Part shown: one piece after another, positions 1 through 50,520 of the stretch
Layout: every line of letters starts with the position of its first letter
How positions within the stretch are numbered: the first letter of the stretch is position 1
NCBI GenBank assembly: GCA_947624415.1
Contig: CANQKH010000011.1
Location: 1 to 50,520, forward strand
Origin: an uncultured Clostridia bacterium
Lineage (GTDB): Bacteria; Bacillota; Clostridia; Christensenellales; UBA1242
DNA: 50,520 nt
Direction of reading: 5' to 3'
Notes under the pieces: generated by a model
The model's database searches: none
What the model saw: the letters and a program-made list of their open reading frames with translations, nothing else
What the model was told of the DNA's origin: nothing
Translations under genes and position numbers: made by a program

Positions 1-802
1 TATGAACAAGACTGATCAAGTTGACGATCCAGAACTTCTTGAACTCGTTGAAATGGAAATAAGAGACCTTTTGACTGAGTATGGATTCCCTGGAGATACA
101 ACTCCAATCATCAAAGGTTCTGCATTAAAAGCATTAGAGGCAGGACAAGCAGGAAAGGTTGATGACCCAGCTTGTGATTGCGTTAAGGAACTTGTAAAAG
201 TTCTTGACTCTTATATTCCAGAGCCTACAAGAGAAACAGATAAGCCATTCCTTATGCCTGTTGAAGATGTATTCACAATCACAGGTCGTGGAACAGTTGC
301 TACTGGTAGAGTAGAACGTGGTTCAGTTAAAGTTGGTGATACAGTAGAAATAGTTGGATTTGGTGAATCAAAACAAACTGTTGTAACAGGTGTTGAAATG
401 TTCCACAAATCACTAGATGCTGCTATTGCAGGTGATAATGCTGGATTACTTCTTCGTGGTGTTCAAAGAACAGATATTGAAAGAGGTCAAGTTCTCTGCA
501 AACCAGGAACAATTCACCCTCACTTCAAATTCACATCTGAAGTTTATGTTCTTAAGAAGGAAGAAGGTGGACGTCATACTCCATTCTTCAATGGTTACAG
601 ACCACAATTCTATTTCAGAACAACAGACGTTACCGGTGTTGTTGAACTTGAAAAAGGTGTTGAAATGGTTATGCCTGGCGACCACGTTAAGATGACAATC
701 ACACTTAACAAACCAGTTGCTTGTGAGCAAGGACTTCGTTTCGCTATCCGTGAAGGTGGCAGAACAGTTGGTTCAGGCGTTGTTTCTACAATTATTGAAT
801 AA
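1..802 (+). CDS. tuf: Elongation factor Tu, 5'-truncated by window edge
   Basis: EF-Tu is the GTPase that delivers aminoacyl-tRNA to the ribosome. The reading frame is open through the left edge, so the Met at position 2 is internal. It lies just before the G4 motif NKTD, and the G5 motif GSALKAL follows about 38 residues later. Domain 2 ([21 protein letters not shown]) and domain 3 ([10 protein letters not shown]-like [19 protein letters not shown], ending [10 protein letters not shown]) are complete. About 130 N-terminal residues carrying G1-G3 lie outside the window. Codon choice is visibly more uniform than in the neighbours, as expected for a highly expressed gene. A terminator hairpin follows the stop codon, so this is the last gene of its transcript. 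Identification is secure. Confidence 0.98.
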
Positions 803-830
803 TAAAAAAAAGGCTATATTGCTTAAAAAT

Positions 831-862
831 AAAGATGACTGCGGTTGTGGTCATCTTTTTTT
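831..862 (+). terminator. Rho-independent terminator of tuf
   Basis: Stem AAAGATGAC (831-839) pairs with GTCATCTTT (850-858) around a ten-base loop and runs into an uninterrupted T tract. Confidence 0.9.
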
Positions 863-1164
863 TGTGTTCAAGATTTTGCCTTAACATTATTGCATTTTTG
901 ACCAGGTATTTTCTTGTTGTGGACTCAAAAATATCCTTTTTTGGCCTAAAAATGCCCATTTGAATGGTTTTTAGATAATTTGTCTACGCTTGTCCGCGTG
1001 TTATGACCACACGTTTGGGTAAATTCAGCACATTGGGAAAAAATTTTATCATTATTTTTGCAAATGTGAGTAAAAGTGTCGCGACTTTTGCAAAAAATAT
1101 TGTATAATGATTGCGTGAAAGGCAGCAAGCATGAAACGTGGTTAGGAATTTAAAAGGAGAAATT

Positions 1165-1599
1165 ATGGAAAAAATTCTATGCGAAGATGAATATGGGAAA
1201 ATATATATTAGGTTTGTTGAAGATTTTGATGTTATAAAGCCTTGTGTGGCGTTTATAATTGGAGTTGAAATGAACTTGCCTTCTTGGGTGGGCGGACAAA
1301 ATGAAAGAAGCCATTTTAAAGCAGAAGATGGGTTTAATATGTTTGGCGAAGGACTTGATAAATTTATGAAGGAACTTCGTTTACAAACCCACAATTATCA
1401 AGAAAAACAACTGAGAATTGAAGATTATTTACAGGACACTGATGGGTTTATAGAATTGGATTGCAAGTTAGATAAGGTTGAGATTGAAGGTCAGTTGGGA
1501 GCAACGTTTGAACTTCCTACTTTTAACTTTAAATATACAGCCGATTCGAGTATTTTAGCAAATTTGTATGATGCACTGAAAGAAAATATAAGCCTTTAA
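1165..1599 (+). CDS. Hypothetical protein, 144 aa
   Basis: I do not recognise this family with confidence. The start at 1165 is chosen because AAGGAG stands seven bases before it; an in-frame GTG at 1138 has no ribosome site. The protein is acidic and soluble, with no signal peptide or membrane segment. It has alternating strands: an early 'IYIRFVEDFDVIKPCVAFIIGVE', a central amphipathic helix with GLDKFMKELRL, and strands ending FNFKYTADSSILANLYDAL. The general pattern (beta-rich N-terminus, one helix, then strands ending in a short helix) resembles WapI-type immunity proteins, but that is only an impression and no toxin gene is adjacent. It stands alone between tuf and sepF, with a TATAAT at 1103-1108 as a possible -10. 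Confidence 0.75.
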   Translation: MEKILCEDEYGKIYIRFVEDFDVIKPCVAFIIGVEMNLPSWVGGQNERSHFKAEDGFNMFGEGLDKFMKELRLQTHNYQEKQLRIEDYLQDTDGFIELDCKLDKVEIEGQLGATFELPTFNFKYTADSSILANLYDALKENISL

Positions 1600-1657
1600 G
1601 AAGAGAACACATTAACGGCTCAAAATTTCACCATATAACAAAAAGTTTAATATGCAC

Positions 1658-1686
1658 TTTACTTTTTTGTAATTATGTGCTATTAT
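1658..1686 (+). promoter_or_regulatory. Promoter of sepF-lspA-rluD
   Basis: TTTACT (1658-1663), 17-base spacer, TATTAT (1681-1686), with an extended -10 TGC directly upstream. It lies 24 bases before the sepF start. Confidence 0.6.
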
Positions 1687-1709
1687 AACAAGGTATTTAG
1701 AGGTAAATT

Positions 1710-2075
1710 ATGGGATTTATGGGAAATGTATTTAAGTTTTTGGGTTTTGAAGGTGAAAGCAAACCCAAGGCTTCAAAACAAACAAAAACAAAAGCGACTT
1801 ATAAATTAAAGAATACAAATATGCGTCCAGATCAAATAGATGGCGTTCCTGTTTACTATCCTGAGAAAAAAGATCAAATAAAAGAATTTTTAAATTTTGT
1901 AAAGAATTATAAGGCAATAATTATTTCACTTGAATATTGTCCAAACGAAGATATGACAAAATCAATTGAGTTTATAAGAGGTTTTGCTTTTGGTGCAAAT
2001 GCCAAATTCATACCACTTAATGACGAGAAGCAGTTATACTTAATTTTGCCAGAAGGTATGGAAGTTGAAGGATAA
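1710..2075 (+). CDS. sepF: SepF-like cell division protein
   Basis: SepF binds the membrane and FtsZ and helps align Z-ring filaments. The 121-residue protein begins with an amphipathic helix (MGFMGNVFKFLGF), followed by a short lysine-rich linker. The conserved SepF core then runs from VPVYYPEKKDQIKEFLNFV through KAIIISLEYCPNEDMTKSIEFIRGFAFG to LYLILPEGMEVEG. AGAGGT precedes the ATG. It overlaps lspA by 11 bases. In other Firmicutes sepF is followed by ylmG, ylmH, divIVA, ileS and then lspA; here those genes are absent and sepF sits directly against lspA. The protein is shorter than usual (about 150 residues) because the linker is short. Confidence 0.9.
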   Translation: MGFMGNVFKFLGFEGESKPKASKQTKTKATYKLKNTNMRPDQIDGVPVYYPEKKDQIKEFLNFVKNYKAIIISLEYCPNEDMTKSIEFIRGFAFGANAKFIPLNDEKQLYLILPEGMEVEG

Positions 2076-2697
2076 AATAAAAAAATTTATTTCGCCTATT
2101 ATTGCAATATCCATATGTGTTGGGGTCTTGCTTCTCGACTTACTAACCAAGGGATTAATAATAAAATATGTTGTGCCAAATGTGGGGGACAGTGCAAAGG
2201 TTTTGCCTCCACTTATTAATTTTATATATGTAAAAAACACAGGTGCGGCATGGGGAATTTTTGGCGGGCGTCAGATTTTTCTTATAATTCTCACAACAAT
2301 AATTCTTGCATTATTTATAACTTTTTACATTTTGCGAGTAAAGAGAATTGGTGAAAAAAGTTCAATCCTTTTTGCTGTCAGCACAGGCTTAATAGTTGGT
2401 GGTGCGCTTGGAAATTTGATAGACAGAATATTTTTAGGATATGTTCGAGATTTTATCAATTTTATGTTTATTGATTTTCCTGTTTTTAATTTTGCCGACA
2501 TTTCATTGACATTTGGAATAATTATTGTTGTAATATATTTCCTCTTTTATTATTCAAAGGAAGAGGCAAAAATAAGTAAAAATAAAGAAAATATCGAAAA
2601 AAACAATGAAAATATCGAAAAAAACGATAAAAAAGATGAAATTATTGTAGAAAAGCAAGAAAATGATGATTTTGATAAAGGAAGGGACAATGATTAA
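2065..2697 (+). CDS. lspA: Lipoprotein signal peptidase II
   Basis: LspA is the aspartic peptidase that removes signal peptides from diacylglyceryl-prolipoproteins in the cytoplasmic membrane. Four hydrophobic segments are visible, and the catalytic aspartates fall in GNLIDR (D120) and NFADI (D145); the family motif KNTGAAWG is at about 57-64. The start is a TTG at 2065, eight bases after AGAAGG and inside the end of sepF, which suggests translational coupling. The protein is long (210 residues against about 160). The extra is a lysine/asparagine/glutamate-rich C-terminal tail containing two copies of the heptapeptide ENIEKN(N/D), encoded by a 21-bp tandem repeat. The end overlaps rluD by eight bases. 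Confidence 0.95.
   Translation: MKDKIKKFISPIIAISICVGVLLLDLLTKGLIIKYVVPNVGDSAKVLPPLINFIYVKNTGAAWGIFGGRQIFLIILTTIILALFITFYILRVKRIGEKSSILFAVSTGLIVGGALGNLIDRIFLGYVRDFINFMFIDFPVFNFADISLTFGIIIVVIYFLFYYSKEEAKISKNKENIEKNNENIEKNDKKDEIIVEKQENDDFDKGRDND
2587..2628 (+). repeat. 21-bp tandem repeat in the lspA tail
   Basis: Two copies of GAAAATATCGAAAAAAAC plus three bases, starting at 2587 and 2608. They are in frame (seven codons each), so a change in copy number would lengthen or shorten the cytoplasmic tail without shifting the frame. Confidence 0.8.
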
Positions 2698-3592
2698 GGG
2701 AGAGTTTTTTGTTGACGATAATTCTCTTAGACTTGACAAATTATTTGCACTTCATTGTCAAGATTTGTCGCGTTCAAGAATAAAAGAGTTGATTGAAAGT
2801 GGCAGTGTATTGGTAGATGGCGAAAAAGCAAAAGCGGGGCAAAAGTTGAAATTAGGGCAAAAGGTATATTACTTTTATGAAGAGGCAAAACCTTTATCAG
2901 TTGAAGCGGAAGATATAGATTTTGATATAATTTATGAAGATGACGATATAATTGTCATTAATAAGCCTCAGGGACTCGTTGTTCATCCTTGCACCTCCAC
3001 AAAAAAAGGAACTCTTGTTAATGGGCTGTTATACAAGATTAAAAACCTAAGTGGAATAAATGGAGTTTTAAGGCCGGGTATAGTCCATAGACTTGATAAA
3101 AATACATCAGGGCTTATGATAGTTGCAAAAAATGATTTTGCACATAATATAATTGCAAAGGAAATTGAAGAAAAAAAAGATTTTTCCAGAACATATATCG
3201 CTTTATGTGAAGGACATTTAAAAGATAATGCTGGGAGGATTGAAACATATATTGCAAGGGATGTAAAAGATAGAAAAAAGATGGCAGTGTCATCTTCTGG
3301 GAAAAAGGCGATAACAAATTATAATGTTATAAAATCTTATGATGGTTATGACCTTGTAGAATTTCATCTTGAAACGGGAAGGACTCATCAAATTAGGGTT
3401 CATTCAAAATATATTAATCATCCTATTGTTGGAGATGAAGTTTATGGCAAGGCTGTAAAGGGTTTGAATGGTCAACTCCTTCACTCTTATAAACTAAGTT
3501 TTATTCATCCAAGAACGCAAGAAAGGATGAGTTTTGAAATAGATTTACCACAATATTTCAAAGATTTTCTAAGTAAATTAAAAGAATTATAA
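2690..3592 (+). CDS. rluD: RluD/RluA-family 23S rRNA pseudouridine synthase
   Basis: The protein converts uridine to pseudouridine in structured RNA, most likely in 23S rRNA. An S4 RNA-binding domain (about residues 12-65, LDKLFALHCQDLSRSRIKEL) is followed by the synthase domain. The catalytic aspartate is D136 in HRLDKNTSG, and the conserved ETGRTHQIRVH lies near the end. The start at 2690 follows GGAAGG at good spacing; an upstream in-frame Met at 2663 has no ribosome site. It overlaps lspA. The lspA-rluD order is typical of Firmicutes, where this gene is usually called ylyB/rluD. The exact target uridines cannot be read from the sequence. Confidence 0.93.
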   Translation: MIKGEFFVDDNSLRLDKLFALHCQDLSRSRIKELIESGSVLVDGEKAKAGQKLKLGQKVYYFYEEAKPLSVEAEDIDFDIIYEDDDIIVINKPQGLVVHPCTSTKKGTLVNGLLYKIKNLSGINGVLRPGIVHRLDKNTSGLMIVAKNDFAHNIIAKEIEEKKDFSRTYIALCEGHLKDNAGRIETYIARDVKDRKKMAVSSSGKKAITNYNVIKSYDGYDLVEFHLETGRTHQIRVHSKYINHPIVGDEVYGKAVKGLNGQLLHSYKLSFIHPRTQERMSFEIDLPQYFKDFLSKLKEL

Positions 3593-3608
3593 AATATATT
3601 TTGATATA

Positions 3609-3649
3609 AAAAATGCACTTCATAAACATAGTGAAGTGCATTTTATTTT
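3609..3649. terminator. Bidirectional terminator between rluD and the PH-domain gene
   Basis: A 13-bp perfect stem, AAAATGCACTTCA (3610-3622) with TGAAGTGCATTTT (3632-3644). It has A-rich and T-rich flanks, so it can end transcription from both sides. Confidence 0.93.
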
Positions 3650-3657
3650 GCAAATTT

Positions 3658-4038
3658 TTAATTCAATGTTTGGAATTCTGTTACGCCAATATGCTTCTTC
3701 TTTCTTTCAATTTCAATTAAACTTGAAATTAAATCACGAACTTTGTATGGATTAGCAATATGACGAAGGTGGAATTGAGGCGAATGAGCATCGTTGCTTG
3801 ATATTTCCAGTGTGCCTGTTCTAAAAATTCTATCACCTAGTGAAGCAATTAAAGTAACATCAAAGCATCTATAAACATTGATTTCGTCAATGATTGCACT
3901 AAGGAATCCTTTGTGCCTAAAAAATTTAACCCATTCTCCTTCTTTTTTTACTATGTAATAACGGTAGAAAGAAATTGGTAAACCGAAATGTCTTTTTCTG
4001 TCATGCCATATAATTTCACAGTCTTTATCAAATTTCAT
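3658..4038 (-). CDS. Bacterial PH (pleckstrin-like) domain protein
   Basis: A 126-residue soluble protein whose strand pattern fits the bacterial PH-domain (DUF304/YdbS-like) fold. It opens with IIWHDRKRHFGLPISFYRYYIV, followed by the linked pattern IIDEINVYRCFDVTLIASLGDRIFRTGTLEI and then ANPYKVRDLISSLI. PH-domain proteins of this type typically say 'G-t-i-x-i' and end with 'i-n-p-x-x-v-x-x-x-i', both of which are visible. The ligand and role are unknown. There is no transmembrane helix, unlike many YdbS relatives. AGGAGG precedes the start. It is monocistronic, convergent with rluD and divergent from nothing. Confidence 0.75.
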   Translation of the reverse strand: MKFDKDCEIIWHDRKRHFGLPISFYRYYIVKKEGEWVKFFRHKGFLSAIIDEINVYRCFDVTLIASLGDRIFRTGTLEISSNDAHSPQFHLRHIANPYKVRDLISSLIEIERKKKHIGVTEFQTLN

Positions 4039-4140
4039 TTGTCCCTCCTAACAATATAACTAATTATATTTTAGCAATAAAAATACCAAAAGTAAAGAGA
4101 TTTTTAAAAATAATTTATTTTTTTTTAGATAGGTAAAAAG

Positions 4141-4175
4141 GGTGAAAAAAAATCAAGGATTTTTAGTCCTTGATT
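4141..4175 (-). terminator. Terminator of the Cys/Gly-rich gene
   Basis: Stem AATCAAGGA (4151-4159) with TCCTTGATT (4167-4175). Read on the minus strand it is followed by a T tract (the A run at 4145-4152), placing it 20 bases after the stop of the minus-strand gene. Confidence 0.88.
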
Positions 4176-4195
4176 CATGTTATGGCAATTCTTGA

Positions 4196-4402
4196 TTATT
4201 TTCCGCAGCCGTTGCCACAAGAGCCTAAAAGAAGTAATAACAAGATTATTGTGCAGCAATCTAAGCCACATCCACCATTCCCATTACCACAAAGGCATTG
4301 TAAAATGATGAGCCATAGTAAGAGTGAGCAACTGTCGCAGCCTCCGCCGAAACCGAAGCCGTTGGTGCAGCCACCACCACAAGAGTTGTTAAAAAAGTTC
4401 AT
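4196..4402 (-). CDS. Small Cys/Gly-rich two-helix protein, 68 aa
   Basis: The protein has 11 cysteines in 68 residues. Loops rich in Gly, Asn and Cys surround two hydrophobic segments, SLLLWLIILQCL (about 26-37) and CTIILLLLLLGS (about 50-61). Databases hold clostridial proteins of this look under the uninformative name 'chorion class high-cysteine HCB protein 13'; no function is known to me. The gene is supported by AGGAGG five to six bases upstream and by its own terminator. The hydrophobic segments suggest membrane insertion; the cysteines could hold metal or disulfides, or cross-link in a spore coat. The organism carries yqfC/yqfD, so a spore role is possible but not shown. Confidence 0.75.
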   Translation of the reverse strand: MNFFNNSCGGGCTNGFGFGGGCDSCSLLLWLIILQCLCGNGNGGCGLDCCTIILLLLLLGSCGNGCGK

Positions 4403-4623
4403 TTGTTCCTCCTAAAAAAATTCTTATGTAATTTGAAGGGGAATTTAAACATTTTTCCCTTTCACATTAACATACTACTCAAACTTTGCTTAAAATGTGC
4501 AAAAAAAATGAAAAGTTCAAAAAAATTTAAAAGAAGGGGGTATTCGACAAAACAAGGCAAACCTCGACAGCATAAAAGAATATGCCTCGCACAAAATATT
4601 TTTGTTTTTATTATGCAATTTTG

Positions 4624-4652
4624 TTGACTTAAAATTAAAAATAGTTTACAAT
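4624..4652 (+). promoter_or_regulatory. Promoter of the large anchored surface protein
   Basis: TTGACT (4624-4629), 17-base spacer, TACAAT (4647-4652); about 36 bases of leader to the ATG at 4695. Confidence 0.78.
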
Positions 4653-4694
4653 TAATTGTTAATAAATACATGGAGTAATTTGAGGAGAAAAATT

Positions 4695-7600
4695 ATGGAC
4701 AAATCAAAATCAAAAATCAAGGGACTTTTTAAAGGCGTAGCCGTTGGCTTTGCTTTTGTTATGTGCAGTGCTTTCTTTCCAGTAAACGCACTTGCAAAGG
4801 CGGTTACAAATTATGAAGGCACGGATAATGCAACTTTAAACACAACTAGATTGCAAGTTGGACAAGATAGTGTCGTTACTGAGACAAGGGTAAAAAAGGG
4901 ACAATCTGTAACTATTCCAACAGCCAATTACAAGTATAATCTAAATGGAGAGGTAAAAGAATTACAAATCTTACCTAATAGTGAAAATACTGTAACACAT
5001 GAAGAAAGAGTTATCACTGCAACAGTAAAAGTTTTATATCAAGCAACAAATGACGAGGTAAAAATAAATCCTGACAGCACTTTTGTTGCAGATAGAGTTG
5101 GCAGATATGTTATATTGTATACAGTTGTTGATGGCGAAGAAACATACACTTACGATATGATTGTTCAAAGCGAAGCAAGTGATGTAACCTTTGAGTTCCC
5201 AACAAATATTTCAAATGTAATTCCAAACGTCTACGACAGGGCTATTGCAGAAAAACGCAATATAGTTTTGCCATTGCCTACAATAGAGGATGAGGACGGA
5301 GAGGAATTGCTTACTGCTGAGGATGCTGGCTACTATACAACAGATAAAAATGGATTCAACGACCCAGCAGCCGATCCTACTAAAAAGAAAAATGCATTTG
5401 TTGAAATTCGTCTTGCAAGCAATGTTCAAGTAGGAACAGGGGAAGAGGGCGATGCAAAGCGAAATGTTTCAATCAAATACAATGAAGAGAAAAAAGAGTT
5501 TTATATTGATGGTAAAGACCTTGATTATGAGAGTGTAGAAGGAAAGACATTCCAAATCATATATTCTTACTATACATTAAGTTCAGATGAGAATCCAGTT
5601 TTCATTTCATCAATTTCAAAATCATTTACAGTTGACAATGGATATTATTATCATACAGATCCAGAAGAAAACGATAATGGTCTTGACTTAACTCCAACAT
5701 GGTCATCTTCTTATTCTGATATAACTGCTGTTGTTGGTGTTGAGAGAGAACTTCCAAAAATTACAGCATCGACATCTTCTGAAAACAGCCCTGCAAGTGA
5801 ATCTGTTGACGTATATTATACAATCCAAGCATTCATGAGAGGCAACAACAGTAAGTATGACATTGAAGTTACAAACGACAATGAAAAGATTGATGTTGAA
5901 CTATTAAAGAAGGGAACATTCAAGGCGAAGGTTGAAGGTTCGTTTAGATTTGTTTACAATGTTAAAGATTTCTATGGAAATACAATCAATACAAGCAAAA
6001 CAAGTTTTACTATAGACAATGTTAAAGATACACGTGCTGCAAATGTTTATGCATATGACGGGCGTGAAGAATCCTATAATGAAAAGGACAACACTTATAC
6101 AAGCGTTGACACAAAGATTAAAAATAGGTCCGTAGATAGAAATATTATTGTATATGCAGTTGGTGGAACAGACAATATGGTTGCCAGAGACAAACTTATT
6201 TTAAGAAGAGAAATAAGAGACAACCAAACAACAAAGAAATTTGTTATAGGAGATAACAACGGCGAGGAAATATATAATTCATACAATTTGATTTTTGCTC
6301 CAAAAGCGGAAAGCGGTGAGGATTTGAGTAGTATATTAAAACAAATCATAACCGATAACTATGAACTCAAAAAACAAATGGTTCTTGAGAATAAGGATAT
6401 AACAGATCCTGCACAAATAACAACTTTCTTAAAAGAGAATAAATTCCTTCTTGTTACAACTGAATTTAATGCAGAAATTGAGAAAGATGGCGAAAATGCA
6501 AAAGAAATTGTTCCAGGGTTAACAAAGGAAGACCCAGAAGCACTAGAAAAGATGATGCGCCTTAATGATCCAGATAAAATTGGTTATGCATATTTAGAGC
6601 CTGAAGGTTCAAGCAAAAAGGATTTCACGGAGTCAAGCATAACAATCTATTATTATGCAGGTGATGGAATCAATGCTGAGACAAGAAAACTTTACACTGT
6701 AAATCTTGCATCTGGATATTCAGACAATGCTGGTCCTACATTGACATTCTCGACCGATCTTCAAGCAGCATATCTTCCAACTGACAAGATTGAATTTAAT
6801 GTTGCAACAGCAACAGATACACAAGATACTCGTCTTGACACAGTTACAGCATACAGATTCTTAGATAAGGACAAACATGCCGTTGCATCTGAACTTACTA
6901 CAGGTAAGTTAAGATATGTAATTGGAAGAAAAGCAAATCTTAATGAAAAAGATGTTAATAAGTGGTATACGACAGATGACGGAAATGGCTTGGTTGAAAG
7001 CGATGGATGGTATTTCGACACAACAAAAACAAAATATACAATAGACTTAGCAGACGACAGACGTCCAGCAACTGCTGAATATGTTGAAATTTTGGCATAC
7101 ACAATTGATGACGATGGAAACGCAGGCTTCTTCACAAAGACAGTTAAGATTGCAAAGATTGTCGATGATGATATGCCAGAGTTATTCTTAGTTGAAAAAG
7201 CACCAACTGCGGGAGACGTTTACAATGCTCCAGAAGAAATACAACTTCCAATTCTTCATTTCGCTGATAAAGGCTCAAATTATATGTCAGCAAAAGTTAC
7301 AGTTTTAAAAATTGTAGAAGATGTGGAGGGTAAAAAGACAACCACATATCTTCAAAGCCTTAATATGTCAACAGAATTTGATACAATAAGAGATACATTT
7401 AAGGTAAATGCTGGTTACTTTAGGGCATCAACTCAAGGAAAATATCAAGTTGCAGTAACAGTTACTGATGCTGCAAATCACAGTGTTACAACTTATTTTA
7501 ACTATGATGTTAAAGGTGGTGCAATTGATGACGAGCCAATAATTGACAATATTGCATCTGGAAAGGTTGACCTCGAACCAGGACAACAATATTATCTTAC

Positions 7601-8927
7601 ACCTCCAACAGTTTCAATAATCAAGGATGATAACTATGGTTATATAGGACTTGAGGAGGACGATGACGCATATACAGCAACTAATTATACAACAACTGTT
7701 ACTTCTGCAAATGCAGATTATACTCTTGACCAATTCTACTTCTCAGCAGCACAAAGAGGTTCATTCACATTGGTTTATAAAGTATATATTCTTCGTTACA
7801 GCAAAGAAAATCTTGCTTCTTCAGCAACATTGAACAAATTATATTTTGAAGATGGAAAATTGAAATATAAGACAGAAAGCGGAGAATATTTCGTTTATAT
7901 AGACAGAGAAAGTGGAGAGAATGGAAAAGTAGTTGCAAAAGAAAAACTCACATTTGGTGGCAAAGTGCTTGACGAAAGTGGAGATGAATATAAAGAATTA
8001 ATGAAAAACCTCACTCTTTGGAGCATAGAGAGCAACCCAATTCAAATAAACGTTGGCGGTGTTGATGTTGAAGTTAAAATCGATGAAGATTACTATAAAC
8101 GTTCATTTGAGACAGTTGGCGAAAAACTTGAAATTATAAAACCAAACAGCATTGAGTATAATGGTGAAGGTTACTCAACCAATAATAAGGAATCAACAGT
8201 AACAATTACAAAGACTGTTAGGGGATCAACTACAACTCTTGCAAGTCTTAACTTTGAAGAATGGAATACAAAACTTAGTGAAGATAATGCAAATGATTTT
8301 GAGATTAGCGATGAGAACACCGAAAATAAGAAGGTTGTATTAATTCTTAAAGATAATGGTGTATATCACATTAGATATTCAATTCAGGCACAAGACAGAA
8401 ACCAGAATAATGTTGGAGATGCAAAGATACTTGAATATGATATTAGTAATGGTGATACAGTTGACCCTAAACTCACATTAGGCAAAAAGTTGACAGAGGA
8501 GAAATACAAGATTGGAGACACAATGACATTAAATCTTGCTGCTATTACAGTATCTGATACAGTAACAACAGACACCGACAAACTCCTTTCAACTTTGAAA
8601 GTTACAATTCAAAACACAACATTAAATGAAGGCAGCACAACAATTCCAAACACTGCTGACGAGGAAGGAAAACTCAAATTTGAATACAAACTTGAACAAG
8701 CAGGAACATATACTTTGAACATTTCAGTTGAAGATGAGGCTGGAAACAAAACTACAAGAACATACAACTTTGAAGTTACAACCGATGAAAAATCATCTGT
8801 TGATGTAAAAGAAGTAATGGGTGGGGTATTAATTGGCCTTTCAGTTGCAATACTTGCCGGAGTAGTAATTTACTTTGTTGTTTCTAAGGTTAAACTTGAC
8901 AAGAAAGAAAAACGCTACAAAGAATAA
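4695..8927 (+). CDS. Large exported Ig-like-repeat protein with C-terminal membrane anchor
   Basis: A 1410-residue protein. The start at 4695 follows GAGGAG; an in-frame ATG at 4656 lacks one. The N-terminus is a signal peptide (basic KSKSKIKGLFKG, hydrophobic core, cleavage probable after A-K-A36). The C-terminus has one membrane helix (about 1375-1398, GGVLIGLSVAILAGVVIYFVV) and a basic tail, KKEKRYKE. Between them lie many beta-rich, Asp/Thr-rich segments of about 100-150 residues with recurring ends such as VTDAANHSV and VEDEAGNKTTRTYNFEV, which is the pattern of bacterial Ig-like or cadherin-like domains. No LPXTG motif and no catalytic motif were seen. It is therefore predicted to be displayed outside the cell and held by its C-terminal helix. 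The binding partner is unknown. It is transcribed alone. Confidence 0.9.
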   Translation: MDKSKSKIKGLFKGVAVGFAFVMCSAFFPVNALAKAVTNYEGTDNATLNTTRLQVGQDSVVTETRVKKGQSVTIPTANYKYNLNGEVKELQILPNSENTVTHEERVITATVKVLYQATNDEVKINPDSTFVADRVGRYVILYTVVDGEETYTYDMIVQSEASDVTFEFPTNISNVIPNVYDRAIAEKRNIVLPLPTIEDEDGEELLTAEDAGYYTTDKNGFNDPAADPTKKKNAFVEIRLASNVQVGTGEEGDAKRNVSIKYNEEKKEFYIDGKDLDYESVEGKTFQIIYSYYTLSSDENPVFISSISKSFTVDNGYYYHTDPEENDNGLDLTPTWSSSYSDITAVVGVERELPKITASTSSENSPASESVDVYYTIQAFMRGNNSKYDIEVTNDNEKIDVELLKKGTFKAKVEGSFRFVYNVKDFYGNTINTSKTSFTIDNVKDTRAANVYAYDGREESYNEKDNTYTSVDTKIKNRSVDRNIIVYAVGGTDNMVARDKLILRREIRDNQTTKKFVIGDNNGEEIYNSYNLIFAPKAESGEDLSSILKQIITDNYELKKQMVLENKDITDPAQITTFLKENKFLLVTTEFNAEIEKDGENAKEIVPGLTKEDPEALEKMMRLNDPDKIGYAYLEPEGSSKKDFTESSITIYYYAGDGINAETRKLYTVNLASGYSDNAGPTLTFSTDLQAAYLPTDKIEFNVATATDTQDTRLDTVTAYRFLDKDKHAVASELTTGKLRYVIGRKANLNEKDVNKWYTTDDGNGLVESDGWYFDTTKTKYTIDLADDRRPATAEYVEILAYTIDDDGNAGFFTKTVKIAKIVDDDMPELFLVEKAPTAGDVYNAPEEIQLPILHFADKGSNYMSAKVTVLKIVEDVEGKKTTTYLQSLNMSTEFDTIRDTFKVNAGYFRASTQGKYQVAVTVTDAANHSVTTYFNYDVKGGAIDDEPIIDNIASGKVDLEPGQQYYLTPPTVSIIKDDNYGYIGLEEDDDAYTATNYTTTVTSANADYTLDQFYFSAAQRGSFTLVYKVYILRYSKENLASSATLNKLYFEDGKLKYKTESGEYFVYIDRESGENGKVVAKEKLTFGGKVLDESGDEYKELMKNLTLWSIESNPIQINVGGVDVEVKIDEDYYKRSFETVGEKLEIIKPNSIEYNGEGYSTNNKESTVTITKTVRGSTTTLASLNFEEWNTKLSEDNANDFEISDENTENKKVVLILKDNGVYHIRYSIQAQDRNQNNVGDAKILEYDISNGDTVDPKLTLGKKLTEEKYKIGDTMTLNLAAITVSDTVTTDTDKLLSTLKVTIQNTTLNEGSTTIPNTADEEGKLKFEYKLEQAGTYTLNISVEDEAGNKTTRTYNFEVTTDEKSSVDVKEVMGGVLIGLSVAILAGVVIYFVVSKVKLDKKEKRYKE

Positions 8928-8939
8928 TTTATAAAAAAG

Positions 8940-8966
8940 ATACACCATTTTGGTGTATTTTTTTTA
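8940..8966 (+). terminator. Terminator of the anchored surface protein gene
   Basis: Stem TACACCA (8941-8947) with TGGTGTA (8951-8957), three-base loop, then eight or more T. Confidence 0.9.
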
Positions 8967-9088
8967 CGCATAGGATTAGTGGAATTTTTAGTATTCATCA
9001 AAATTTTCTGCCATTTTCTTATGCCGTTGGTATTAATAAAAATAAATATAATTATCTATATCTATTTTTAACAAATTTAACTTTTCCC

Positions 9089-9117
9089 TTGACTTTTCTT
9101 GGCAAATATGATATATT
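9089..9117 (+). promoter_or_regulatory. Promoter of rplU-prp-rpmA
   Basis: TTGACT (9089-9094), 17-base spacer, TATATT (9112-9117). It leaves a leader of about 75 bases before rplU that is folded (see the leader element). Confidence 0.78.
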
Positions 9118-9121
9118 AGTG

Positions 9122-9186
9122 GAGTATCCGCTTGTGTAGGGTTTGTAAAGACCATTTTGGCACCCGTTAAACAGCGAGTTTGGTTA
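9122..9186 (+). promoter_or_regulatory. Ribosomal protein L21 leader-like RNA element
   Basis: The leader between the promoter and the rplU ribosome site can fold. CGCT (9129-9132) pairs with AGCG (9173-9176) and GGG (9139-9141) pairs with CCC (9163-9165) around a small CCATTTTGG hairpin. Position, length and nested helices match the Firmicute L21 leader, a cis-regulatory RNA thought to let a ribosomal protein repress its own operon. The assignment rests on position and folding, not on a covariance-model match. Confidence 0.55.
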
Positions 9187-9199
9187 GAGGAGGTAAAAT

Positions 9200-9508
9200 A
9201 TGTTTGCTATTGTTCAATGTGGTGGGAAACAGTATAGAGTAGCACAAGACGACGTTATCAGTGTTGAAAAACTCAATAATGCCGTAGGCGATAAAGTTAC
9301 TTTAAATGTTATGCTCATCAGTGAAAATGGCTCTGTTGTTGCTGGCAACCCATTCGTAAATGGTGCAGTTTGTGAGGCCGAAGTTGTTGCTCATGGAAAG
9401 GGCGATAAAATTGTAGTTTTCAAATATAAGCCAAAAAAGAATGAAAGAAAGAAGCAAGGACACAGACAACCATTCACTCAATTAAAGATATTATCAATAA
9501 AAAAGTAA
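9200..9508 (+). CDS. rplU: 50S ribosomal protein L21
   Basis: L21 is a 23S rRNA-binding protein of the large subunit. At 102 residues it has the usual length. It opens with MFAIVQCGGKQYRV and ends with the conserved basic stretch KPKKNERKKQGHRQPFT followed by LKILSI. AGAGGAGG precedes the ATG. It is the first gene of the rplU-prp-rpmA operon. Confidence 0.98.
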   Translation: MFAIVQCGGKQYRVAQDDVISVEKLNNAVGDKVTLNVMLISENGSVVAGNPFVNGAVCEAEVVAHGKGDKIVVFKYKPKKNERKKQGHRQPFTQLKILSIKK

Positions 9509-9515
9509 GGTTAAA

Positions 9516-9836
9516 ATGACAAGAATTACTTTTTATAAAAGAAAAGACCAATATTTAGGCTTTGAGGTTAGTGGACACACTGGAAAGGATGATTATGGGA
9601 AGGATTTGCTTTGCGCACAGATTTCAACGGTAAGTCAACTTGCGATTGTTGGGGCAGAGCAGTTAAAAATTCCATATTTTCATGAAGTAAGTGATGGTTA
9701 TTTAAAAATTATTATTGAAAATAGTTTAAATTTTCAAAAAGAGGTTCAATTTTTATTTAACACCTGTTTACAATCATTTAAATCAATAATTATTGGTGAA
9801 GAAAAATTTGCAAAATTGGAGGTAAAAAATGTTTAA
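9516..9836 (+). CDS. prp: Prp, cysteine protease that processes ribosomal protein L27
   Basis: Prp removes the N-terminal extension of L27 in Firmicutes and their relatives. The 106-residue protein has the catalytic pair H21 (in SGHTG) and C33 (in [10 protein letters not shown]) at the expected 12-residue spacing. It lies between rplU and rpmA, as usual, and its substrate, the downstream L27, has a matching extension. It overlaps the start of rpmA by eight bases, which suggests coupled translation of protease and substrate. Confidence 0.95.
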
Positions 9837-10104
9837 GTTTAATGCTCAACTTTTTGCTCATAAAAAGGGTGGTGGTAGTTCTAAAAACGGCCGTGAATCA
9901 CATAGCAAGCGTCTTGGAGTAAAAGCGTATGGTGGTGAGGTTGTTACTGCTGGCTCTATAATTGTAAGACAAAGAGGAACAAAAATTTACCCAGGCACAA
10001 ATGTAGATATGGGGAAAGATTATACTCTTTTCGCTACTTGTGATGGAAAGGTTAAGTTTGGTTCATCAAACGGCAAAAAGATTGTTTCAGTTGAAAATAA
10101 TTAA
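9829..10104 (+). CDS. rpmA: 50S ribosomal protein L27 with cleavable N-terminal extension
   Basis: L27 reaches towards the peptidyl transferase centre. The product is 91 residues. It begins MFKFNAQLF and then [20 protein letters not shown], the normal mature N-terminus. The nine-residue extension ending in Phe is the Prp processing site of Firmicutes, so cleavage is expected between F9 and A10. An AGGAGG-like site (TTGGAGG) is contained in the end of prp. A terminator follows directly. Confidence 0.98.
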
Positions 10105-10107
10105 AAG

Positions 10108-10131
10108 ACGACATAAAAATGTCGTTTTTTT
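10108..10131 (+). terminator. Terminator of rplU-prp-rpmA
   Basis: Stem ACGACAT (10108-10114) with ATGTCGT (10119-10125), then a T tract. Confidence 0.92.
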
Positions 10132-10169
10132 ATAAGAATAAGAAAAATATATTGATTTTAAGATTTTTA

Positions 10170-10198
10170 TTGTCTTTTTTATGATATTATTGTATAAT
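10170..10198 (+). promoter_or_regulatory. Promoter with predicted leaderless start (OGG gene)
   Basis: TTGTCT (10170-10175), 17-base spacer, TATAAT (10193-10198). The ATG of the next gene starts seven bases after the -10, at the expected transcription start, and there is no Shine-Dalgarno site. Confidence 0.75.
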
Positions 10199-10204
10199 TA
10201 ATAT

Positions 10205-11041
10205 ATGAATTATGAAATAGGAAAAGATTATATAAAAGTATTTGATAAAAGACAATTTAATCCCATTCATATACTAGAATGCGGACAAATTTTTTGTTAT
10301 AATAGGGAGGGAGATATATATAAAGTTTATCCTCTTGACCAATATGCTGAGATTGAGGAAAAAGAGGAATATTATATTATAAGAACGCAAAATCCTGATT
10401 TTTTTGCTAATTTTTTCGATTTAAGACGCAATTATGATGAAATTAAATCAAAATTATCAAAATTTAGCATAATGAAAGAGCCATTAGATTTTGGCGAGGG
10501 CATAAGAATTTTAAATCAAGATTTGTTTGAAATGCTTATTTCTTTTATTATTTCTGCAAATAATAACATTAAAAGAATAAAACTAATTTTAGGTAATATT
10601 AGAAGAAATTTGGGTGAAAAAATTGCCGAAAATATATATTCTTTTCCATCATATCAAAAACTTTGCACTGCAAGTGAAGAGTTTTTTAAGCAAATGGGGG
10701 CTGGCTATCGAGCAAAGTATCTTGTTAATGTGTTAAAGCAGACCAATCCGCAAAAACTTATAGAATTACAAACTCTTGATTCGATTAATTTAAGAAAGGA
10801 ACTATTGTCTCTCAGTGGTGTTGGGCCAAAGGTTGCTGATTGTATAATGTTGTTTGGGTACCATAGGGGTGATGTGTTTCCTGTTGACACATGGGTGCAA
10901 CAGATGTATTGTCATTTTTATGAAAATCTTGAAAATAGAGAACAAATACGAAAAAACTTGCTCAATGAGTTTGGAGATTTGTCGGGTTATGCTCAACAAT
11001 ATTTGTTTTATTTTTCAAGAACAAATCTAAAAAATTTATAA
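10205..11041 (+). CDS. 8-oxoguanine DNA glycosylase/AP lyase, OGG1 type
   Basis: The enzyme excises oxidised guanine and nicks the abasic site in base-excision repair. The 278-residue protein has an N-terminal OGG domain and a helix-hairpin-helix GPD module. In the module LSGVGPKVADCIMLFGYHRGD, K209 is the expected Schiff-base lysine, and D228 in FPVDTW is the expected catalytic aspartate. ISANNN (about 116-121) matches the conserved 'sxNN' helix. OGG1-type enzymes are found in Clostridia. The gene is single, between rpmA and floA, with no ribosome site; the ATG coincides with the predicted transcription start. Confidence 0.9.
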   Translation: MNYEIGKDYIKVFDKRQFNPIHILECGQIFCYNREGDIYKVYPLDQYAEIEEKEEYYIIRTQNPDFFANFFDLRRNYDEIKSKLSKFSIMKEPLDFGEGIRILNQDLFEMLISFIISANNNIKRIKLILGNIRRNLGEKIAENIYSFPSYQKLCTASEEFFKQMGAGYRAKYLVNVLKQTNPQKLIELQTLDSINLRKELLSLSGVGPKVADCIMLFGYHRGDVFPVDTWVQQMYCHFYENLENREQIRKNLLNEFGDLSGYAQQYLFYFSRTNLKNL

Positions 11042-11068
11042 AAATGGCACATTTTATATAAAAGTCTA

Positions 11069-11097
11069 TTTACAATTTTAATAAATTGTGATACAAT
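11069..11097 (+). promoter_or_regulatory. Promoter of floA
   Basis: TTTACA (11069-11074), 17-base spacer, TACAAT (11092-11097); GGGAGG and the floA ATG follow after 15-20 bases. Confidence 0.75.
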
Positions 11098-11118
11098 AAT
11101 AGTGTCTAGGGAGGTAGT

Positions 11119-12162
11119 ATGACTTATTCATCGCTTTTAAATTTTGGAACGGCGAGTATAGTATTAGTGTCTGTTTTCGGTGCAATTTTGCTTGCGGCAA
11201 TAATATATTTGTGCTTAGTTCCATTAAAAAGTTATTTTACAGCACTTTTTTCGGGAATGTATATTCCATCTTTTAGATTAATCAGCATAAAGAACAGAAA
11301 ATTGAATGTTGCTGAGGTTGTTAATGCTTATATTATGGCAAAAAAATCTGGTCTCAACATTTCTCTGCACGATATTGAAAACTTAATGCTTTCAGGTGGA
11401 AGTGCAATTGAGACAATAAAAGCAATCAATTTGGCAAACAGTTCTAATTTTAAATTAGATTATCAACTTGCCAGTGGTATTGAACTTGCCTCACACAATA
11501 TTTTGCAGGTGGTTCAGGATAGTATAAATTCACAAGTTATAATTGTTGACGATGCAAATGCCTTTACCCAAGATGAAATTGAAATTAAGGCAAAAGCGAG
11601 AGTGTCAATAAAGGTAAAACTTGATAAATATTTGACTGGCCTTGGTCTTGATGATTTAAAGGGGACAATAAGTGCATGGATAATGGAAAATATTGCAAAA
11701 ACGAAAAACTACAAGGATATTTTAAAAGAACCAAACAAATGCTTATTATCCAATTTGGATTTGAGAGTAGTAACTCAAAAATCAATATATAACGTTGTTG
11801 ATATAAATATAGCAAGCCTTGAAATAGGAAGAGATTTAAATCAAGAAAGAGAGATTAAGTCTGCAGAGAAAGAAAAAGTTTTTGCTCAAATAGAGGCTGA
11901 AAGAAGAAAGAATGCCGAAGAGATAAGAGAGTTAAAGATGAGAACAAAAACTGAGGAAATGAAGTCTGCTGTTCTCGAAGCGGAGGCAGATGTTCCAAGA
12001 GCAATTTCGCAGGCTATAAAAGAAGGACGTTTCTCTGTTATGGATTATTATAAACTTATGAATCTTCAGGCAGATACAGCAATGAGAAGGGCAATAATAA
12101 ACGATAATAATTCAAATCGTCCTGGTGGCGACGATTCTGATGATGAAGGAGATTTCTTCTAA
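11119..12162 (+). CDS. floA: Flotillin-like protein FloA
   Basis: FloA is a scaffold of membrane microdomains in Bacillus-type bacteria. At 347 residues it has the family length. One N-terminal hairpin-type membrane segment (about 13-36, ASIVLVSVFGAILLAAIIYLCL) is followed by the SPFH/flotillin domain and then a charged coiled coil (about 245-300, EREIKSAEKEKVFAQIEAER) with the Glu-Ala-rich stretch EAEADVPRAISQAI. The C-terminus is acidic and disordered (DDSDDEGDFF). In B. subtilis floA (yqfA) follows an NfeD-type gene and precedes yqfB-yqfC-yqfD; here an unrelated-looking membrane protein takes the place between floA and yqfC. TAATG couples it to that next gene. Confidence 0.95.
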   Translation: MTYSSLLNFGTASIVLVSVFGAILLAAIIYLCLVPLKSYFTALFSGMYIPSFRLISIKNRKLNVAEVVNAYIMAKKSGLNISLHDIENLMLSGGSAIETIKAINLANSSNFKLDYQLASGIELASHNILQVVQDSINSQVIIVDDANAFTQDEIEIKAKARVSIKVKLDKYLTGLGLDDLKGTISAWIMENIAKTKNYKDILKEPNKCLLSNLDLRVVTQKSIYNVVDINIASLEIGRDLNQEREIKSAEKEKVFAQIEAERRKNAEEIRELKMRTKTEEMKSAVLEAEADVPRAISQAIKEGRFSVMDYYKLMNLQADTAMRRAIINDNNSNRPGGDDSDDEGDFF

Positions 12163-12662
12163 TGAATGGTAAAACGACATTAATTTTGATTGGTATTGCT
12201 GTTGTGGCGTTAATTGTTATCGCTCTTGTGCTTTTAAAGATGTCAAATGCAAAAAAGAAACAAAAACTTTTGGAAAACCTTGATAAAATAAATCAAGAGA
12301 AGAAGGCACAAATCAAAGAAGAGATAACATTGCCAACGTCTTCAACAGGAGAAAATCTTTCCAAAGAGGAAGTATATGGAAAGATTGAAGAGCCACAAAA
12401 TGAGGAAATATATGAAGAAGAATATGAAGAGCCTAAACCTCGTAGGGAAGAACCTTATCCAAGAATGCCAGACCGAAATTTCGCACCTCCACCACGACAG
12501 GGAGTAGATCGAGATTTGGAATTTGAGCAATTCTTAGACGAGCATGGTTATTCAAGAAAAATCTTCGATAAACCTTTACTTGAAAAAATTAGAGAGATGC
12601 CACCAGAAATAAAGGCTATAGTTTTAGGAAATATTTTTGATAAATTCAATGATGATAAATAA
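12162..12662 (+). CDS. Single-pass membrane protein of unknown function downstream of floA
   Basis: I do not recognise this 166-residue protein. It starts inside the floA stop (TAATG). It has one N-terminal membrane helix (about 6-26, LILIGIAVVALIVIALVLLKM), a basic stretch (KKKQKLLENL), a long disordered middle with many Glu, Tyr and Pro (EEIYEEEYEEPKPRREEPYPR), and a folded-looking C-terminus (about 122-166, LEFEQFLDEHGYSRKIF through LLEKIREMPPEIKAIVLGNI). Coupling to floA suggests a FloA partner in the membrane; that is inference from position only. It carries its own terminator downstream. Confidence 0.85.
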   Translation: MNGKTTLILIGIAVVALIVIALVLLKMSNAKKKQKLLENLDKINQEKKAQIKEEITLPTSSTGENLSKEEVYGKIEEPQNEEIYEEEYEEPKPRREEPYPRMPDRNFAPPPRQGVDRDLEFEQFLDEHGYSRKIFDKPLLEKIREMPPEIKAIVLGNIFDKFNDDK

Positions 12663-12690
12663 CACGCATATATTTTGCGTGTTATTTTTT
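12659..12690 (+). terminator. Terminator of floA and its partner gene
   Basis: Stem AACACGCA (12661-12668) with TGCGTGTT (12676-12683), overlapping the stop codon, then a T tract. Confidence 0.9.
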
Positions 12691-12805
12691 GTCCATTTAT
12701 GCCTATTATTTACCATTTTACACAAACACCTTTGTATATAAAATGCGTGAGTAATTTTACAAATAAAATTGTTTTTAAAAGCATATTTATATAAAGGAGG
12801 TATTA

Positions 12806-13069
12806 GTGTTTAATTTTTTTGACGAAATAAAAAAGAGAACTTATGTGAATGAAGAGTTTTTTTCTGACTTTAATATAGTAAATATGTCTGGAAGGCTTGC
12901 ATATATTGAAGGGCATATGGGACTGACCATTTTATCTCCTCAAACAATTGTGTTTAAAGTAAAAAAAGGACGAGTTGTCATTGAGGGGGAAAATATTATT
13001 TTGGCGGAACTTACAGAAAATACAATGCTTTTGCAGGGAAAGATAAACAAAATGGAGTTTTTTCAGTGA
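12806..13069 (+). CDS. yqfC: Sporulation protein YqfC (YabP/YqfC family)
   Basis: YqfC is a small mother-cell sporulation protein; its biochemical role is not defined. The 87-residue product shows the family's beta-strand pattern, including GRLAYIEGHMGLTILSPQTIVFKVKKGRVVIEG-type strands and a C-terminal GKINKMEF. The start is a GTG at 12806, five bases after AAAGGAGG. The stop is overlapped by the GTG of yqfD (GTGA). The presence of yqfC-yqfD is evidence that the lineage forms, or recently formed, endospores. Confidence 0.88.
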   Translation: MFNFFDEIKKRTYVNEEFFSDFNIVNMSGRLAYIEGHMGLTILSPQTIVFKVKKGRVVIEGENIILAELTENTMLLQGKINKMEFFQ

Positions 13070-14184
13070 AAAGAAAAACAAAAGTTGTCGTCAAAGGGTT
13101 AAATCAGGAGAAAGCCTTAAATAAATTAGTCAAAAAAATTAACATATATAATTTAAAACGAGAAAAACATGATCTAAGCGAGTTTGAGATTGATGAAGTT
13201 AATAAAAGAGAAATAAAAAAAATAATTTCCTCTGTTGGTTTGGAAATTGTTTCTATAAATCATCAAGGAATTTTTGATGCATTCAAAAGAGTGATTACAA
13301 GTTACGGACTTATTTTGGCAATAGCGATTTGTTCTCTTTTTTATGCCTTTCAATATAATTTTGTGTTAAAAATAAGCATTTTTGGGCTAAAAAACATAAA
13401 TAAAAGTGAAATTATCTCTTTTGTAGATAAAAATCTCTCATCTCGATTAAAAAATAAAATCAATACTAAGGAACTTGAAATTTTAATAAAACAAGAGTAT
13501 GAGGATATAAGTTCAGTAAGTGTGGCGATTGTCGGGCAGAGCCTTGTAATTAATGTAAATGAGGGAATTTTATCTGGTGAGGATGAAAATCAAAATGCAA
13601 TTATAAGCAATTTTGATGGATTGATTACCGATATTAATTTGATTCAAGGCACACTTGCCGTCGATGTTGGTCAGGTTGTAAAAAAGGGAGATGTTTTAGT
13701 TTATCCTTATATTATTGATTCACAAGGGGAGCAACGTAGCATAATGCCCAAAGCGGAGATTTTTGCTGATATTTGGCTGAAAGATGAGATAATCCACTAT
13801 GATTATAGGATTGTGAAGGAGAGAACTGGGAATAAGTTTGTAAGACAGGAAATCTGTTTAAATAATCTTGTTGTATATTCGCATGGAAGCACTGAAATAC
13901 CATTTAATGAATACGAATTGGAAAAAACATCGATTTTTTTATCAAAAAACAACATTTTACCACTTAAAAAAGTAAATTATTGTTATTATGAACTTGTTAC
14001 CAAAGAAATTTTTGAAGATTTTGAGAGCAATAAAGATATAATTATTCAAAAAGCACGAGAAAAAGTCTTGATTTTTTTGCAAAAAAATGAGATAATAAAA
14101 GAGGAGAATTTTACAATAAGAGAAGCGGGTGGTATTCATCGTATAGAATATGTGATTACTGTCAATAGAAACATAGGAGGTTAA
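13066..14184 (+). CDS. yqfD: Sporulation protein YqfD
   Basis: YqfD is a membrane protein of the sporulating mother cell, required for sporulation in B. subtilis. This 372-residue protein has a basic cytoplasmic N-terminal domain (about 1-78), one membrane helix (about 79-97, YGLILAIAICSLFYAFQY) and an extracytoplasmic domain. The last includes the conserved DGLITDINLIQGTLAVDVGQVVKKGDVLV region, which resembles a hammerhead/biotinyl-lipoyl-like fold. The start is a GTG inside the yqfC stop. The gene ends in AGGAGGTTAA directly before the ybeY ATG, so its last codons contain the ybeY ribosome site. phoH and pgpH, which usually follow, are missing here. Confidence 0.9.
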   Translation: MKRKTKVVVKGLNQEKALNKLVKKINIYNLKREKHDLSEFEIDEVNKREIKKIISSVGLEIVSINHQGIFDAFKRVITSYGLILAIAICSLFYAFQYNFVLKISIFGLKNINKSEIISFVDKNLSSRLKNKINTKELEILIKQEYEDISSVSVAIVGQSLVINVNEGILSGEDENQNAIISNFDGLITDINLIQGTLAVDVGQVVKKGDVLVYPYIIDSQGEQRSIMPKAEIFADIWLKDEIIHYDYRIVKERTGNKFVRQEICLNNLVVYSHGSTEIPFNEYELEKTSIFLSKNNILPLKKVNYCYYELVTKEIFEDFESNKDIIIQKAREKVLIFLQKNEIIKEENFTIREAGGIHRIEYVITVNRNIGG

Positions 14185-14661
14185 ATGCTTTACAATTTTG
14201 ATAATGTTGGACATAAATATAAAAAATTAATCAAAAAAATATTTGAAAAGGCGGTGGAGGTTACAAACAACGATATTCCAAATATTTGGTTGACGGTGTC
14301 TTTTGTTAATCGCCAAAGGATAAGAGAATTAAATAAAAAATACAGAAACATTGATAAAGTAACAGATGTGCTGTCTTTCCCAATGTTAGATATTGTTTAT
14401 CCTCAAACTTTAAATGATTACAAAAATGAGTATGCACCTGATGGCACTCTTTATATTGGAGATATCGTAATTTGCAAAAAGATTGCAAAATGGCAGGCAA
14501 AACTTTATGGGCATTCAAAGAAAAGGGAGATAGGATTTTTGGCTTTACATGGGTTTTTACATATTTTAGGATATGACCATATAAAGAAGGAAGACGAGGA
14601 CATAATGTTTGAAACAAGCAATAAAATTCTTGAAGAAGTTGGACTTGGAAGGGAAGAATAA
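14185..14661 (+). CDS. ybeY: Endoribonuclease YbeY
   Basis: YbeY is a zinc-dependent RNase that takes part in 16S rRNA 3'-end maturation and ribosome quality control. The 158-residue protein has the metal signature H-x3-H-x5-H in LHGFLHILGYDH (H122, H126, H132) and the conserved RNIDKVTDVLSFP. It starts with no gap after yqfD and overlaps era by one base (TAATG). The ybeY-era pairing is typical. Confidence 0.96.
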   Translation: MLYNFDNVGHKYKKLIKKIFEKAVEVTNNDIPNIWLTVSFVNRQRIRELNKKYRNIDKVTDVLSFPMLDIVYPQTLNDYKNEYAPDGTLYIGDIVICKKIAKWQAKLYGHSKKREIGFLALHGFLHILGYDHIKKEDEDIMFETSNKILEEVGLGREE

Positions 14662-15497
14662 TGTTTTTTAGTGGTTACGTAGCACTTGTTGGAAAGCCCA
14701 ATGCAGGGAAAAGCAGTTTGATAAATGCTTTGGTTGGCGAGAAGGTTTCAATAATTTCCAGAAAACCTCAAACGACAAGAGATAATATAATTGGAATTGT
14801 AAATAAAGACGACTGTCAAATAATTTTTGTGGATACGCCAGGTGTTCACCACAGCAGGAATTCTCTTGACAAATTTATGATGAAAAATGTAAGAAGTGCA
14901 CTTGCGGGGGTAGACCTTGTTGTTTATTTAATTGATGGAACGCTAATGCCCGATGAAGAAGAAATTGAATATATTGAACATATAACGACCCCCAAATTAA
15001 TTGTAAGGACGAAGTGCGATTTGCCAAATCAAAAGGATTTTGATTGTGATGCTCATATATCATCAAAAACTGGGGAAAATTTAGAGTTACTATTAAGCAT
15101 GATAAAAGAGAAACTCAATTGCTATGATAGTCCATATTATATTTTTTCACCTGATGAATATACAGACAAAAGCGTAAAATATTTAATTTCCGAAGAGGTT
15201 CGTGAAAACTGTTTAAACAATTTAGAAAGGGAAATTCCTCATGGTATTGCTGTCGAGATAATACGATTTTTAGAGGAAGATGAAATTGTTTATATAGACT
15301 GCGACATAGTGTGCGAACAGGAAAGCCATAAAGGTATAATAATAGGAAAAGGTGGACTAGGGCTTAAACGAATTGGGACGAACACACGAAAATTTGCAGA
15401 AGACTTGCTTGGCAAAAAGGTTATGTTAAAATTGTTTGTAAGAGTTGAAAAAGATTGGAGAAATAAACCACAAAAATTAAAAAATCTAGGTTATTAG
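14661..15497 (+). CDS. era: GTPase Era
   Basis: Era is a ribosome-assembly GTPase that binds the 3' end of 16S rRNA. The 278 residues include G1 GKPNAGKS (11-18), the switch region with QTTRD, G3 DTPG (58-61), and a C-terminal KH domain with IIIGKGGLGLKRIG. The G4 motif is TKCD (117-120) rather than the usual NKxD. The protein is slightly shorter than the usual 295-300 residues. Its last codons form the left arm of a terminator shared with convergent murB; the two stop codons are one base apart. Confidence 0.95.
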   Translation: MFFSGYVALVGKPNAGKSSLINALVGEKVSIISRKPQTTRDNIIGIVNKDDCQIIFVDTPGVHHSRNSLDKFMMKNVRSALAGVDLVVYLIDGTLMPDEEEIEYIEHITTPKLIVRTKCDLPNQKDFDCDAHISSKTGENLELLLSMIKEKLNCYDSPYYIFSPDEYTDKSVKYLISEEVRENCLNNLEREIPHGIAVEIIRFLEEDEIVYIDCDIVCEQESHKGIIIGKGGLGLKRIGTNTRKFAEDLLGKKVMLKLFVRVEKDWRNKPQKLKNLGY

Positions 15498-15512
15498 CCT
15501 AGAATTTTTTAT
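15481..15512. terminator. Shared bidirectional terminator overlapping era and murB stop codons
   Basis: TCTAGG (15485-15490) pairs with CCTAGA (15498-15503), flanked by an A run on the left and a T run on the right. The stop codons of era (15495-15497) and murB (15499-15501 on the minus strand) lie in its loop and right arm. Confidence 0.85.
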
Positions 15513-16386
15513 TTTTAGATATAATTTCAACCTCTTCTTCTAATTTAATGCCATATTTTATAAAAACTTTTTTCTTGCATAATTTAATTAAATTGAAAAT
15601 ATCGTCAAAGGATGCATTTCTTTTATTTATAATAAAATTGGCATGAACAGGGGAAATCTCTGCATCATTTATCGAGAAACCTTTTAAGCGACATTGTTCA
15701 ATTAGACTGCCTGCACCTTTGCAATTTGGAGGATTTTTAAAAACACTACCGCAGCACAAACCCATTGGTTGGGATAAATGACGCAACTTTGAATAATAGT
15801 TATAATCATTAATAATTTGACATTTGCTTTTATGTTTTAGGTTGAATTTTGCAGAAATAATTAATAAATTTTTAAGATTTGTCTTGTGATAATTATGTTG
15901 TATTTCATCTTTATTAATAGTGAAGATTTTGTCGTTTTTTATGACTTTTATGCTTTCAAGATTATCAAATATACTTTGTCCAAAGGAGGATGCATTATTT
16001 TTTATGGCACCGCCTACAGTTGCCGGGATGTCGGCGATTTTTTCAAAACCGCCAAGAGATTTGTTGTAACAATAGTTATAAATTTCCTTTAACGTTGTTG
16101 AAGAGGAGACATTTACAACATTGTTTTTGCAAAAAATTTTATGCTCTACAAACCTTGTTGAAATAACAAGTATTGCATTTTTTTCATCAATTAGCATATT
16201 GCTACCATTACCGATAATAATAAATGGTAAATGATAGGAATTTAAAAATTTATAAGTGTTAATGAGTTCCTTTTGATTTTTTGGGTAAAATGCACCTGCA
16301 ATCTTGCCCACGTTTTTATAAGTTGTTATATTTTTTATATCTTCATCTAAGACAAACTTTGTCTTTAATAATAAGTTCTTATCCAT
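15499..16386 (-). CDS. murB: UDP-N-acetylenolpyruvoylglucosamine reductase
   Basis: MurB reduces enolpyruvyl-UDP-GlcNAc to UDP-MurNAc in peptidoglycan synthesis, with FAD. In the 295 residues the FAD domain has IIIGNGSNMLI (57-66) and the GGFEKIADIPATVGGAIKNNA stretch. The proton-donor serine is S214 in GSVFKNP, and the C-terminal glutamate is in LEEEVEI. The substrate-binding motif YRxS is read as YHKT (166-169), so the usual catalytic Arg is His here. Divergent from murC with a gap of about 70 bases. There is no Shine-Dalgarno sequence; a weak TAAATA ends seven bases before the ATG, so this mRNA may also be leaderless. Confidence 0.93.
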   Translation of the reverse strand: MDKNLLLKTKFVLDEDIKNITTYKNVGKIAGAFYPKNQKELINTYKFLNSYHLPFIIIGNGSNMLIDEKNAILVISTRFVEHKIFCKNNVVNVSSSTTLKEIYNYCYNKSLGGFEKIADIPATVGGAIKNNASSFGQSIFDNLESIKVIKNDKIFTINKDEIQHNYHKTNLKNLLIISAKFNLKHKSKCQIINDYNYYSKLRHLSQPMGLCCGSVFKNPPNCKGAGSLIEQCRLKGFSINDAEISPVHANFIINKRNASFDDIFNLIKLCKKKVFIKYGIKLEEEVEIISKNKKF

Positions 16387-16421
16387 AAAATATATTTATG
16401 CAGGTGTTTGTGAAAATTTGA

Positions 16422-16450
16422 TTACATCAGCAATTAATTTTACATATAAT
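16422..16450 (+). promoter_or_regulatory. Promoter with predicted leaderless start (murC)
   Basis: TTACAT (16422-16427), 17-base spacer, TATAAT (16445-16450). The murC ATG starts seven bases after the -10, with no Shine-Dalgarno site. Confidence 0.7.
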
Positions 16451-16456
16451 GATAAT

Positions 16457-17806
16457 ATGTTTAAATACAAATCTGTTTACATATTGGGTATAGGAGGGAT
16501 AAGCCTTTCTGCCATTGCACGATTACTTAAAGCACAAGGGATAAGGGTTTGCGGGATTGATGCGGCAAGATCAAGCATGACCGATTTTTTAATAAAGGAA
16601 GGTATTGATGTAAAAATAGGAAAAGAATGTGCCAGTGCAGTATTTGAGAGCGAATGTGTAATTTATACTAGTGCTATTCCCGATGATAATCCTGATTTAA
16701 TTTTGGCAAGGCAACAAGGTAAGTCTATACTAACTAGAGCGGAGGCTCTTGCAATGCTTTCTTTTGGAAAAAATTGTATATCTGTGGCAGGTAGTCATGG
16801 CAAAACAACCACTACGGGCATGGTTGCGTCAATACTGTTGAAAAGTGGTTATGACCCCACAATTCACATTGGTGGAATTTTGAATAATATAAACTCCAAC
16901 CTTCAAATAGGAAAAGGGGATTTTTTTGTTACCGAGGCGTGTGAGTATAAGGATAGTTTTTTAAAATTAAATAATTTTATCTCTGTTATTTTAAATGTTC
17001 AAGAAGACCATTTAGATTATTTTAAGAATTTAGACAATATTTTTGCATCTTTCAACCAATTTATTAAAAATACTTCAAAAGATGGGGTTGTTATATTTAA
17101 TCATGATGAAGAGGATCAAAGATTGCATATAGGCGAGAGGAGATTTTTATCTTTCGGCATAAAGGATGGTGCTGTAGTAAAAGCAAAAAATATAACAGAG
17201 TATTCAAAGGGCAAATATCAATTTGATTTATGTTTGCTTGATAAAAAATTGGCAGAAATAAGACTGCCATGCTTTGGAGTTCATAACATCTATAATGCTT
17301 TGGCATCGTCATGTGTTGCAATCTTTTTAGGGTTGAGCGGTGAGGAAATAAAGGCTGGAATTGAGGATTTTAAAGGAATAAAAAGACGTTTTGAAATAAT
17401 AGAAGAAGAAAATCCACTTATTATTCATGATTATGCACATCACCCAACAGAAATTTTGTCTACAACAAAGGTTTGCAGGGAAATAATTGGAGACGGAAAA
17501 TTAATAGCGATTTTTCAACCCCATACTTTTTCACGCACACATGACTTGTATGATGAATTTCAAGCCTGTTTTAAATATTGTGATGAAGTTTGGATGCTTC
17601 CTATCTACCCGGCAAGGGAAAAGCCAATAAAAGGCATAAATTCATTGAATTTTTCAAAAGATTTAATAAAAAATAACGTAAAATCTCGATATTTTGATAC
17701 ATTTAATAAATGTAGAGAGGAAATAATTAAAAATAATGACAAGGCAGATATGTTTGCTATTCTTGGAGCAGGGGATATTGAGAAATTAGCCTATAGTTTA
17801 AAATAA
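16457..17806 (+). CDS. murC: UDP-N-acetylmuramate--L-alanine ligase
   Basis: MurC adds L-alanine to UDP-MurNAc in the cytoplasmic stage of peptidoglycan synthesis, using ATP. The 449 residues include the N-terminal UDP-binding motif YILGIGGISLSAIA, the ATP loop GSHGKTTTTGM, NVQEDHLDYF, and the C-terminal domain with HDYAHHPTEI and FQPHTFSRT. The ATG at 16457 is chosen because it matches the family start; an in-frame TTG at 16418 lies upstream of the promoter. The gene shares a short divergent region with murB, the next enzyme or previous enzyme in the same pathway. Confidence 0.95.
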   Translation: MFKYKSVYILGIGGISLSAIARLLKAQGIRVCGIDAARSSMTDFLIKEGIDVKIGKECASAVFESECVIYTSAIPDDNPDLILARQQGKSILTRAEALAMLSFGKNCISVAGSHGKTTTTGMVASILLKSGYDPTIHIGGILNNINSNLQIGKGDFFVTEACEYKDSFLKLNNFISVILNVQEDHLDYFKNLDNIFASFNQFIKNTSKDGVVIFNHDEEDQRLHIGERRFLSFGIKDGAVVKAKNITEYSKGKYQFDLCLLDKKLAEIRLPCFGVHNIYNALASSCVAIFLGLSGEEIKAGIEDFKGIKRRFEIIEEENPLIIHDYAHHPTEILSTTKVCREIIGDGKLIAIFQPHTFSRTHDLYDEFQACFKYCDEVWMLPIYPAREKPIKGINSLNFSKDLIKNNVKSRYFDTFNKCREEIIKNNDKADMFAILGAGDIEKLAYSLK

Positions 17807-17892
17807 TTTTCAAAAACTTGGTAACATTTATTTACTTTTTTATTTATTTATGCTAGAATATAGGGGTTAGTAGTAATAAAAGGGATAAATGT

Positions 17893-17967
17893 GCTGATGT
17901 GGCTCAGAGGTAGAGCACCACCTTGGTAAGGTGGTGGTCGCGGGTCCGATTCCCGCCATCAGCTCCA
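17893..17967 (+). tRNA. tRNA-Thr (anticodon GGT)
   Basis: A complete cloverleaf. Acceptor stem GCTGATG with CATCAGC, D arm GCTC/GAGC with a seven-base loop, anticodon stem CCACC/GGTGG with loop TTGGTAA (anticodon GGT at 17925-17927), T stem GCGGG/CCCGC, discriminator T and an encoded CCA. The T loop is TCCGATT: position 55, nearly always T (pseudouridine), is C at 17946. Confidence 0.95.
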
Positions 17968-17979
17968 TATAAAGTAAGT

Positions 17980-18012
17980 AAATTGTTTTCTTTTTTGAGA
18001 AGGCAATTTTTT
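17980..18012 (+). terminator. Terminator after tRNA-Thr
   Basis: AAATTG (17980-17985) with CAATTT (18004-18009), continued inward by TTTTCT/AGAAGG with two G-U pairs, then a short T tract. Confidence 0.65.
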
Positions 18013-18268
18013 GTAGAAAACACAATATGTAGTGATATGCAGTGCAGTTTAGCCACAACATACAGAGAAAATAAGTTTTAGCATATTTTTGCAAGAATAA
18101 AATATGTCTTCTTTTCTATTTCAAAAATTTTGATTTTTCTTTGATTAAAGGCAAAATTTGATTTTTTAGACGAAAAAGGGCAATCGCAAAATACTTTTGC
18201 GAAAATCAAAATAATAATCAAAAGAAATCAAATAAATCAAAATTTACAAATATTTTATTAGACATGGT
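18013..18268. other. Non-coding region with ATCAAA/TTTGAT array and hairpin
   Basis: This stretch has no gene that I can support. It holds a perfect 8-bp hairpin, TCGCAAAA-TAC-TTTTGCGA (18184-18202). It also holds seven copies of TTTGAT or its complement, at 18129, 18140, 18157, 18205, 18217, 18227 and 18236; an eighth at 18268 overlaps the -35 of the next operon. The four reverse copies are spaced 9-12 bases, close to one helical turn. Confidence 0.7.
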
Positions 18269-18298
18269 TTGATTTTGTCGCAGGTTGTGTGTTATAAT
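18269..18298 (+). promoter_or_regulatory. Promoter of the FtsZ-like operon
   Basis: TTGATT (18269-18274), 18-base spacer, extended -10 TGT-TATAAT (18293-18298). The -35 is part of the last TTTGAT motif of the array. Confidence 0.72.
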
Positions 18299-18316
18299 AT
18301 TAGTAGAGAGGTCGTT

Positions 18317-18598
18317 ATGCAGAAGCACAAAAAGTTGATCATCTTATATGTCTATGACGCTTTGAGATATGGAAGTCAAAACTGCCTTTTGCATCAAACA
18401 AAATTGGCGGAGCAAATAACCAAATATTGCGGCATACCTTGTGATAGAAAAACAATTGCACGCAACATTGATTACCTTCGGCAGTATGGTTGCGATATAG
18501 TTACAATCAAAGGAAAAGGTTGTTACATGAAGTCATATCCACGCTTTGGAGAAACAATAATGAATAATGTTGGGGAGAGAAGAGATGCGACCAATTGA
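18317..18598 (+). CDS. Small winged-helix (WYL-associated type) DNA-binding protein
   Basis: A 93-residue protein consisting of little more than a winged helix: KKLIILYVYDALRYGSQNCL, LHQTKLAEQITKYCGIPCDRKTIARNIDYLRQYGCDIVTIKGKGCYM. The pattern 'RKTIxRxIxxLxxxGxDI' is the recognition region seen at the N-terminus of WYL-domain regulators, but the WYL sensor domain is absent. It could be an autonomous repressor of its own operon, perhaps through the ATCAAA array upstream. The start at 18317 follows GAGAGG; an in-frame ATG/other start at 18269 lies within the promoter. It overlaps the next gene by 14 bases. Confidence 0.82.
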   Translation: MQKHKKLIILYVYDALRYGSQNCLLHQTKLAEQITKYCGIPCDRKTIARNIDYLRQYGCDIVTIKGKGCYMKSYPRFGETIMNNVGERRDATN

Positions 18599-18887
18599 AC
18601 CATTTGTGATGCCACTGTATAAGTGCAAGAATTGTGGAAAAGTTATTTCCGAACCTCAACTGCAATCCTTCAATATTTCATATAACGATTTATATTGTCG
18701 TGGAAGATGGTGCTTATGTGAAGAATGCATAGAAAAGGGTATAACAAGACCAAAAAGTGCTAGTTTTTCTAAAAAGGTTTTGGGTGAGAACGCGGTGGCA
18801 TTTTTGAGTGAATTGATAGAAATAATATCACGCTATAGGGTGGAATTAGGAGATGTATTTTATGGAGAAGATTATAACGGAGAATAA
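18585..18887 (+). CDS. Small zinc-ribbon protein of unknown function
   Basis: A 100-residue protein. C14-x2-C17 (YKCKNCGK) and C45-x2-C48 (CLCEECIEKG), with further Cys at 38 and 43, form a probable zinc site in the N-terminal half. The C-terminal half is a helix-rich acidic segment (VLGENAVAFLSELIEIISRYRVELGDV). I know no named family. GGGGAGAG precedes the ATG at 18585. It overlaps the wHTH gene upstream and the FtsZ-like gene downstream by 26 bases, so the three are almost certainly translated from one mRNA. Confidence 0.82.
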   Translation: MRPIEPFVMPLYKCKNCGKVISEPQLQSFNISYNDLYCRGRWCLCEECIEKGITRPKSASFSKKVLGENAVAFLSELIEIISRYRVELGDVFYGEDYNGE

Positions 18888-19542
18888 ACTTTCTATTAAG
18901 ATGATTGGTGTGGGCGATGCTGGAATTGAAGTTATTAAAGATTTTGGTAAAAGACATCTGCCCAACGTGGAGTGCCTTGATATGAACACCGAGTGGGCTG
19001 TTAAAACTGCCAACAAGTTTGTTAAAATTGGCGTAAATTTTACAAAGGGATTAGGTGCAGGTGCTCTTGTTGAAGTTGGCAGGCAAGCGGCAGAAGAAGA
19101 TAGGAAAGCCATTATTGAGGCAATAAAAGGTTGCAATCTTTTGATTGCTGTTGCAGGTCTTGGCGGAGGGACAGGCTCTGGAGCAACACCTGTGGTTGTT
19201 GAGACGGCAAAAGAACTAAAAATTCCTACAATTGTTTTTGTAACAATTCCACTTGAACTGGAGGGGAAATTTAGAAATAATAATGCTCAAAATGGTTTAG
19301 AGAAATTAAAAAGCATTGCAGATATTTTGTTTGTATTGTCAAACGAAAGATTTTTATCGGCAAATTTAGATTGGAGAGGAAGTTTTGTTGAATTTTATAA
19401 AGGAACTGACAATATTTTGCAAAGTAATATTTTGAAAGTTATTGACTTGTTTAATTCAAAAGCACAAGAAAATTCAATAAAAGACATTTTCAAATATGTC
19501 GAATTTGATAAATCTTCCTATATTGATATGTTTAAAAATTGA
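18862..19542 (+). CDS. Short FtsZ-like GTPase-domain protein
   Basis: The 226 residues align with the N-terminal GTP-binding half of FtsZ. They include SIKMIGVGDAGIEVI, LDMNTEW, TKGLGAGALVEVGRQAAEED, the tubulin signature GGGTGSGATP (101-110), and a strand-turn like the FtsZ VTxPxxxEG region (VTIPLELEGKFR). The T7 loop, which in FtsZ reads NxDFAD and activates the neighbour's GTPase, is not conserved (ENSIKDIFKYVE at about 203-214). The roughly 120-residue C-terminal domain and the SepF/FtsA-binding tail are absent. The ATG at 18862 follows AGGAGA eight bases upstream. The next gene starts 81 bases after the stop, so no missing domain is hidden there. Function unknown: a filament-capping or regulating partner of FtsZ is one possibility. 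Confidence 0.85.
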   Translation: MEKIITENKLSIKMIGVGDAGIEVIKDFGKRHLPNVECLDMNTEWAVKTANKFVKIGVNFTKGLGAGALVEVGRQAAEEDRKAIIEAIKGCNLLIAVAGLGGGTGSGATPVVVETAKELKIPTIVFVTIPLELEGKFRNNNAQNGLEKLKSIADILFVLSNERFLSANLDWRGSFVEFYKGTDNILQSNILKVIDLFNSKAQENSIKDIFKYVEFDKSSYIDMFKN

Positions 19543-19558
19543 TTAATTCAAGATTATT

Positions 19559-19586
19559 TTGTTTTTAAAAGATAATGTGTTATAAT
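19559..19586 (+). promoter_or_regulatory. Promoter of the dehydrogenase-like gene
   Basis: TTGTTT (19559-19564), 16-base spacer, extended -10 TGT-TATAAT (19581-19586). The style is the same as the promoter of the FtsZ-like operon. Confidence 0.6.
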
Positions 19587-19623
19587 TTTCATTATAAAAA
19601 CTAAATTTATTTTTGGAGGAGAG

Positions 19624-20496
19624 ATGAAAAATTATAAGATTTATTGCTTTGCCGATAAAGAAACATTTGGGAATAAATTGGATTTTGAACCTAACGTTGT
19701 TTTTCTAAAAGACGAGTATGATTTATTAGACAATAATGAAAATAAAATTATAGTTTACGACCCCGATTATTCAGGTTGGTGCTTTCCCAATGAAGTTTTA
19801 AAATTTAAAAATATAAAGGGTATATGTTTAGGCACGACAACGGCTAGTTATATTGATGAAGACTTGTGCAAGAAAAAGAATATTCCAATTTTAAATATTC
19901 CAAAATATTCAACGGACAGCGTAGCAGAATATATGGTTATGCTAATGTTTGCATTAGCAAAAAAACTTCCTTTGCAAATAAAGTCCAATTTCAAGCAGGA
20001 TTTTAACGAAAATTTCACACAGATGCAACTTAAAGGCAAACAAGTTGGCGTTGTTGGTCTTGGGAACATTGGTTTAAGATTTGCAAGCATTTGTGAAGGA
20101 ATTGGCATGAGTGTAAGTTATTGGGACAGAAAGAAAAAGGATGTTGAGTTTACATATAAGGGGCTAAAATCATTGTTTGAAGAGTCAGATGTTTTGTTTG
20201 TTGCCTTGACGACAAATAAAGAGACGATTGAGATTGTAACCGATGATATGTTGCGTTCATTAAAAAACACTGCCATTTTGCTAAGTGTAGGTGGCGCAAA
20301 TTTGTTTAATCATAATTTAGTAGTAGAAATGATGAAAAACAACAAATTGTTTGGCTATGGATTAGAGATTGAAAATAAGGGTGTTTTTGATTTTGAGGGG
20401 AACACCATGGTTACAAGCGAGTATGCATGGTTTACAAAAGAGTCGCAAGAAGCAAGGATTAAATTGTGGGTGGAAAACATTAAATCCCTTTTATAA
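19624..20496 (+). CDS. D-2-hydroxyacid dehydrogenase fold protein lacking catalytic Arg and His
   Basis: A 290-residue protein of the D-isomer 2-hydroxyacid dehydrogenase family by fold. It has an N-terminal substrate domain, the AEYMVMLMFALAKK helix, and the NAD site VGVVGLGNIGLRFA (G145-x-G147-x2-G150). In active members, 'NTARG' supplies the catalytic Arg and 'TPH' the catalytic His. Here the aligned positions read LLSVGGANL (Arg replaced by G223) and VTSEYAWFT (His replaced by E266), while a glutamate at about 248-250 remains. This suggests an NAD-binding pseudoenzyme or an altered reaction. GGAGGAG precedes the ATG. A terminator follows, so it is a single-gene transcript next to the FtsZ-like operon. 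Confidence 0.88.
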   Translation: MKNYKIYCFADKETFGNKLDFEPNVVFLKDEYDLLDNNENKIIVYDPDYSGWCFPNEVLKFKNIKGICLGTTTASYIDEDLCKKKNIPILNIPKYSTDSVAEYMVMLMFALAKKLPLQIKSNFKQDFNENFTQMQLKGKQVGVVGLGNIGLRFASICEGIGMSVSYWDRKKKDVEFTYKGLKSLFEESDVLFVALTTNKETIEIVTDDMLRSLKNTAILLSVGGANLFNHNLVVEMMKNNKLFGYGLEIENKGVFDFEGNTMVTSEYAWFTKESQEARIKLWVENIKSLL

Positions 20497-20514
20497 TGTT
20501 ACTAAAAAAAATAT

Positions 20515-20547
20515 TTGGACTGATTGCAAAATTCAGTCCATTTTTTA
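20515..20547 (+). terminator. Terminator after the dehydrogenase-like gene
   Basis: Stem TGGACTGA (20516-20523) with TCAGTCCA (20533-20540), then TTTTTT. Confidence 0.92.
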
Positions 20548-20693
20548 TTCATTAAAATCTTTTATCACGTCAAGCAACCTGTAATTTAAGGCCACGGGAA
20601 AGCCAAAGTCAATAAAATTTATATGCTGAAAATAAGCAAAAAACATTGAAAAAAGAAAAAAATAAAAATTTTTTTAAAAAAGCGTAAAATCAT

Positions 20694-20724
20694 TTGACAA
20701 TAGGGGGGGGGGCAATACTATAAT
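20694..20724 (+). promoter_or_regulatory. Distal promoter with a G10 tract in its spacer
   Basis: A consensus TTGACA (20694-20699) and TATAAT (20719-20724) are separated by 19 bases. Ten of those are an unbroken run of G (20703-20712). Homopolymer runs of this type slip during replication; loss of one or two G would bring the spacer to 18 or the optimal 17. Confidence 0.7.
20703..20712 (+). repeat. Homopolymeric G10 tract
   Basis: Ten consecutive G in an otherwise extremely A/T-rich intergenic region; I saw no other G or C run of this length in the window. Confidence 0.9.
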
Positions 20725-20731
20725 TAAGGTA

Positions 20732-20854
20732 TAGACAAAATATAATTATATCTTCAAAATTCAAAAAATAAATTTGTTTTGTCCAAAAGTTGACATAGAC
20801 TTAAAATTTTGACAAAATTCGACAAAAAATTGACATAAAATAAAATTTTGTCTA
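20732..20854. repeat. Inverted repeat pair flanking TTGACA-rich leader
   Basis: TAGACAAAAT (20732-20741) is the exact complement of ATTTTGTCTA (20845-20854). Between and beside them, three TTGACA sequences occur at 20790, 20809 and 20830, with repeated GACAAAA motifs. They may be operator half-sites or overlapping promoters. Confidence 0.6.
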
Positions 20855-20858
20855 CAAT
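20830..20858 (+). promoter_or_regulatory. Proximal promoter of the repeat surface protein
   Basis: TTGACA (20830-20835), 17-base spacer, TACAAT (20853-20858). The -10 overlaps the right arm of the inverted repeat. Confidence 0.72.
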
Positions 20859-20954
20859 AATTATATAATTAATATAAAATAAATTAAGCAAAAATTGTTA
20901 AACATATGAAAATTTAGTAAAAAAGAATAAAATCATACAAAAAAAGGAGGGGAT

Positions 20955-23900
20955 ATGAAAAAGATTATAAAATCAGGTATTTTTAAAACTTTTGTAATTA
21001 TAACCTGCCTTTTTATGAGCCTATCTTCATTAATGATTGGCTTAAACTTTTGTGGAATCATATATATGGAATCTGGCGACGCGTTCAATAGCAGTGATAG
21101 TTATACTACAATTGGCGAGATTTGGGATTCTTCCCATTCAAAGTTTATCAAAGGCACCCTTGATTCATTGCTCCAAGCAATAAGTGGAAGACAGGCGACC
21201 TCTTCCAATATGAAAAAATTAGAGGATATGACACCAGATTTTTTTGAAAATGGTTTGACATCCTCGACACTAAAGACTAATAATTCAAATAGAGAAATAG
21301 TTGTAACAATAGGAGGCCTAAAATGGACTCCAACATATCTTTCCAGAGATATGGATGATAATATTATTTTGACTCTTTGGCTCACCGATTCTAAACAAAT
21401 TGGCAATGAACTATTTGCACCTGGAAAAACATTTGATAGTCTCGGTCGTGCGACATGGAATTCTGGATATACTCCTAGCGGTGATACTTCAACTGCTCCC
21501 TATCCAGAAGATATGTATGGAACGTCATACATGAGAAGCGTGGTGTTAAATAATGGAGGATATTATAAGACATATACTCGGGATACCTCTCTGACATTGG
21601 CAACAAAATATGCATTGAGTGTTTTTGAAACGTTTACAATGGGCTCTTTTAGAAAGTATATTGTTACACCATATAATGTATCGTGGCAATACGAAGAATG
21701 TGCAAAAGATATATTCCATTGCACCTATAATTTGCCAAATGAGAGTTTGTCAACATTAAACACTGGATTTGAAAGAGGTCATGACTATACGGGTATAGAG
21801 CATTATACTGACTGGGGAGATGATTTTTTATGGCTTCCATCTTATACTGAAATAGGAGACGGAAATATTAATGGCATTTGGGGAACCTCGGTTGAACAAA
21901 GACGAAATTATGACGATACAGGGCTTCGCTCAGGATATGATTATGAAGCGGCTACTTTAATGACTTCAAATGGTTTTTATGTAGACGCTCTTTATGTTGA
22001 AAGCGTTTATGGTGTTCGCCCTGCATTTCACCTGAATTTATCCCTTGCGGCAGCATCTGCATTGACAATAAATGAATTATGGGATAGTTCTTCATCAGAA
22101 TTTGATTTAAATAATGTTAATACTTTATTGAGGACAATAAGTGGAAATAGCAGTGCTTCGATAACCAATACAGCTCCAGTTGACGATTTGGCAAACAAGA
22201 AAACTACAGCGGCTGATATTAATAAGGAAACAAAGATTTTAGTAACCATTGGCGGTTTAAACTGGACACCAACATTTCTTTCTAAAGATAAAAACAAGAA
22301 TACAATTTTAACATTGTGGCTTGATAACCCATCTCAATTATATGGTCTATATGGTAATAGTCCTTACTTTATTTTTAGTGGAGGGTTAGCACCATGGTCT
22401 CAGTATCCGGGCACATCAACACTTGTCAATTATCCGGCGAATATGTATGGGACTTCGTTTATGCGATCTGTTGTCCTAAATAATGGGGGACAATATGCAA
22501 CTAGCGACACTACCACTATAAGTTATGCACAATTTTCAGATTCTGTTTTTGCTCCATTTACAATGGGTGATTTAACAAAATATATAGTTACACCACAAGA
22601 TGTATCATGGCAGGAAAGCGATCAATCTGCAAAAACGTACTGGGGTGAAACATATAATTATCCAAATGAGGATTTGACAACGTCGACAGATTTTTGTCTA
22701 TTTAACACGTTTGGACGCCCACCGCAGACGGTGGCAGACTTAAATTATACAAGCAAAACTGGTTATACGGCTTGGGGCAAAGACTATTTATGGCTTCCGT
22801 CTGCATTCGAGATAGGCCGACTGAATGATGATACACAAGCCGGGTTATGGCAAGTTACATTTATGCAACGGCACCAAATAAATGAATCATGGCTTCGTTC
22901 TGGTGGCGAAGGCGGCATGGAAAATGCACAATGCAATATTTCATTGCTTATGGGGACAGGCACATACATTATGACAAAACAACTAGCGACCACCACGACA
23001 CTATATAACTATTCTGTTCGTCCTGCATTTCACTTAAATTTAACTGCTGTTTGTGAATCATTAAATACTTATAATATTACATTTTCCGGCAATGGTGGAA
23101 AAGTAAATGGTCGAACAAGCATAAATCATAGTGGATATGGCTATCACAAGAACGAGGATTTGACAGTTTATGCTGACCAGGACAGCATTCAAGACAGTGC
23201 AACTACACTATATTTATATAGGGCAGGATATAAATTTTTAGGGTTTACCACAAATTCATCTTCACCTTCAACTACAAATAAATTGTATGAAGTTAAAGAT
23301 GGGAAGTTTACAATTCCAAATTTGGGCAATGGTGGAACATTAACCTTATATGCTCAGTGGGAGGCACGTTCCTATAGCATTACATTTGACTCTGGGGGCA
23401 AAACATTGACAGAAGGGACGTTGCCAAGTTCAGTAACGTTAAATTATGACGATACTGGCACGACAAAATATACAATTCCACCAGCGAAGTCAAATATACC
23501 AAAAACACAAGGTTATGAATTTTCTGGTTGGAAAAATGAATCAAATAAGAAAATATACCAGCCCGAGCAACAAGTGGCAATAAAAGATTTATTCAATATT
23601 TCAACTCAGTCGGGAGTATATAATATTTCAAACATAACATTAACTGCAGAATGGACACCAATTACATATAAAGTTAAATTTGACCTAAATACAATTGATA
23701 TTAGAAATGAAAAACTTTTCACAACTCCAACAGGTTCGCCAAGCATAACCGACATGTCTTCTTCAAATTTAACTCCTTCAAATGGAATTTATACATTAAC
23801 TTATGACCAACTGTATTTAGTAGAAAATAATTTTGTATGTAATGGCTACCATCTCTTAGGATTTAGAACAAATGCAGGTGCAACGGTAACATTATATGGT

Positions 23901-24974
23901 TTTTGGAGTAACTTATCCAATTTAACAGATGAAAAGGACCAAGAAATTACTCTTTACGCGCAGTGGGAGCCTACATGGTCAAAGTTTGCTCATAAGGAGT
24001 CGGCAAAGCCAGTGCAACAGGGTGCAACCTATTTAATACAAAGCGCTGAGAATTTAGGATGGCTAATGGGGACAATATCTTTTGGAAGCGCAGAACTCAA
24101 AAATAGTATTAACAGCACAATGTATACATTTAAACAAACAAGGAACATATATTTAACCGATTATCCATGGAACCCAGACGGAATATTTTCTTCTAGGTAT
24201 GACGGAAATGGTTGTTATATATATGACTTGCACAACGAGACAGAGGAAAATAAAGGTATAATTTCTAAAGATTACCAGGGACTATTTGCTCAAACCAGCG
24301 GTGCTAGTCTTCAAAAAATAACAATAATGTCAGGGAACATATTTGGAGCAAATTATGTGGGTTCGATTGTGGGATATGCAACAAATACGTTAATAAAAAA
24401 TTGTATAAATTATGCAAGTGTATCAGGGGATGCTTGTGTTGGAGGTATAGTTGGATACAAAACCGATGACTTATCAAACGCATCCGCAACTATTTCAAGT
24501 TGTATAAATTATGGTAAAGTTATCTGTACCAGTCCTGGCGAACTTTTCAGTAGCAAGGACACAGGCGGAATTGTAGGTCATATAGAAAATGGTATAATAA
24601 AAAGCTGTTATGTTAAGGCGACTATAACAAGTATATATGATATTATTTTGGGAAGCGTTTATTTTGGTGGTATAGCAGGAAATGCCACAAATACAACAAT
24701 TGAGCAATGTGCTTATATTGGGACTATAAAACAGACAGGATATAGTAACGGAATTTGTGCAACGGGAGACGGAGAGGTTAAAGATTGCCTTGTAAGGACA
24801 TCCACTTCCGGACTTGATTTATTCCCTGATTATGAAAATAATTATATTTATTCAACAAATTGTATTGGTTATGTAAATAACGGTTCGCCACAAACAACGG
24901 CAGAAATGGACTATACAAATTGGACGACTATAAATGGTCAATGGTTTCCTAAGGGGCTTACTTGGCTTGCATAA
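20955..24974 (+). CDS. Large repeat-built surface protein (DUF6273-like x2, InlB-type x3, GLUG x3-4)
   Basis: A 1339-residue protein after AAGGAGGGG. The N-terminus has a signal or signal-anchor segment (about 9-36) without a clear A-x-A site. Residues about 52-370 and 370-700 are two copies of one unit, each running from IxELWDSS through VTIGGLxWTPT, MYGTSxMRSVVLNNGG, KYIVTPxxVSWQ and LWLPS to VRPAFHLNL, a DUF6273-like module. About 700-1004 holds three InlB/Listeria-Bacteroides-type repeats (TLTLYAQWEA, TLTAEWTP, ITLYAQWEP). About 1130-1265 holds GLUG-type repeats (GSIVGYATNTLIKNC, GGIVGYKTDD, GGIVGHIENGIIKSC, GGIAGNATNTTIEQC). There is no LPXTG, SLH or C-terminal helix, so it may be held by its N-terminal helix or secreted. 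An adhesin or matrix role is likely by architecture only. Confidence 0.9.
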   Translation: MKKIIKSGIFKTFVIITCLFMSLSSLMIGLNFCGIIYMESGDAFNSSDSYTTIGEIWDSSHSKFIKGTLDSLLQAISGRQATSSNMKKLEDMTPDFFENGLTSSTLKTNNSNREIVVTIGGLKWTPTYLSRDMDDNIILTLWLTDSKQIGNELFAPGKTFDSLGRATWNSGYTPSGDTSTAPYPEDMYGTSYMRSVVLNNGGYYKTYTRDTSLTLATKYALSVFETFTMGSFRKYIVTPYNVSWQYEECAKDIFHCTYNLPNESLSTLNTGFERGHDYTGIEHYTDWGDDFLWLPSYTEIGDGNINGIWGTSVEQRRNYDDTGLRSGYDYEAATLMTSNGFYVDALYVESVYGVRPAFHLNLSLAAASALTINELWDSSSSEFDLNNVNTLLRTISGNSSASITNTAPVDDLANKKTTAADINKETKILVTIGGLNWTPTFLSKDKNKNTILTLWLDNPSQLYGLYGNSPYFIFSGGLAPWSQYPGTSTLVNYPANMYGTSFMRSVVLNNGGQYATSDTTTISYAQFSDSVFAPFTMGDLTKYIVTPQDVSWQESDQSAKTYWGETYNYPNEDLTTSTDFCLFNTFGRPPQTVADLNYTSKTGYTAWGKDYLWLPSAFEIGRLNDDTQAGLWQVTFMQRHQINESWLRSGGEGGMENAQCNISLLMGTGTYIMTKQLATTTTLYNYSVRPAFHLNLTAVCESLNTYNITFSGNGGKVNGRTSINHSGYGYHKNEDLTVYADQDSIQDSATTLYLYRAGYKFLGFTTNSSSPSTTNKLYEVKDGKFTIPNLGNGGTLTLYAQWEARSYSITFDSGGKTLTEGTLPSSVTLNYDDTGTTKYTIPPAKSNIPKTQGYEFSGWKNESNKKIYQPEQQVAIKDLFNISTQSGVYNISNITLTAEWTPITYKVKFDLNTIDIRNEKLFTTPTGSPSITDMSSSNLTPSNGIYTLTYDQLYLVENNFVCNGYHLLGFRTNAGATVTLYGFWSNLSNLTDEKDQEITLYAQWEPTWSKFAHKESAKPVQQGATYLIQSAENLGWLMGTISFGSAELKNSINSTMYTFKQTRNIYLTDYPWNPDGIFSSRYDGNGCYIYDLHNETEENKGIISKDYQGLFAQTSGASLQKITIMSGNIFGANYVGSIVGYATNTLIKNCINYASVSGDACVGGIVGYKTDDLSNASATISSCINYGKVICTSPGELFSSKDTGGIVGHIENGIIKSCYVKATITSIYDIILGSVYFGGIAGNATNTTIEQCAYIGTIKQTGYSNGICATGDGEVKDCLVRTSTSGLDLFPDYENNYIYSTNCIGYVNNGSPQTTAEMDYTNWTTINGQWFPKGLTWLA

Positions 24975-24983
24975 ACATATTAT

Positions 24984-25015
24984 AAAAGGATGTCGAATTC
25001 TTGACATCCTTTTTA
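24984..25015 (+). terminator. Terminator of the repeat surface protein gene
   Basis: Eleven-base perfect stem AAAAGGATGTC (24984-24994) with GACATCCTTTT (25003-25013). Confidence 0.93.
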
Positions 25016-25048
25016 AACATTAAAATTTTAAAATACTCTCTTAATATT

Positions 25049-25076
25049 TTGAAAAAAGTAAAATTTGTGCTAATAT
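25049..25076 (+). promoter_or_regulatory. Promoter with predicted leaderless start (holB)
   Basis: TTGAAA (25049-25054), 16-base spacer, extended -10 TGC-TAATAT (25071-25076). The holB ATG starts seven bases after the -10 and has no Shine-Dalgarno site. Confidence 0.68.
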
Positions 25077-25082
25077 ATTATC

Positions 25083-26036
25083 ATGAATGATATTTTACAT
25101 GATATAGTTCTTTCTTCAAATGAGTTTAAAATGTTGGAAAACGAGTTAAAAGATGGCAAGATGGCAAAATCAATACTTCTTATTTCAAAGGATGAAAAAT
25201 ATAGTTTTTATTTTGCCAAACTTTTATCATGTCTTTTGTTTGATAGAGATATAAAGGATGAGAGCGAAAATTATATAAAAGTTTTTTCAAATTCACATCC
25301 CGATTTAAAAATATATCCTTCAAAGGGAAAATTACTTGTGCAGGATAGCGAGGATATAGTTTTTGAAAGTGCTGTAAAACCCATATTTGCTGATAAAAAA
25401 ATATTTATTATAAATAAGATTGAAGAGAGTATGGAGGCTGCTCAAAACAAACTTTTGAAGACTCTTGAAGAGCCACTACCAAACGTTTACTTTATTTTAA
25501 CAACAAAGGTTTTAAGTCAGGTTTTGCCAACGATCAGGTCGCGTTGCACAAAGATAGAATTGGGGAAAATAAAAGACATCGAAAAATATATGCCCCAGCA
25601 AAACAAAACTCTTGCACTTGCACTGAGTGATGGATATATAGGGTTTGCTCAAAAATATGCAAGCATGGAAAATTTGGATGAAATATTTAATTCAACGCTT
25701 GACATTGTTACAAAATTAAAAAGTAGCAAAAATGTATTAAAGTTTTCAACAAAATTGTTGGCTTTTGAAAACGAGAAAGAACTTATATTTGAAATATTAT
25801 CTCTTATTTTTGAAGATTTGCTGTATTTGAAAAATGGCAAACAAAATCTTATGAGATTAAAAACAAGCATTACCCAACTAGAAAGTGTTGAAAGAGAATA
25901 CACCGTTGAGGCAATAATTGAAATAGAAAAACTTATAAATAAGGCGATGCTGGAATTAAGTTACAATTGTAATTTTAATGTTGTTATTGAAAATCTTATA
26001 CTTAATATTTTGGAGGTAAAATACTTATGCAAGTGA
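25083..26036 (+). CDS. holB: DNA polymerase III clamp-loader delta' subunit
   Basis: HolB is the structural delta' subunit of the clamp loader that opens the beta clamp. The 317 residues show the AAA+ core of the family, with AAQNKLLKTLEEPLPNVYFILTT and the SRC motif (IRSRC), but no Walker A loop: the position reads LLISKDEKYSF. That fits a stator subunit that does not hydrolyse ATP. The zinc-binding cysteine cluster of many bacterial delta' proteins is also missing. It overlaps ricT by ten bases. The order holB-ricT is conserved in Firmicutes; yabA, which normally follows, is absent. Confidence 0.9.
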   Translation: MNDILHDIVLSSNEFKMLENELKDGKMAKSILLISKDEKYSFYFAKLLSCLLFDRDIKDESENYIKVFSNSHPDLKIYPSKGKLLVQDSEDIVFESAVKPIFADKKIFIINKIEESMEAAQNKLLKTLEEPLPNVYFILTTKVLSQVLPTIRSRCTKIELGKIKDIEKYMPQQNKTLALALSDGYIGFAQKYASMENLDEIFNSTLDIVTKLKSSKNVLKFSTKLLAFENEKELIFEILSLIFEDLLYLKNGKQNLMRLKTSITQLESVEREYTVEAIIEIEKLINKAMLELSYNCNFNVVIENLILNILEVKYLCK

Positions 26037-26854
26037 AAGTTGTAAATGCAAAATTTAGAAATGGTGTTCACAGTTATTCGTTTAGTCCAAGAAATTTAGA
26101 TTTAAAGATTGGTGATTATGTTATTGTTGAAACAGAAAAGGGGCGAGACATTGTTCGAATAACAAGTGATATTGAATATATAGATGACAGTTCTCTCCCA
26201 GAGCCATTAAAAGAAGTTGTGAAGGTTGCCGATGCACAAGAGTATAGGCTCGCGCAAGAAAATTATAAGAAGGCAGAGGGGTTGCTTGATGAGGTTAAAG
26301 AAATTGTCAAGGGTGAGAATCTTGAAATGAAGGTTATTTCTGTCGAATGCAACTATGATTTTTCAAGAATGACAATAAATTTTACTGCTGATAATAGAGT
26401 TGATTTCAGGGACTTGGTCAAGAAACTAGCAGAAACTTACAAAGTGCGAATTGAATTGAGGCAGATTGGGCCTCGTGATGCAACTCGAATTTTGGGAGGA
26501 CTTGGAATATGTGGAAAAGAATGTTGTTGCAAGCAGGGATTTGGAATTAATGACCACGTATCGATAAAAATGGCGAAAAATCAAAATTTATCTTTAAATC
26601 CGACCAATATTTCTGGACTTTGCGGAAAACTTTTGTGTTGTATTGCTTATGAAAATCCCTACTACGAAGAAGTAATGAAATTAATGCCAAAGGTTAATTC
26701 CAAAGTGCAAACTCCAGATGGTGAAGGGATTGTGGTTTATAATGACTTGTTAAAGCAGGTTGTATCTGTAAAATTTAGCAGTGATGATGATAGTGAAATT
26801 AAAGAATATCCTCTAAATGACTTAAAGCCAAACAAAGAGGGAAAAGATAAATGA
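26027..26854 (+). CDS. ricT: RicT (YaaT), PSP1-domain regulator of RNA maturation
   Basis: RicT (YaaT) is a member of the RicA-RicF-RicT complex that stimulates RNase Y-dependent mRNA processing in B. subtilis and binds iron-sulfur clusters. The 275 residues carry the PSP1 domain with CGKECCCKQGF and ISGLCGKLLCCIAYE, which hold the conserved cysteines, and the nearly invariant VSIKMAKNQNLSLNP. TTGGAGG precedes the ATG. It overlaps holB upstream and trmN6 downstream (ATGA). Confidence 0.95.
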   Translation: MQVKVVNAKFRNGVHSYSFSPRNLDLKIGDYVIVETEKGRDIVRITSDIEYIDDSSLPEPLKEVVKVADAQEYRLAQENYKKAEGLLDEVKEIVKGENLEMKVISVECNYDFSRMTINFTADNRVDFRDLVKKLAETYKVRIELRQIGPRDATRILGGLGICGKECCCKQGFGINDHVSIKMAKNQNLSLNPTNISGLCGKLLCCIAYENPYYEEVMKLMPKVNSKVQTPDGEGIVVYNDLLKQVVSVKFSSDDDSEIKEYPLNDLKPNKEGKDK

Positions 26855-27579
26855 TTTTAAATAAAGGTGAGCAGATAGAGGATTTGCAATGCGAAGGACT
26901 TAAAGTCATACAGGATAAAAATCTTTATACTTTTACCTGCGATTCTGCAATTTTGGCAAACTTTATCTCTCTTAAAAAAAATGAAATTGCCTTAGAAATT
27001 GGGTGCGGATGTGGTGTAATATCAATTTTGCTGACAAAAAAAGTAAAGTTTAAAAAGATTTATGCCATTGAGTTACAGCCTAAAATGGCAGAACTTGCAC
27101 GAAGAAATGTGAAATTAAATGGCGTAGAAGATAAAATAGAAATAATAAACGATGATATTTTATTATATGATAGATATTTCAAAAAGGGGGAATTTGATGT
27201 TGTTTTTTCAAATCCTCCATATATGCTTTCTAGTGGTGATAAAAATGCAAGCGAAGTCCGTAATATTGCAAGGCATGATTTTGCTTTGCCTCTTGAAAAA
27301 TTCTGTCAAATTTCAAGTGCACTTCTAAAAGAGGGAGGAAGACTTTATGTGGTTTATACAGCCACAAGAAGTGCAGAACTTATATATAATTTAAAGAAAG
27401 AAAGGCTTGAACCAAAAAAAATGTTTTTCACGCAAAATGGCAAAGGCAAGATTAAATTAATTGTCATCGAGGCAGTGAAGGGCGGTCATCAAGGAATAAA
27501 GGTTTTGCCTGAACTTGTAACAAATGAGAAAACGGGAGAATATAAGGCTGACAATTACTATAAAAATAGTCAAAATTAA
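26851..27579 (+). CDS. tRNA1(Val) adenine-N6 methyltransferase-like protein
   Basis: A 242-residue class I SAM-dependent methyltransferase of the TrmN6/YabB type, expected to methylate adenine in a tRNA. Motif I is ALEIGCGCGVISILL (about 49-63), and the catalytic motif is NPPY (SNPPYMLSSGDKNASEVRNIARHD), which fits N6-adenine methylation. The order after ricT is the usual one (B. subtilis yabB). ATG overlaps the ricT stop. The symbol trmN6 is not given because the exact tRNA target cannot be read here. Confidence 0.9.
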   Translation: MILNKGEQIEDLQCEGLKVIQDKNLYTFTCDSAILANFISLKKNEIALEIGCGCGVISILLTKKVKFKKIYAIELQPKMAELARRNVKLNGVEDKIEIINDDILLYDRYFKKGEFDVVFSNPPYMLSSGDKNASEVRNIARHDFALPLEKFCQISSALLKEGGRLYVVYTATRSAELIYNLKKERLEPKKMFFTQNGKGKIKLIVIEAVKGGHQGIKVLPELVTNEKTGEYKADNYYKNSQN

Positions 27580-27608
27580 ATGCAATTAAAACTATATTTT
27601 TGAATTTG

Positions 27609-27637
27609 TTGACTTTTGGCGATAAATATTGTATAAT
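27609..27637 (+). promoter_or_regulatory. Promoter of typA
   Basis: TTGACT (27609-27614), 17-base spacer, TATAAT (27632-27637); GAGG and the ATG follow. Confidence 0.8.
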
Positions 27638-27662
27638 CTCTTAGTTTTATGTGAGGATAATT

Positions 27663-29495
27663 ATGATTAATGAAAAAATTAGAAATATTGCAATTATTGC
27701 CCATGTTGACCATGGCAAAACATCTCTTGTCAATGAACTATTAAAACAGGGTTCGGTATTTAGAGATAATCAAGTTGTTGAAGATAGAGTTATGGACTCA
27801 AACGCCCTTGAAAGAGAAAGAGGAATTACGATTTTATCCAAAAATTGCTCTTGTATTTATAATGATGTTAAAATAAATATAATCGACACTCCAGGACACG
27901 CAGATTTTGGAGGCGAGGTTGAACGTGTGCTTAAAATGGTTGATGGCGTTTTGCTTGTGGTTGATGCATTCGAGGGACCAATGCCTCAAACGAGATTTGT
28001 TCTTGAAAAGGCATTGGCGTTAAAATTAAAGGTTATTGTCGTTATAAACAAAATTGACAGGCCAGATTCAAGAATAAGCGAAGTTGTTGATGAAGTTCTT
28101 GAATTATTTTTGGAACTTGATGCCGATGACGAACAATTAAATTCACCATTTATTTTTGCATCTGCAAGACAGGGAAGGGCAAGTGAAGATATGAATGAGA
28201 GCGGAAAGGATATGAAACCGCTATTCCAAAAAATATTAGATTATATTCCAGCCCCAGAAGGCGACGAAAATTCTCCACTTCAAATGTTGGTATCTTCGGC
28301 GGAGCATAATGATTATGTTGGAAAACTCGCCGTTGGGAAAATTTCACGAGGTGGCATTTCAATAGGTCAAAATGTAACTTTATGTAACTATCATGATGAT
28401 AAAAAAATGATTAAATCAAAAGTTGTAAGCCTTTTTGTTTTTGAGGGGCTTAAAAAAGTTCCGGTTGAAAAGGCTGAGGTTGGAGAGATTGTTTGTGTTG
28501 CTGGTCTTGACGGCATTCAAATTGGTGATACCATTTGCGACAACGCACTAATTGAGCCTATTGAATTTGTAAAGATTGCCGAGCCAAGTGTTGAAATGAC
28601 ATTTATGGTAAATGACAGTCCTTTTGCAGGCAAGGAAGGAAAATTTGTAACATCTCGTCATTTAAGGGACAGGCTATACAAGGAAGCGGTAAAGGATTTA
28701 TCTTTGCGTGTTACTGATGGACAAACTGCCGAGCAATTTGTTGTTGGCGGAAGAGGAGAAATGCACTTGTCTATTTTAATTGAAAATATGAGAAGAGATG
28801 GTTATGAATTTCAAGTTTCAATGCCAAAGGTTCTCATAAAGGAAATAAATGGGGTAAAATGTGAACCAGTTGACCAATTGATTTTGGATGTCCCAGAAGA
28901 TTGCACGGGAATTGTAATGCAAAAAATGGGAATAAGAAAGGGTGAACTTGTTCAAATGACTCCTCACGGGAATAGAATCAAAATGGAATTTTTAATTCCA
29001 TCAAGAGGTCTTTTTGGATTTAAGAGTGAACTTTTAACTGATACAAGGGGAGAAGGTGTAATAAATTCAATATTTTACGATTATGAACCTTGGAAGGGAG
29101 AAATAAAAAGAAGAGAGTATGGCTCATTGATTGCCCATGAAGATGGCGAAACTATAGTTTATGGACTTTATAATGCACAAGAAAGAGGTGAACTGTTTGT
29201 TGGACCAGGTGTAAGTGTTTATGCAGGGATGGTGGTAGGCTCAAACCCAAAAGGTGGAGATATTGTAGTTAATGTATGCAAGAAGAAACACCTTTCAAAC
29301 ATGAGAGCATCAGGGTCTGATGAGGCATTAAGACTCACTCCTGCAAGAAAGATGAGCCTTGAAGATGATATTGAATTTTTGGCTGACGACGAAATACTTG
29401 AGGTAACACCAAAGAGTTTAAGAATAAGAAAAATTATTCTCGACCACAATCTACGCAATAGAGAAAGAGGCAAAATTTTAAGAGGGGAAGTGTAA
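27663..29495 (+). CDS. typA: Translational GTPase TypA/BipA
   Basis: TypA/BipA is an EF-G-like GTPase involved in ribosome assembly and stress or cold adaptation. The 610-residue protein has G1 [10 protein letters not shown] (about 13-22), the switch [14 protein letters not shown]3 DTPGHADFG and G4 NKIDRPDSR, followed by domains II, III and V, and the TypA-specific C-terminal domain ([43 protein letters not shown]). The ATG at 27663 follows GAGG; a GTG at 27651 is in frame but has no ribosome site. It is monocistronic with its own terminator. Confidence 0.97.
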
Positions 29496-29518
29496 AAATA
29501 ATAAAAATTCCCCTTTTT
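29483..29518 (+). terminator. Terminator of typA
   Basis: AGGGGAA (29483-29489), inside the end of typA, pairs with TTCCCCT (29508-29514), then a T tract. Confidence 0.82.
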
Positions 29519-29727
29519 ATTTAAAAAAATAGATGATTTTATGCTATTTTTAATAAAAAAACAATGTTACAATGCTGAATATGTTTCTATGATAGAGGAG
29601 CATATTAAGGATAGAATTATAAGATTTAATATTCTTGACAACAAAGAAAAACCAATTTACAAATTTTGCGAGCAACATTACCCAAATATAATTCAAGAAT
29701 TGCAAGAACAACAAAAAGGAGAAAAAT

Positions 29728-30516
29728 ATGATAAACAAATACAAGTCAATTATAGAGAAAAAATACAATGAATATGATGAGGATGAGCGATTTGAAAGAA
29801 AATCGCAAAGATTTGAATATTTGACAACAATGAGATATATTCAAAAATATCTCAAAAAGGGTTGTAAGATTTTGGAGATAGGTGCTGGAACGGGAAGATA
29901 TTCCATTGCATTAGCGAAAATGGGTTACGATGTTACTGCGGTTGACCTCGTTGACAAAAATTTGCAAGTTTTAAGACAAAAGAGCAAAGGATTAAAAAAT
30001 CTCACAAGTTTGCAAGGTGATGCCATGGATTTATCAATGCTAGAAGATAATCAATTTGATATAGTTTTAAATTTAGGGCCAATGTATCATTTATTCAATA
30101 AGGAAGACAAGGACAAGGCAATTGCGGAAAGTATAAGAGTTTGTAAAACTAACGGGATTTTAATGTTTGCTTATCTTTCTCATGCTTCTATTGTTTGGGG
30201 ATATGGTGTAAGAAAGGGGGAAATATTAAGTCTTGCAAATTGCTTAGAGAAGGATGGAAGAATAAAAGATATCCCTGAAGAAGTATTTAGTTCGTTTTAT
30301 ATTGAAGATTTTGCAAAGCAATTTGACAATACAGGCACTAAATTTTTAAAAAATATTGCAACAGATGGAGTTGCTCCAATGATGAGAGATTATATAGATG
30401 ACAAAATAAGTGAGGAGGAATATAACCTGTTGCTAGAATGGCATTTCGCAACTTGTGAAAGATTAGATCAACAGGGATTAAGTTCTCATTTGCTTTATAT
30501 TTGCCAAAAAGAATGA
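29728..30516 (+). CDS. Class I SAM-dependent methyltransferase
   Basis: A 262-residue methyltransferase with motif I ILEIGAGTGRYSIALA (about 47-62), the acidic loop VTAVDLV and motif IV FDIVLNLGPMYHL. Family members of this type (Methyltransf_11/25-like) act on small molecules or other unknown substrates. GAGAAAAATATG gives AAGGAG before the start. It is followed by a peptidase S51-like gene 63 bases downstream. The substrate cannot be inferred. Confidence 0.9.
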   Translation: MINKYKSIIEKKYNEYDEDERFERKSQRFEYLTTMRYIQKYLKKGCKILEIGAGTGRYSIALAKMGYDVTAVDLVDKNLQVLRQKSKGLKNLTSLQGDAMDLSMLEDNQFDIVLNLGPMYHLFNKEDKDKAIAESIRVCKTNGILMFAYLSHASIVWGYGVRKGEILSLANCLEKDGRIKDIPEEVFSSFYIEDFAKQFDNTGTKFLKNIATDGVAPMMRDYIDDKISEEEYNLLLEWHFATCERLDQQGLSSHLLYICQKE

Positions 30517-30579
30517 AAAAAGTGCTAAAAATTGCAAAAAAAACATTAAAAATAAGAAAATTTTGAAAAAGGAATAAAA

Positions 30580-31302
30580 ATGACAATAATTTTAACGAGT
30601 ATATTAGCAACTCATATAAGAGATGAAAATGGTATAAAAACATCAATACCGCTAGAAGATACAAATGAAATTTTGACAAATATAAAAAAATATTTGAAAG
30701 GTTATAATAAAATTGTATATGTTGCGAATAATCCCAAAAACATAGAAGAAAATGATGTTAGAATAGTGCCAGTATTTGAAAGTTTTGATAAAACGGGATT
30801 AAATTTTAAGGAAAAAATACTTTTAGATTGCAGAAATTCACGCCAAGCAAAAGAGATATTGACGGGAGCGGATTTGATAATTTTAAGTGGCGGCAAATGT
30901 ATATGTCAAAAGAAATCTTTTAGAAAGATTGGATTAAAGAAATTTTTACAAACATATAAAGGTGTTGTTATAGGCATATCTGCGGGGACTATGAATATGT
31001 GCAAAACCGTTGCAAACTTTCCTGAGGAAAGGGCGGATTTAAGGGAAAGAAGATGGCTGAGAGGCTTAGGCTTTTTTGACGAGATTATTATTCCTCATTT
31101 TGATGGAGAGACGAAGACCTATCAAATTGAGTGCGATGAAGTTGATTTAATCAATGACTATGTTTTGCCAATGTCATACAAGCATAAATTTTTAGGCTTG
31201 CCCAATTTTTCTTATGTGCTTATTGACGATGATGGGAATGTTTTTTATTATGGAGATATGTATACAATTCTTAATGGAAAAGTAAGCAAACGAGAAAATT
31301 AA
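30580..31302 (+). CDS. Peptidase S51-like (dipeptidase E / cyanophycinase fold) protein
   Basis: A 240-residue protein with the class I glutamine-amidotransferase-like fold of family S51, such as aspartyl dipeptidase and cyanophycinase. The nucleophile is S134 in the elbow VVIGISAGTMNM. LILSGGKCICQ (about 99-109) gives the oxyanion region, and IIPHFDGETKTYQ probably supplies the catalytic histidine. The substrate specificity is unknown. GGAATAAAAATG has AAGGA before the start. It has its own terminator. Possibly co-transcribed with the methyltransferase upstream. Confidence 0.85.
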   Translation: MTIILTSILATHIRDENGIKTSIPLEDTNEILTNIKKYLKGYNKIVYVANNPKNIEENDVRIVPVFESFDKTGLNFKEKILLDCRNSRQAKEILTGADLIILSGGKCICQKKSFRKIGLKKFLQTYKGVVIGISAGTMNMCKTVANFPEERADLRERRWLRGLGFFDEIIIPHFDGETKTYQIECDEVDLINDYVLPMSYKHKFLGLPNFSYVLIDDDGNVFYYGDMYTILNGKVSKREN

Positions 31303-31306
31303 CAAA

Positions 31307-31335
31307 AAATCTTGCTAAATTGCAAGATTTTTTTT
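31307..31335 (+). terminator. Terminator after the S51-like gene
   Basis: Stem AAATCTTGC (31307-31315) with GCAAGATTT (31322-31330), then a T tract. Confidence 0.92.
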
Positions 31336-31349
31336 AGGAACGCAAGAAC

Positions 31350-31366
31350 AACGATGAGTTTACGAG
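31350..31366 (+). repeat. Dispersed repeat, copy 1 (AACGATGAGTTTACGAG)
   Basis: A 17-base sequence just downstream of a terminator. It occurs identically at 39657-39673, again just after a terminator, and the bases before it are also similar (GGAAYGCA). Confidence 0.85.
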
Positions 31367-31511
31367 TCATTTTCTTGTATTTTTCTTTAATTTTTAAAAG
31401 TTAATGCTTAAATTAGTATTGTTTCTTACGTGGTTACAAAGTAAATATAATAAAAAAACAAAATAAAAAAATAATATTGAAAAATCAAATACGAATTTAA
31501 ACAATATATGC

Positions 31512-31517
31512 TATAAT
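31512..31517 (+). promoter_or_regulatory. Extended -10 promoter of the FAD oxidoreductase gene
   Basis: TGC-TATAAT ending at 31517, with no convincing -35 at 16-18 bases. The ATG follows after 40 bases with AAGGAG. Confidence 0.5.
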
Positions 31518-31557
31518 AATTCTTGTGTGATTGAAATTCAAATATAAGGAGATAAAT

Positions 31558-32931
31558 ATGGAATATGATGTAATTATAATTGGGGCAGGACCAGGGGGAA
31601 TTTTTTCTGCAATAGAATTAATAAATAAAATGCCAAAAATAAAAGTTGCAATTTTTGAAGCGGGGAATTCTCTAGATTGTAGAAAATGTCCTATTGACGG
31701 AAAGAAAGTGAAGAGTTGTATCAACTGTAAGACTTGTTCAATAATGAGTGGCTTTGGTGGAGCGGGTGCGTTTTCTGATGGTAAATATAACATAACCAAT
31801 GATTTTGGTGGAACTCTTTATGAATATATTGGTAAAGAGCGTGCCTTGGAGCTTATGCATTATGTAGATGAGATTAATCTAAGGCATGGAGGAGAAGGAA
31901 CAAAATTATATTCAACTGCTGGAACTAAATTTAAAAAAGTATGTATTCAACATGACTTGCACTTGCTAGATGCTTCTGTTCGACATTTGGGGACAGATGT
32001 TAATTATGTTGTCTTAAACAATTTATATTTAGAATTAAAGGAAAAAGTTGATTTTTATTTCAATACACCTGTAAAAACTATAAAAATTATAGAAAATGGA
32101 TATGAAATAGAATGTAAGGAGGGGAAATTTGCCTGCCATAAGTGTATTGTATCTGTTGGGCGAAGTGGCAGTAAATGGATGGAAAATATATGTAAGGAGC
32201 TTGATATTCCCGTTCAGTCAAACAGGGTTGATATCGGTGTCCGTGTGGAACTTCCCGCCGAAGTGTTTACCGATTTAACAGATGAATTATATGAGAGCAA
32301 GATAGTATATTGCACAAAAAAGTATGGTGATAAAGTTCGAACATTCTGCATGAATCCAAGAGGAATAGTTGTAAATGAGAATACAAACGGAATTATCACT
32401 GTGAATGGTCATAGTTATGAAGATTCATCAAAGCAAACAAATAACACGAATTTTGCTTTGCTTGTATCAAAAACATTTTCAGAACCTTTCAAAGATTCTA
32501 ATGGATATGGTGAGGCGATTGCAAAACTCAGCAATATGCTTGGAGGAGGTGTAATAGTTCAACGATTTGGTGATTTGGTAAGAGGAAGGCGTTCTACACC
32601 AAAACGAATAAGCGATGCTTTTATAACTCCAACATTACAAGCCACACCAGGCGATTTAAGTTTAGTATTGCCAAAACGTATTCTTGACGGAATTATTGAA
32701 ATGATTTACGCACTAGATAAGGTTGCTCCTGGAACGGCAAATGATGATACCTTGCTATATGGAGTGGAGGTAAAATTTTATACTATGCACGTTGAAGTTG
32801 ACAACAATCTTGAAACACGTTACAAGGGATTATATATTATTGGTGATGGAAGTGGAGTAACTCATTCACTTTCACAGGCATCAGCAAGTGGAATATATGT
32901 GGCTCAAGAAATAATTGAAAGCATGAAATAA
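31558..32931 (+). CDS. FAD-dependent oxidoreductase of the COG2509 type
   Basis: A 457-residue flavoprotein. The dinucleotide site is VIIIGAGPGGIFSAIEL at the N-terminus. It has the cysteine-rich insertion CRKCPIDGKKVKSCINCKTC followed by GFGGAGAFSDGKYN, typical of the 'uncharacterised FAD-dependent dehydrogenase' group in anaerobic Firmicutes. The second FAD contact is GLYIIGDGSGVTHSLSQASASG near the C-terminus. The physiological substrate is not known. The ATG at 31558 follows AAGGAG. It is monocistronic. Confidence 0.9.
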   Translation: MEYDVIIIGAGPGGIFSAIELINKMPKIKVAIFEAGNSLDCRKCPIDGKKVKSCINCKTCSIMSGFGGAGAFSDGKYNITNDFGGTLYEYIGKERALELMHYVDEINLRHGGEGTKLYSTAGTKFKKVCIQHDLHLLDASVRHLGTDVNYVVLNNLYLELKEKVDFYFNTPVKTIKIIENGYEIECKEGKFACHKCIVSVGRSGSKWMENICKELDIPVQSNRVDIGVRVELPAEVFTDLTDELYESKIVYCTKKYGDKVRTFCMNPRGIVVNENTNGIITVNGHSYEDSSKQTNNTNFALLVSKTFSEPFKDSNGYGEAIAKLSNMLGGGVIVQRFGDLVRGRRSTPKRISDAFITPTLQATPGDLSLVLPKRILDGIIEMIYALDKVAPGTANDDTLLYGVEVKFYTMHVEVDNNLETRYKGLYIIGDGSGVTHSLSQASASGIYVAQEIIESMK

Positions 32932-32995
32932 AACTAAAATATTAAAACATAATAATTAATGTAAAAATTTAAAAAACATAGATAATTATAAAAAT

Positions 32996-33026
32996 TTGAC
33001 AAAATTTTTCGAAAAAACAGTAAAAT
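32996..33026 (+). promoter_or_regulatory. Weak candidate promoter of the flavin reductase gene
   Basis: TTGACA (32996-33001) and TAAAAT (33021-33026), with a long 19-base spacer. Confidence 0.45.
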
Positions 33027-33066
33027 TTCTTAAAAATCAATAAATTAAGTAAAAAAGGAGAATAAA

Positions 33067-33630
33067 ATGAAAAAAAATATTAAAACGACTGAGGCAATTT
33101 TCCCTATGCCAGTTCTTATGATTGCTACATATAATGAAGATGGTTCAGTTGATGTTATGAATGCGGCTTGGGGCATGATGTTAGAAAGAGATTATGTTGT
33201 TTTAAATTTATCAGAAAATCATAAAACGGTGGAAAATATTAGAAAAAGAGGGGGATTTACGGTAAGTATTGCTGATTCAAAACACGTTGTTGAGGCCGAT
33301 TACTTTGGGATTGTTTCTGCAAATAGTGATAAAAATAAATTTGAAAAAAGCGGATTAACAGTAGAAAAGTCAAAAATTGTTGATGCTCCTATTGTTAATG
33401 AATTTCCAATATGTATTGAATGTAAATTCGTTGAATATCAAGACGATAAATATGGCTGCGGGGTTGTTGGAAAAGTCATTAATGTGTCTGCAGATGAAGA
33501 AATTGTAAATAATGGTCAAGTGGACATTGAAAAACTTGGTGCTATTGCGTTTGATCCATATACACATGGTTATTATAAGGTTACAGAACGAGTAGGAAAT
33601 GCTTTTAAGGATGGTTTTAAATTAAAATAG
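33067..33630 (+). CDS. Flavin reductase-like FMN-binding protein
   Basis: A 187-residue protein of the flavin reductase-like (FMN-binding split-barrel) family: MKKNIKTTEAIFPMPVLMIATYNEDGSVDVMNAAWG, LNLSENHKTVENI, GGFTVSIADSKHVVEADYFG, and FDPYTHGYYKVTERVGNAFKDG. Relatives of this size are annotated as flavoredoxin-like or flavin reductase proteins in anaerobes. AAGGAG precedes the ATG. No neighbour suggests its partner; the FAD oxidoreductase just upstream is a separate transcript but could be related in function. Confidence 0.9.
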   Translation: MKKNIKTTEAIFPMPVLMIATYNEDGSVDVMNAAWGMMLERDYVVLNLSENHKTVENIRKRGGFTVSIADSKHVVEADYFGIVSANSDKNKFEKSGLTVEKSKIVDAPIVNEFPICIECKFVEYQDDKYGCGVVGKVINVSADEEIVNNGQVDIEKLGAIAFDPYTHGYYKVTERVGNAFKDGFKLK

Positions 33631-34039
33631 GCCTAAAAATCGATTTTTTTGAGGTTTTTAAGGCATTTTAACAGAAAAATTATTAAATTTTGGATCAACA
33701 TGAAAGTTGAATGATAAATATTTGTGTTTGAAACATTAAATTAAATTATAAAAGAATGGCTTGGTTATATATTACTTTGCCATTTTTTTATTGTAAGACT
33801 TACGCTTAAAATTTATATTTGGAGGCCGAAATTCTTTAATTATAAAATTAATATTAGGAAAACAATAATATTAATTTGTGTATGATAATATGTAAGATGA
33901 TGTGTATGATTATGTCAATAAAGTAATATTTTATTTTCTATATCCTTATTACTTATAATTGTTGTCGGTTTAATTTATTTAATTTTTAAGGGAAATTCAC
34001 AAAAAAATTTCAATTTAATTAAAAAGATTTAAAAAATGC
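33631..34039. other. Non-coding region before the cadC-like gene
   Basis: I see no gene here. The first 34 bases can form an imperfect hairpin (GCCTAAAAAT against GTTTTTAAGGC), possibly the terminator of the flavin reductase gene. The rest is very AT-rich and carries no motif I can name. Confidence 0.5.
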
Positions 34040-34069
34040 TTGACAGTTGAACGGATATTCAACTATAAT
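34040..34069 (+). promoter_or_regulatory. Promoter of the cadC-like / P1B ATPase operon
   Basis: TTGACA (34040-34045), 18-base spacer, TATAAT (34064-34069). The whole spacer is operator 1. Confidence 0.85.
34046..34063 (+). promoter_or_regulatory. ArsR/SmtB-type operator 1
   Basis: GTTGAA-CGGATA-TTCAAC is a perfect 6-6-6 inverted repeat exactly filling the promoter spacer, so bound repressor would block RNA polymerase. Confidence 0.78.
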
Positions 34070-34077
34070 GTTAATGA

Positions 34078-34093
34078 TTGAATAAATATTCAA
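34078..34093 (+). promoter_or_regulatory. ArsR/SmtB-type operator 2
   Basis: TTGAAT-AAAT-ATTCAA, a perfect 6-4-6 inverted repeat covering the predicted transcription start. It resembles the AAATAAATATTTGA-like operators described for CadC/SmtB. Confidence 0.78.
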
Positions 34094-34107
34094 CTATAAG
34101 GAGAAAT

Positions 34108-34482
34108 ATGACAAAATGTAAATGTATATCTTGTGATTGTAACACAATACATGAAGAAAATGTAAAATATGTTAAAGGGGAGATGCTTCAAGAAGATATT
34201 TTGCTTGATATTGCAGATTTTTATAAAGCACTTTCAGATAGCACACGAATCAAAATTATAAATGCTCTCGATAAAAGTGAACTTTGCGTTTGTGATATAT
34301 CCGCTTTGCTTAATATGACAAAATCAGCGGTGTCTCACCAACTACAAAATTTAAAAGATATGTGTCTTATTAAAAGTCGTCGAGAGGGGAAAGAAGTTTT
34401 GTATTCTCTTGCTGACAATCATGTGCGAGAAGTTTTTGAAATTTGTATCGAGCATGTAATGGAGAGAAAAAATGCAAAGTAA
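34108..34482 (+). CDS. CadC-like metal-sensing ArsR/SmtB repressor
   Basis: A 124-residue winged-helix repressor that should leave DNA on binding a heavy metal. The N-terminus has C4, C6, C9 and C11 (KCKCISCDCN), and the recognition part has ELCVCDISALLNMTKSAVSHQLQNLKDM, so CVC is the alpha-3N type metal ligand seen in CadC (with N-terminal cysteines). The C-terminal helix DNHVREVFEICIEHVME carries the alpha-5 Asp/His/His/Glu zinc site. Both sites point to Zn, Cd or Pb. AAGGAG precedes the ATG at 34108; the in-frame start at 34078 lies inside operator 2. It overlaps the ATPase gene. Confidence 0.92.
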   Translation: MTKCKCISCDCNTIHEENVKYVKGEMLQEDILLDIADFYKALSDSTRIKIINALDKSELCVCDISALLNMTKSAVSHQLQNLKDMCLIKSRREGKEVLYSLADNHVREVFEICIEHVMERKNAK

Positions 34483-36523
34483 AGTTAAAATTGTTGGGCT
34501 TGATTGTCCAAATTGTGCCAGGAGTTTGCAAAATGAAATTAATAAACTTGAAGGAATTACAAATGCAGACATTGAATTTGTAAATAGTTCTTTGACATTT
34601 GAAAGTGAAAATCCTGAAGAGGCACTAATGTCAATAATTTCATTGACAAAGAAACTTGAACCTCACGCAAGAATTTATACTGAGGGTAAGGATAATAAAA
34701 ATAGAAAGGGGTTAATAATTGATGTAATGACCCTAACAATAGGAATAATTCTTGGAATTATCTTGTTGACTTGCTCAATGTCCAAATGGTTGTTTTGGAG
34801 TTTATATGTAACAAGTGCCTTGCTTTTAGGCTGGAAAACCTATTTAAAAGCAGCAAATTTATTATTTAAAGGTATAATAAATGAGAATTTGCTAATTACG
34901 ATTTCAGTCGTAGGTGCTTCAGTAATAAGTGAACATATGGAAGGATTAATGGTTATAGCATTATATTCTATTGGAAAGATTTTCGAAGGTCTGGCAGTTA
35001 ATAAAAGTAGAAACAGCATTGAAAAATTAGTTCGCTTGCAGCCCGAATTTGCAAATATAATTATAGATGGGAAGGAGAAACGTGTAAAACCTGAGGAAGT
35101 TAAGTTGGGAAGCACGATAGTTGTTCATGCAGGCGAAAAAATTCCTCTTGATGGGATAGTTTTAAAGGGGCAAGTTTTAGTTGACAATCAAAGTTTAACT
35201 GGCGAGAGTGTTCCCGTTCAACGCAAAGAGGGTGATGAAATTTTGTCTGGCGGAATTGTTCTTGATGGAACGATAGAGATAAAAACAACAAGCGAACAAA
35301 AAGACAGCACAGTTGCAAAAATAATGAATTTAGTTGAAAATGCTTCAAAAAACAAGTCAAAAACAGAAACTTTTATATCCAAGATTACTCGATGGTATAC
35401 TTTGGGAGTTGTTGTTATTGCATTGTTAGTGCTGGGAATTGTTTGGATTGTAACTAAAAATTTTGAACTTGCATTGTATAGAGGTCTTATATTTTTGGTT
35501 GTATCCTGTCCATGTGCGTTTGCAATTTCTGTGCCATTGTCTTATTTCTCGGGGCTTGGAAATGCAAGTAAGAATGGTATGTTGATTAAAGGTTCAAATT
35601 TCCTTGATGCCTGTGCGGGACTTGAGAAGGTCGCATTTGATAAAACAGGCACGTTGACGACAGGCAAATTTGAAATAAAAGAGGTTGAGAGTTATAATGG
35701 ACTTAGCAAGGAGGAGATAATTTATTTGTGTGCACTTGGAGAGCAGAATTCATTGCATCCTCTTGCAAAGGCGGTTTGTGCAGCCTGCAAAGGAGATTTG
35801 GAGAAGGTTGAAAATATCCATGAGGTAGCAGGAGAGGGCTTGAATTTTACCTATCAAGATAAGGAATATTTTGTTGGGAGAAAAGATAAAAATTTAAAAA
35901 CTACAACTATAGAACTGTATGAAAATAATGTAAAAATAGGTCAAATAGAATTAAGGGATATGATAAAAACTTCGTCGAGACTAGCTTGCGAGGGGCTTAA
36001 CGGCATAGGTATAAAAACGGTGTTGTTGTCTGGCGATAATCAAGAAAGTGTTGATAAAGTTGCAAAAGAAATAGGTATAAACGAGGCAAAATCTCAATTA
36101 TTACCGCAAGAGAAGTATGAATATATTAAAACTTGCCAGGAAAATGGTGAAAAAATTGGTTATGTAGGAGATGGAATAAATGATGCACCATCATTAACAC
36201 TTGCAAATGTTGGTTTTTCGATGGGAATAAATGGAAGTCCTGCGAGCATTGAAGCGAGTGATGTTGTTATAGTAGACGATAATCCTCAAAAAATATTATC
36301 TGCAATAAAAATTTCTAGATATACAAGAAAGATTGTGTGGGAAAACATTATTTTATCGGCACTTGTCAAGGTTGTTGTTTTATCGCTTGGAGCGGCAGGG
36401 ATTACTGGAATGCTGGTTGCCGTTTTTGCTGATGTGGGGGTAACATTACTTGCTGTTTTAAATAGTATGCGAGCCTTAAAATACAATCCAAACAGAAGAG
36501 AAAAAATGCAAAAGAGAGTATAA
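34472..36523 (+). CDS. P1B-type heavy-metal-exporting ATPase (Zn/Cd/Pb type)
   Basis: A 683-residue membrane pump. The N-terminal HMA-like domain has DCPNCA (C12, C15). The membrane metal site is SCPCAFAISVPLSYFSG (about 345-360), typical of Zn/Cd/Pb pumps rather than CPC-ALGLA copper pumps. The phosphorylation site is DKTGTLTTG (about 390), the HP locus is NSLHPLAKAV, and the hinge is YVGDGINDAPSL. The repressor with Cd/Zn/Pb-type sites in the same operon and the operators upstream fit a metal-efflux role. It has an ATG inside the end of the repressor gene. cadA/zntA is the family, but I do not choose a symbol because the metal cannot be read. Confidence 0.93.
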   Translation: MQSKVKIVGLDCPNCARSLQNEINKLEGITNADIEFVNSSLTFESENPEEALMSIISLTKKLEPHARIYTEGKDNKNRKGLIIDVMTLTIGIILGIILLTCSMSKWLFWSLYVTSALLLGWKTYLKAANLLFKGIINENLLITISVVGASVISEHMEGLMVIALYSIGKIFEGLAVNKSRNSIEKLVRLQPEFANIIIDGKEKRVKPEEVKLGSTIVVHAGEKIPLDGIVLKGQVLVDNQSLTGESVPVQRKEGDEILSGGIVLDGTIEIKTTSEQKDSTVAKIMNLVENASKNKSKTETFISKITRWYTLGVVVIALLVLGIVWIVTKNFELALYRGLIFLVVSCPCAFAISVPLSYFSGLGNASKNGMLIKGSNFLDACAGLEKVAFDKTGTLTTGKFEIKEVESYNGLSKEEIIYLCALGEQNSLHPLAKAVCAACKGDLEKVENIHEVAGEGLNFTYQDKEYFVGRKDKNLKTTTIELYENNVKIGQIELRDMIKTSSRLACEGLNGIGIKTVLLSGDNQESVDKVAKEIGINEAKSQLLPQEKYEYIKTCQENGEKIGYVGDGINDAPSLTLANVGFSMGINGSPASIEASDVVIVDDNPQKILSAIKISRYTRKIVWENIILSALVKVVVLSLGAAGITGMLVAVFADVGVTLLAVLNSMRALKYNPNRREKMQKRV

Positions 36524-36550
36524 AATATTGCATGGTTAAGGAAAGAAAAG

Positions 36551-36590
36551 AGAGCATATTGAAAATTATAGTCAATATGTTCTTTTTCTT
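36551..36590 (+). terminator. Terminator of the cadC-like / ATPase operon
   Basis: Stem AGAGCATATTGA (36551-36562) with TCAATATGTTCT (36572-36583), one G-U pair, then a T-rich tract. The remaining bases to 36819 hold nothing I can name apart from the next promoter. Confidence 0.85.
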
Positions 36591-36819
36591 GTATAATCTT
36601 TTTAAAATGATAATTTTGATTTTTTTATGAATTTTTCATTAAAAATTGTAAAAAAACTCAATTTTTATTAGAAATTATGTGTTTTTCTTTTAATTATTAT
36701 AAATTTTTTCGTTTTACAAGTTCTGGCGAGAAAAATTAATTATTATTGTTTTAAAAAGTAAATTAATTTTAAAAACTATATCACAGCCATATAATTGTAA
36801 TTTTTTACAATAAAATAAG

Positions 36820-36848
36820 TTGATTTTTAATTATGTATTTGATAAAAT
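36820..36848 (+). promoter_or_regulatory. Promoter with predicted leaderless start (mtaB)
   Basis: TTGATT (36820-36825), 17-base spacer, TAAAAT (36843-36848). The mtaB ATG begins eight bases after the -10, with no Shine-Dalgarno site. Confidence 0.68.
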
Positions 36849-36855
36849 AAAATTT

Positions 36856-38121
36856 ATGAAAGTAGCGGTAATGACATTGGGGTGCAAGGTCAATAAATAT
36901 GAAAGTGATGCACTAATTGCAAAATTAAATTCACTTGGGTTTAATACGACAGACAAATTGGAATCTGCCGATGTTTATATAATAAATTCCTGTGCTGTAA
37001 CCAAAGAAGCAGAAAAGAAATCAAGGCAAATGATTGCGAGATGTAAAAAATTTAATAGTAACTCGAAAATTTTTGTTTGTGGTTGTGCCAGTCAAAATAA
37101 TAGCAAACAATTTGCTGAAAAGGGAGTTGAGGTTGTCGTTGGGACAAGTGGAAAACAAAAGTTAATAGATTATTTGCAAGAATTTGCAGAAAGTAATAAT
37201 CTTACAAGGGTTGAAAAATTAGAAGAGTTGCCAATTGTTTATCAAGAAGAGCCTTTTGCCTATCAAACCAGAACACGTGCATATATAAAGATACAGGATG
37301 GATGTAATAATTTTTGCAGTTATTGTATTATTCCATATTTGAGAGGGAGAAGCCGCTCAAGGGAGATGACATCAATTATTGATGAAGTTGCAAATATGAG
37401 CGAGAGTATAAAGGAAATTGTAGTTACGGGAATAAATGTAACAGATTATAAAATTGATGGCAAAAAGGGACTTTTAACTCTTTTGCAAAATCTTGACAAT
37501 TTTGGGAAGAGGATAAGGCTTAGTTCTATGGAGGAAGGGCTAATTGAGGAGGAGTTTGTTGAGGGGTTAAGCAAACTGAAAAACTTTTGTCCACATTTTC
37601 ATCTTTCGCTGCAAAGCGGATCGAATAGTGTTTTAAAAACAATGAACAGACATTATACAAAGGAAGAGTTTTTAAAATCAATTGAACTTATAAGAAAATA
37701 TTTTCCTCTTGCAGGTATAACAACAGATGTTATTGTTGGATTTCCAACTGAAACTGATGAAAATTTTGAGGAAAGTTTAGAATTTATTCAAAAAGCGAGA
37801 TTCAGTCAACTACACATTTTTAAATATTCGCAAAGACCATCTACGGCGGCGGAGAAACTTTACAAAGATATTCCACCAGAGATAAAACAGATAAGACTTG
37901 ACAGACTTGAAGAAATAAATGAAAAGTTAAAGAAAAATTTTATTGCTCAAAATAGTGGTGGCGAGGTTTTGATAGAAGAAAATTGTGAGGGATATTATGT
38001 GGGTTACACGAAAAATTATATACGTTGCTATATTTTATCAAATGAAGATACAGTTGGCAAAATAATTGATGTAAAATTTGCAAAAGCCTATAAAGATGGG
38101 GTAAAAGCCCTAAAAATTTAA
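36856..38121 (+). CDS. mtaB: tRNA t6A37 methylthiotransferase MtaB
   Basis: MtaB converts t6A to ms2t6A at position 37 of tRNAs, using SAM and two iron-sulfur clusters. The 421 residues have the N-terminal methylthiotransferase domain (MTLGCKVNKYESDAL, INSCAVTKEAEKKSRQ, CGCASQ), the radical-SAM triad CNNFCSYC in QDGCNNFCSYCIIPYLRG, and a C-terminal TRAM domain. The ATG at 36856 is where the family begins; an upstream GTG/TTG start would run through the promoter. It precedes rpsU, as in many Firmicutes. Confidence 0.96.
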   Translation: MKVAVMTLGCKVNKYESDALIAKLNSLGFNTTDKLESADVYIINSCAVTKEAEKKSRQMIARCKKFNSNSKIFVCGCASQNNSKQFAEKGVEVVVGTSGKQKLIDYLQEFAESNNLTRVEKLEELPIVYQEEPFAYQTRTRAYIKIQDGCNNFCSYCIIPYLRGRSRSREMTSIIDEVANMSESIKEIVVTGINVTDYKIDGKKGLLTLLQNLDNFGKRIRLSSMEEGLIEEEFVEGLSKLKNFCPHFHLSLQSGSNSVLKTMNRHYTKEEFLKSIELIRKYFPLAGITTDVIVGFPTETDENFEESLEFIQKARFSQLHIFKYSQRPSTAAEKLYKDIPPEIKQIRLDRLEEINEKLKKNFIAQNSGGEVLIEENCEGYYVGYTKNYIRCYILSNEDTVGKIIDVKFAKAYKDGVKALKI

Positions 38122-38141
38122 AACTAAACAAGAAAATTTCC

Positions 38142-38169
38142 TTGACAAAACTTTTTTAATGTGTATAAT
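38142..38169 (+). promoter_or_regulatory. Promoter of rpsU
   Basis: TTGACA (38142-38147), 16-base spacer, TATAAT (38164-38169); a strong consensus. Confidence 0.85.
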
Positions 38170-38220
38170 ATACTCATGTTGTTAAAAAACATAATATTAA
38201 ATTAGAAGGTGGTGAGAAGA

Positions 38221-38403
38221 TTGACTACTGTTAAAGTTGGTGAGAACGAAACTCTTGAAAGTGCTTTAAAACGTTTTAAAAGAAAATGTCAAAAAGATGG
38301 TATTATCGGCGATATAAGAAGAAAAGAGGCTTATGATAAGCCAAGTGTCGCAAAAAAGAAGAAGAGAGAAGCAGCACGTAAAAGAGCAAGAAAAAGAGGT
38401 TAA
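38221..38403 (+). CDS. rpsU: 30S ribosomal protein S21
   Basis: S21 is needed for initiation on the small subunit. The 60-residue product is lysine/arginine-rich ([21 protein letters not shown] through [16 protein letters not shown]). The start is a TTG at 38221, ten bases after AAGGTGGTGA; this matches the family N-terminus. In-frame GTG codons at 38209 and 38212 fall inside the ribosome site itself. Confidence 0.95.
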
Positions 38404-38449
38404 TCTTTAAATTATAGTTAATTTAAAATTTATTAAAAGGAGTAAATAA

Positions 38450-38800
38450 ATGGCTAACTTAATTGACCAAATAGAAAAAGAAAACATGAAAGAATCTTTC
38501 CCTGAATTTAATGTTGGCGACACTGTAAAAGTGGGCGTTAGAATTAAAGAAGGAGACAAGGAAAGAATCCAAGGTTTTGAAGGTGTTGTAATTGCACGTA
38601 AAAACGGCGGAGTAAGAGAAACTTTCACTGTTAGAAAAATATCAAATGGTGTTGGTGTTGAAAGGACATTCCCATGCCATTCTCCACTTGTAGCAAGTGT
38701 TGAAGTTGTGCGTAAGGGAAAACCAAGAAGAGCAAAATTGTATTATGTTAGAGCACTTACTGGTAAGGCAGCAAAAATCAAATCAGCAGACAACAACTAA
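38450..38800 (+). CDS. rplS: 50S ribosomal protein L19
   Basis: L19 lies at the 30S-50S interface. The 116 residues include [35 protein letters not shown] and the conserved TFTVRKIS with GVERTFP and [26 protein letters not shown] precedes the ATG. It is 47 bases after rpsU and probably shares its promoter; rimM and trmD, which often precede it, are not here. A terminator follows the stop. Confidence 0.98.
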
Positions 38801-38827
38801 GTCCTTTAAACAAAGGGCTTTTTTTGT
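38800..38827 (+). terminator. Terminator of rpsU-rplS
   Basis: AGTCCTTT (38800-38807) with AAAGGGCT (38812-38819), one G-U pair, four-base loop, then a T tract. Confidence 0.92.
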
Positions 38828-38873
38828 TAAAATAGAGTTCGGTGGAAAAAATCGACAAAGTTCGACTTTTTGG

Positions 38874-38902
38874 TTGACAAAATCTAAATAATAATGTAAT
38901 AT
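38874..38902 (+). promoter_or_regulatory. Promoter of the AlkD-like gene
   Basis: TTGACA (38874-38879), 17-base spacer, TAATAT (38897-38902). A GTTCGACTTTTTGG stretch precedes it. Confidence 0.7.
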
Positions 38903-38920
38903 AATTCAAGGAGATAGAAA

Positions 38921-39610
38921 ATGGGAAATGTAACTGAAGAAATCAGAGAATTTATTGAAACACACAGATCTGATGAAAAAGCAAGATATGATGAGGGGAC
39001 AATTCCAACTTGTTATGAGATAGCTGGTGTTAAAATTGAGGACATAGATAAATTTGCAAAAAAACTTGCAGTAAGAAAACCTAAATTTGAGGATTATCCT
39101 TTTGATTATCATGAGGAAGTTTTGCTTGCTGGTATTACAATTGCTTATACAAAACTAAGTCCAGAGAAAAAACTTGAGCAACTTGAAAAATTGCTCCCAT
39201 ATATTGACAACTGGTCAAATTGTGATATTATTGCCGGAAGAATCAAGGGGATGAACGATCAAAAAGAATTTTTTATCAATCTTTTAAGCAGTAAAAGACC
39301 ATTCTATATTAGATTTGCAATTCAATGGCTTACAAAATTTGCACTTAGAGATGATGTTCGAGGCATTGTAAATTTAATAAATGATAATGTAAAAAATACA
39401 AACACATATGTTGAAGCGGCACTTGCTGCTTGTTATGCAGAGGCATTATTATTTGACTACGATTATATGGTTGATTTCATTCAAAAGTTGGAAAGATATG
39501 TTGTTCGAAACAGAACATTGCAAAGGGCTTGTGATTCGGCGAGATTGGTGGAAGAGAAAAGAAAGGAAATTCGCAAATTAAGAAGTAAAATTCTTGGAAT
39601 TAATCTTTAA
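38921..39610 (+). CDS. AlkD-like DNA alkylation repair protein
   Basis: A 229-residue all-helical HEAT-like repeat protein of the AlkC/AlkD superfamily, which removes positively charged alkylated bases without flipping them. Signs are the pattern KFAKKLAVRKPKFEDYPFDYHEEVLLAGITIAYTKL, the WxxxD-type stretch DNWSNCDIIAG, RFAIQWLTKFAL and the C-terminal ERYVVRNRTLQRACDSARL. The aspartate after 'NW' fits the AlkD catalytic Asp. The active site is inferred, not proven. AAGGAG precedes the ATG. It is monocistronic. Confidence 0.85.
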   Translation: MGNVTEEIREFIETHRSDEKARYDEGTIPTCYEIAGVKIEDIDKFAKKLAVRKPKFEDYPFDYHEEVLLAGITIAYTKLSPEKKLEQLEKLLPYIDNWSNCDIIAGRIKGMNDQKEFFINLLSSKRPFYIRFAIQWLTKFALRDDVRGIVNLINDNVKNTNTYVEAALAACYAEALLFDYDYMVDFIQKLERYVVRNRTLQRACDSARLVEEKRKEIRKLRSKILGINL

Positions 39611-39616
39611 AAGAAA

Positions 39617-39648
39617 AAATACCTTTAATTTAAAAGGTATTTTTTTTG
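39617..39648 (+). terminator. Terminator of the AlkD-like gene
   Basis: Stem AAATACCTTT (39617-39626) with AAAGGTATTT (39633-39642), then a T tract. Confidence 0.92.
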
Positions 39649-39656
39649 GAATGCAT

Positions 39657-39673
39657 AACGATGAGTTTACGAG
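39657..39673 (+). repeat. Dispersed repeat, copy 2 (AACGATGAGTTTACGAG)
   Basis: Identical to the 17 bases at 31350-31366 and also placed just downstream of a terminator T tract. Confidence 0.85.
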
Positions 39674-39749
39674 AAAACTAGTGCCAATTTGCAAAGAGGT
39701 TTTAGTTTGTCTATTGAAAATGTAAAGTTTGTCTAGTGAAAAACATTGA

Positions 39750-40424
39750 TTATTCCTTTGGACATTGGGTTTTAAGTTCCTCGCTTTCTTCTTGTAATTC
39801 CTGTCCAGATTTCTTCTTTTTGTCATTTCTTAATTTTATGTTTACAAGAAGGGCGATACAAATTTCAATTATTTCCACGCCACCACCCATAACAAATATA
39901 AAGTTCATATGGGGTGCATTGATAAAGGAAAGATAAAATGACAGACATACAAGCCAATTTAATGCTGACATTGAAAGTATTTCTACTACGTTATAAATGA
40001 CTCTTATGTAAATTGTAATACTCAAAAAAGATAGAGGGGAAAGATAAAGATAGATAAAATAAAGAGGGAAATTTTTTACTCCTACAAGTTTTAAGATGTA
40101 AATTAAAAGCGTTCCCGAAGCGTAAAGAATTGCATTTGCAAGAAGGAGCATTGTTATTCTAAAAATAGTTTTTCGCACACTATTTGTCTTTTGAATTTCC
40201 TCTGGTTTTGGATTCCCATTTTCTGTAATAAGGTCCTCGACTGTTATACCATAGATATTAGCGATTTTTTGCAATACAAAAGCATTGGGCATTGTTTCAC
40301 CATTTTCCCATTTACTTATATTTTTATTGCTGTAATTAAGTTTTTTTGCAAGTTCAACCTGACTAAGCCCAGCATTCTTTCTGTATTTAATCAAATTGCT
40401 TGCAAGAATCTCTTTTTCGGTCAT
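39750..40424 (-). CDS. Membrane-anchored XRE-family regulator
   Basis: A 224-residue protein. The N-terminal helix-turn-helix (LIKYRKNAGLSQVELAKKLNYSNKNISKWENGETMPN, about 11-47) belongs to the Cro/CI/XRE family. It is followed by four or five hydrophobic helices (about 86-195, e.g. TMLLLANAILYASGTLLIYIL) and a charged tail. This layout fits a membrane-bound regulator that senses an envelope or small-molecule signal. No ribosome site is present; TGC-TAAAAT ends eight bases before the ATG, so it is another likely leaderless mRNA. Confidence 0.9.
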   Translation of the reverse strand: MTEKEILASNLIKYRKNAGLSQVELAKKLNYSNKNISKWENGETMPNAFVLQKIANIYGITVEDLITENGNPKPEEIQKTNSVRKTIFRITMLLLANAILYASGTLLIYILKLVGVKNFPLYFIYLYLSPLSFLSITIYIRVIYNVVEILSMSALNWLVCLSFYLSFINAPHMNFIFVMGGGVEIIEICIALLVNIKLRNDKKKKSGQELQEESEELKTQCPKE

Positions 40425-40431
40425 AGTTTAT

Positions 40432-40459
40432 ATTTTAGCACACAAATTTAAAAATTCAA
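40432..40459 (-). promoter_or_regulatory. Promoter with predicted leaderless start (XRE regulator)
   Basis: On the minus strand TTGAAT (40459-40454), 16-base spacer, extended -10 TGC-TAAAAT (40437-40432), then seven bases and the ATG (40424). No Shine-Dalgarno site. Confidence 0.66.
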
Positions 40460-40608
40460 AGGGAATTGACGCAAAAAATACACAAATTCCACATTTAAGC
40501 GATTTTTATTTTTAAACTTTAGAAGAAAAAAATAATGTTCGCTTGTAATTATATGCGATTAGGACATAAAATTATCACGAAACCTTATGGTTGATAAAAG
40601 GAGTTTTA

Positions 40609-41469
40609 ATGAATAAAGTAAAAATAATAACTGATAGTTGTTGCAGTTTATCTCCACAAAGATTGCAGGAACTAGATGTTGATTATATCGCAATGGACAT
40701 AACTGTAGATGGGGTAACTTTCAACAGTTTTGAATGTCCAATTACAAATCCCGATGAATTTTATTATAATCTTGAACATTCGGAAAGTTGTTCGACAAGT
40801 TGCATTAATAATTTTACATTCAATGAAAAATTTGAAAAATATGTAAAAGAGGGATTTGATGTATTTTATATAGGCTTGTCGGGAGGTATGAGTTGCACTT
40901 GCAACAATGCAAAGGCGGTTGCAAGGGAATTAAATGCCAAATATGGAAATCATGTATATGTGGCGGACAGTCTTACAGGGAGTTATTCGATAGCCTTTGA
41001 TGTGGAAAGAGCAAAACAAATGGCAGACGATGGGATGTCGGCACAAGAGATTTACCATGCACTTGACCAAAATGCTTTTAAAACCTTTGCTGTATTTGCA
41101 CCCGGCGACTTAAAATTTTTAAAGAAATCTGGACGCATAAACAAATTTGTTGCTAGTATAGGTTCAGTTTTAAAGATTGTTCCAATAATAACATCTAATG
41201 ATAGGGGAGAACTCAAATTATTAAATAAAGCAATTGGGAGAAGGAAGGCGATAAAATTACTTGAAGAATTTGTTTTAAAAAATGCCGACCTTACAACTCC
41301 TGGTAAAATGTATGTTGGCCATACAGGGCAAAAAGAGGAGGCTGAGCAATTTGCTATATTTTTAAAAGAGCATACTCAAAATAAGGAAATAATAGTTGAT
41401 TATATTGATTACACAATGGGATGTAATTGTGGGCCAAAAACTATTTCGGTGTTTGGGTTTTTAAAATAA
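40609..41469 (+). CDS. DegV-family fatty-acid-binding protein
   Basis: DegV/FakB proteins bind fatty acids and present them to the FakA kinase. The 286-residue protein has the family N-terminus KVKIITDSCCSLSPQRL, GDLKFLKKSGRINKF and the C-terminal GCNCGPKTISVFGF. AAAAGGAG precedes the ATG at 40609; a TTG at 40591 has no ribosome site. It is divergent from the XRE gene, with about 184 bases between. Which fatty acid it binds is unknown. Confidence 0.93.
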   Translation: MNKVKIITDSCCSLSPQRLQELDVDYIAMDITVDGVTFNSFECPITNPDEFYYNLEHSESCSTSCINNFTFNEKFEKYVKEGFDVFYIGLSGGMSCTCNNAKAVARELNAKYGNHVYVADSLTGSYSIAFDVERAKQMADDGMSAQEIYHALDQNAFKTFAVFAPGDLKFLKKSGRINKFVASIGSVLKIVPIITSNDRGELKLLNKAIGRRKAIKLLEEFVLKNADLTTPGKMYVGHTGQKEEAEQFAIFLKEHTQNKEIIVDYIDYTMGCNCGPKTISVFGFLK

Positions 41470-41474
41470 AAGAG

Positions 41475-41504
41475 GGGATTGAATTGAATTTCAATCCTTT
41501 TTTG
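41475..41504 (+). terminator. Terminator of the degV gene
   Basis: GGATTGAA (41476-41483) with TTCAATCC (41490-41497), then a T tract. Confidence 0.92.
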
Positions 41505-41592
41505 TTGGCTCTTAAATGTTTAAAAATTATAATGAAATATTTTGAAAAATAAAAATTTTATGTTAATATATAATGAAAAAGAGGAAACAAAT

Positions 41593-43125
41593 ATGTATTC
41601 AAAGGTAAAAAGTTTTGGGTTGAGGGGTATTGAAGGTTATCCAATAGATGTTGAAGTTGATGTGAGTAGCGGGTTGCCAAATTTTGATATAGTTGGGCTT
41701 GCCGACACATCAATAAAGGAATCAAAGGAAAGGGTTAAAAATGCAATAAGAAATTCAGGGCTACCTTATCCTACAAAAAAGATTTCTGTCAATCTTGCTC
41801 CTGCTGATATAAAAAAAGAGGGTTCGCTTTATGACCTTGCCATATCTGTTTCCATACTTGCTTGTAACGAAGGAATGCAATTAAATCATTTTCAAGACTA
41901 TGCATATATAGGTGAACTTTCATTTGACGGGAGCGTGAAAAAAGTTAAGGGAATTTTGCCTCTTTTAATTTCAGCAAGACAACTTGGTTTTACAAATTTT
42001 ATAATTCCAGAAGAAAACGAGCAAGAAGCAAGTTTTATAGATAATATAAATGTCTATTGTGTAAAAAATTTAAATCAAACAATCAAATTTTTAAAAGGTG
42101 AGGAGAAAATAGAAGCAATATCAATTTGCAAATATGAAGATATTAAAATCCAAGACCCATCAGGACTTGATTTTTGTTATGTTAAGGGGCAGCAAATGGC
42201 AAAGCGAGCACTTGAAATCGCTGCGGCAGGAGGGCATAACGTTATTATGATAGGGCCTCCAGGAAGCGGAAAAAGTATGCTTGCCAAGTGCTTTCCAACT
42301 ATATTGCCAGATATGACTTTTGAGGAGGCTCTTGAAGTTACAAAAATTCATTCTATAGCAGGAGAGTTAGACCCAAAATTTGGGATAATTTCAAGACGAC
42401 CTTTTAGAAGTCCTCACCATACAGCGACGACGGTGTCCTTGACGGGAGGAGGAACAAATAGTAGGCCAGGCGAAATTTCCCTAGCCGATAATGGTGTTTT
42501 ATTTTTAGATGAATTTCCAGAGTATTCTCGCCACACAATTGAAACGTTGCGTCAACCCCTTGAAGATGGAGTTATAACAGTTGCCCGAGCAAATGCTACT
42601 ATTACATATCCCGCAAATTTCACATTAATTGCAAGCATGAATCCATGTCCTTGTGGATATTATGGTTCAAAAGATAGGGAATGTAAATGTTCGGCAAGCC
42701 AGATTGCGAAATATATTTCAAAGTTGTCTGGCCCAATAATGGATAGAATAGACATACACATAGATGTTGATAATGTTACATATGAGCAATTGTCAAGTGA
42801 AACAATGGAGGAAAAATCGCAAGATATAAAGAAAAGAGTGGATAGAGCACGCGAAATACAAAACAAACGATTTAAAAACACAAATGTATTTTGCAATGCA
42901 AAAATGAATGCGGCACAGACAAAGAAATATTGCAAACTTGATCCACAGGGAGAAGAATTGCTTAGAGTTGCTTTTGAAAAATTGAAATTAAGTGCAAGGG
43001 CACATGACAGAATTTTAAAGGTTGCAAGAACAATTGCCGACTTGGCAGGCAGTGAAAACATACAGTCAAGCCATATTGCGGAAGCAATTTCATATAGGAC
43101 ACTGGACAGAAAATATTTCCAATAA
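41593..43125 (+). CDS. comM: ComM/YifB Mg-chelatase-like AAA+ ATPase
   Basis: ComM is an AAA+ helicase that extends D-loops during natural transformation. The 510 residues comprise an N-terminal Lon-like domain (VSSGLPNFDIVGLADTSIKESKERV), then the ATPase domain with Walker A GPPGSGKSM (about 220-228), Walker B LFLDEFPEY, RPGEISLADNGVLF and the zinc-like CPCGYYGSKDRECKCS. AGAGGAAA precedes the ATG at 41593; the upstream in-frame ATG at 41542 lacks a site. dprA follows, as in many bacteria. Confidence 0.95.
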   Translation: MYSKVKSFGLRGIEGYPIDVEVDVSSGLPNFDIVGLADTSIKESKERVKNAIRNSGLPYPTKKISVNLAPADIKKEGSLYDLAISVSILACNEGMQLNHFQDYAYIGELSFDGSVKKVKGILPLLISARQLGFTNFIIPEENEQEASFIDNINVYCVKNLNQTIKFLKGEEKIEAISICKYEDIKIQDPSGLDFCYVKGQQMAKRALEIAAAGGHNVIMIGPPGSGKSMLAKCFPTILPDMTFEEALEVTKIHSIAGELDPKFGIISRRPFRSPHHTATTVSLTGGGTNSRPGEISLADNGVLFLDEFPEYSRHTIETLRQPLEDGVITVARANATITYPANFTLIASMNPCPCGYYGSKDRECKCSASQIAKYISKLSGPIMDRIDIHIDVDNVTYEQLSSETMEEKSQDIKKRVDRAREIQNKRFKNTNVFCNAKMNAAQTKKYCKLDPQGEELLRVAFEKLKLSARAHDRILKVARTIADLAGSENIQSSHIAEAISYRTLDRKYFQ

Positions 43126-43137
43126 AAGGAGGATAAA

Positions 43138-44232
43138 GTGGAGGAAAAGAGCAAATTTATCGTGTTTTTGTCTCAATTTGATATAATAAATTCAAAATAT
43201 GATAAAATTCTTGAATATCTTGACGAGACAAATCTTTTTGAAAGTTTTAAAAAATGCTCAAAACTTGTTGAAGATAAAGTCTTATCTCCTGACGGCTATA
43301 AAAAGATGAAATCTTATGCTAGTGAAGAAGAAGTTGATAAGTTTTTGAGCAGTATTAATGAAAGGGAGATAAAAGTTGTAACAAAATACGATAATGATTA
43401 TCCAAGCAAATTGGTAAATCTTCCAGATGCACCTAATATTTTGTATTGTAAAGGCAATTATAGTTTGGTGGGGATGCCATCACTAGGAGTTGTGGGAACA
43501 AGAAAACCATCAAGGTATGGAATTATAACGACTGAAAAATTAGTAAAAGATATAGCAAGTTGTGGAATAGTAATAATAAGCGGTCTTGCGTATGGTGTAG
43601 ATTCAATTGCACATAGAAAATGTTTGGATGTAAATGGGCAAACAATTGCTGTATTGGCTTGTGGATTTGATAATATTTTTCCTGCTCAACATATTGGACT
43701 TGCAAATGAGATTGTTGAAAAAGGTGGCCTGCTTTTAAGCGAATATCGACCAAAGGCAATAGCATATAAATATACATTTCCTATAAGAAATAGAATAATT
43801 GCTGCATTAAGTGAAGGAATTTTAATAAGCGAGGCAGGAATAAAGAGCGGGACATCATACACAAAAGATTATGCACTAGATTATGGAAAGAACATTTATG
43901 CAGTGCCAGGACAAATAAATTGCGAAACGTCATATTTGCCAAACAAATTAATAAAAGATGGCGAGGCAAATCTTGTTATGACAAGCGAGGACATATTGCT
44001 AGATTATGATTTGGCGACAATGCTTAAAGAGAATATTAAAGATAAAAAGGTTTGCCAGTTATCAATTGAAGAGGAACTAATTTGTAAAAATCTAGAAAAT
44101 GGCATGAAAAGTATAGATGAATTGAGTGCTTTGACAAATTTAAACATAAATATTTTGAATACTTGTTTGACAACTCTTGAAATAAATGAGATAATAAAAA
44201 GGTTGCCAGGAGGAGTGTTTGCATTGGCTTAA
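43138..44232 (+). CDS. dprA: DNA processing protein DprA
   Basis: DprA loads RecA on incoming single-stranded DNA in transformation and also occurs in non-competent bacteria. The 364 residues show the Rossmann-like domain with GVVGTRKPSRYG, IISGLAYGVDSIAHRKCL, LACGFDNIFPA, TFPIRNRIIAALSEG and GTSYTKDYALDYGKNIYAVPG. A C-terminal winged helix (IDELSALTNLNINILNTCLTTLEINEII) follows. The start is a GTG at 43138 after AAAGGAGG. It is co-transcribed with comM, twelve bases apart; topA follows. Confidence 0.96.
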   Translation: MEEKSKFIVFLSQFDIINSKYDKILEYLDETNLFESFKKCSKLVEDKVLSPDGYKKMKSYASEEEVDKFLSSINEREIKVVTKYDNDYPSKLVNLPDAPNILYCKGNYSLVGMPSLGVVGTRKPSRYGIITTEKLVKDIASCGIVIISGLAYGVDSIAHRKCLDVNGQTIAVLACGFDNIFPAQHIGLANEIVEKGGLLLSEYRPKAIAYKYTFPIRNRIIAALSEGILISEAGIKSGTSYTKDYALDYGKNIYAVPGQINCETSYLPNKLIKDGEANLVMTSEDILLDYDLATMLKENIKDKKVCQLSIEEELICKNLENGMKSIDELSALTNLNINILNTCLTTLEINEIIKRLPGGVFALA

Positions 44233-44293
44233 AGGCAAAAGAGTAAAATTAAAGTGAATTATTTATGTTTTTGCAATAGGATAGGAGAGATTA

Positions 44294-46360
44294 ATGAAAT
44301 TAGTAATAATAGAATCACCATTTAAAAGAGAGGCATTAAAAAAGTATCTGGGGCAAGGATATGAAGTTTTTGCCACAAAAGGACATATAAGAGATTTGCC
44401 TCAAAAGAGTTTTGGAATTGATATTAAAAATAATTTTGAACCTAAATATGAGATAGTGCCTGATAAATATGAATTAATAAAGGAGTTAAAGTCGAAGGCA
44501 GAGAAAGCGGAGGAAGTATTAATTGCAACCGACCCTGACCGTGAAGGTGAGGCAATATCTTGGCACGTTGCCAATGTTTTAGGCTTTGATAAAGATAAGA
44601 CTTGCCGAATTGAATTTAATGAAATTTCAAAAAAGGCAGTTACAAACGCACTGACTTGTCCAAGAAAAATAGATTTAAAATTAGTTGATGCCCAACAAGC
44701 AAGAAGGGTGCTTGATAGATTGGTTGGTTACAAGGTTTCGCCAATAATTTGCAAAAAGATTGCTCCAAAATTGAGTGCTGGGCGAGTTCAGTCTGTTGCT
44801 CTTAAATTGGTTGTTGAAAGAGAAGTTGAAATTGAGAAGTTTGTTCCAGAAGAATTTTGGACTGTTACTGCCGCATTAAAAAAGGGTGCAAGCACTATTA
44901 AAGCCACATTGGCCACTAAAAACAAGAAAAAATATGTGCCAAAGAACAAAGAGGAAATTGATAATTTAATGAATGATATTGCCGGAAAAGATTTTGTGGT
45001 TGAGAGCATAAAAAAATCAAAGACAAAATCTCATGCACCAGCACCATTTACAACAAGCACAATGCAGCAGGATGCTTTAAATAAACTAGGAATGAGTTTG
45101 GCAAGAACTACATCGGCGGCTCAGCAATTATATGAAGGTGTTGACATTAAGGGTGAAGGAAGAATTGCCCTTATAACCTATATAAGAACTGACTCAGTGC
45201 GTGTGTCCACCGATGCTCAAAATGCTTGTCGTGAGTTTATAAAGAATAAATATGGTCAAGAATATGTTCCAGCAAAGCCTAATATTTATCATACAAAGGA
45301 GTCTGCCCAAGACGCCCACGAAGCGATTCGTCCAATTACAATGGATATTTCGCCAGAACTTGCAAAGGAAACATTGTCTAGCGATAACTACAAATTATAC
45401 AAATTGATTTACGAGCGTTTTTTAGCAAGTCAAATGGTTGAGGCTGAATATGCAAGTGTTGCTGTCAATTTTGATTGTAATGGATATGGATTTAAATTAA
45501 ATGGCAAGACTATGGAATTTCCGGGCTACACGACTGTATACAAGGAATTTGTAGAAGAGGAAAATAAAGAAGGAATGGCAGGGAAAATACCAAGACTAGA
45601 CGAGAATGAAGTTTTGGAATGCGATAAAATATTGCCAGAACAAAAGTTTACAAAGCCTCCTGTCCGATACACAGAAGCAAGCCTTGTTAAAGCAATGGAG
45701 GAGAAGGGAATTGGAAGACCTGCCACATATGCGGCAACAATAACTATTTTGCAGACAAGGAAATATACAGAAAAAGAGGGGAAGTATTTAAAGCCAACAG
45801 AGTTAGGAAGAAAAATAACTGCATATCTTGACAAGTTTTTTGCATGTGTTATAAATGTAAAGTTCACAGCATATATGGAGGGAAGACTTGATGATATTGC
45901 TGAGAAAGATGAAGATTGGCACAGTGTGGTTGCAAGTTTTTGGAATGGCTTTGCACATCTTTTGGCAAGAGCGGATGCAAGTTCGGTTACAATGAAAGAG
46001 CCTCCAAAAGAAACAGATATAATTTGTGAAAAATGTGGGCATAAAATGCTTATAAGAAATGGACGATATGGTGAATTTTTGGCTTGTTCAAATTTTCCTA
46101 AATGTAAAAACACAAGGCAATTAAGTGAAGAGCCAAAGGAAGTCGGATTTTGCCCAGAATGTGGTGCAAATATGATTCAAAGGAAGAGTAAAAAGGGTAA
46201 GACCTATTACTCATGTTCACATTATCCAGAATGTCAATTTATGAGTTGGGATATTCCAACAGGCAAATTATGTCCAAAATGTAATGCATATTTAATAAAA
46301 AAGGGTAAAAAAATTCTTTGCAGCAATCATGAATGTGATTACACCGAGCAAAATGATTAA
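44294..46360 (+). CDS. topA: DNA topoisomerase I
   Basis: TopA relaxes negatively supercoiled DNA by cutting one strand. The 688-residue type IA enzyme has the TOPRIM domain (MKLVIIESPFKREALKKYLG, ATDPDREGEAI), the active-site tyrosine in ITYIRTDSVRV (about 296), and GRPATYAATI. Three C-terminal zinc ribbons follow: CEKCGHKM...CSNFPKC, CPECGANM...CSHYPEC and CPKCNAYL...CSNHEC. GAGAGATT-like AGGAGAG precedes the ATG. The topA-hslV-hslU order is typical of Firmicutes; codY, xerC and trmFO are not between. Confidence 0.97.
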   Translation: MKLVIIESPFKREALKKYLGQGYEVFATKGHIRDLPQKSFGIDIKNNFEPKYEIVPDKYELIKELKSKAEKAEEVLIATDPDREGEAISWHVANVLGFDKDKTCRIEFNEISKKAVTNALTCPRKIDLKLVDAQQARRVLDRLVGYKVSPIICKKIAPKLSAGRVQSVALKLVVEREVEIEKFVPEEFWTVTAALKKGASTIKATLATKNKKKYVPKNKEEIDNLMNDIAGKDFVVESIKKSKTKSHAPAPFTTSTMQQDALNKLGMSLARTTSAAQQLYEGVDIKGEGRIALITYIRTDSVRVSTDAQNACREFIKNKYGQEYVPAKPNIYHTKESAQDAHEAIRPITMDISPELAKETLSSDNYKLYKLIYERFLASQMVEAEYASVAVNFDCNGYGFKLNGKTMEFPGYTTVYKEFVEEENKEGMAGKIPRLDENEVLECDKILPEQKFTKPPVRYTEASLVKAMEEKGIGRPATYAATITILQTRKYTEKEGKYLKPTELGRKITAYLDKFFACVINVKFTAYMEGRLDDIAEKDEDWHSVVASFWNGFAHLLARADASSVTMKEPPKETDIICEKCGHKMLIRNGRYGEFLACSNFPKCKNTRQLSEEPKEVGFCPECGANMIQRKSKKGKTYYSCSHYPECQFMSWDIPTGKLCPKCNAYLIKKGKKILCSNHECDYTEQND

Positions 46361-46366
46361 ATTTGT

Positions 46367-46395
46367 TTGACAGTTTTATAAAAAGAATTTAAACT
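46367..46395 (+). promoter_or_regulatory. Candidate promoter of hslV-hslU
   Basis: TTGACA (46367-46372), 17-base spacer, TAAACT (46390-46395); the -10 is weak. Confidence 0.5.
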
Positions 46396-46412
46396 TATAC
46401 AAGGAGTAAAAT

Positions 46413-46952
46413 ATGGAAAGTATGTTTAGAGGCACTACAATATGTGGTGTTAAACGAGATGGAAAGATTGCACTCGCAGGAGATGGGCAGGTTACAATGT
46501 CGGAAAGTGTAATTTTTAAGTCAAATGCACACAAAGTTAGAAGAATTTATGATGGAAAAGTGGTGATTGGATTTGCTGGAAGCGTTTCTGATGCTTTTTC
46601 GCTGTGCGAGAGATTTGAAAATATGCTAAATAAATTTTCTGGAAATCTTATGCGAAGTGCTGTAGAACTTGCAAGCACATGGCGAGAAGATAAGGCTGCA
46701 AGACAATTAAATGCAATGATGATTGTTGCTGACAAAGAAAAACTTTTGATTGTAAGTGGAACGGGTGAGGTTATTGAGCCTGATGACGATGTATGCGCAA
46801 TTGGCTCTGGCGGAAATTATGCACTGGCGGCTGCAAAGGCTTTAAAACAAAATACAGATTTGCCGGCAAATGAAATTGCAAAGAAGGCACTTGAAATAGC
46901 AGGGCAAATATGCGTGTTTACAAATGACCATATAACAGTTGAGGAGGTTTAA
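46413..46952 (+). CDS. hslV: ATP-dependent protease proteolytic subunit HslV (CodW-like)
   Basis: HslV is the proteasome-like peptidase of HslUV. The 179 residues begin [13 protein letters not shown]. In the usual enzyme the catalytic nucleophile is Thr1 after Met removal. Here T8/T9 follow a seven-residue extension like that of B. subtilis CodW, which begins with extra residues before TTI and uses Ser. Other motifs are [31 protein letters not shown] and [40 protein letters not shown] precedes the ATG; the second Met (46422) is less well placed. Confidence 0.95.
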
Positions 46953-46954
46953 TT

Positions 46955-48250
46955 ATGAATATGACACCAAAACAAATTGTTGACGAACTCGACAAATATA
47001 TTATTGGACAAGAAAAAGCAAAAAGAGCAGTTGCTATTGCATTAAGAAATAGATACAGAAGAAGCAGCCTTTCAAAGGAACTTAGAGATGAGATAACACC
47101 CAAGAATATTATTATGAAAGGGCCAACCGGTGTTGGAAAAACAGAAATTGCAAGACGACTTGCAAAACTTGTTGGAGCACCTTTTATCAAAATCGAGGCC
47201 ACAAAATATACAGAAGTTGGTTATGTTGGAAGAGATGTTGAAAGCATGGTGAGAGATTTGGTTGAGGTGGCGGTGCGAATAGTAAAGGATGAAAAGACGC
47301 ACGAAGTTGAGGCCAAAGTCAAACCAGAAGTTGACGCAAAGTTAACAGATGCAATTTGTGATTCGCGACGAGCAAGGGATATGGTTGTTGACAAAACAGT
47401 TGTCCATCAGGATTTGCTTGCTTCAAAACTTGAAAATGAACAGATTGAGTTGAGTGTGCTTGACAATGCAAAGCCTATAATGGCAATAGGTGGGCCAGAA
47501 ATTTCAATAGGAAATATGTTTGATGGGTTGTTGCCACAACGCAGACATAAAAGGAAAATGACGGTTGCAAGAGCACGCGAACTTCTTACAATGGAGGAGT
47601 GCGATAAAATTATTGATAAAGATAGTGTTTATGCTGAGGCAATAAGAAGAGCGGAAGAAGAAGGTATAATTTTCATTGACGAGATTGACAAAATTATAGG
47701 TAAAGCAGGAGGCTCAAACAATAATGATGTTTCTCGCGAAGGCGTTCAAAGGGATATCTTGCCTATAGTGGAAGGAAGCACGGTGGCGACAAAATATGGA
47801 AATGTAAAAACTGACTTTATGCTGTTTATTGCATCTGGTGCATTCCATATCTCTAAAATAGAGGACATGATTCCAGAACTACAAGGAAGATTTCCTATAC
47901 GAGTTGAACTTGATAGTTTAACAAAAGAAGATTTTAAAAGAATATTAACAGAGCCAAAAAATTCAGTTACAATGCAATATTCAAGACTATTGGAAGTTGA
48001 TAATATAAAGTTAAATTTCACAGATGACGCCCTTGATGAGATTGCAGAGATGGCGGCGGCAGAAAATGAAACAAGCGAAAATATAGGTGCAAGACGCCTT
48101 CACACAATAATGGAAAGTTTGCTTGAAGATATATCATTTAATGCGACCGGGGAACATCCAATGCTTGACGTCAAAATAGATAAACTTTATGTTCAAAATG
48201 CATTTAAGGAAACAAAGAAAAAATTTGACCTTACAAAATACATCTTATAG
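46955..48250 (+). CDS. hslU: ATP-dependent protease ATPase subunit HslU
   Basis: HslU is the AAA+ unfoldase that feeds HslV. The 431 residues include the N-terminal MTPKQIVDELDKYIIGQEKAKRAVAIALRNRYRR, Walker A GPTGVGKTE (about 56-64), the GYVGRDVES pore motif, Walker B FIDEIDKI (about 240) and RILTEPKNSVTMQY. The last residues, FDLTKYIL, match the tail that inserts in HslV and activates it, so the pair should be functional. GAGGAGG precedes the ATG, three bases after the hslV stop. Confidence 0.97.
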   Translation: MNMTPKQIVDELDKYIIGQEKAKRAVAIALRNRYRRSSLSKELRDEITPKNIIMKGPTGVGKTEIARRLAKLVGAPFIKIEATKYTEVGYVGRDVESMVRDLVEVAVRIVKDEKTHEVEAKVKPEVDAKLTDAICDSRRARDMVVDKTVVHQDLLASKLENEQIELSVLDNAKPIMAIGGPEISIGNMFDGLLPQRRHKRKMTVARARELLTMEECDKIIDKDSVYAEAIRRAEEEGIIFIDEIDKIIGKAGGSNNNDVSREGVQRDILPIVEGSTVATKYGNVKTDFMLFIASGAFHISKIEDMIPELQGRFPIRVELDSLTKEDFKRILTEPKNSVTMQYSRLLEVDNIKLNFTDDALDEIAEMAAAENETSENIGARRLHTIMESLLEDISFNATGEHPMLDVKIDKLYVQNAFKETKKKFDLTKYIL

Positions 48251-48258
48251 GGATAGAA

Positions 48259-48936
48259 ATGGACTTATCAAGAACAATATTGCTAATTGGCGAAGAAAAT
48301 TTGTCAAAATTGCAAAAAAAACATATAACTATAGTTGGAGTTGGTGGAGTTGGTGGATATGTTGCCACAATGCTTGTGCGGACAGGAGTTACCAATATAA
48401 GACTTATAGATTTTGATGCCGTGTCATCTTCAAATATAAATCGTCAAATAACAGCTTATAAAAGCACAATAGGCAGAAAAAAAGTTGATGTATTAAAAGA
48501 AATGCTGTTAGATATTAATGAAAATTTAAATATTGAAGTTTATGACAGACGGCTGACAGGCGAGAATATATATGAACTTATTGGGGAAACTAATCTTGTT
48601 GTCGATGCTATTGACAGCGTAAGCGATAAAATAAGTTTGATTGTATATTGCAAAAGGAATTCCATACCAATAATTTCATCGATGGGGGCAGGCAATAGAA
48701 GTGGTTTACCAAACTTTATATTGACGGATATTTATAAAACTTCAAATGACGGCCTGGCAAAGAGGGTTCGCCAACAACTAAGAAAAAATGGTGTAGAAAG
48801 TTTGGAGGTTGTTACAAGCACCAGTTGCGCTCAAAAGGTGGGCGGAACTATTGCAAGTATAAGTTATTATCCGGCGTCATGTGGTTGCTATTTGGCATCG
48901 GTGGTAGTAAATAAAATAATTGAGGGGGAAATATGA
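48259..48936 (+). CDS. tcdA: tRNA threonylcarbamoyladenosine dehydratase-like protein TcdA
   Basis: TcdA cyclises t6A37 in tRNA to ct6A with ATP. The 225-residue ThiF/E1-type protein has the nucleotide loop IVGVGGVGGYVA (about 25-36), DFDAVSSSNINRQ, VVDAIDSVSDK, the family's IISSMGAGN and ASISYYPASCGC. AGGGAT lies before the ATG. It belongs to the same string as hslU, eight bases upstream, and trxA, which starts inside its stop. It makes a functional pair with mtaB, which also works on t6A37. Confidence 0.92.
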   Translation: MDLSRTILLIGEENLSKLQKKHITIVGVGGVGGYVATMLVRTGVTNIRLIDFDAVSSSNINRQITAYKSTIGRKKVDVLKEMLLDINENLNIEVYDRRLTGENIYELIGETNLVVDAIDSVSDKISLIVYCKRNSIPIISSMGAGNRSGLPNFILTDIYKTSNDGLAKRVRQQLRKNGVESLEVVTSTSCAQKVGGTIASISYYPASCGCYLASVVVNKIIEGEI

Positions 48937-49241
48937 AAGTAGTAAAAGAGGAAGAATTTAAAAAGGAAATGGCAGAAGGACTTGTAGTTGTTGACTTTTT
49001 TGCATCATGGTGTGGGCCATGCCATATTATGGGACAGATGCTTGAAGCGATAGAGGAGGAAACAGACAACAAAGTGAAAATAATAAAGGTTGATGTTGAA
49101 GAAAGCAGGAATCTTGCCCAGGAGTTTAACATAAAAGCAATACCAACTGTAATGGTTTTTAAAGATGGAGAAATGAAGGAAACTCATGTAGGAGTTTGGA
49201 ATGAAGACGAATTAATAGAAATTTTGGAGAAATTGGCATAA
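48933..49241 (+). CDS. trxA: Thioredoxin
   Basis: A 102-residue thioredoxin with the redox motif WCGPC (C27, C30) in VVDFFASWCGPCHIM and the cis-proline region KAIPTVMVFKDGE. It donates electrons to reductases in the cytoplasm. The ATG overlaps the tcdA stop (ATGA). His follows the second cysteine instead of the common Lys or Arg, and the active-site loop is otherwise normal. Confidence 0.96.
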   Translation: MKVVKEEEFKKEMAEGLVVVDFFASWCGPCHIMGQMLEAIEEETDNKVKIIKVDVEESRNLAQEFNIKAIPTVMVFKDGEMKETHVGVWNEDELIEILEKLA

Positions 49242-49268
49242 AAAAGGTTAAAATCTTAACTTTTTTTA
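49241..49268 (+). terminator. Terminator of the hslV-trxA operon
   Basis: AAGGTTAA (49244-49251) with TTAACTTT (49256-49263), one G-U pair, then seven or more T. Confidence 0.85.
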
Positions 49269-49287
49269 TTTTTAATTTTAATTGCTA

Positions 49288-49316
49288 TTGACTTTGTAAA
49301 TTGTTCGTGGTAAAAT
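49288..49316 (+). promoter_or_regulatory. Promoter of the cysteine desulfurase gene
   Basis: TTGACT (49288-49293), 17-base spacer, extended -10 TGG-TAAAAT (49311-49316). Confidence 0.72.
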
Positions 49317-49340
49317 ATAAAATATGTAAAGGGGTGTAAA

Positions 49341-50516
49341 ATGTCTAAAAAAGTTTATTTCGATTATGCTTCAACAACCTATGTATCAAATGAAGTATTA
49401 AATGAAATGATGCCTTGCTTTAATGCCGTTTATGGCAATGCTAATACCTTACATAGTTTTGGTAGAATGGCGGCAAGTATAGTTGATAAAGCAAGAGATC
49501 GCATCAAAAATGCAATAAATGCAAGTAAAGCAAATGAAATTTATTTCACTTCTGGTGGAACAGAAGCAAACAACTGGGCAATAAGAGGTCTTGCTCATGC
49601 TTATTCAAATAAGGGTAAACATATAATAGTAAGCCAAATTGAACATAAGTCCATTCTTGATGCTTGTGCAGTGTTAGAGCAAGAGGGGTTTGAGGTTTCT
49701 TACCTTTCTGTTGATAAACATGGTCTTGTAAATTTGAGTGAACTTTTGCACGTTATAAGAAAGGACACAATATTAATTTCAATTATGGCTGTAAATAATG
49801 AAGTGGGAACAATACAAAATGTAAAAACAATAGCAAAGATTGCTCATGATTATGGTATTATATTCCACACTGATGCAAGTCAAGCAGTTGGAAACATTAA
49901 AATTGATGTTCAAGACATGGAAATTGATGCTATGACAATGACCGCACATAAAATATATGGGCCAAAAGGTGTGGGATGCCTTTACCTTAAAGATGGGTTG
50001 CAAATTGAAAATCTCATTTATGGTGGCAGTGCAGAACGTGGCAAGCGTGGTGGAACAGTAGATGTTCCAGCCGTTGCCGGTTTTGGGAAAGCCGTTGAAA
50101 TTGCTGTTCGAGATATGGCGGTAAATGCACAAAAGATGAGAAATGTTCGAGAATATTTCTTAAAATGTGTTCGCGATAGAATTGATTTTGTAACAGTTAA
50201 CGGACATCCATTGCAAAAGGTAAACACAATATTAAACCTTTGCTTTGAAATGGTTGATAAAGAGTCATTATTAATGTTGTTGGATCTTGAAGGAATTGCA
50301 GTATCGGCAGGTTCAGCATGCACATCAAACTCACTTACACAATCTCATGTATTAAAGGCTATGGGACTTGAAGATGAATTTGCAAACAGTTCATTAAGAT
50401 TCTCCTTTGGAAAGAACTTGACTAAGGAGGATATAGATTACGCAGTTGATGTTCTTGAAAAGTCGGTTGCTAAATTGAGATCAATTTCAGCACTCACCAA
50501 AGCAGGGAGGAAATAA
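49341..50516 (+). CDS. Cysteine desulfurase (NifS/IscS family)
   Basis: A PLP enzyme that takes sulfur from cysteine for Fe-S clusters. The 391 residues include VYFDYASTTYVS, the substrate region FTSGGTEANNWAIRG, the PLP lysine in MTAHKIYGPKG (about K203), and the catalytic cysteine in VSAGSACTSNSL (about C327). The short active-site loop is NifS-like, class I. AAAGGGG precedes the ATG. The window ends four bases after the stop, so a NifU/IscU-type partner expected downstream cannot be seen. Confidence 0.95.
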   Translation: MSKKVYFDYASTTYVSNEVLNEMMPCFNAVYGNANTLHSFGRMAASIVDKARDRIKNAINASKANEIYFTSGGTEANNWAIRGLAHAYSNKGKHIIVSQIEHKSILDACAVLEQEGFEVSYLSVDKHGLVNLSELLHVIRKDTILISIMAVNNEVGTIQNVKTIAKIAHDYGIIFHTDASQAVGNIKIDVQDMEIDAMTMTAHKIYGPKGVGCLYLKDGLQIENLIYGGSAERGKRGGTVDVPAVAGFGKAVEIAVRDMAVNAQKMRNVREYFLKCVRDRIDFVTVNGHPLQKVNTILNLCFEMVDKESLLMLLDLEGIAVSAGSACTSNSLTQSHVLKAMGLEDEFANSSLRFSFGKNLTKEDIDYAVDVLEKSVAKLRSISALTKAGRK

Positions 50517-50520
50517 TTAT

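Follow-up and report, generated by a model that had tools for sequence, protein, structure and literature searches.

The locus described here poses the question of what half of an FtsZ does in a small operon, beside a presumed regulator and a zinc ribbon protein. The window, meaning the whole 50,520 nucleotide stretch of an uncultured Clostridia bacterium's DNA that was analysed, encodes three such proteins on its forward strand. The first is a 93 aa winged helix-turn-helix (wHTH) protein (18317..18598), which weakly matches HTH_11, the BirA HTH and a WYL regulator model, and is presumed to be an autoregulator. The second is a 100 aa zinc ribbon protein (18585..18887, with an alternative ATG at 18567). 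The third is a 229 aa FtsZ-like protein (18853..19542), henceforth mini-FtsZ, which would be 226 aa long if translated from an ATG at 18862 that is better spaced from an AGGAG than the start at 18853. The earlier note on this DNA had described adjacent genes for a wHTH, a zinc ribbon and a short FtsZ-like GTPase domain, overlapping head to tail, and the open reading frames are found as it placed them. Ahead of the wHTH gene, on the same strand, is a promoter/operator-like block (18269..18316), here consisting of TTGATT and TATAAT at a spacing of 18, then AGTAGAGAGG. A block resembling TTTTGTCCCATG..TGTTATAATAT.., with the window form TTTTGTCGCAGG.., was recognisable by eye in all ten upstream regions compared, which include the near-identical pairs L065/L067 and L075/L077, and may function as a promoter.

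The third protein is, on the strength of its sequence, clearly related to FtsZ. It matched the Pfam Tubulin family (PF00091) at 110.7 bits (cut-off 33) and a solved FtsZ at 123.7 bits, and is 35-42% identical to congeneric FtsZ. The GLGxGA, GGGTGSG and FEG..R-type motifs are kept, as is helix H7, and the GTP-binding motifs GLGAGA and GGGTGSG that were first noticed by inspection are both present in the window protein. Absence of the C-terminal domain, noticed at the same time, is corroborated in three ways. Firstly, the window protein had no Pfam match to the FtsZ C-terminal family. Secondly, its match to TIGR00065 (163.5 bits, below the 295.2 cut-off) covered only profile positions 9-213 of 353. 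Thirdly, the AlphaFold2 model (pLDDT 90.2, pTM 0.89), a confident fold, follows the chain past helix H7 to a short helix at T7/H8 and ends in a strand. The catalytic T7 loop had also been thought lost, which holds for its chemistry but not for the loop itself, as the chain continues through T7 into the short helix that starts H8. An alignment of the nine distinct mini-FtsZs with 24 congeneric FtsZs (26 loci taken, with L022 and L028 filtered out) supports loss of the T7 aspartate: the first Asp of NLDFAD is replaced by Ser in six and Thr in two of the nine, with the other (L064) stopping before this position, while the second Asp position is occupied by D, E, N or K. As a separate observation, the ftsZ of genome G007 (L028) lies in two overlapping frames, perhaps through an assembly error.

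The same alignment supports a conservation of mini-FtsZ that is centred on the nucleotide loops, with T1-T7 and individual residue roles named as is customary for FtsZ. The mean frequency of the top residue was 0.96 in T4 and 0.68-0.76 in T1, T2, T3 and T5; apart from H4 (0.81), the remaining segments had 0.44-0.63, with T6/S6-H6 (0.47), the T7 region (0.51) and the tail (0.44) among the least conserved. A Gln that is near-invariant in host FtsZ, two residues after NTD, is lost from all nine mini-FtsZs, which have an invariant Trp directly before its position. The T6 Asn, which we take to be the residue that reads guanine, is lost from most copies and kept in that of the window. A resemblance of the tail to the FtsZ tail peptide was considered and set aside; AlphaFold2 folds this tail as a strand.

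Such a protein might be no more than a pseudogene, or the fragment of a broken ftsZ. The shortened C-terminus would fit this explanation, as would the in-frame stops in one of 20 copies (L258, the only such case, with which L064 is identical in sequence), and one member of the genus has a broken ftsZ (G007, L028), perhaps an assembly error. Nevertheless, both the length of mini-FtsZ and its operon are conserved, and separate full-length FtsZ frames of 387-403 aa are found in the three other mini-FtsZ carriers (G004, G011 and G023) within a sample of 41 genomes, all congeners. Five informative pairs indicate purifying selection, with dN/dS values of 0.21 (window-L066), 0.28 (L064-L078), 0.35 (L068-L078 and L068-L080) and 0.37 (L065-L067). 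The value for L064-L078 may mix selection with decay, because L064 has in-frame stops on read-through; the near-identical pair L068-L073 gave 1.05, with few changes behind it, and the pair L075-L077 had zero synonymous changes. The earlier note had allowed for a decaying pseudogene, and decay is not general across these copies; it had likewise allowed for a split ftsZ with a second C-terminal piece, and no split ftsZ was found here. Hence an origin as mere debris is scarcely credible.

Rather, the operon is scattered through one bacterial family. A profile built from 13 mini-FtsZs identified 20 proteins (E<=1e-60), all with short frames of 201-245 aa, in 19 of the 309 genomes of the host family, spanning nine of its 42 genera. 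The wHTH profile (E<=1e-20) also identified 19 of the 309, with 18 genomes common to both searches; G038 has the wHTH without mini-FtsZ, and G011 has mini-FtsZ without the wHTH. The search for this gene order in other Clostridia, as the earlier note proposed, shows that the operon recurs, a relative of the wHTH gene adjoining that for mini-FtsZ at 19 of the 20 loci. Outside the family, no wHTH match exceeded 66 bits among 395 genomes drawn from the order, and, as regards an origin in phages or plasmids, searches of the IMG/VR viral and PLSDB plasmid collections gave no relative of the wHTH. A search for FtsZ on viral contigs returned, among the matches listed, at least two relatives, of 313 and 311 aa, each with NLDFAD and the C-terminal half.

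These loci support a fuller architecture than that of the window, in the order wHTH, probable DNA enzyme and mini-FtsZ, where the enzyme is either UDG-like (12/20 loci) or GIY-YIG-like and accompanied by the zinc ribbon (7/20). An enzyme gene of one or other type is thereby linked to mini-FtsZ in 19 of the 20 loci. The window copy is the sole case with neither, missing the GIY-YIG-like gene that is present in the other seven zinc ribbon versions. As only the window has a zinc ribbon alone among the 20 loci, its operon is best read as a reduced form of the fuller one. The product of the middle gene is a probable DNA-acting enzyme. The UDG-like protein of L068, the one sequence compared, matched PF03167 with an E value of 5.4e-5 (23.7 bits, cut-off 24.3). 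The GIY-YIG-like proteins have invariant G.Y and YIG in six sequences, with D, A or E at the catalytic position that is Glu in this family, and matched the GIY-YIG Pfam family weakly in L075 (E 0.0083), with no match in L004, so that they are putative enzymes. In searches of the PDB by sequence, nothing was found at E<=0.1 for the UDG-like, GIY-YIG-like or wHTH proteins, the best relative of the GIY-YIG-like protein having an E value of 0.72. The zinc ribbon has invariant C14, C17, C43, C45 and C48 in six sequences, and is fused to the GIY-YIG-like part in a single 261-aa frame in L075 and L077. The suggested coupling of mini-FtsZ to DNA through the wHTH and zinc ribbon is retained as regards a link to DNA, but the probable DNA-acting partner is instead the UDG-like or GIY-YIG-like protein, which is absent here.

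The mobility of the operon is supported by comparisons of DNA. Eight other loci match the UDG-type unit of L068 at 96.7-98.3% DNA identity across ~1.9-2.1 kb, with copies in other genera, and the flanking open reading frames, judged by eye, differ among these near-identical copies. The unit ends in imperfect inverted repeats around TTTGAAACTAGC, and in Rfam the UDG-type element had only matches below gathering scores. The 13-mer TTTTGAAACTAGC occurred 57 times across 12 of 13 genomes searched and its reversed pattern 0 times; in the window's genome there were 0 occurrences of the 13-mer. Twelve of the 20 mini-FtsZ loci lie in cassettes of ~2.0-2.3 kb, ten with both ends and two (L241 and L247) with the right end and a contig that starts close before the operon. 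The other eight, including the window copy, which is not bounded by cassette-type ends, lie outside cassettes, single end-motif hits inside coding sequence (L253, L254, L255 and L260) being discounted. In the search for an empty site matching the window copy, the nearest relative's contig was seen to stop soon after the same tRNA-Thr. Since the operon sits at unrelated chromosomal sites, the link to sporulation that had been proposed for mini-FtsZ gains no support.

Such ends recur in a broad family of cassettes that carry other cargo, including hydrolases, methyltransferases, a transglutaminase-like protein, HaeIII-type restriction-modification genes (L142) and GmrSD with a WYL regulator (L155); type II restriction-modification genes adjoin one sure end in L137. 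The 34 complete elements compared comprise 16 of 20 first-fetch loci, ten of 20 second-fetch loci, L075, L077 and six UDG-type elements, a locus being excluded when its two ends were not both clear. Judging by their flanks, most of these cassettes are inserted in the hairpins of intrinsic terminators: 28 carry an A-run in the left flank and a T-run in the right, and 24 have flanks sharing a reverse-complementary stretch of at least six bases, two or more of them G/C, compared with 6.8% of 1092 mismatched pairings. The remaining ten fall below six bases of complementarity, six of them at 0, and do not show this terminator form. Most cassettes seen have no recombinase of their own, but L141 is a 4.0 kb element with both ends that encodes a 500-aa large serine recombinase. 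Scored in the fetched stretches, some of which are cut by contig ends, the end motif lay near the recombinase gene at eight of the 12 loci whose recombinase was >=67% identical to that of L141, and at one of 18 more distant loci. Hence the cassette ends appear to adjoin the genes of one large-serine-recombinase clade, and could represent two attP half-sites, with the terminator palindrome as attB. The multi-targeting large serine recombinase Cp36 favours a target that is A-rich 5' and T-rich 3', in the excerpted text of its description (PMC10083194); unlike the elements of Cp36 and other multi-targeting recombinases, the cassettes here are mostly recombinase-free, with targets that look like terminator hairpins. 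Cassettes of this sort, mostly recombinase-less, placed in terminators and having ends in common with a clade of serine recombinases, are reminiscent of integron cassettes in a dispersed form. Among the matches listed from the open-licence PMC literature, no description was found of serine-recombinase cassettes in terminators, nor of an FtsZ half in a mobile operon.

The operon might itself be a type III partition-like system, with the wHTH as TubR and mini-FtsZ as TubZ, or its three proteins might be the mobility machinery of the cassette. In tubRZ systems, a small wHTH gene is followed by one for a tubulin-family GTPase, an order that this operon recalls; TubZ has two domains with T7 and polymerises, and conserved centromere repeats lie upstream. 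The ~200 bp upstream of the window operon contain eight TTGATT/AATCAA sites, against a mean of 0.39 per 200 bp. However, the other nine upstream regions have only 0-2 each, so that the array is found in one of ten regions, and the operon has neither a conserved centromere-like array nor a two-domain TubZ with T7. With no T7 Asp and no C-terminal half, mini-FtsZ would not be expected to form an FtsZ-like filament of its own. As for mobility, the open reading frames of other complete cassettes show them to carry other genes, making those of this operon dispensable for movement. Both versions of this explanation are therefore very improbable, and the partition system was rejected, the TTGATT array being seen, among the ten regions, in the window only.

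The mechanism that best fits these observations is that first suggested by the earlier note, in which mini-FtsZ caps or poisons FtsZ filaments, though its chances fall somewhat below even. The wHTH would hold its own promoter low until a trigger, whereupon the DNA enzyme would act on DNA. Meanwhile, nucleotide-loaded mini-FtsZ would bind host FtsZ at its T7 face and act there as a dead-end subunit, occupying the same face that SulA and MciZ occlude, and division would halt. In FtsZ filaments, the face retained by mini-FtsZ contacts the T7 face of the following subunit; as mini-FtsZ offers this nucleotide face only, it would therefore end a filament. Read tentatively in this manner, the operon is a mobile accessory, perhaps of defence, that pauses division while its enzyme acts. 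Set against capping are the loss of the T6 Asn from most copies, though not from that of the window, and the poor conservation of T6/S6-H6 (0.47), which is part of the nucleotide site, and docking on host FtsZ may have been lost, because the top-face Gln is gone from 9/9 mini-FtsZs, with the Trp just before it. Furthermore, in many comparisons the partner proteins are better conserved than mini-FtsZ itself, which has 60% identity between L068 and L078, compared with 79% for the UDG-like protein and 78% for the wHTH; 57% between L064 and L078, compared with 88% and 93% for these partners; and 52% between the window and L066, compared with 70% for the wHTH. This fast change, together with a mosaic copy, counts in part for an accessory operon of this kind, but is hard to square with a target as conserved as host FtsZ. 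The window copy also counts against the proposal, as it has no enzyme gene, and its own target is unseen, because no canonical ftsZ was found in its 90.4% complete draft genome. As two of 40 congeners likewise give no FtsZ match, an assembly gap is the likely cause.

The conservation of the phosphate loops would also suit a mini-FtsZ divorced from division, which binds nucleotide and thereby switches the UDG-like or GIY-YIG-like enzyme. In some restriction systems, GTPase subunits control the enzyme. Such a sensing subunit would account for the linkage of an enzyme gene in 19/20 loci, for the altered top-face residues and for the disappearance of the T6 Asn from most copies. However, it is made doubtful by the continued closeness of mini-FtsZ to FtsZ, at 35-42% identity to the congeneric proteins, by the difference between the two enzyme families, which one switch would have to serve, and by the window copy, beside which there is no enzyme gene.

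The rapid change of mini-FtsZ raises another explanation, that it is a decoy, mimicking host FtsZ so as to bind a phage division inhibitor and then release or activate the neighbouring DNA enzyme. A sensor of variable phage proteins might well diverge faster than the proteins encoded beside it, as mini-FtsZ does in several pairs, and the mini-FtsZ of L080 appears to be a mosaic. In 150-base windows, L080 was at least 0.97 identical to L068 through the window starting at 11150, then 0.94, 0.81, 0.81, 0.94 and 1.0; in the two middle windows it was 0.95 and 0.94 identical to L078, while L068 and L078 were there 0.75 identical. This pattern suggests a recombined tract at ~11300-11525, roughly residues 145-219. 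A precedent is CapRel of Enterobacter chengduensis, a defence protein that FtsZ activates once in complex with phage T7 Gp0.4 (PMC13423816). Yet the predicted binding site of Gp0.4 is the T7/C-terminal side of FtsZ (PMC13423816), which is absent from mini-FtsZ; therefore this protein would catch only inhibitors that bind the N-terminal half. Furthermore, the mosaic is a single case, and the trend is opposite between L065 and L067, where mini-FtsZ (96%) is not below its partners (93% and 93%). A decoy is consequently rather improbable, though like the sensing subunit a live rival of capping; if real, it would extend the recent finding of FtsZ in phage sensing (PMC13423816).

Set beside known systems, the whole assembly may be of a new kind. 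Mini-FtsZ has in common with canonical FtsZ the nucleotide-binding domain and H7, but differs in having no C-terminal domain, in the change of the T7 Asp to Ser/Thr, in having mostly lost the T6 Asn, and in being mobile, accessory and usually adjoined by a probable DNA enzyme gene. To our knowledge, none of SulA, MciZ and Gp0.4 is derived from FtsZ itself, each having another fold. All three are small proteins that block division by covering FtsZ's T7 face, with Gp0.4 predicted to occlude the T7/C-terminal side in the manner of SulA and MciZ (PMC13423816). CapRel ties FtsZ to anti-phage defence (PMC13423816), but reads the host's own FtsZ, and has an alarmone-synthetase-like toxin domain. FtsZl1 and FtsZl2 also have an FtsZ-like nucleotide domain, and in FtsZl1 the S6-T7 region is divergent and the FtsZ C-terminal domain cannot be recognised (PMC2875224). 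However, FtsZl1 mostly has a coiled coil and helical C-terminal part, and lies beside vWA and kinase genes (PMC2875224), none of which is seen in the model or loci of mini-FtsZ, which differs from FtsZl1/FtsZl2 in being a clear FtsZ relative. If mini-FtsZ does cap FtsZ, it would be a division inhibitor built from the division protein itself and placed under mobile control, as well as a natural single-face FtsZ for probing filament polarity and capping. Because one FtsZ half is combined with either of two different DNA enzymes, it can be tested directly whether attack on DNA, or its repair, is linked to division.

The operon may be a brake on cell division, or an alarm acting on it, that is portable and perhaps serves defence. 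To this extent, and at rather less than an even chance, an FtsZ half without the T7 Asp and C-terminal domain would be a dead-end subunit or decoy within a mobile immune operon, having interchangeable DNA enzymes and spread by serine-recombinase cassettes into terminators. PADLOC returned nothing for the operon's proteins beyond weak hits of <=14 bits. The cargo of the other cassettes and the neighbours of one locus are nonetheless consistent with an accessory operon that perhaps acts against phage or invading DNA. A defence-gene setting for the mini-FtsZ operon itself is found at one locus type only: in L065, a non-cassette copy, AbiL-like and PDC-M42-like genes lie upstream of the operon, and the genes flanking the other copies, judged by eye, are housekeeping-like.

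Upstream of the mini-FtsZ operon, eight TTGATT/AATCAA sites lie within approximately 200 bp (window 18120-18320), representing the window's peak density of this motif (mean 0.39), with only 0-2 such sites found upstream of the nine other operon copies compared. Two further genes lie close to the operon: a D-2-hydroxyacid dehydrogenase gene (window 19624-20496), with Pfam families identical to those of the cargo of the L158 cassette, and a gene encoding a 1,339-aa protein (window 20955-24974) with GLUG motifs and a weak match to the Listeria-Bacteroides repeat, which is perhaps a surface protein.

The cassettes at loci L121-L160 and L068-L080 form a family with diverse cargo genes, and most of the cassettes lack a recombinase. 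Their ends are common to a large serine recombinase clade, and they are mostly located within hairpins resembling terminators. In the L068 element, which carries the operon type with a UDG-like gene, the non-coding right end (L068:11600-11940) is strongly structured, with z values of -9.3 and -11.2, one per strand; its final 301 bases have matches in 92 of 112 congeners (E<=0.01), many of them weak.

Approximately 1 kb downstream of the UDG-type operon at L078 is a gene for a 345-aa Sel1-repeat protein (L078:12525-13562), the C-terminal part of which shares 27% identity (E 2e-12) with the GIY-YIG-like protein, the alternative partner in zinc-ribbon versions of the operon. At L040 (genome G038), the wHTH gene is present without mini-FtsZ, and is followed by one encoding a 175-aa protein with a weak match to ParG (E 0.023).

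As for the canonical division gene, no canonical ftsZ was found in the 1.45 Mb draft genome from which the window derives, and at L028 (genome G007) it is spread over two overlapping frames, perhaps through an assembly error.
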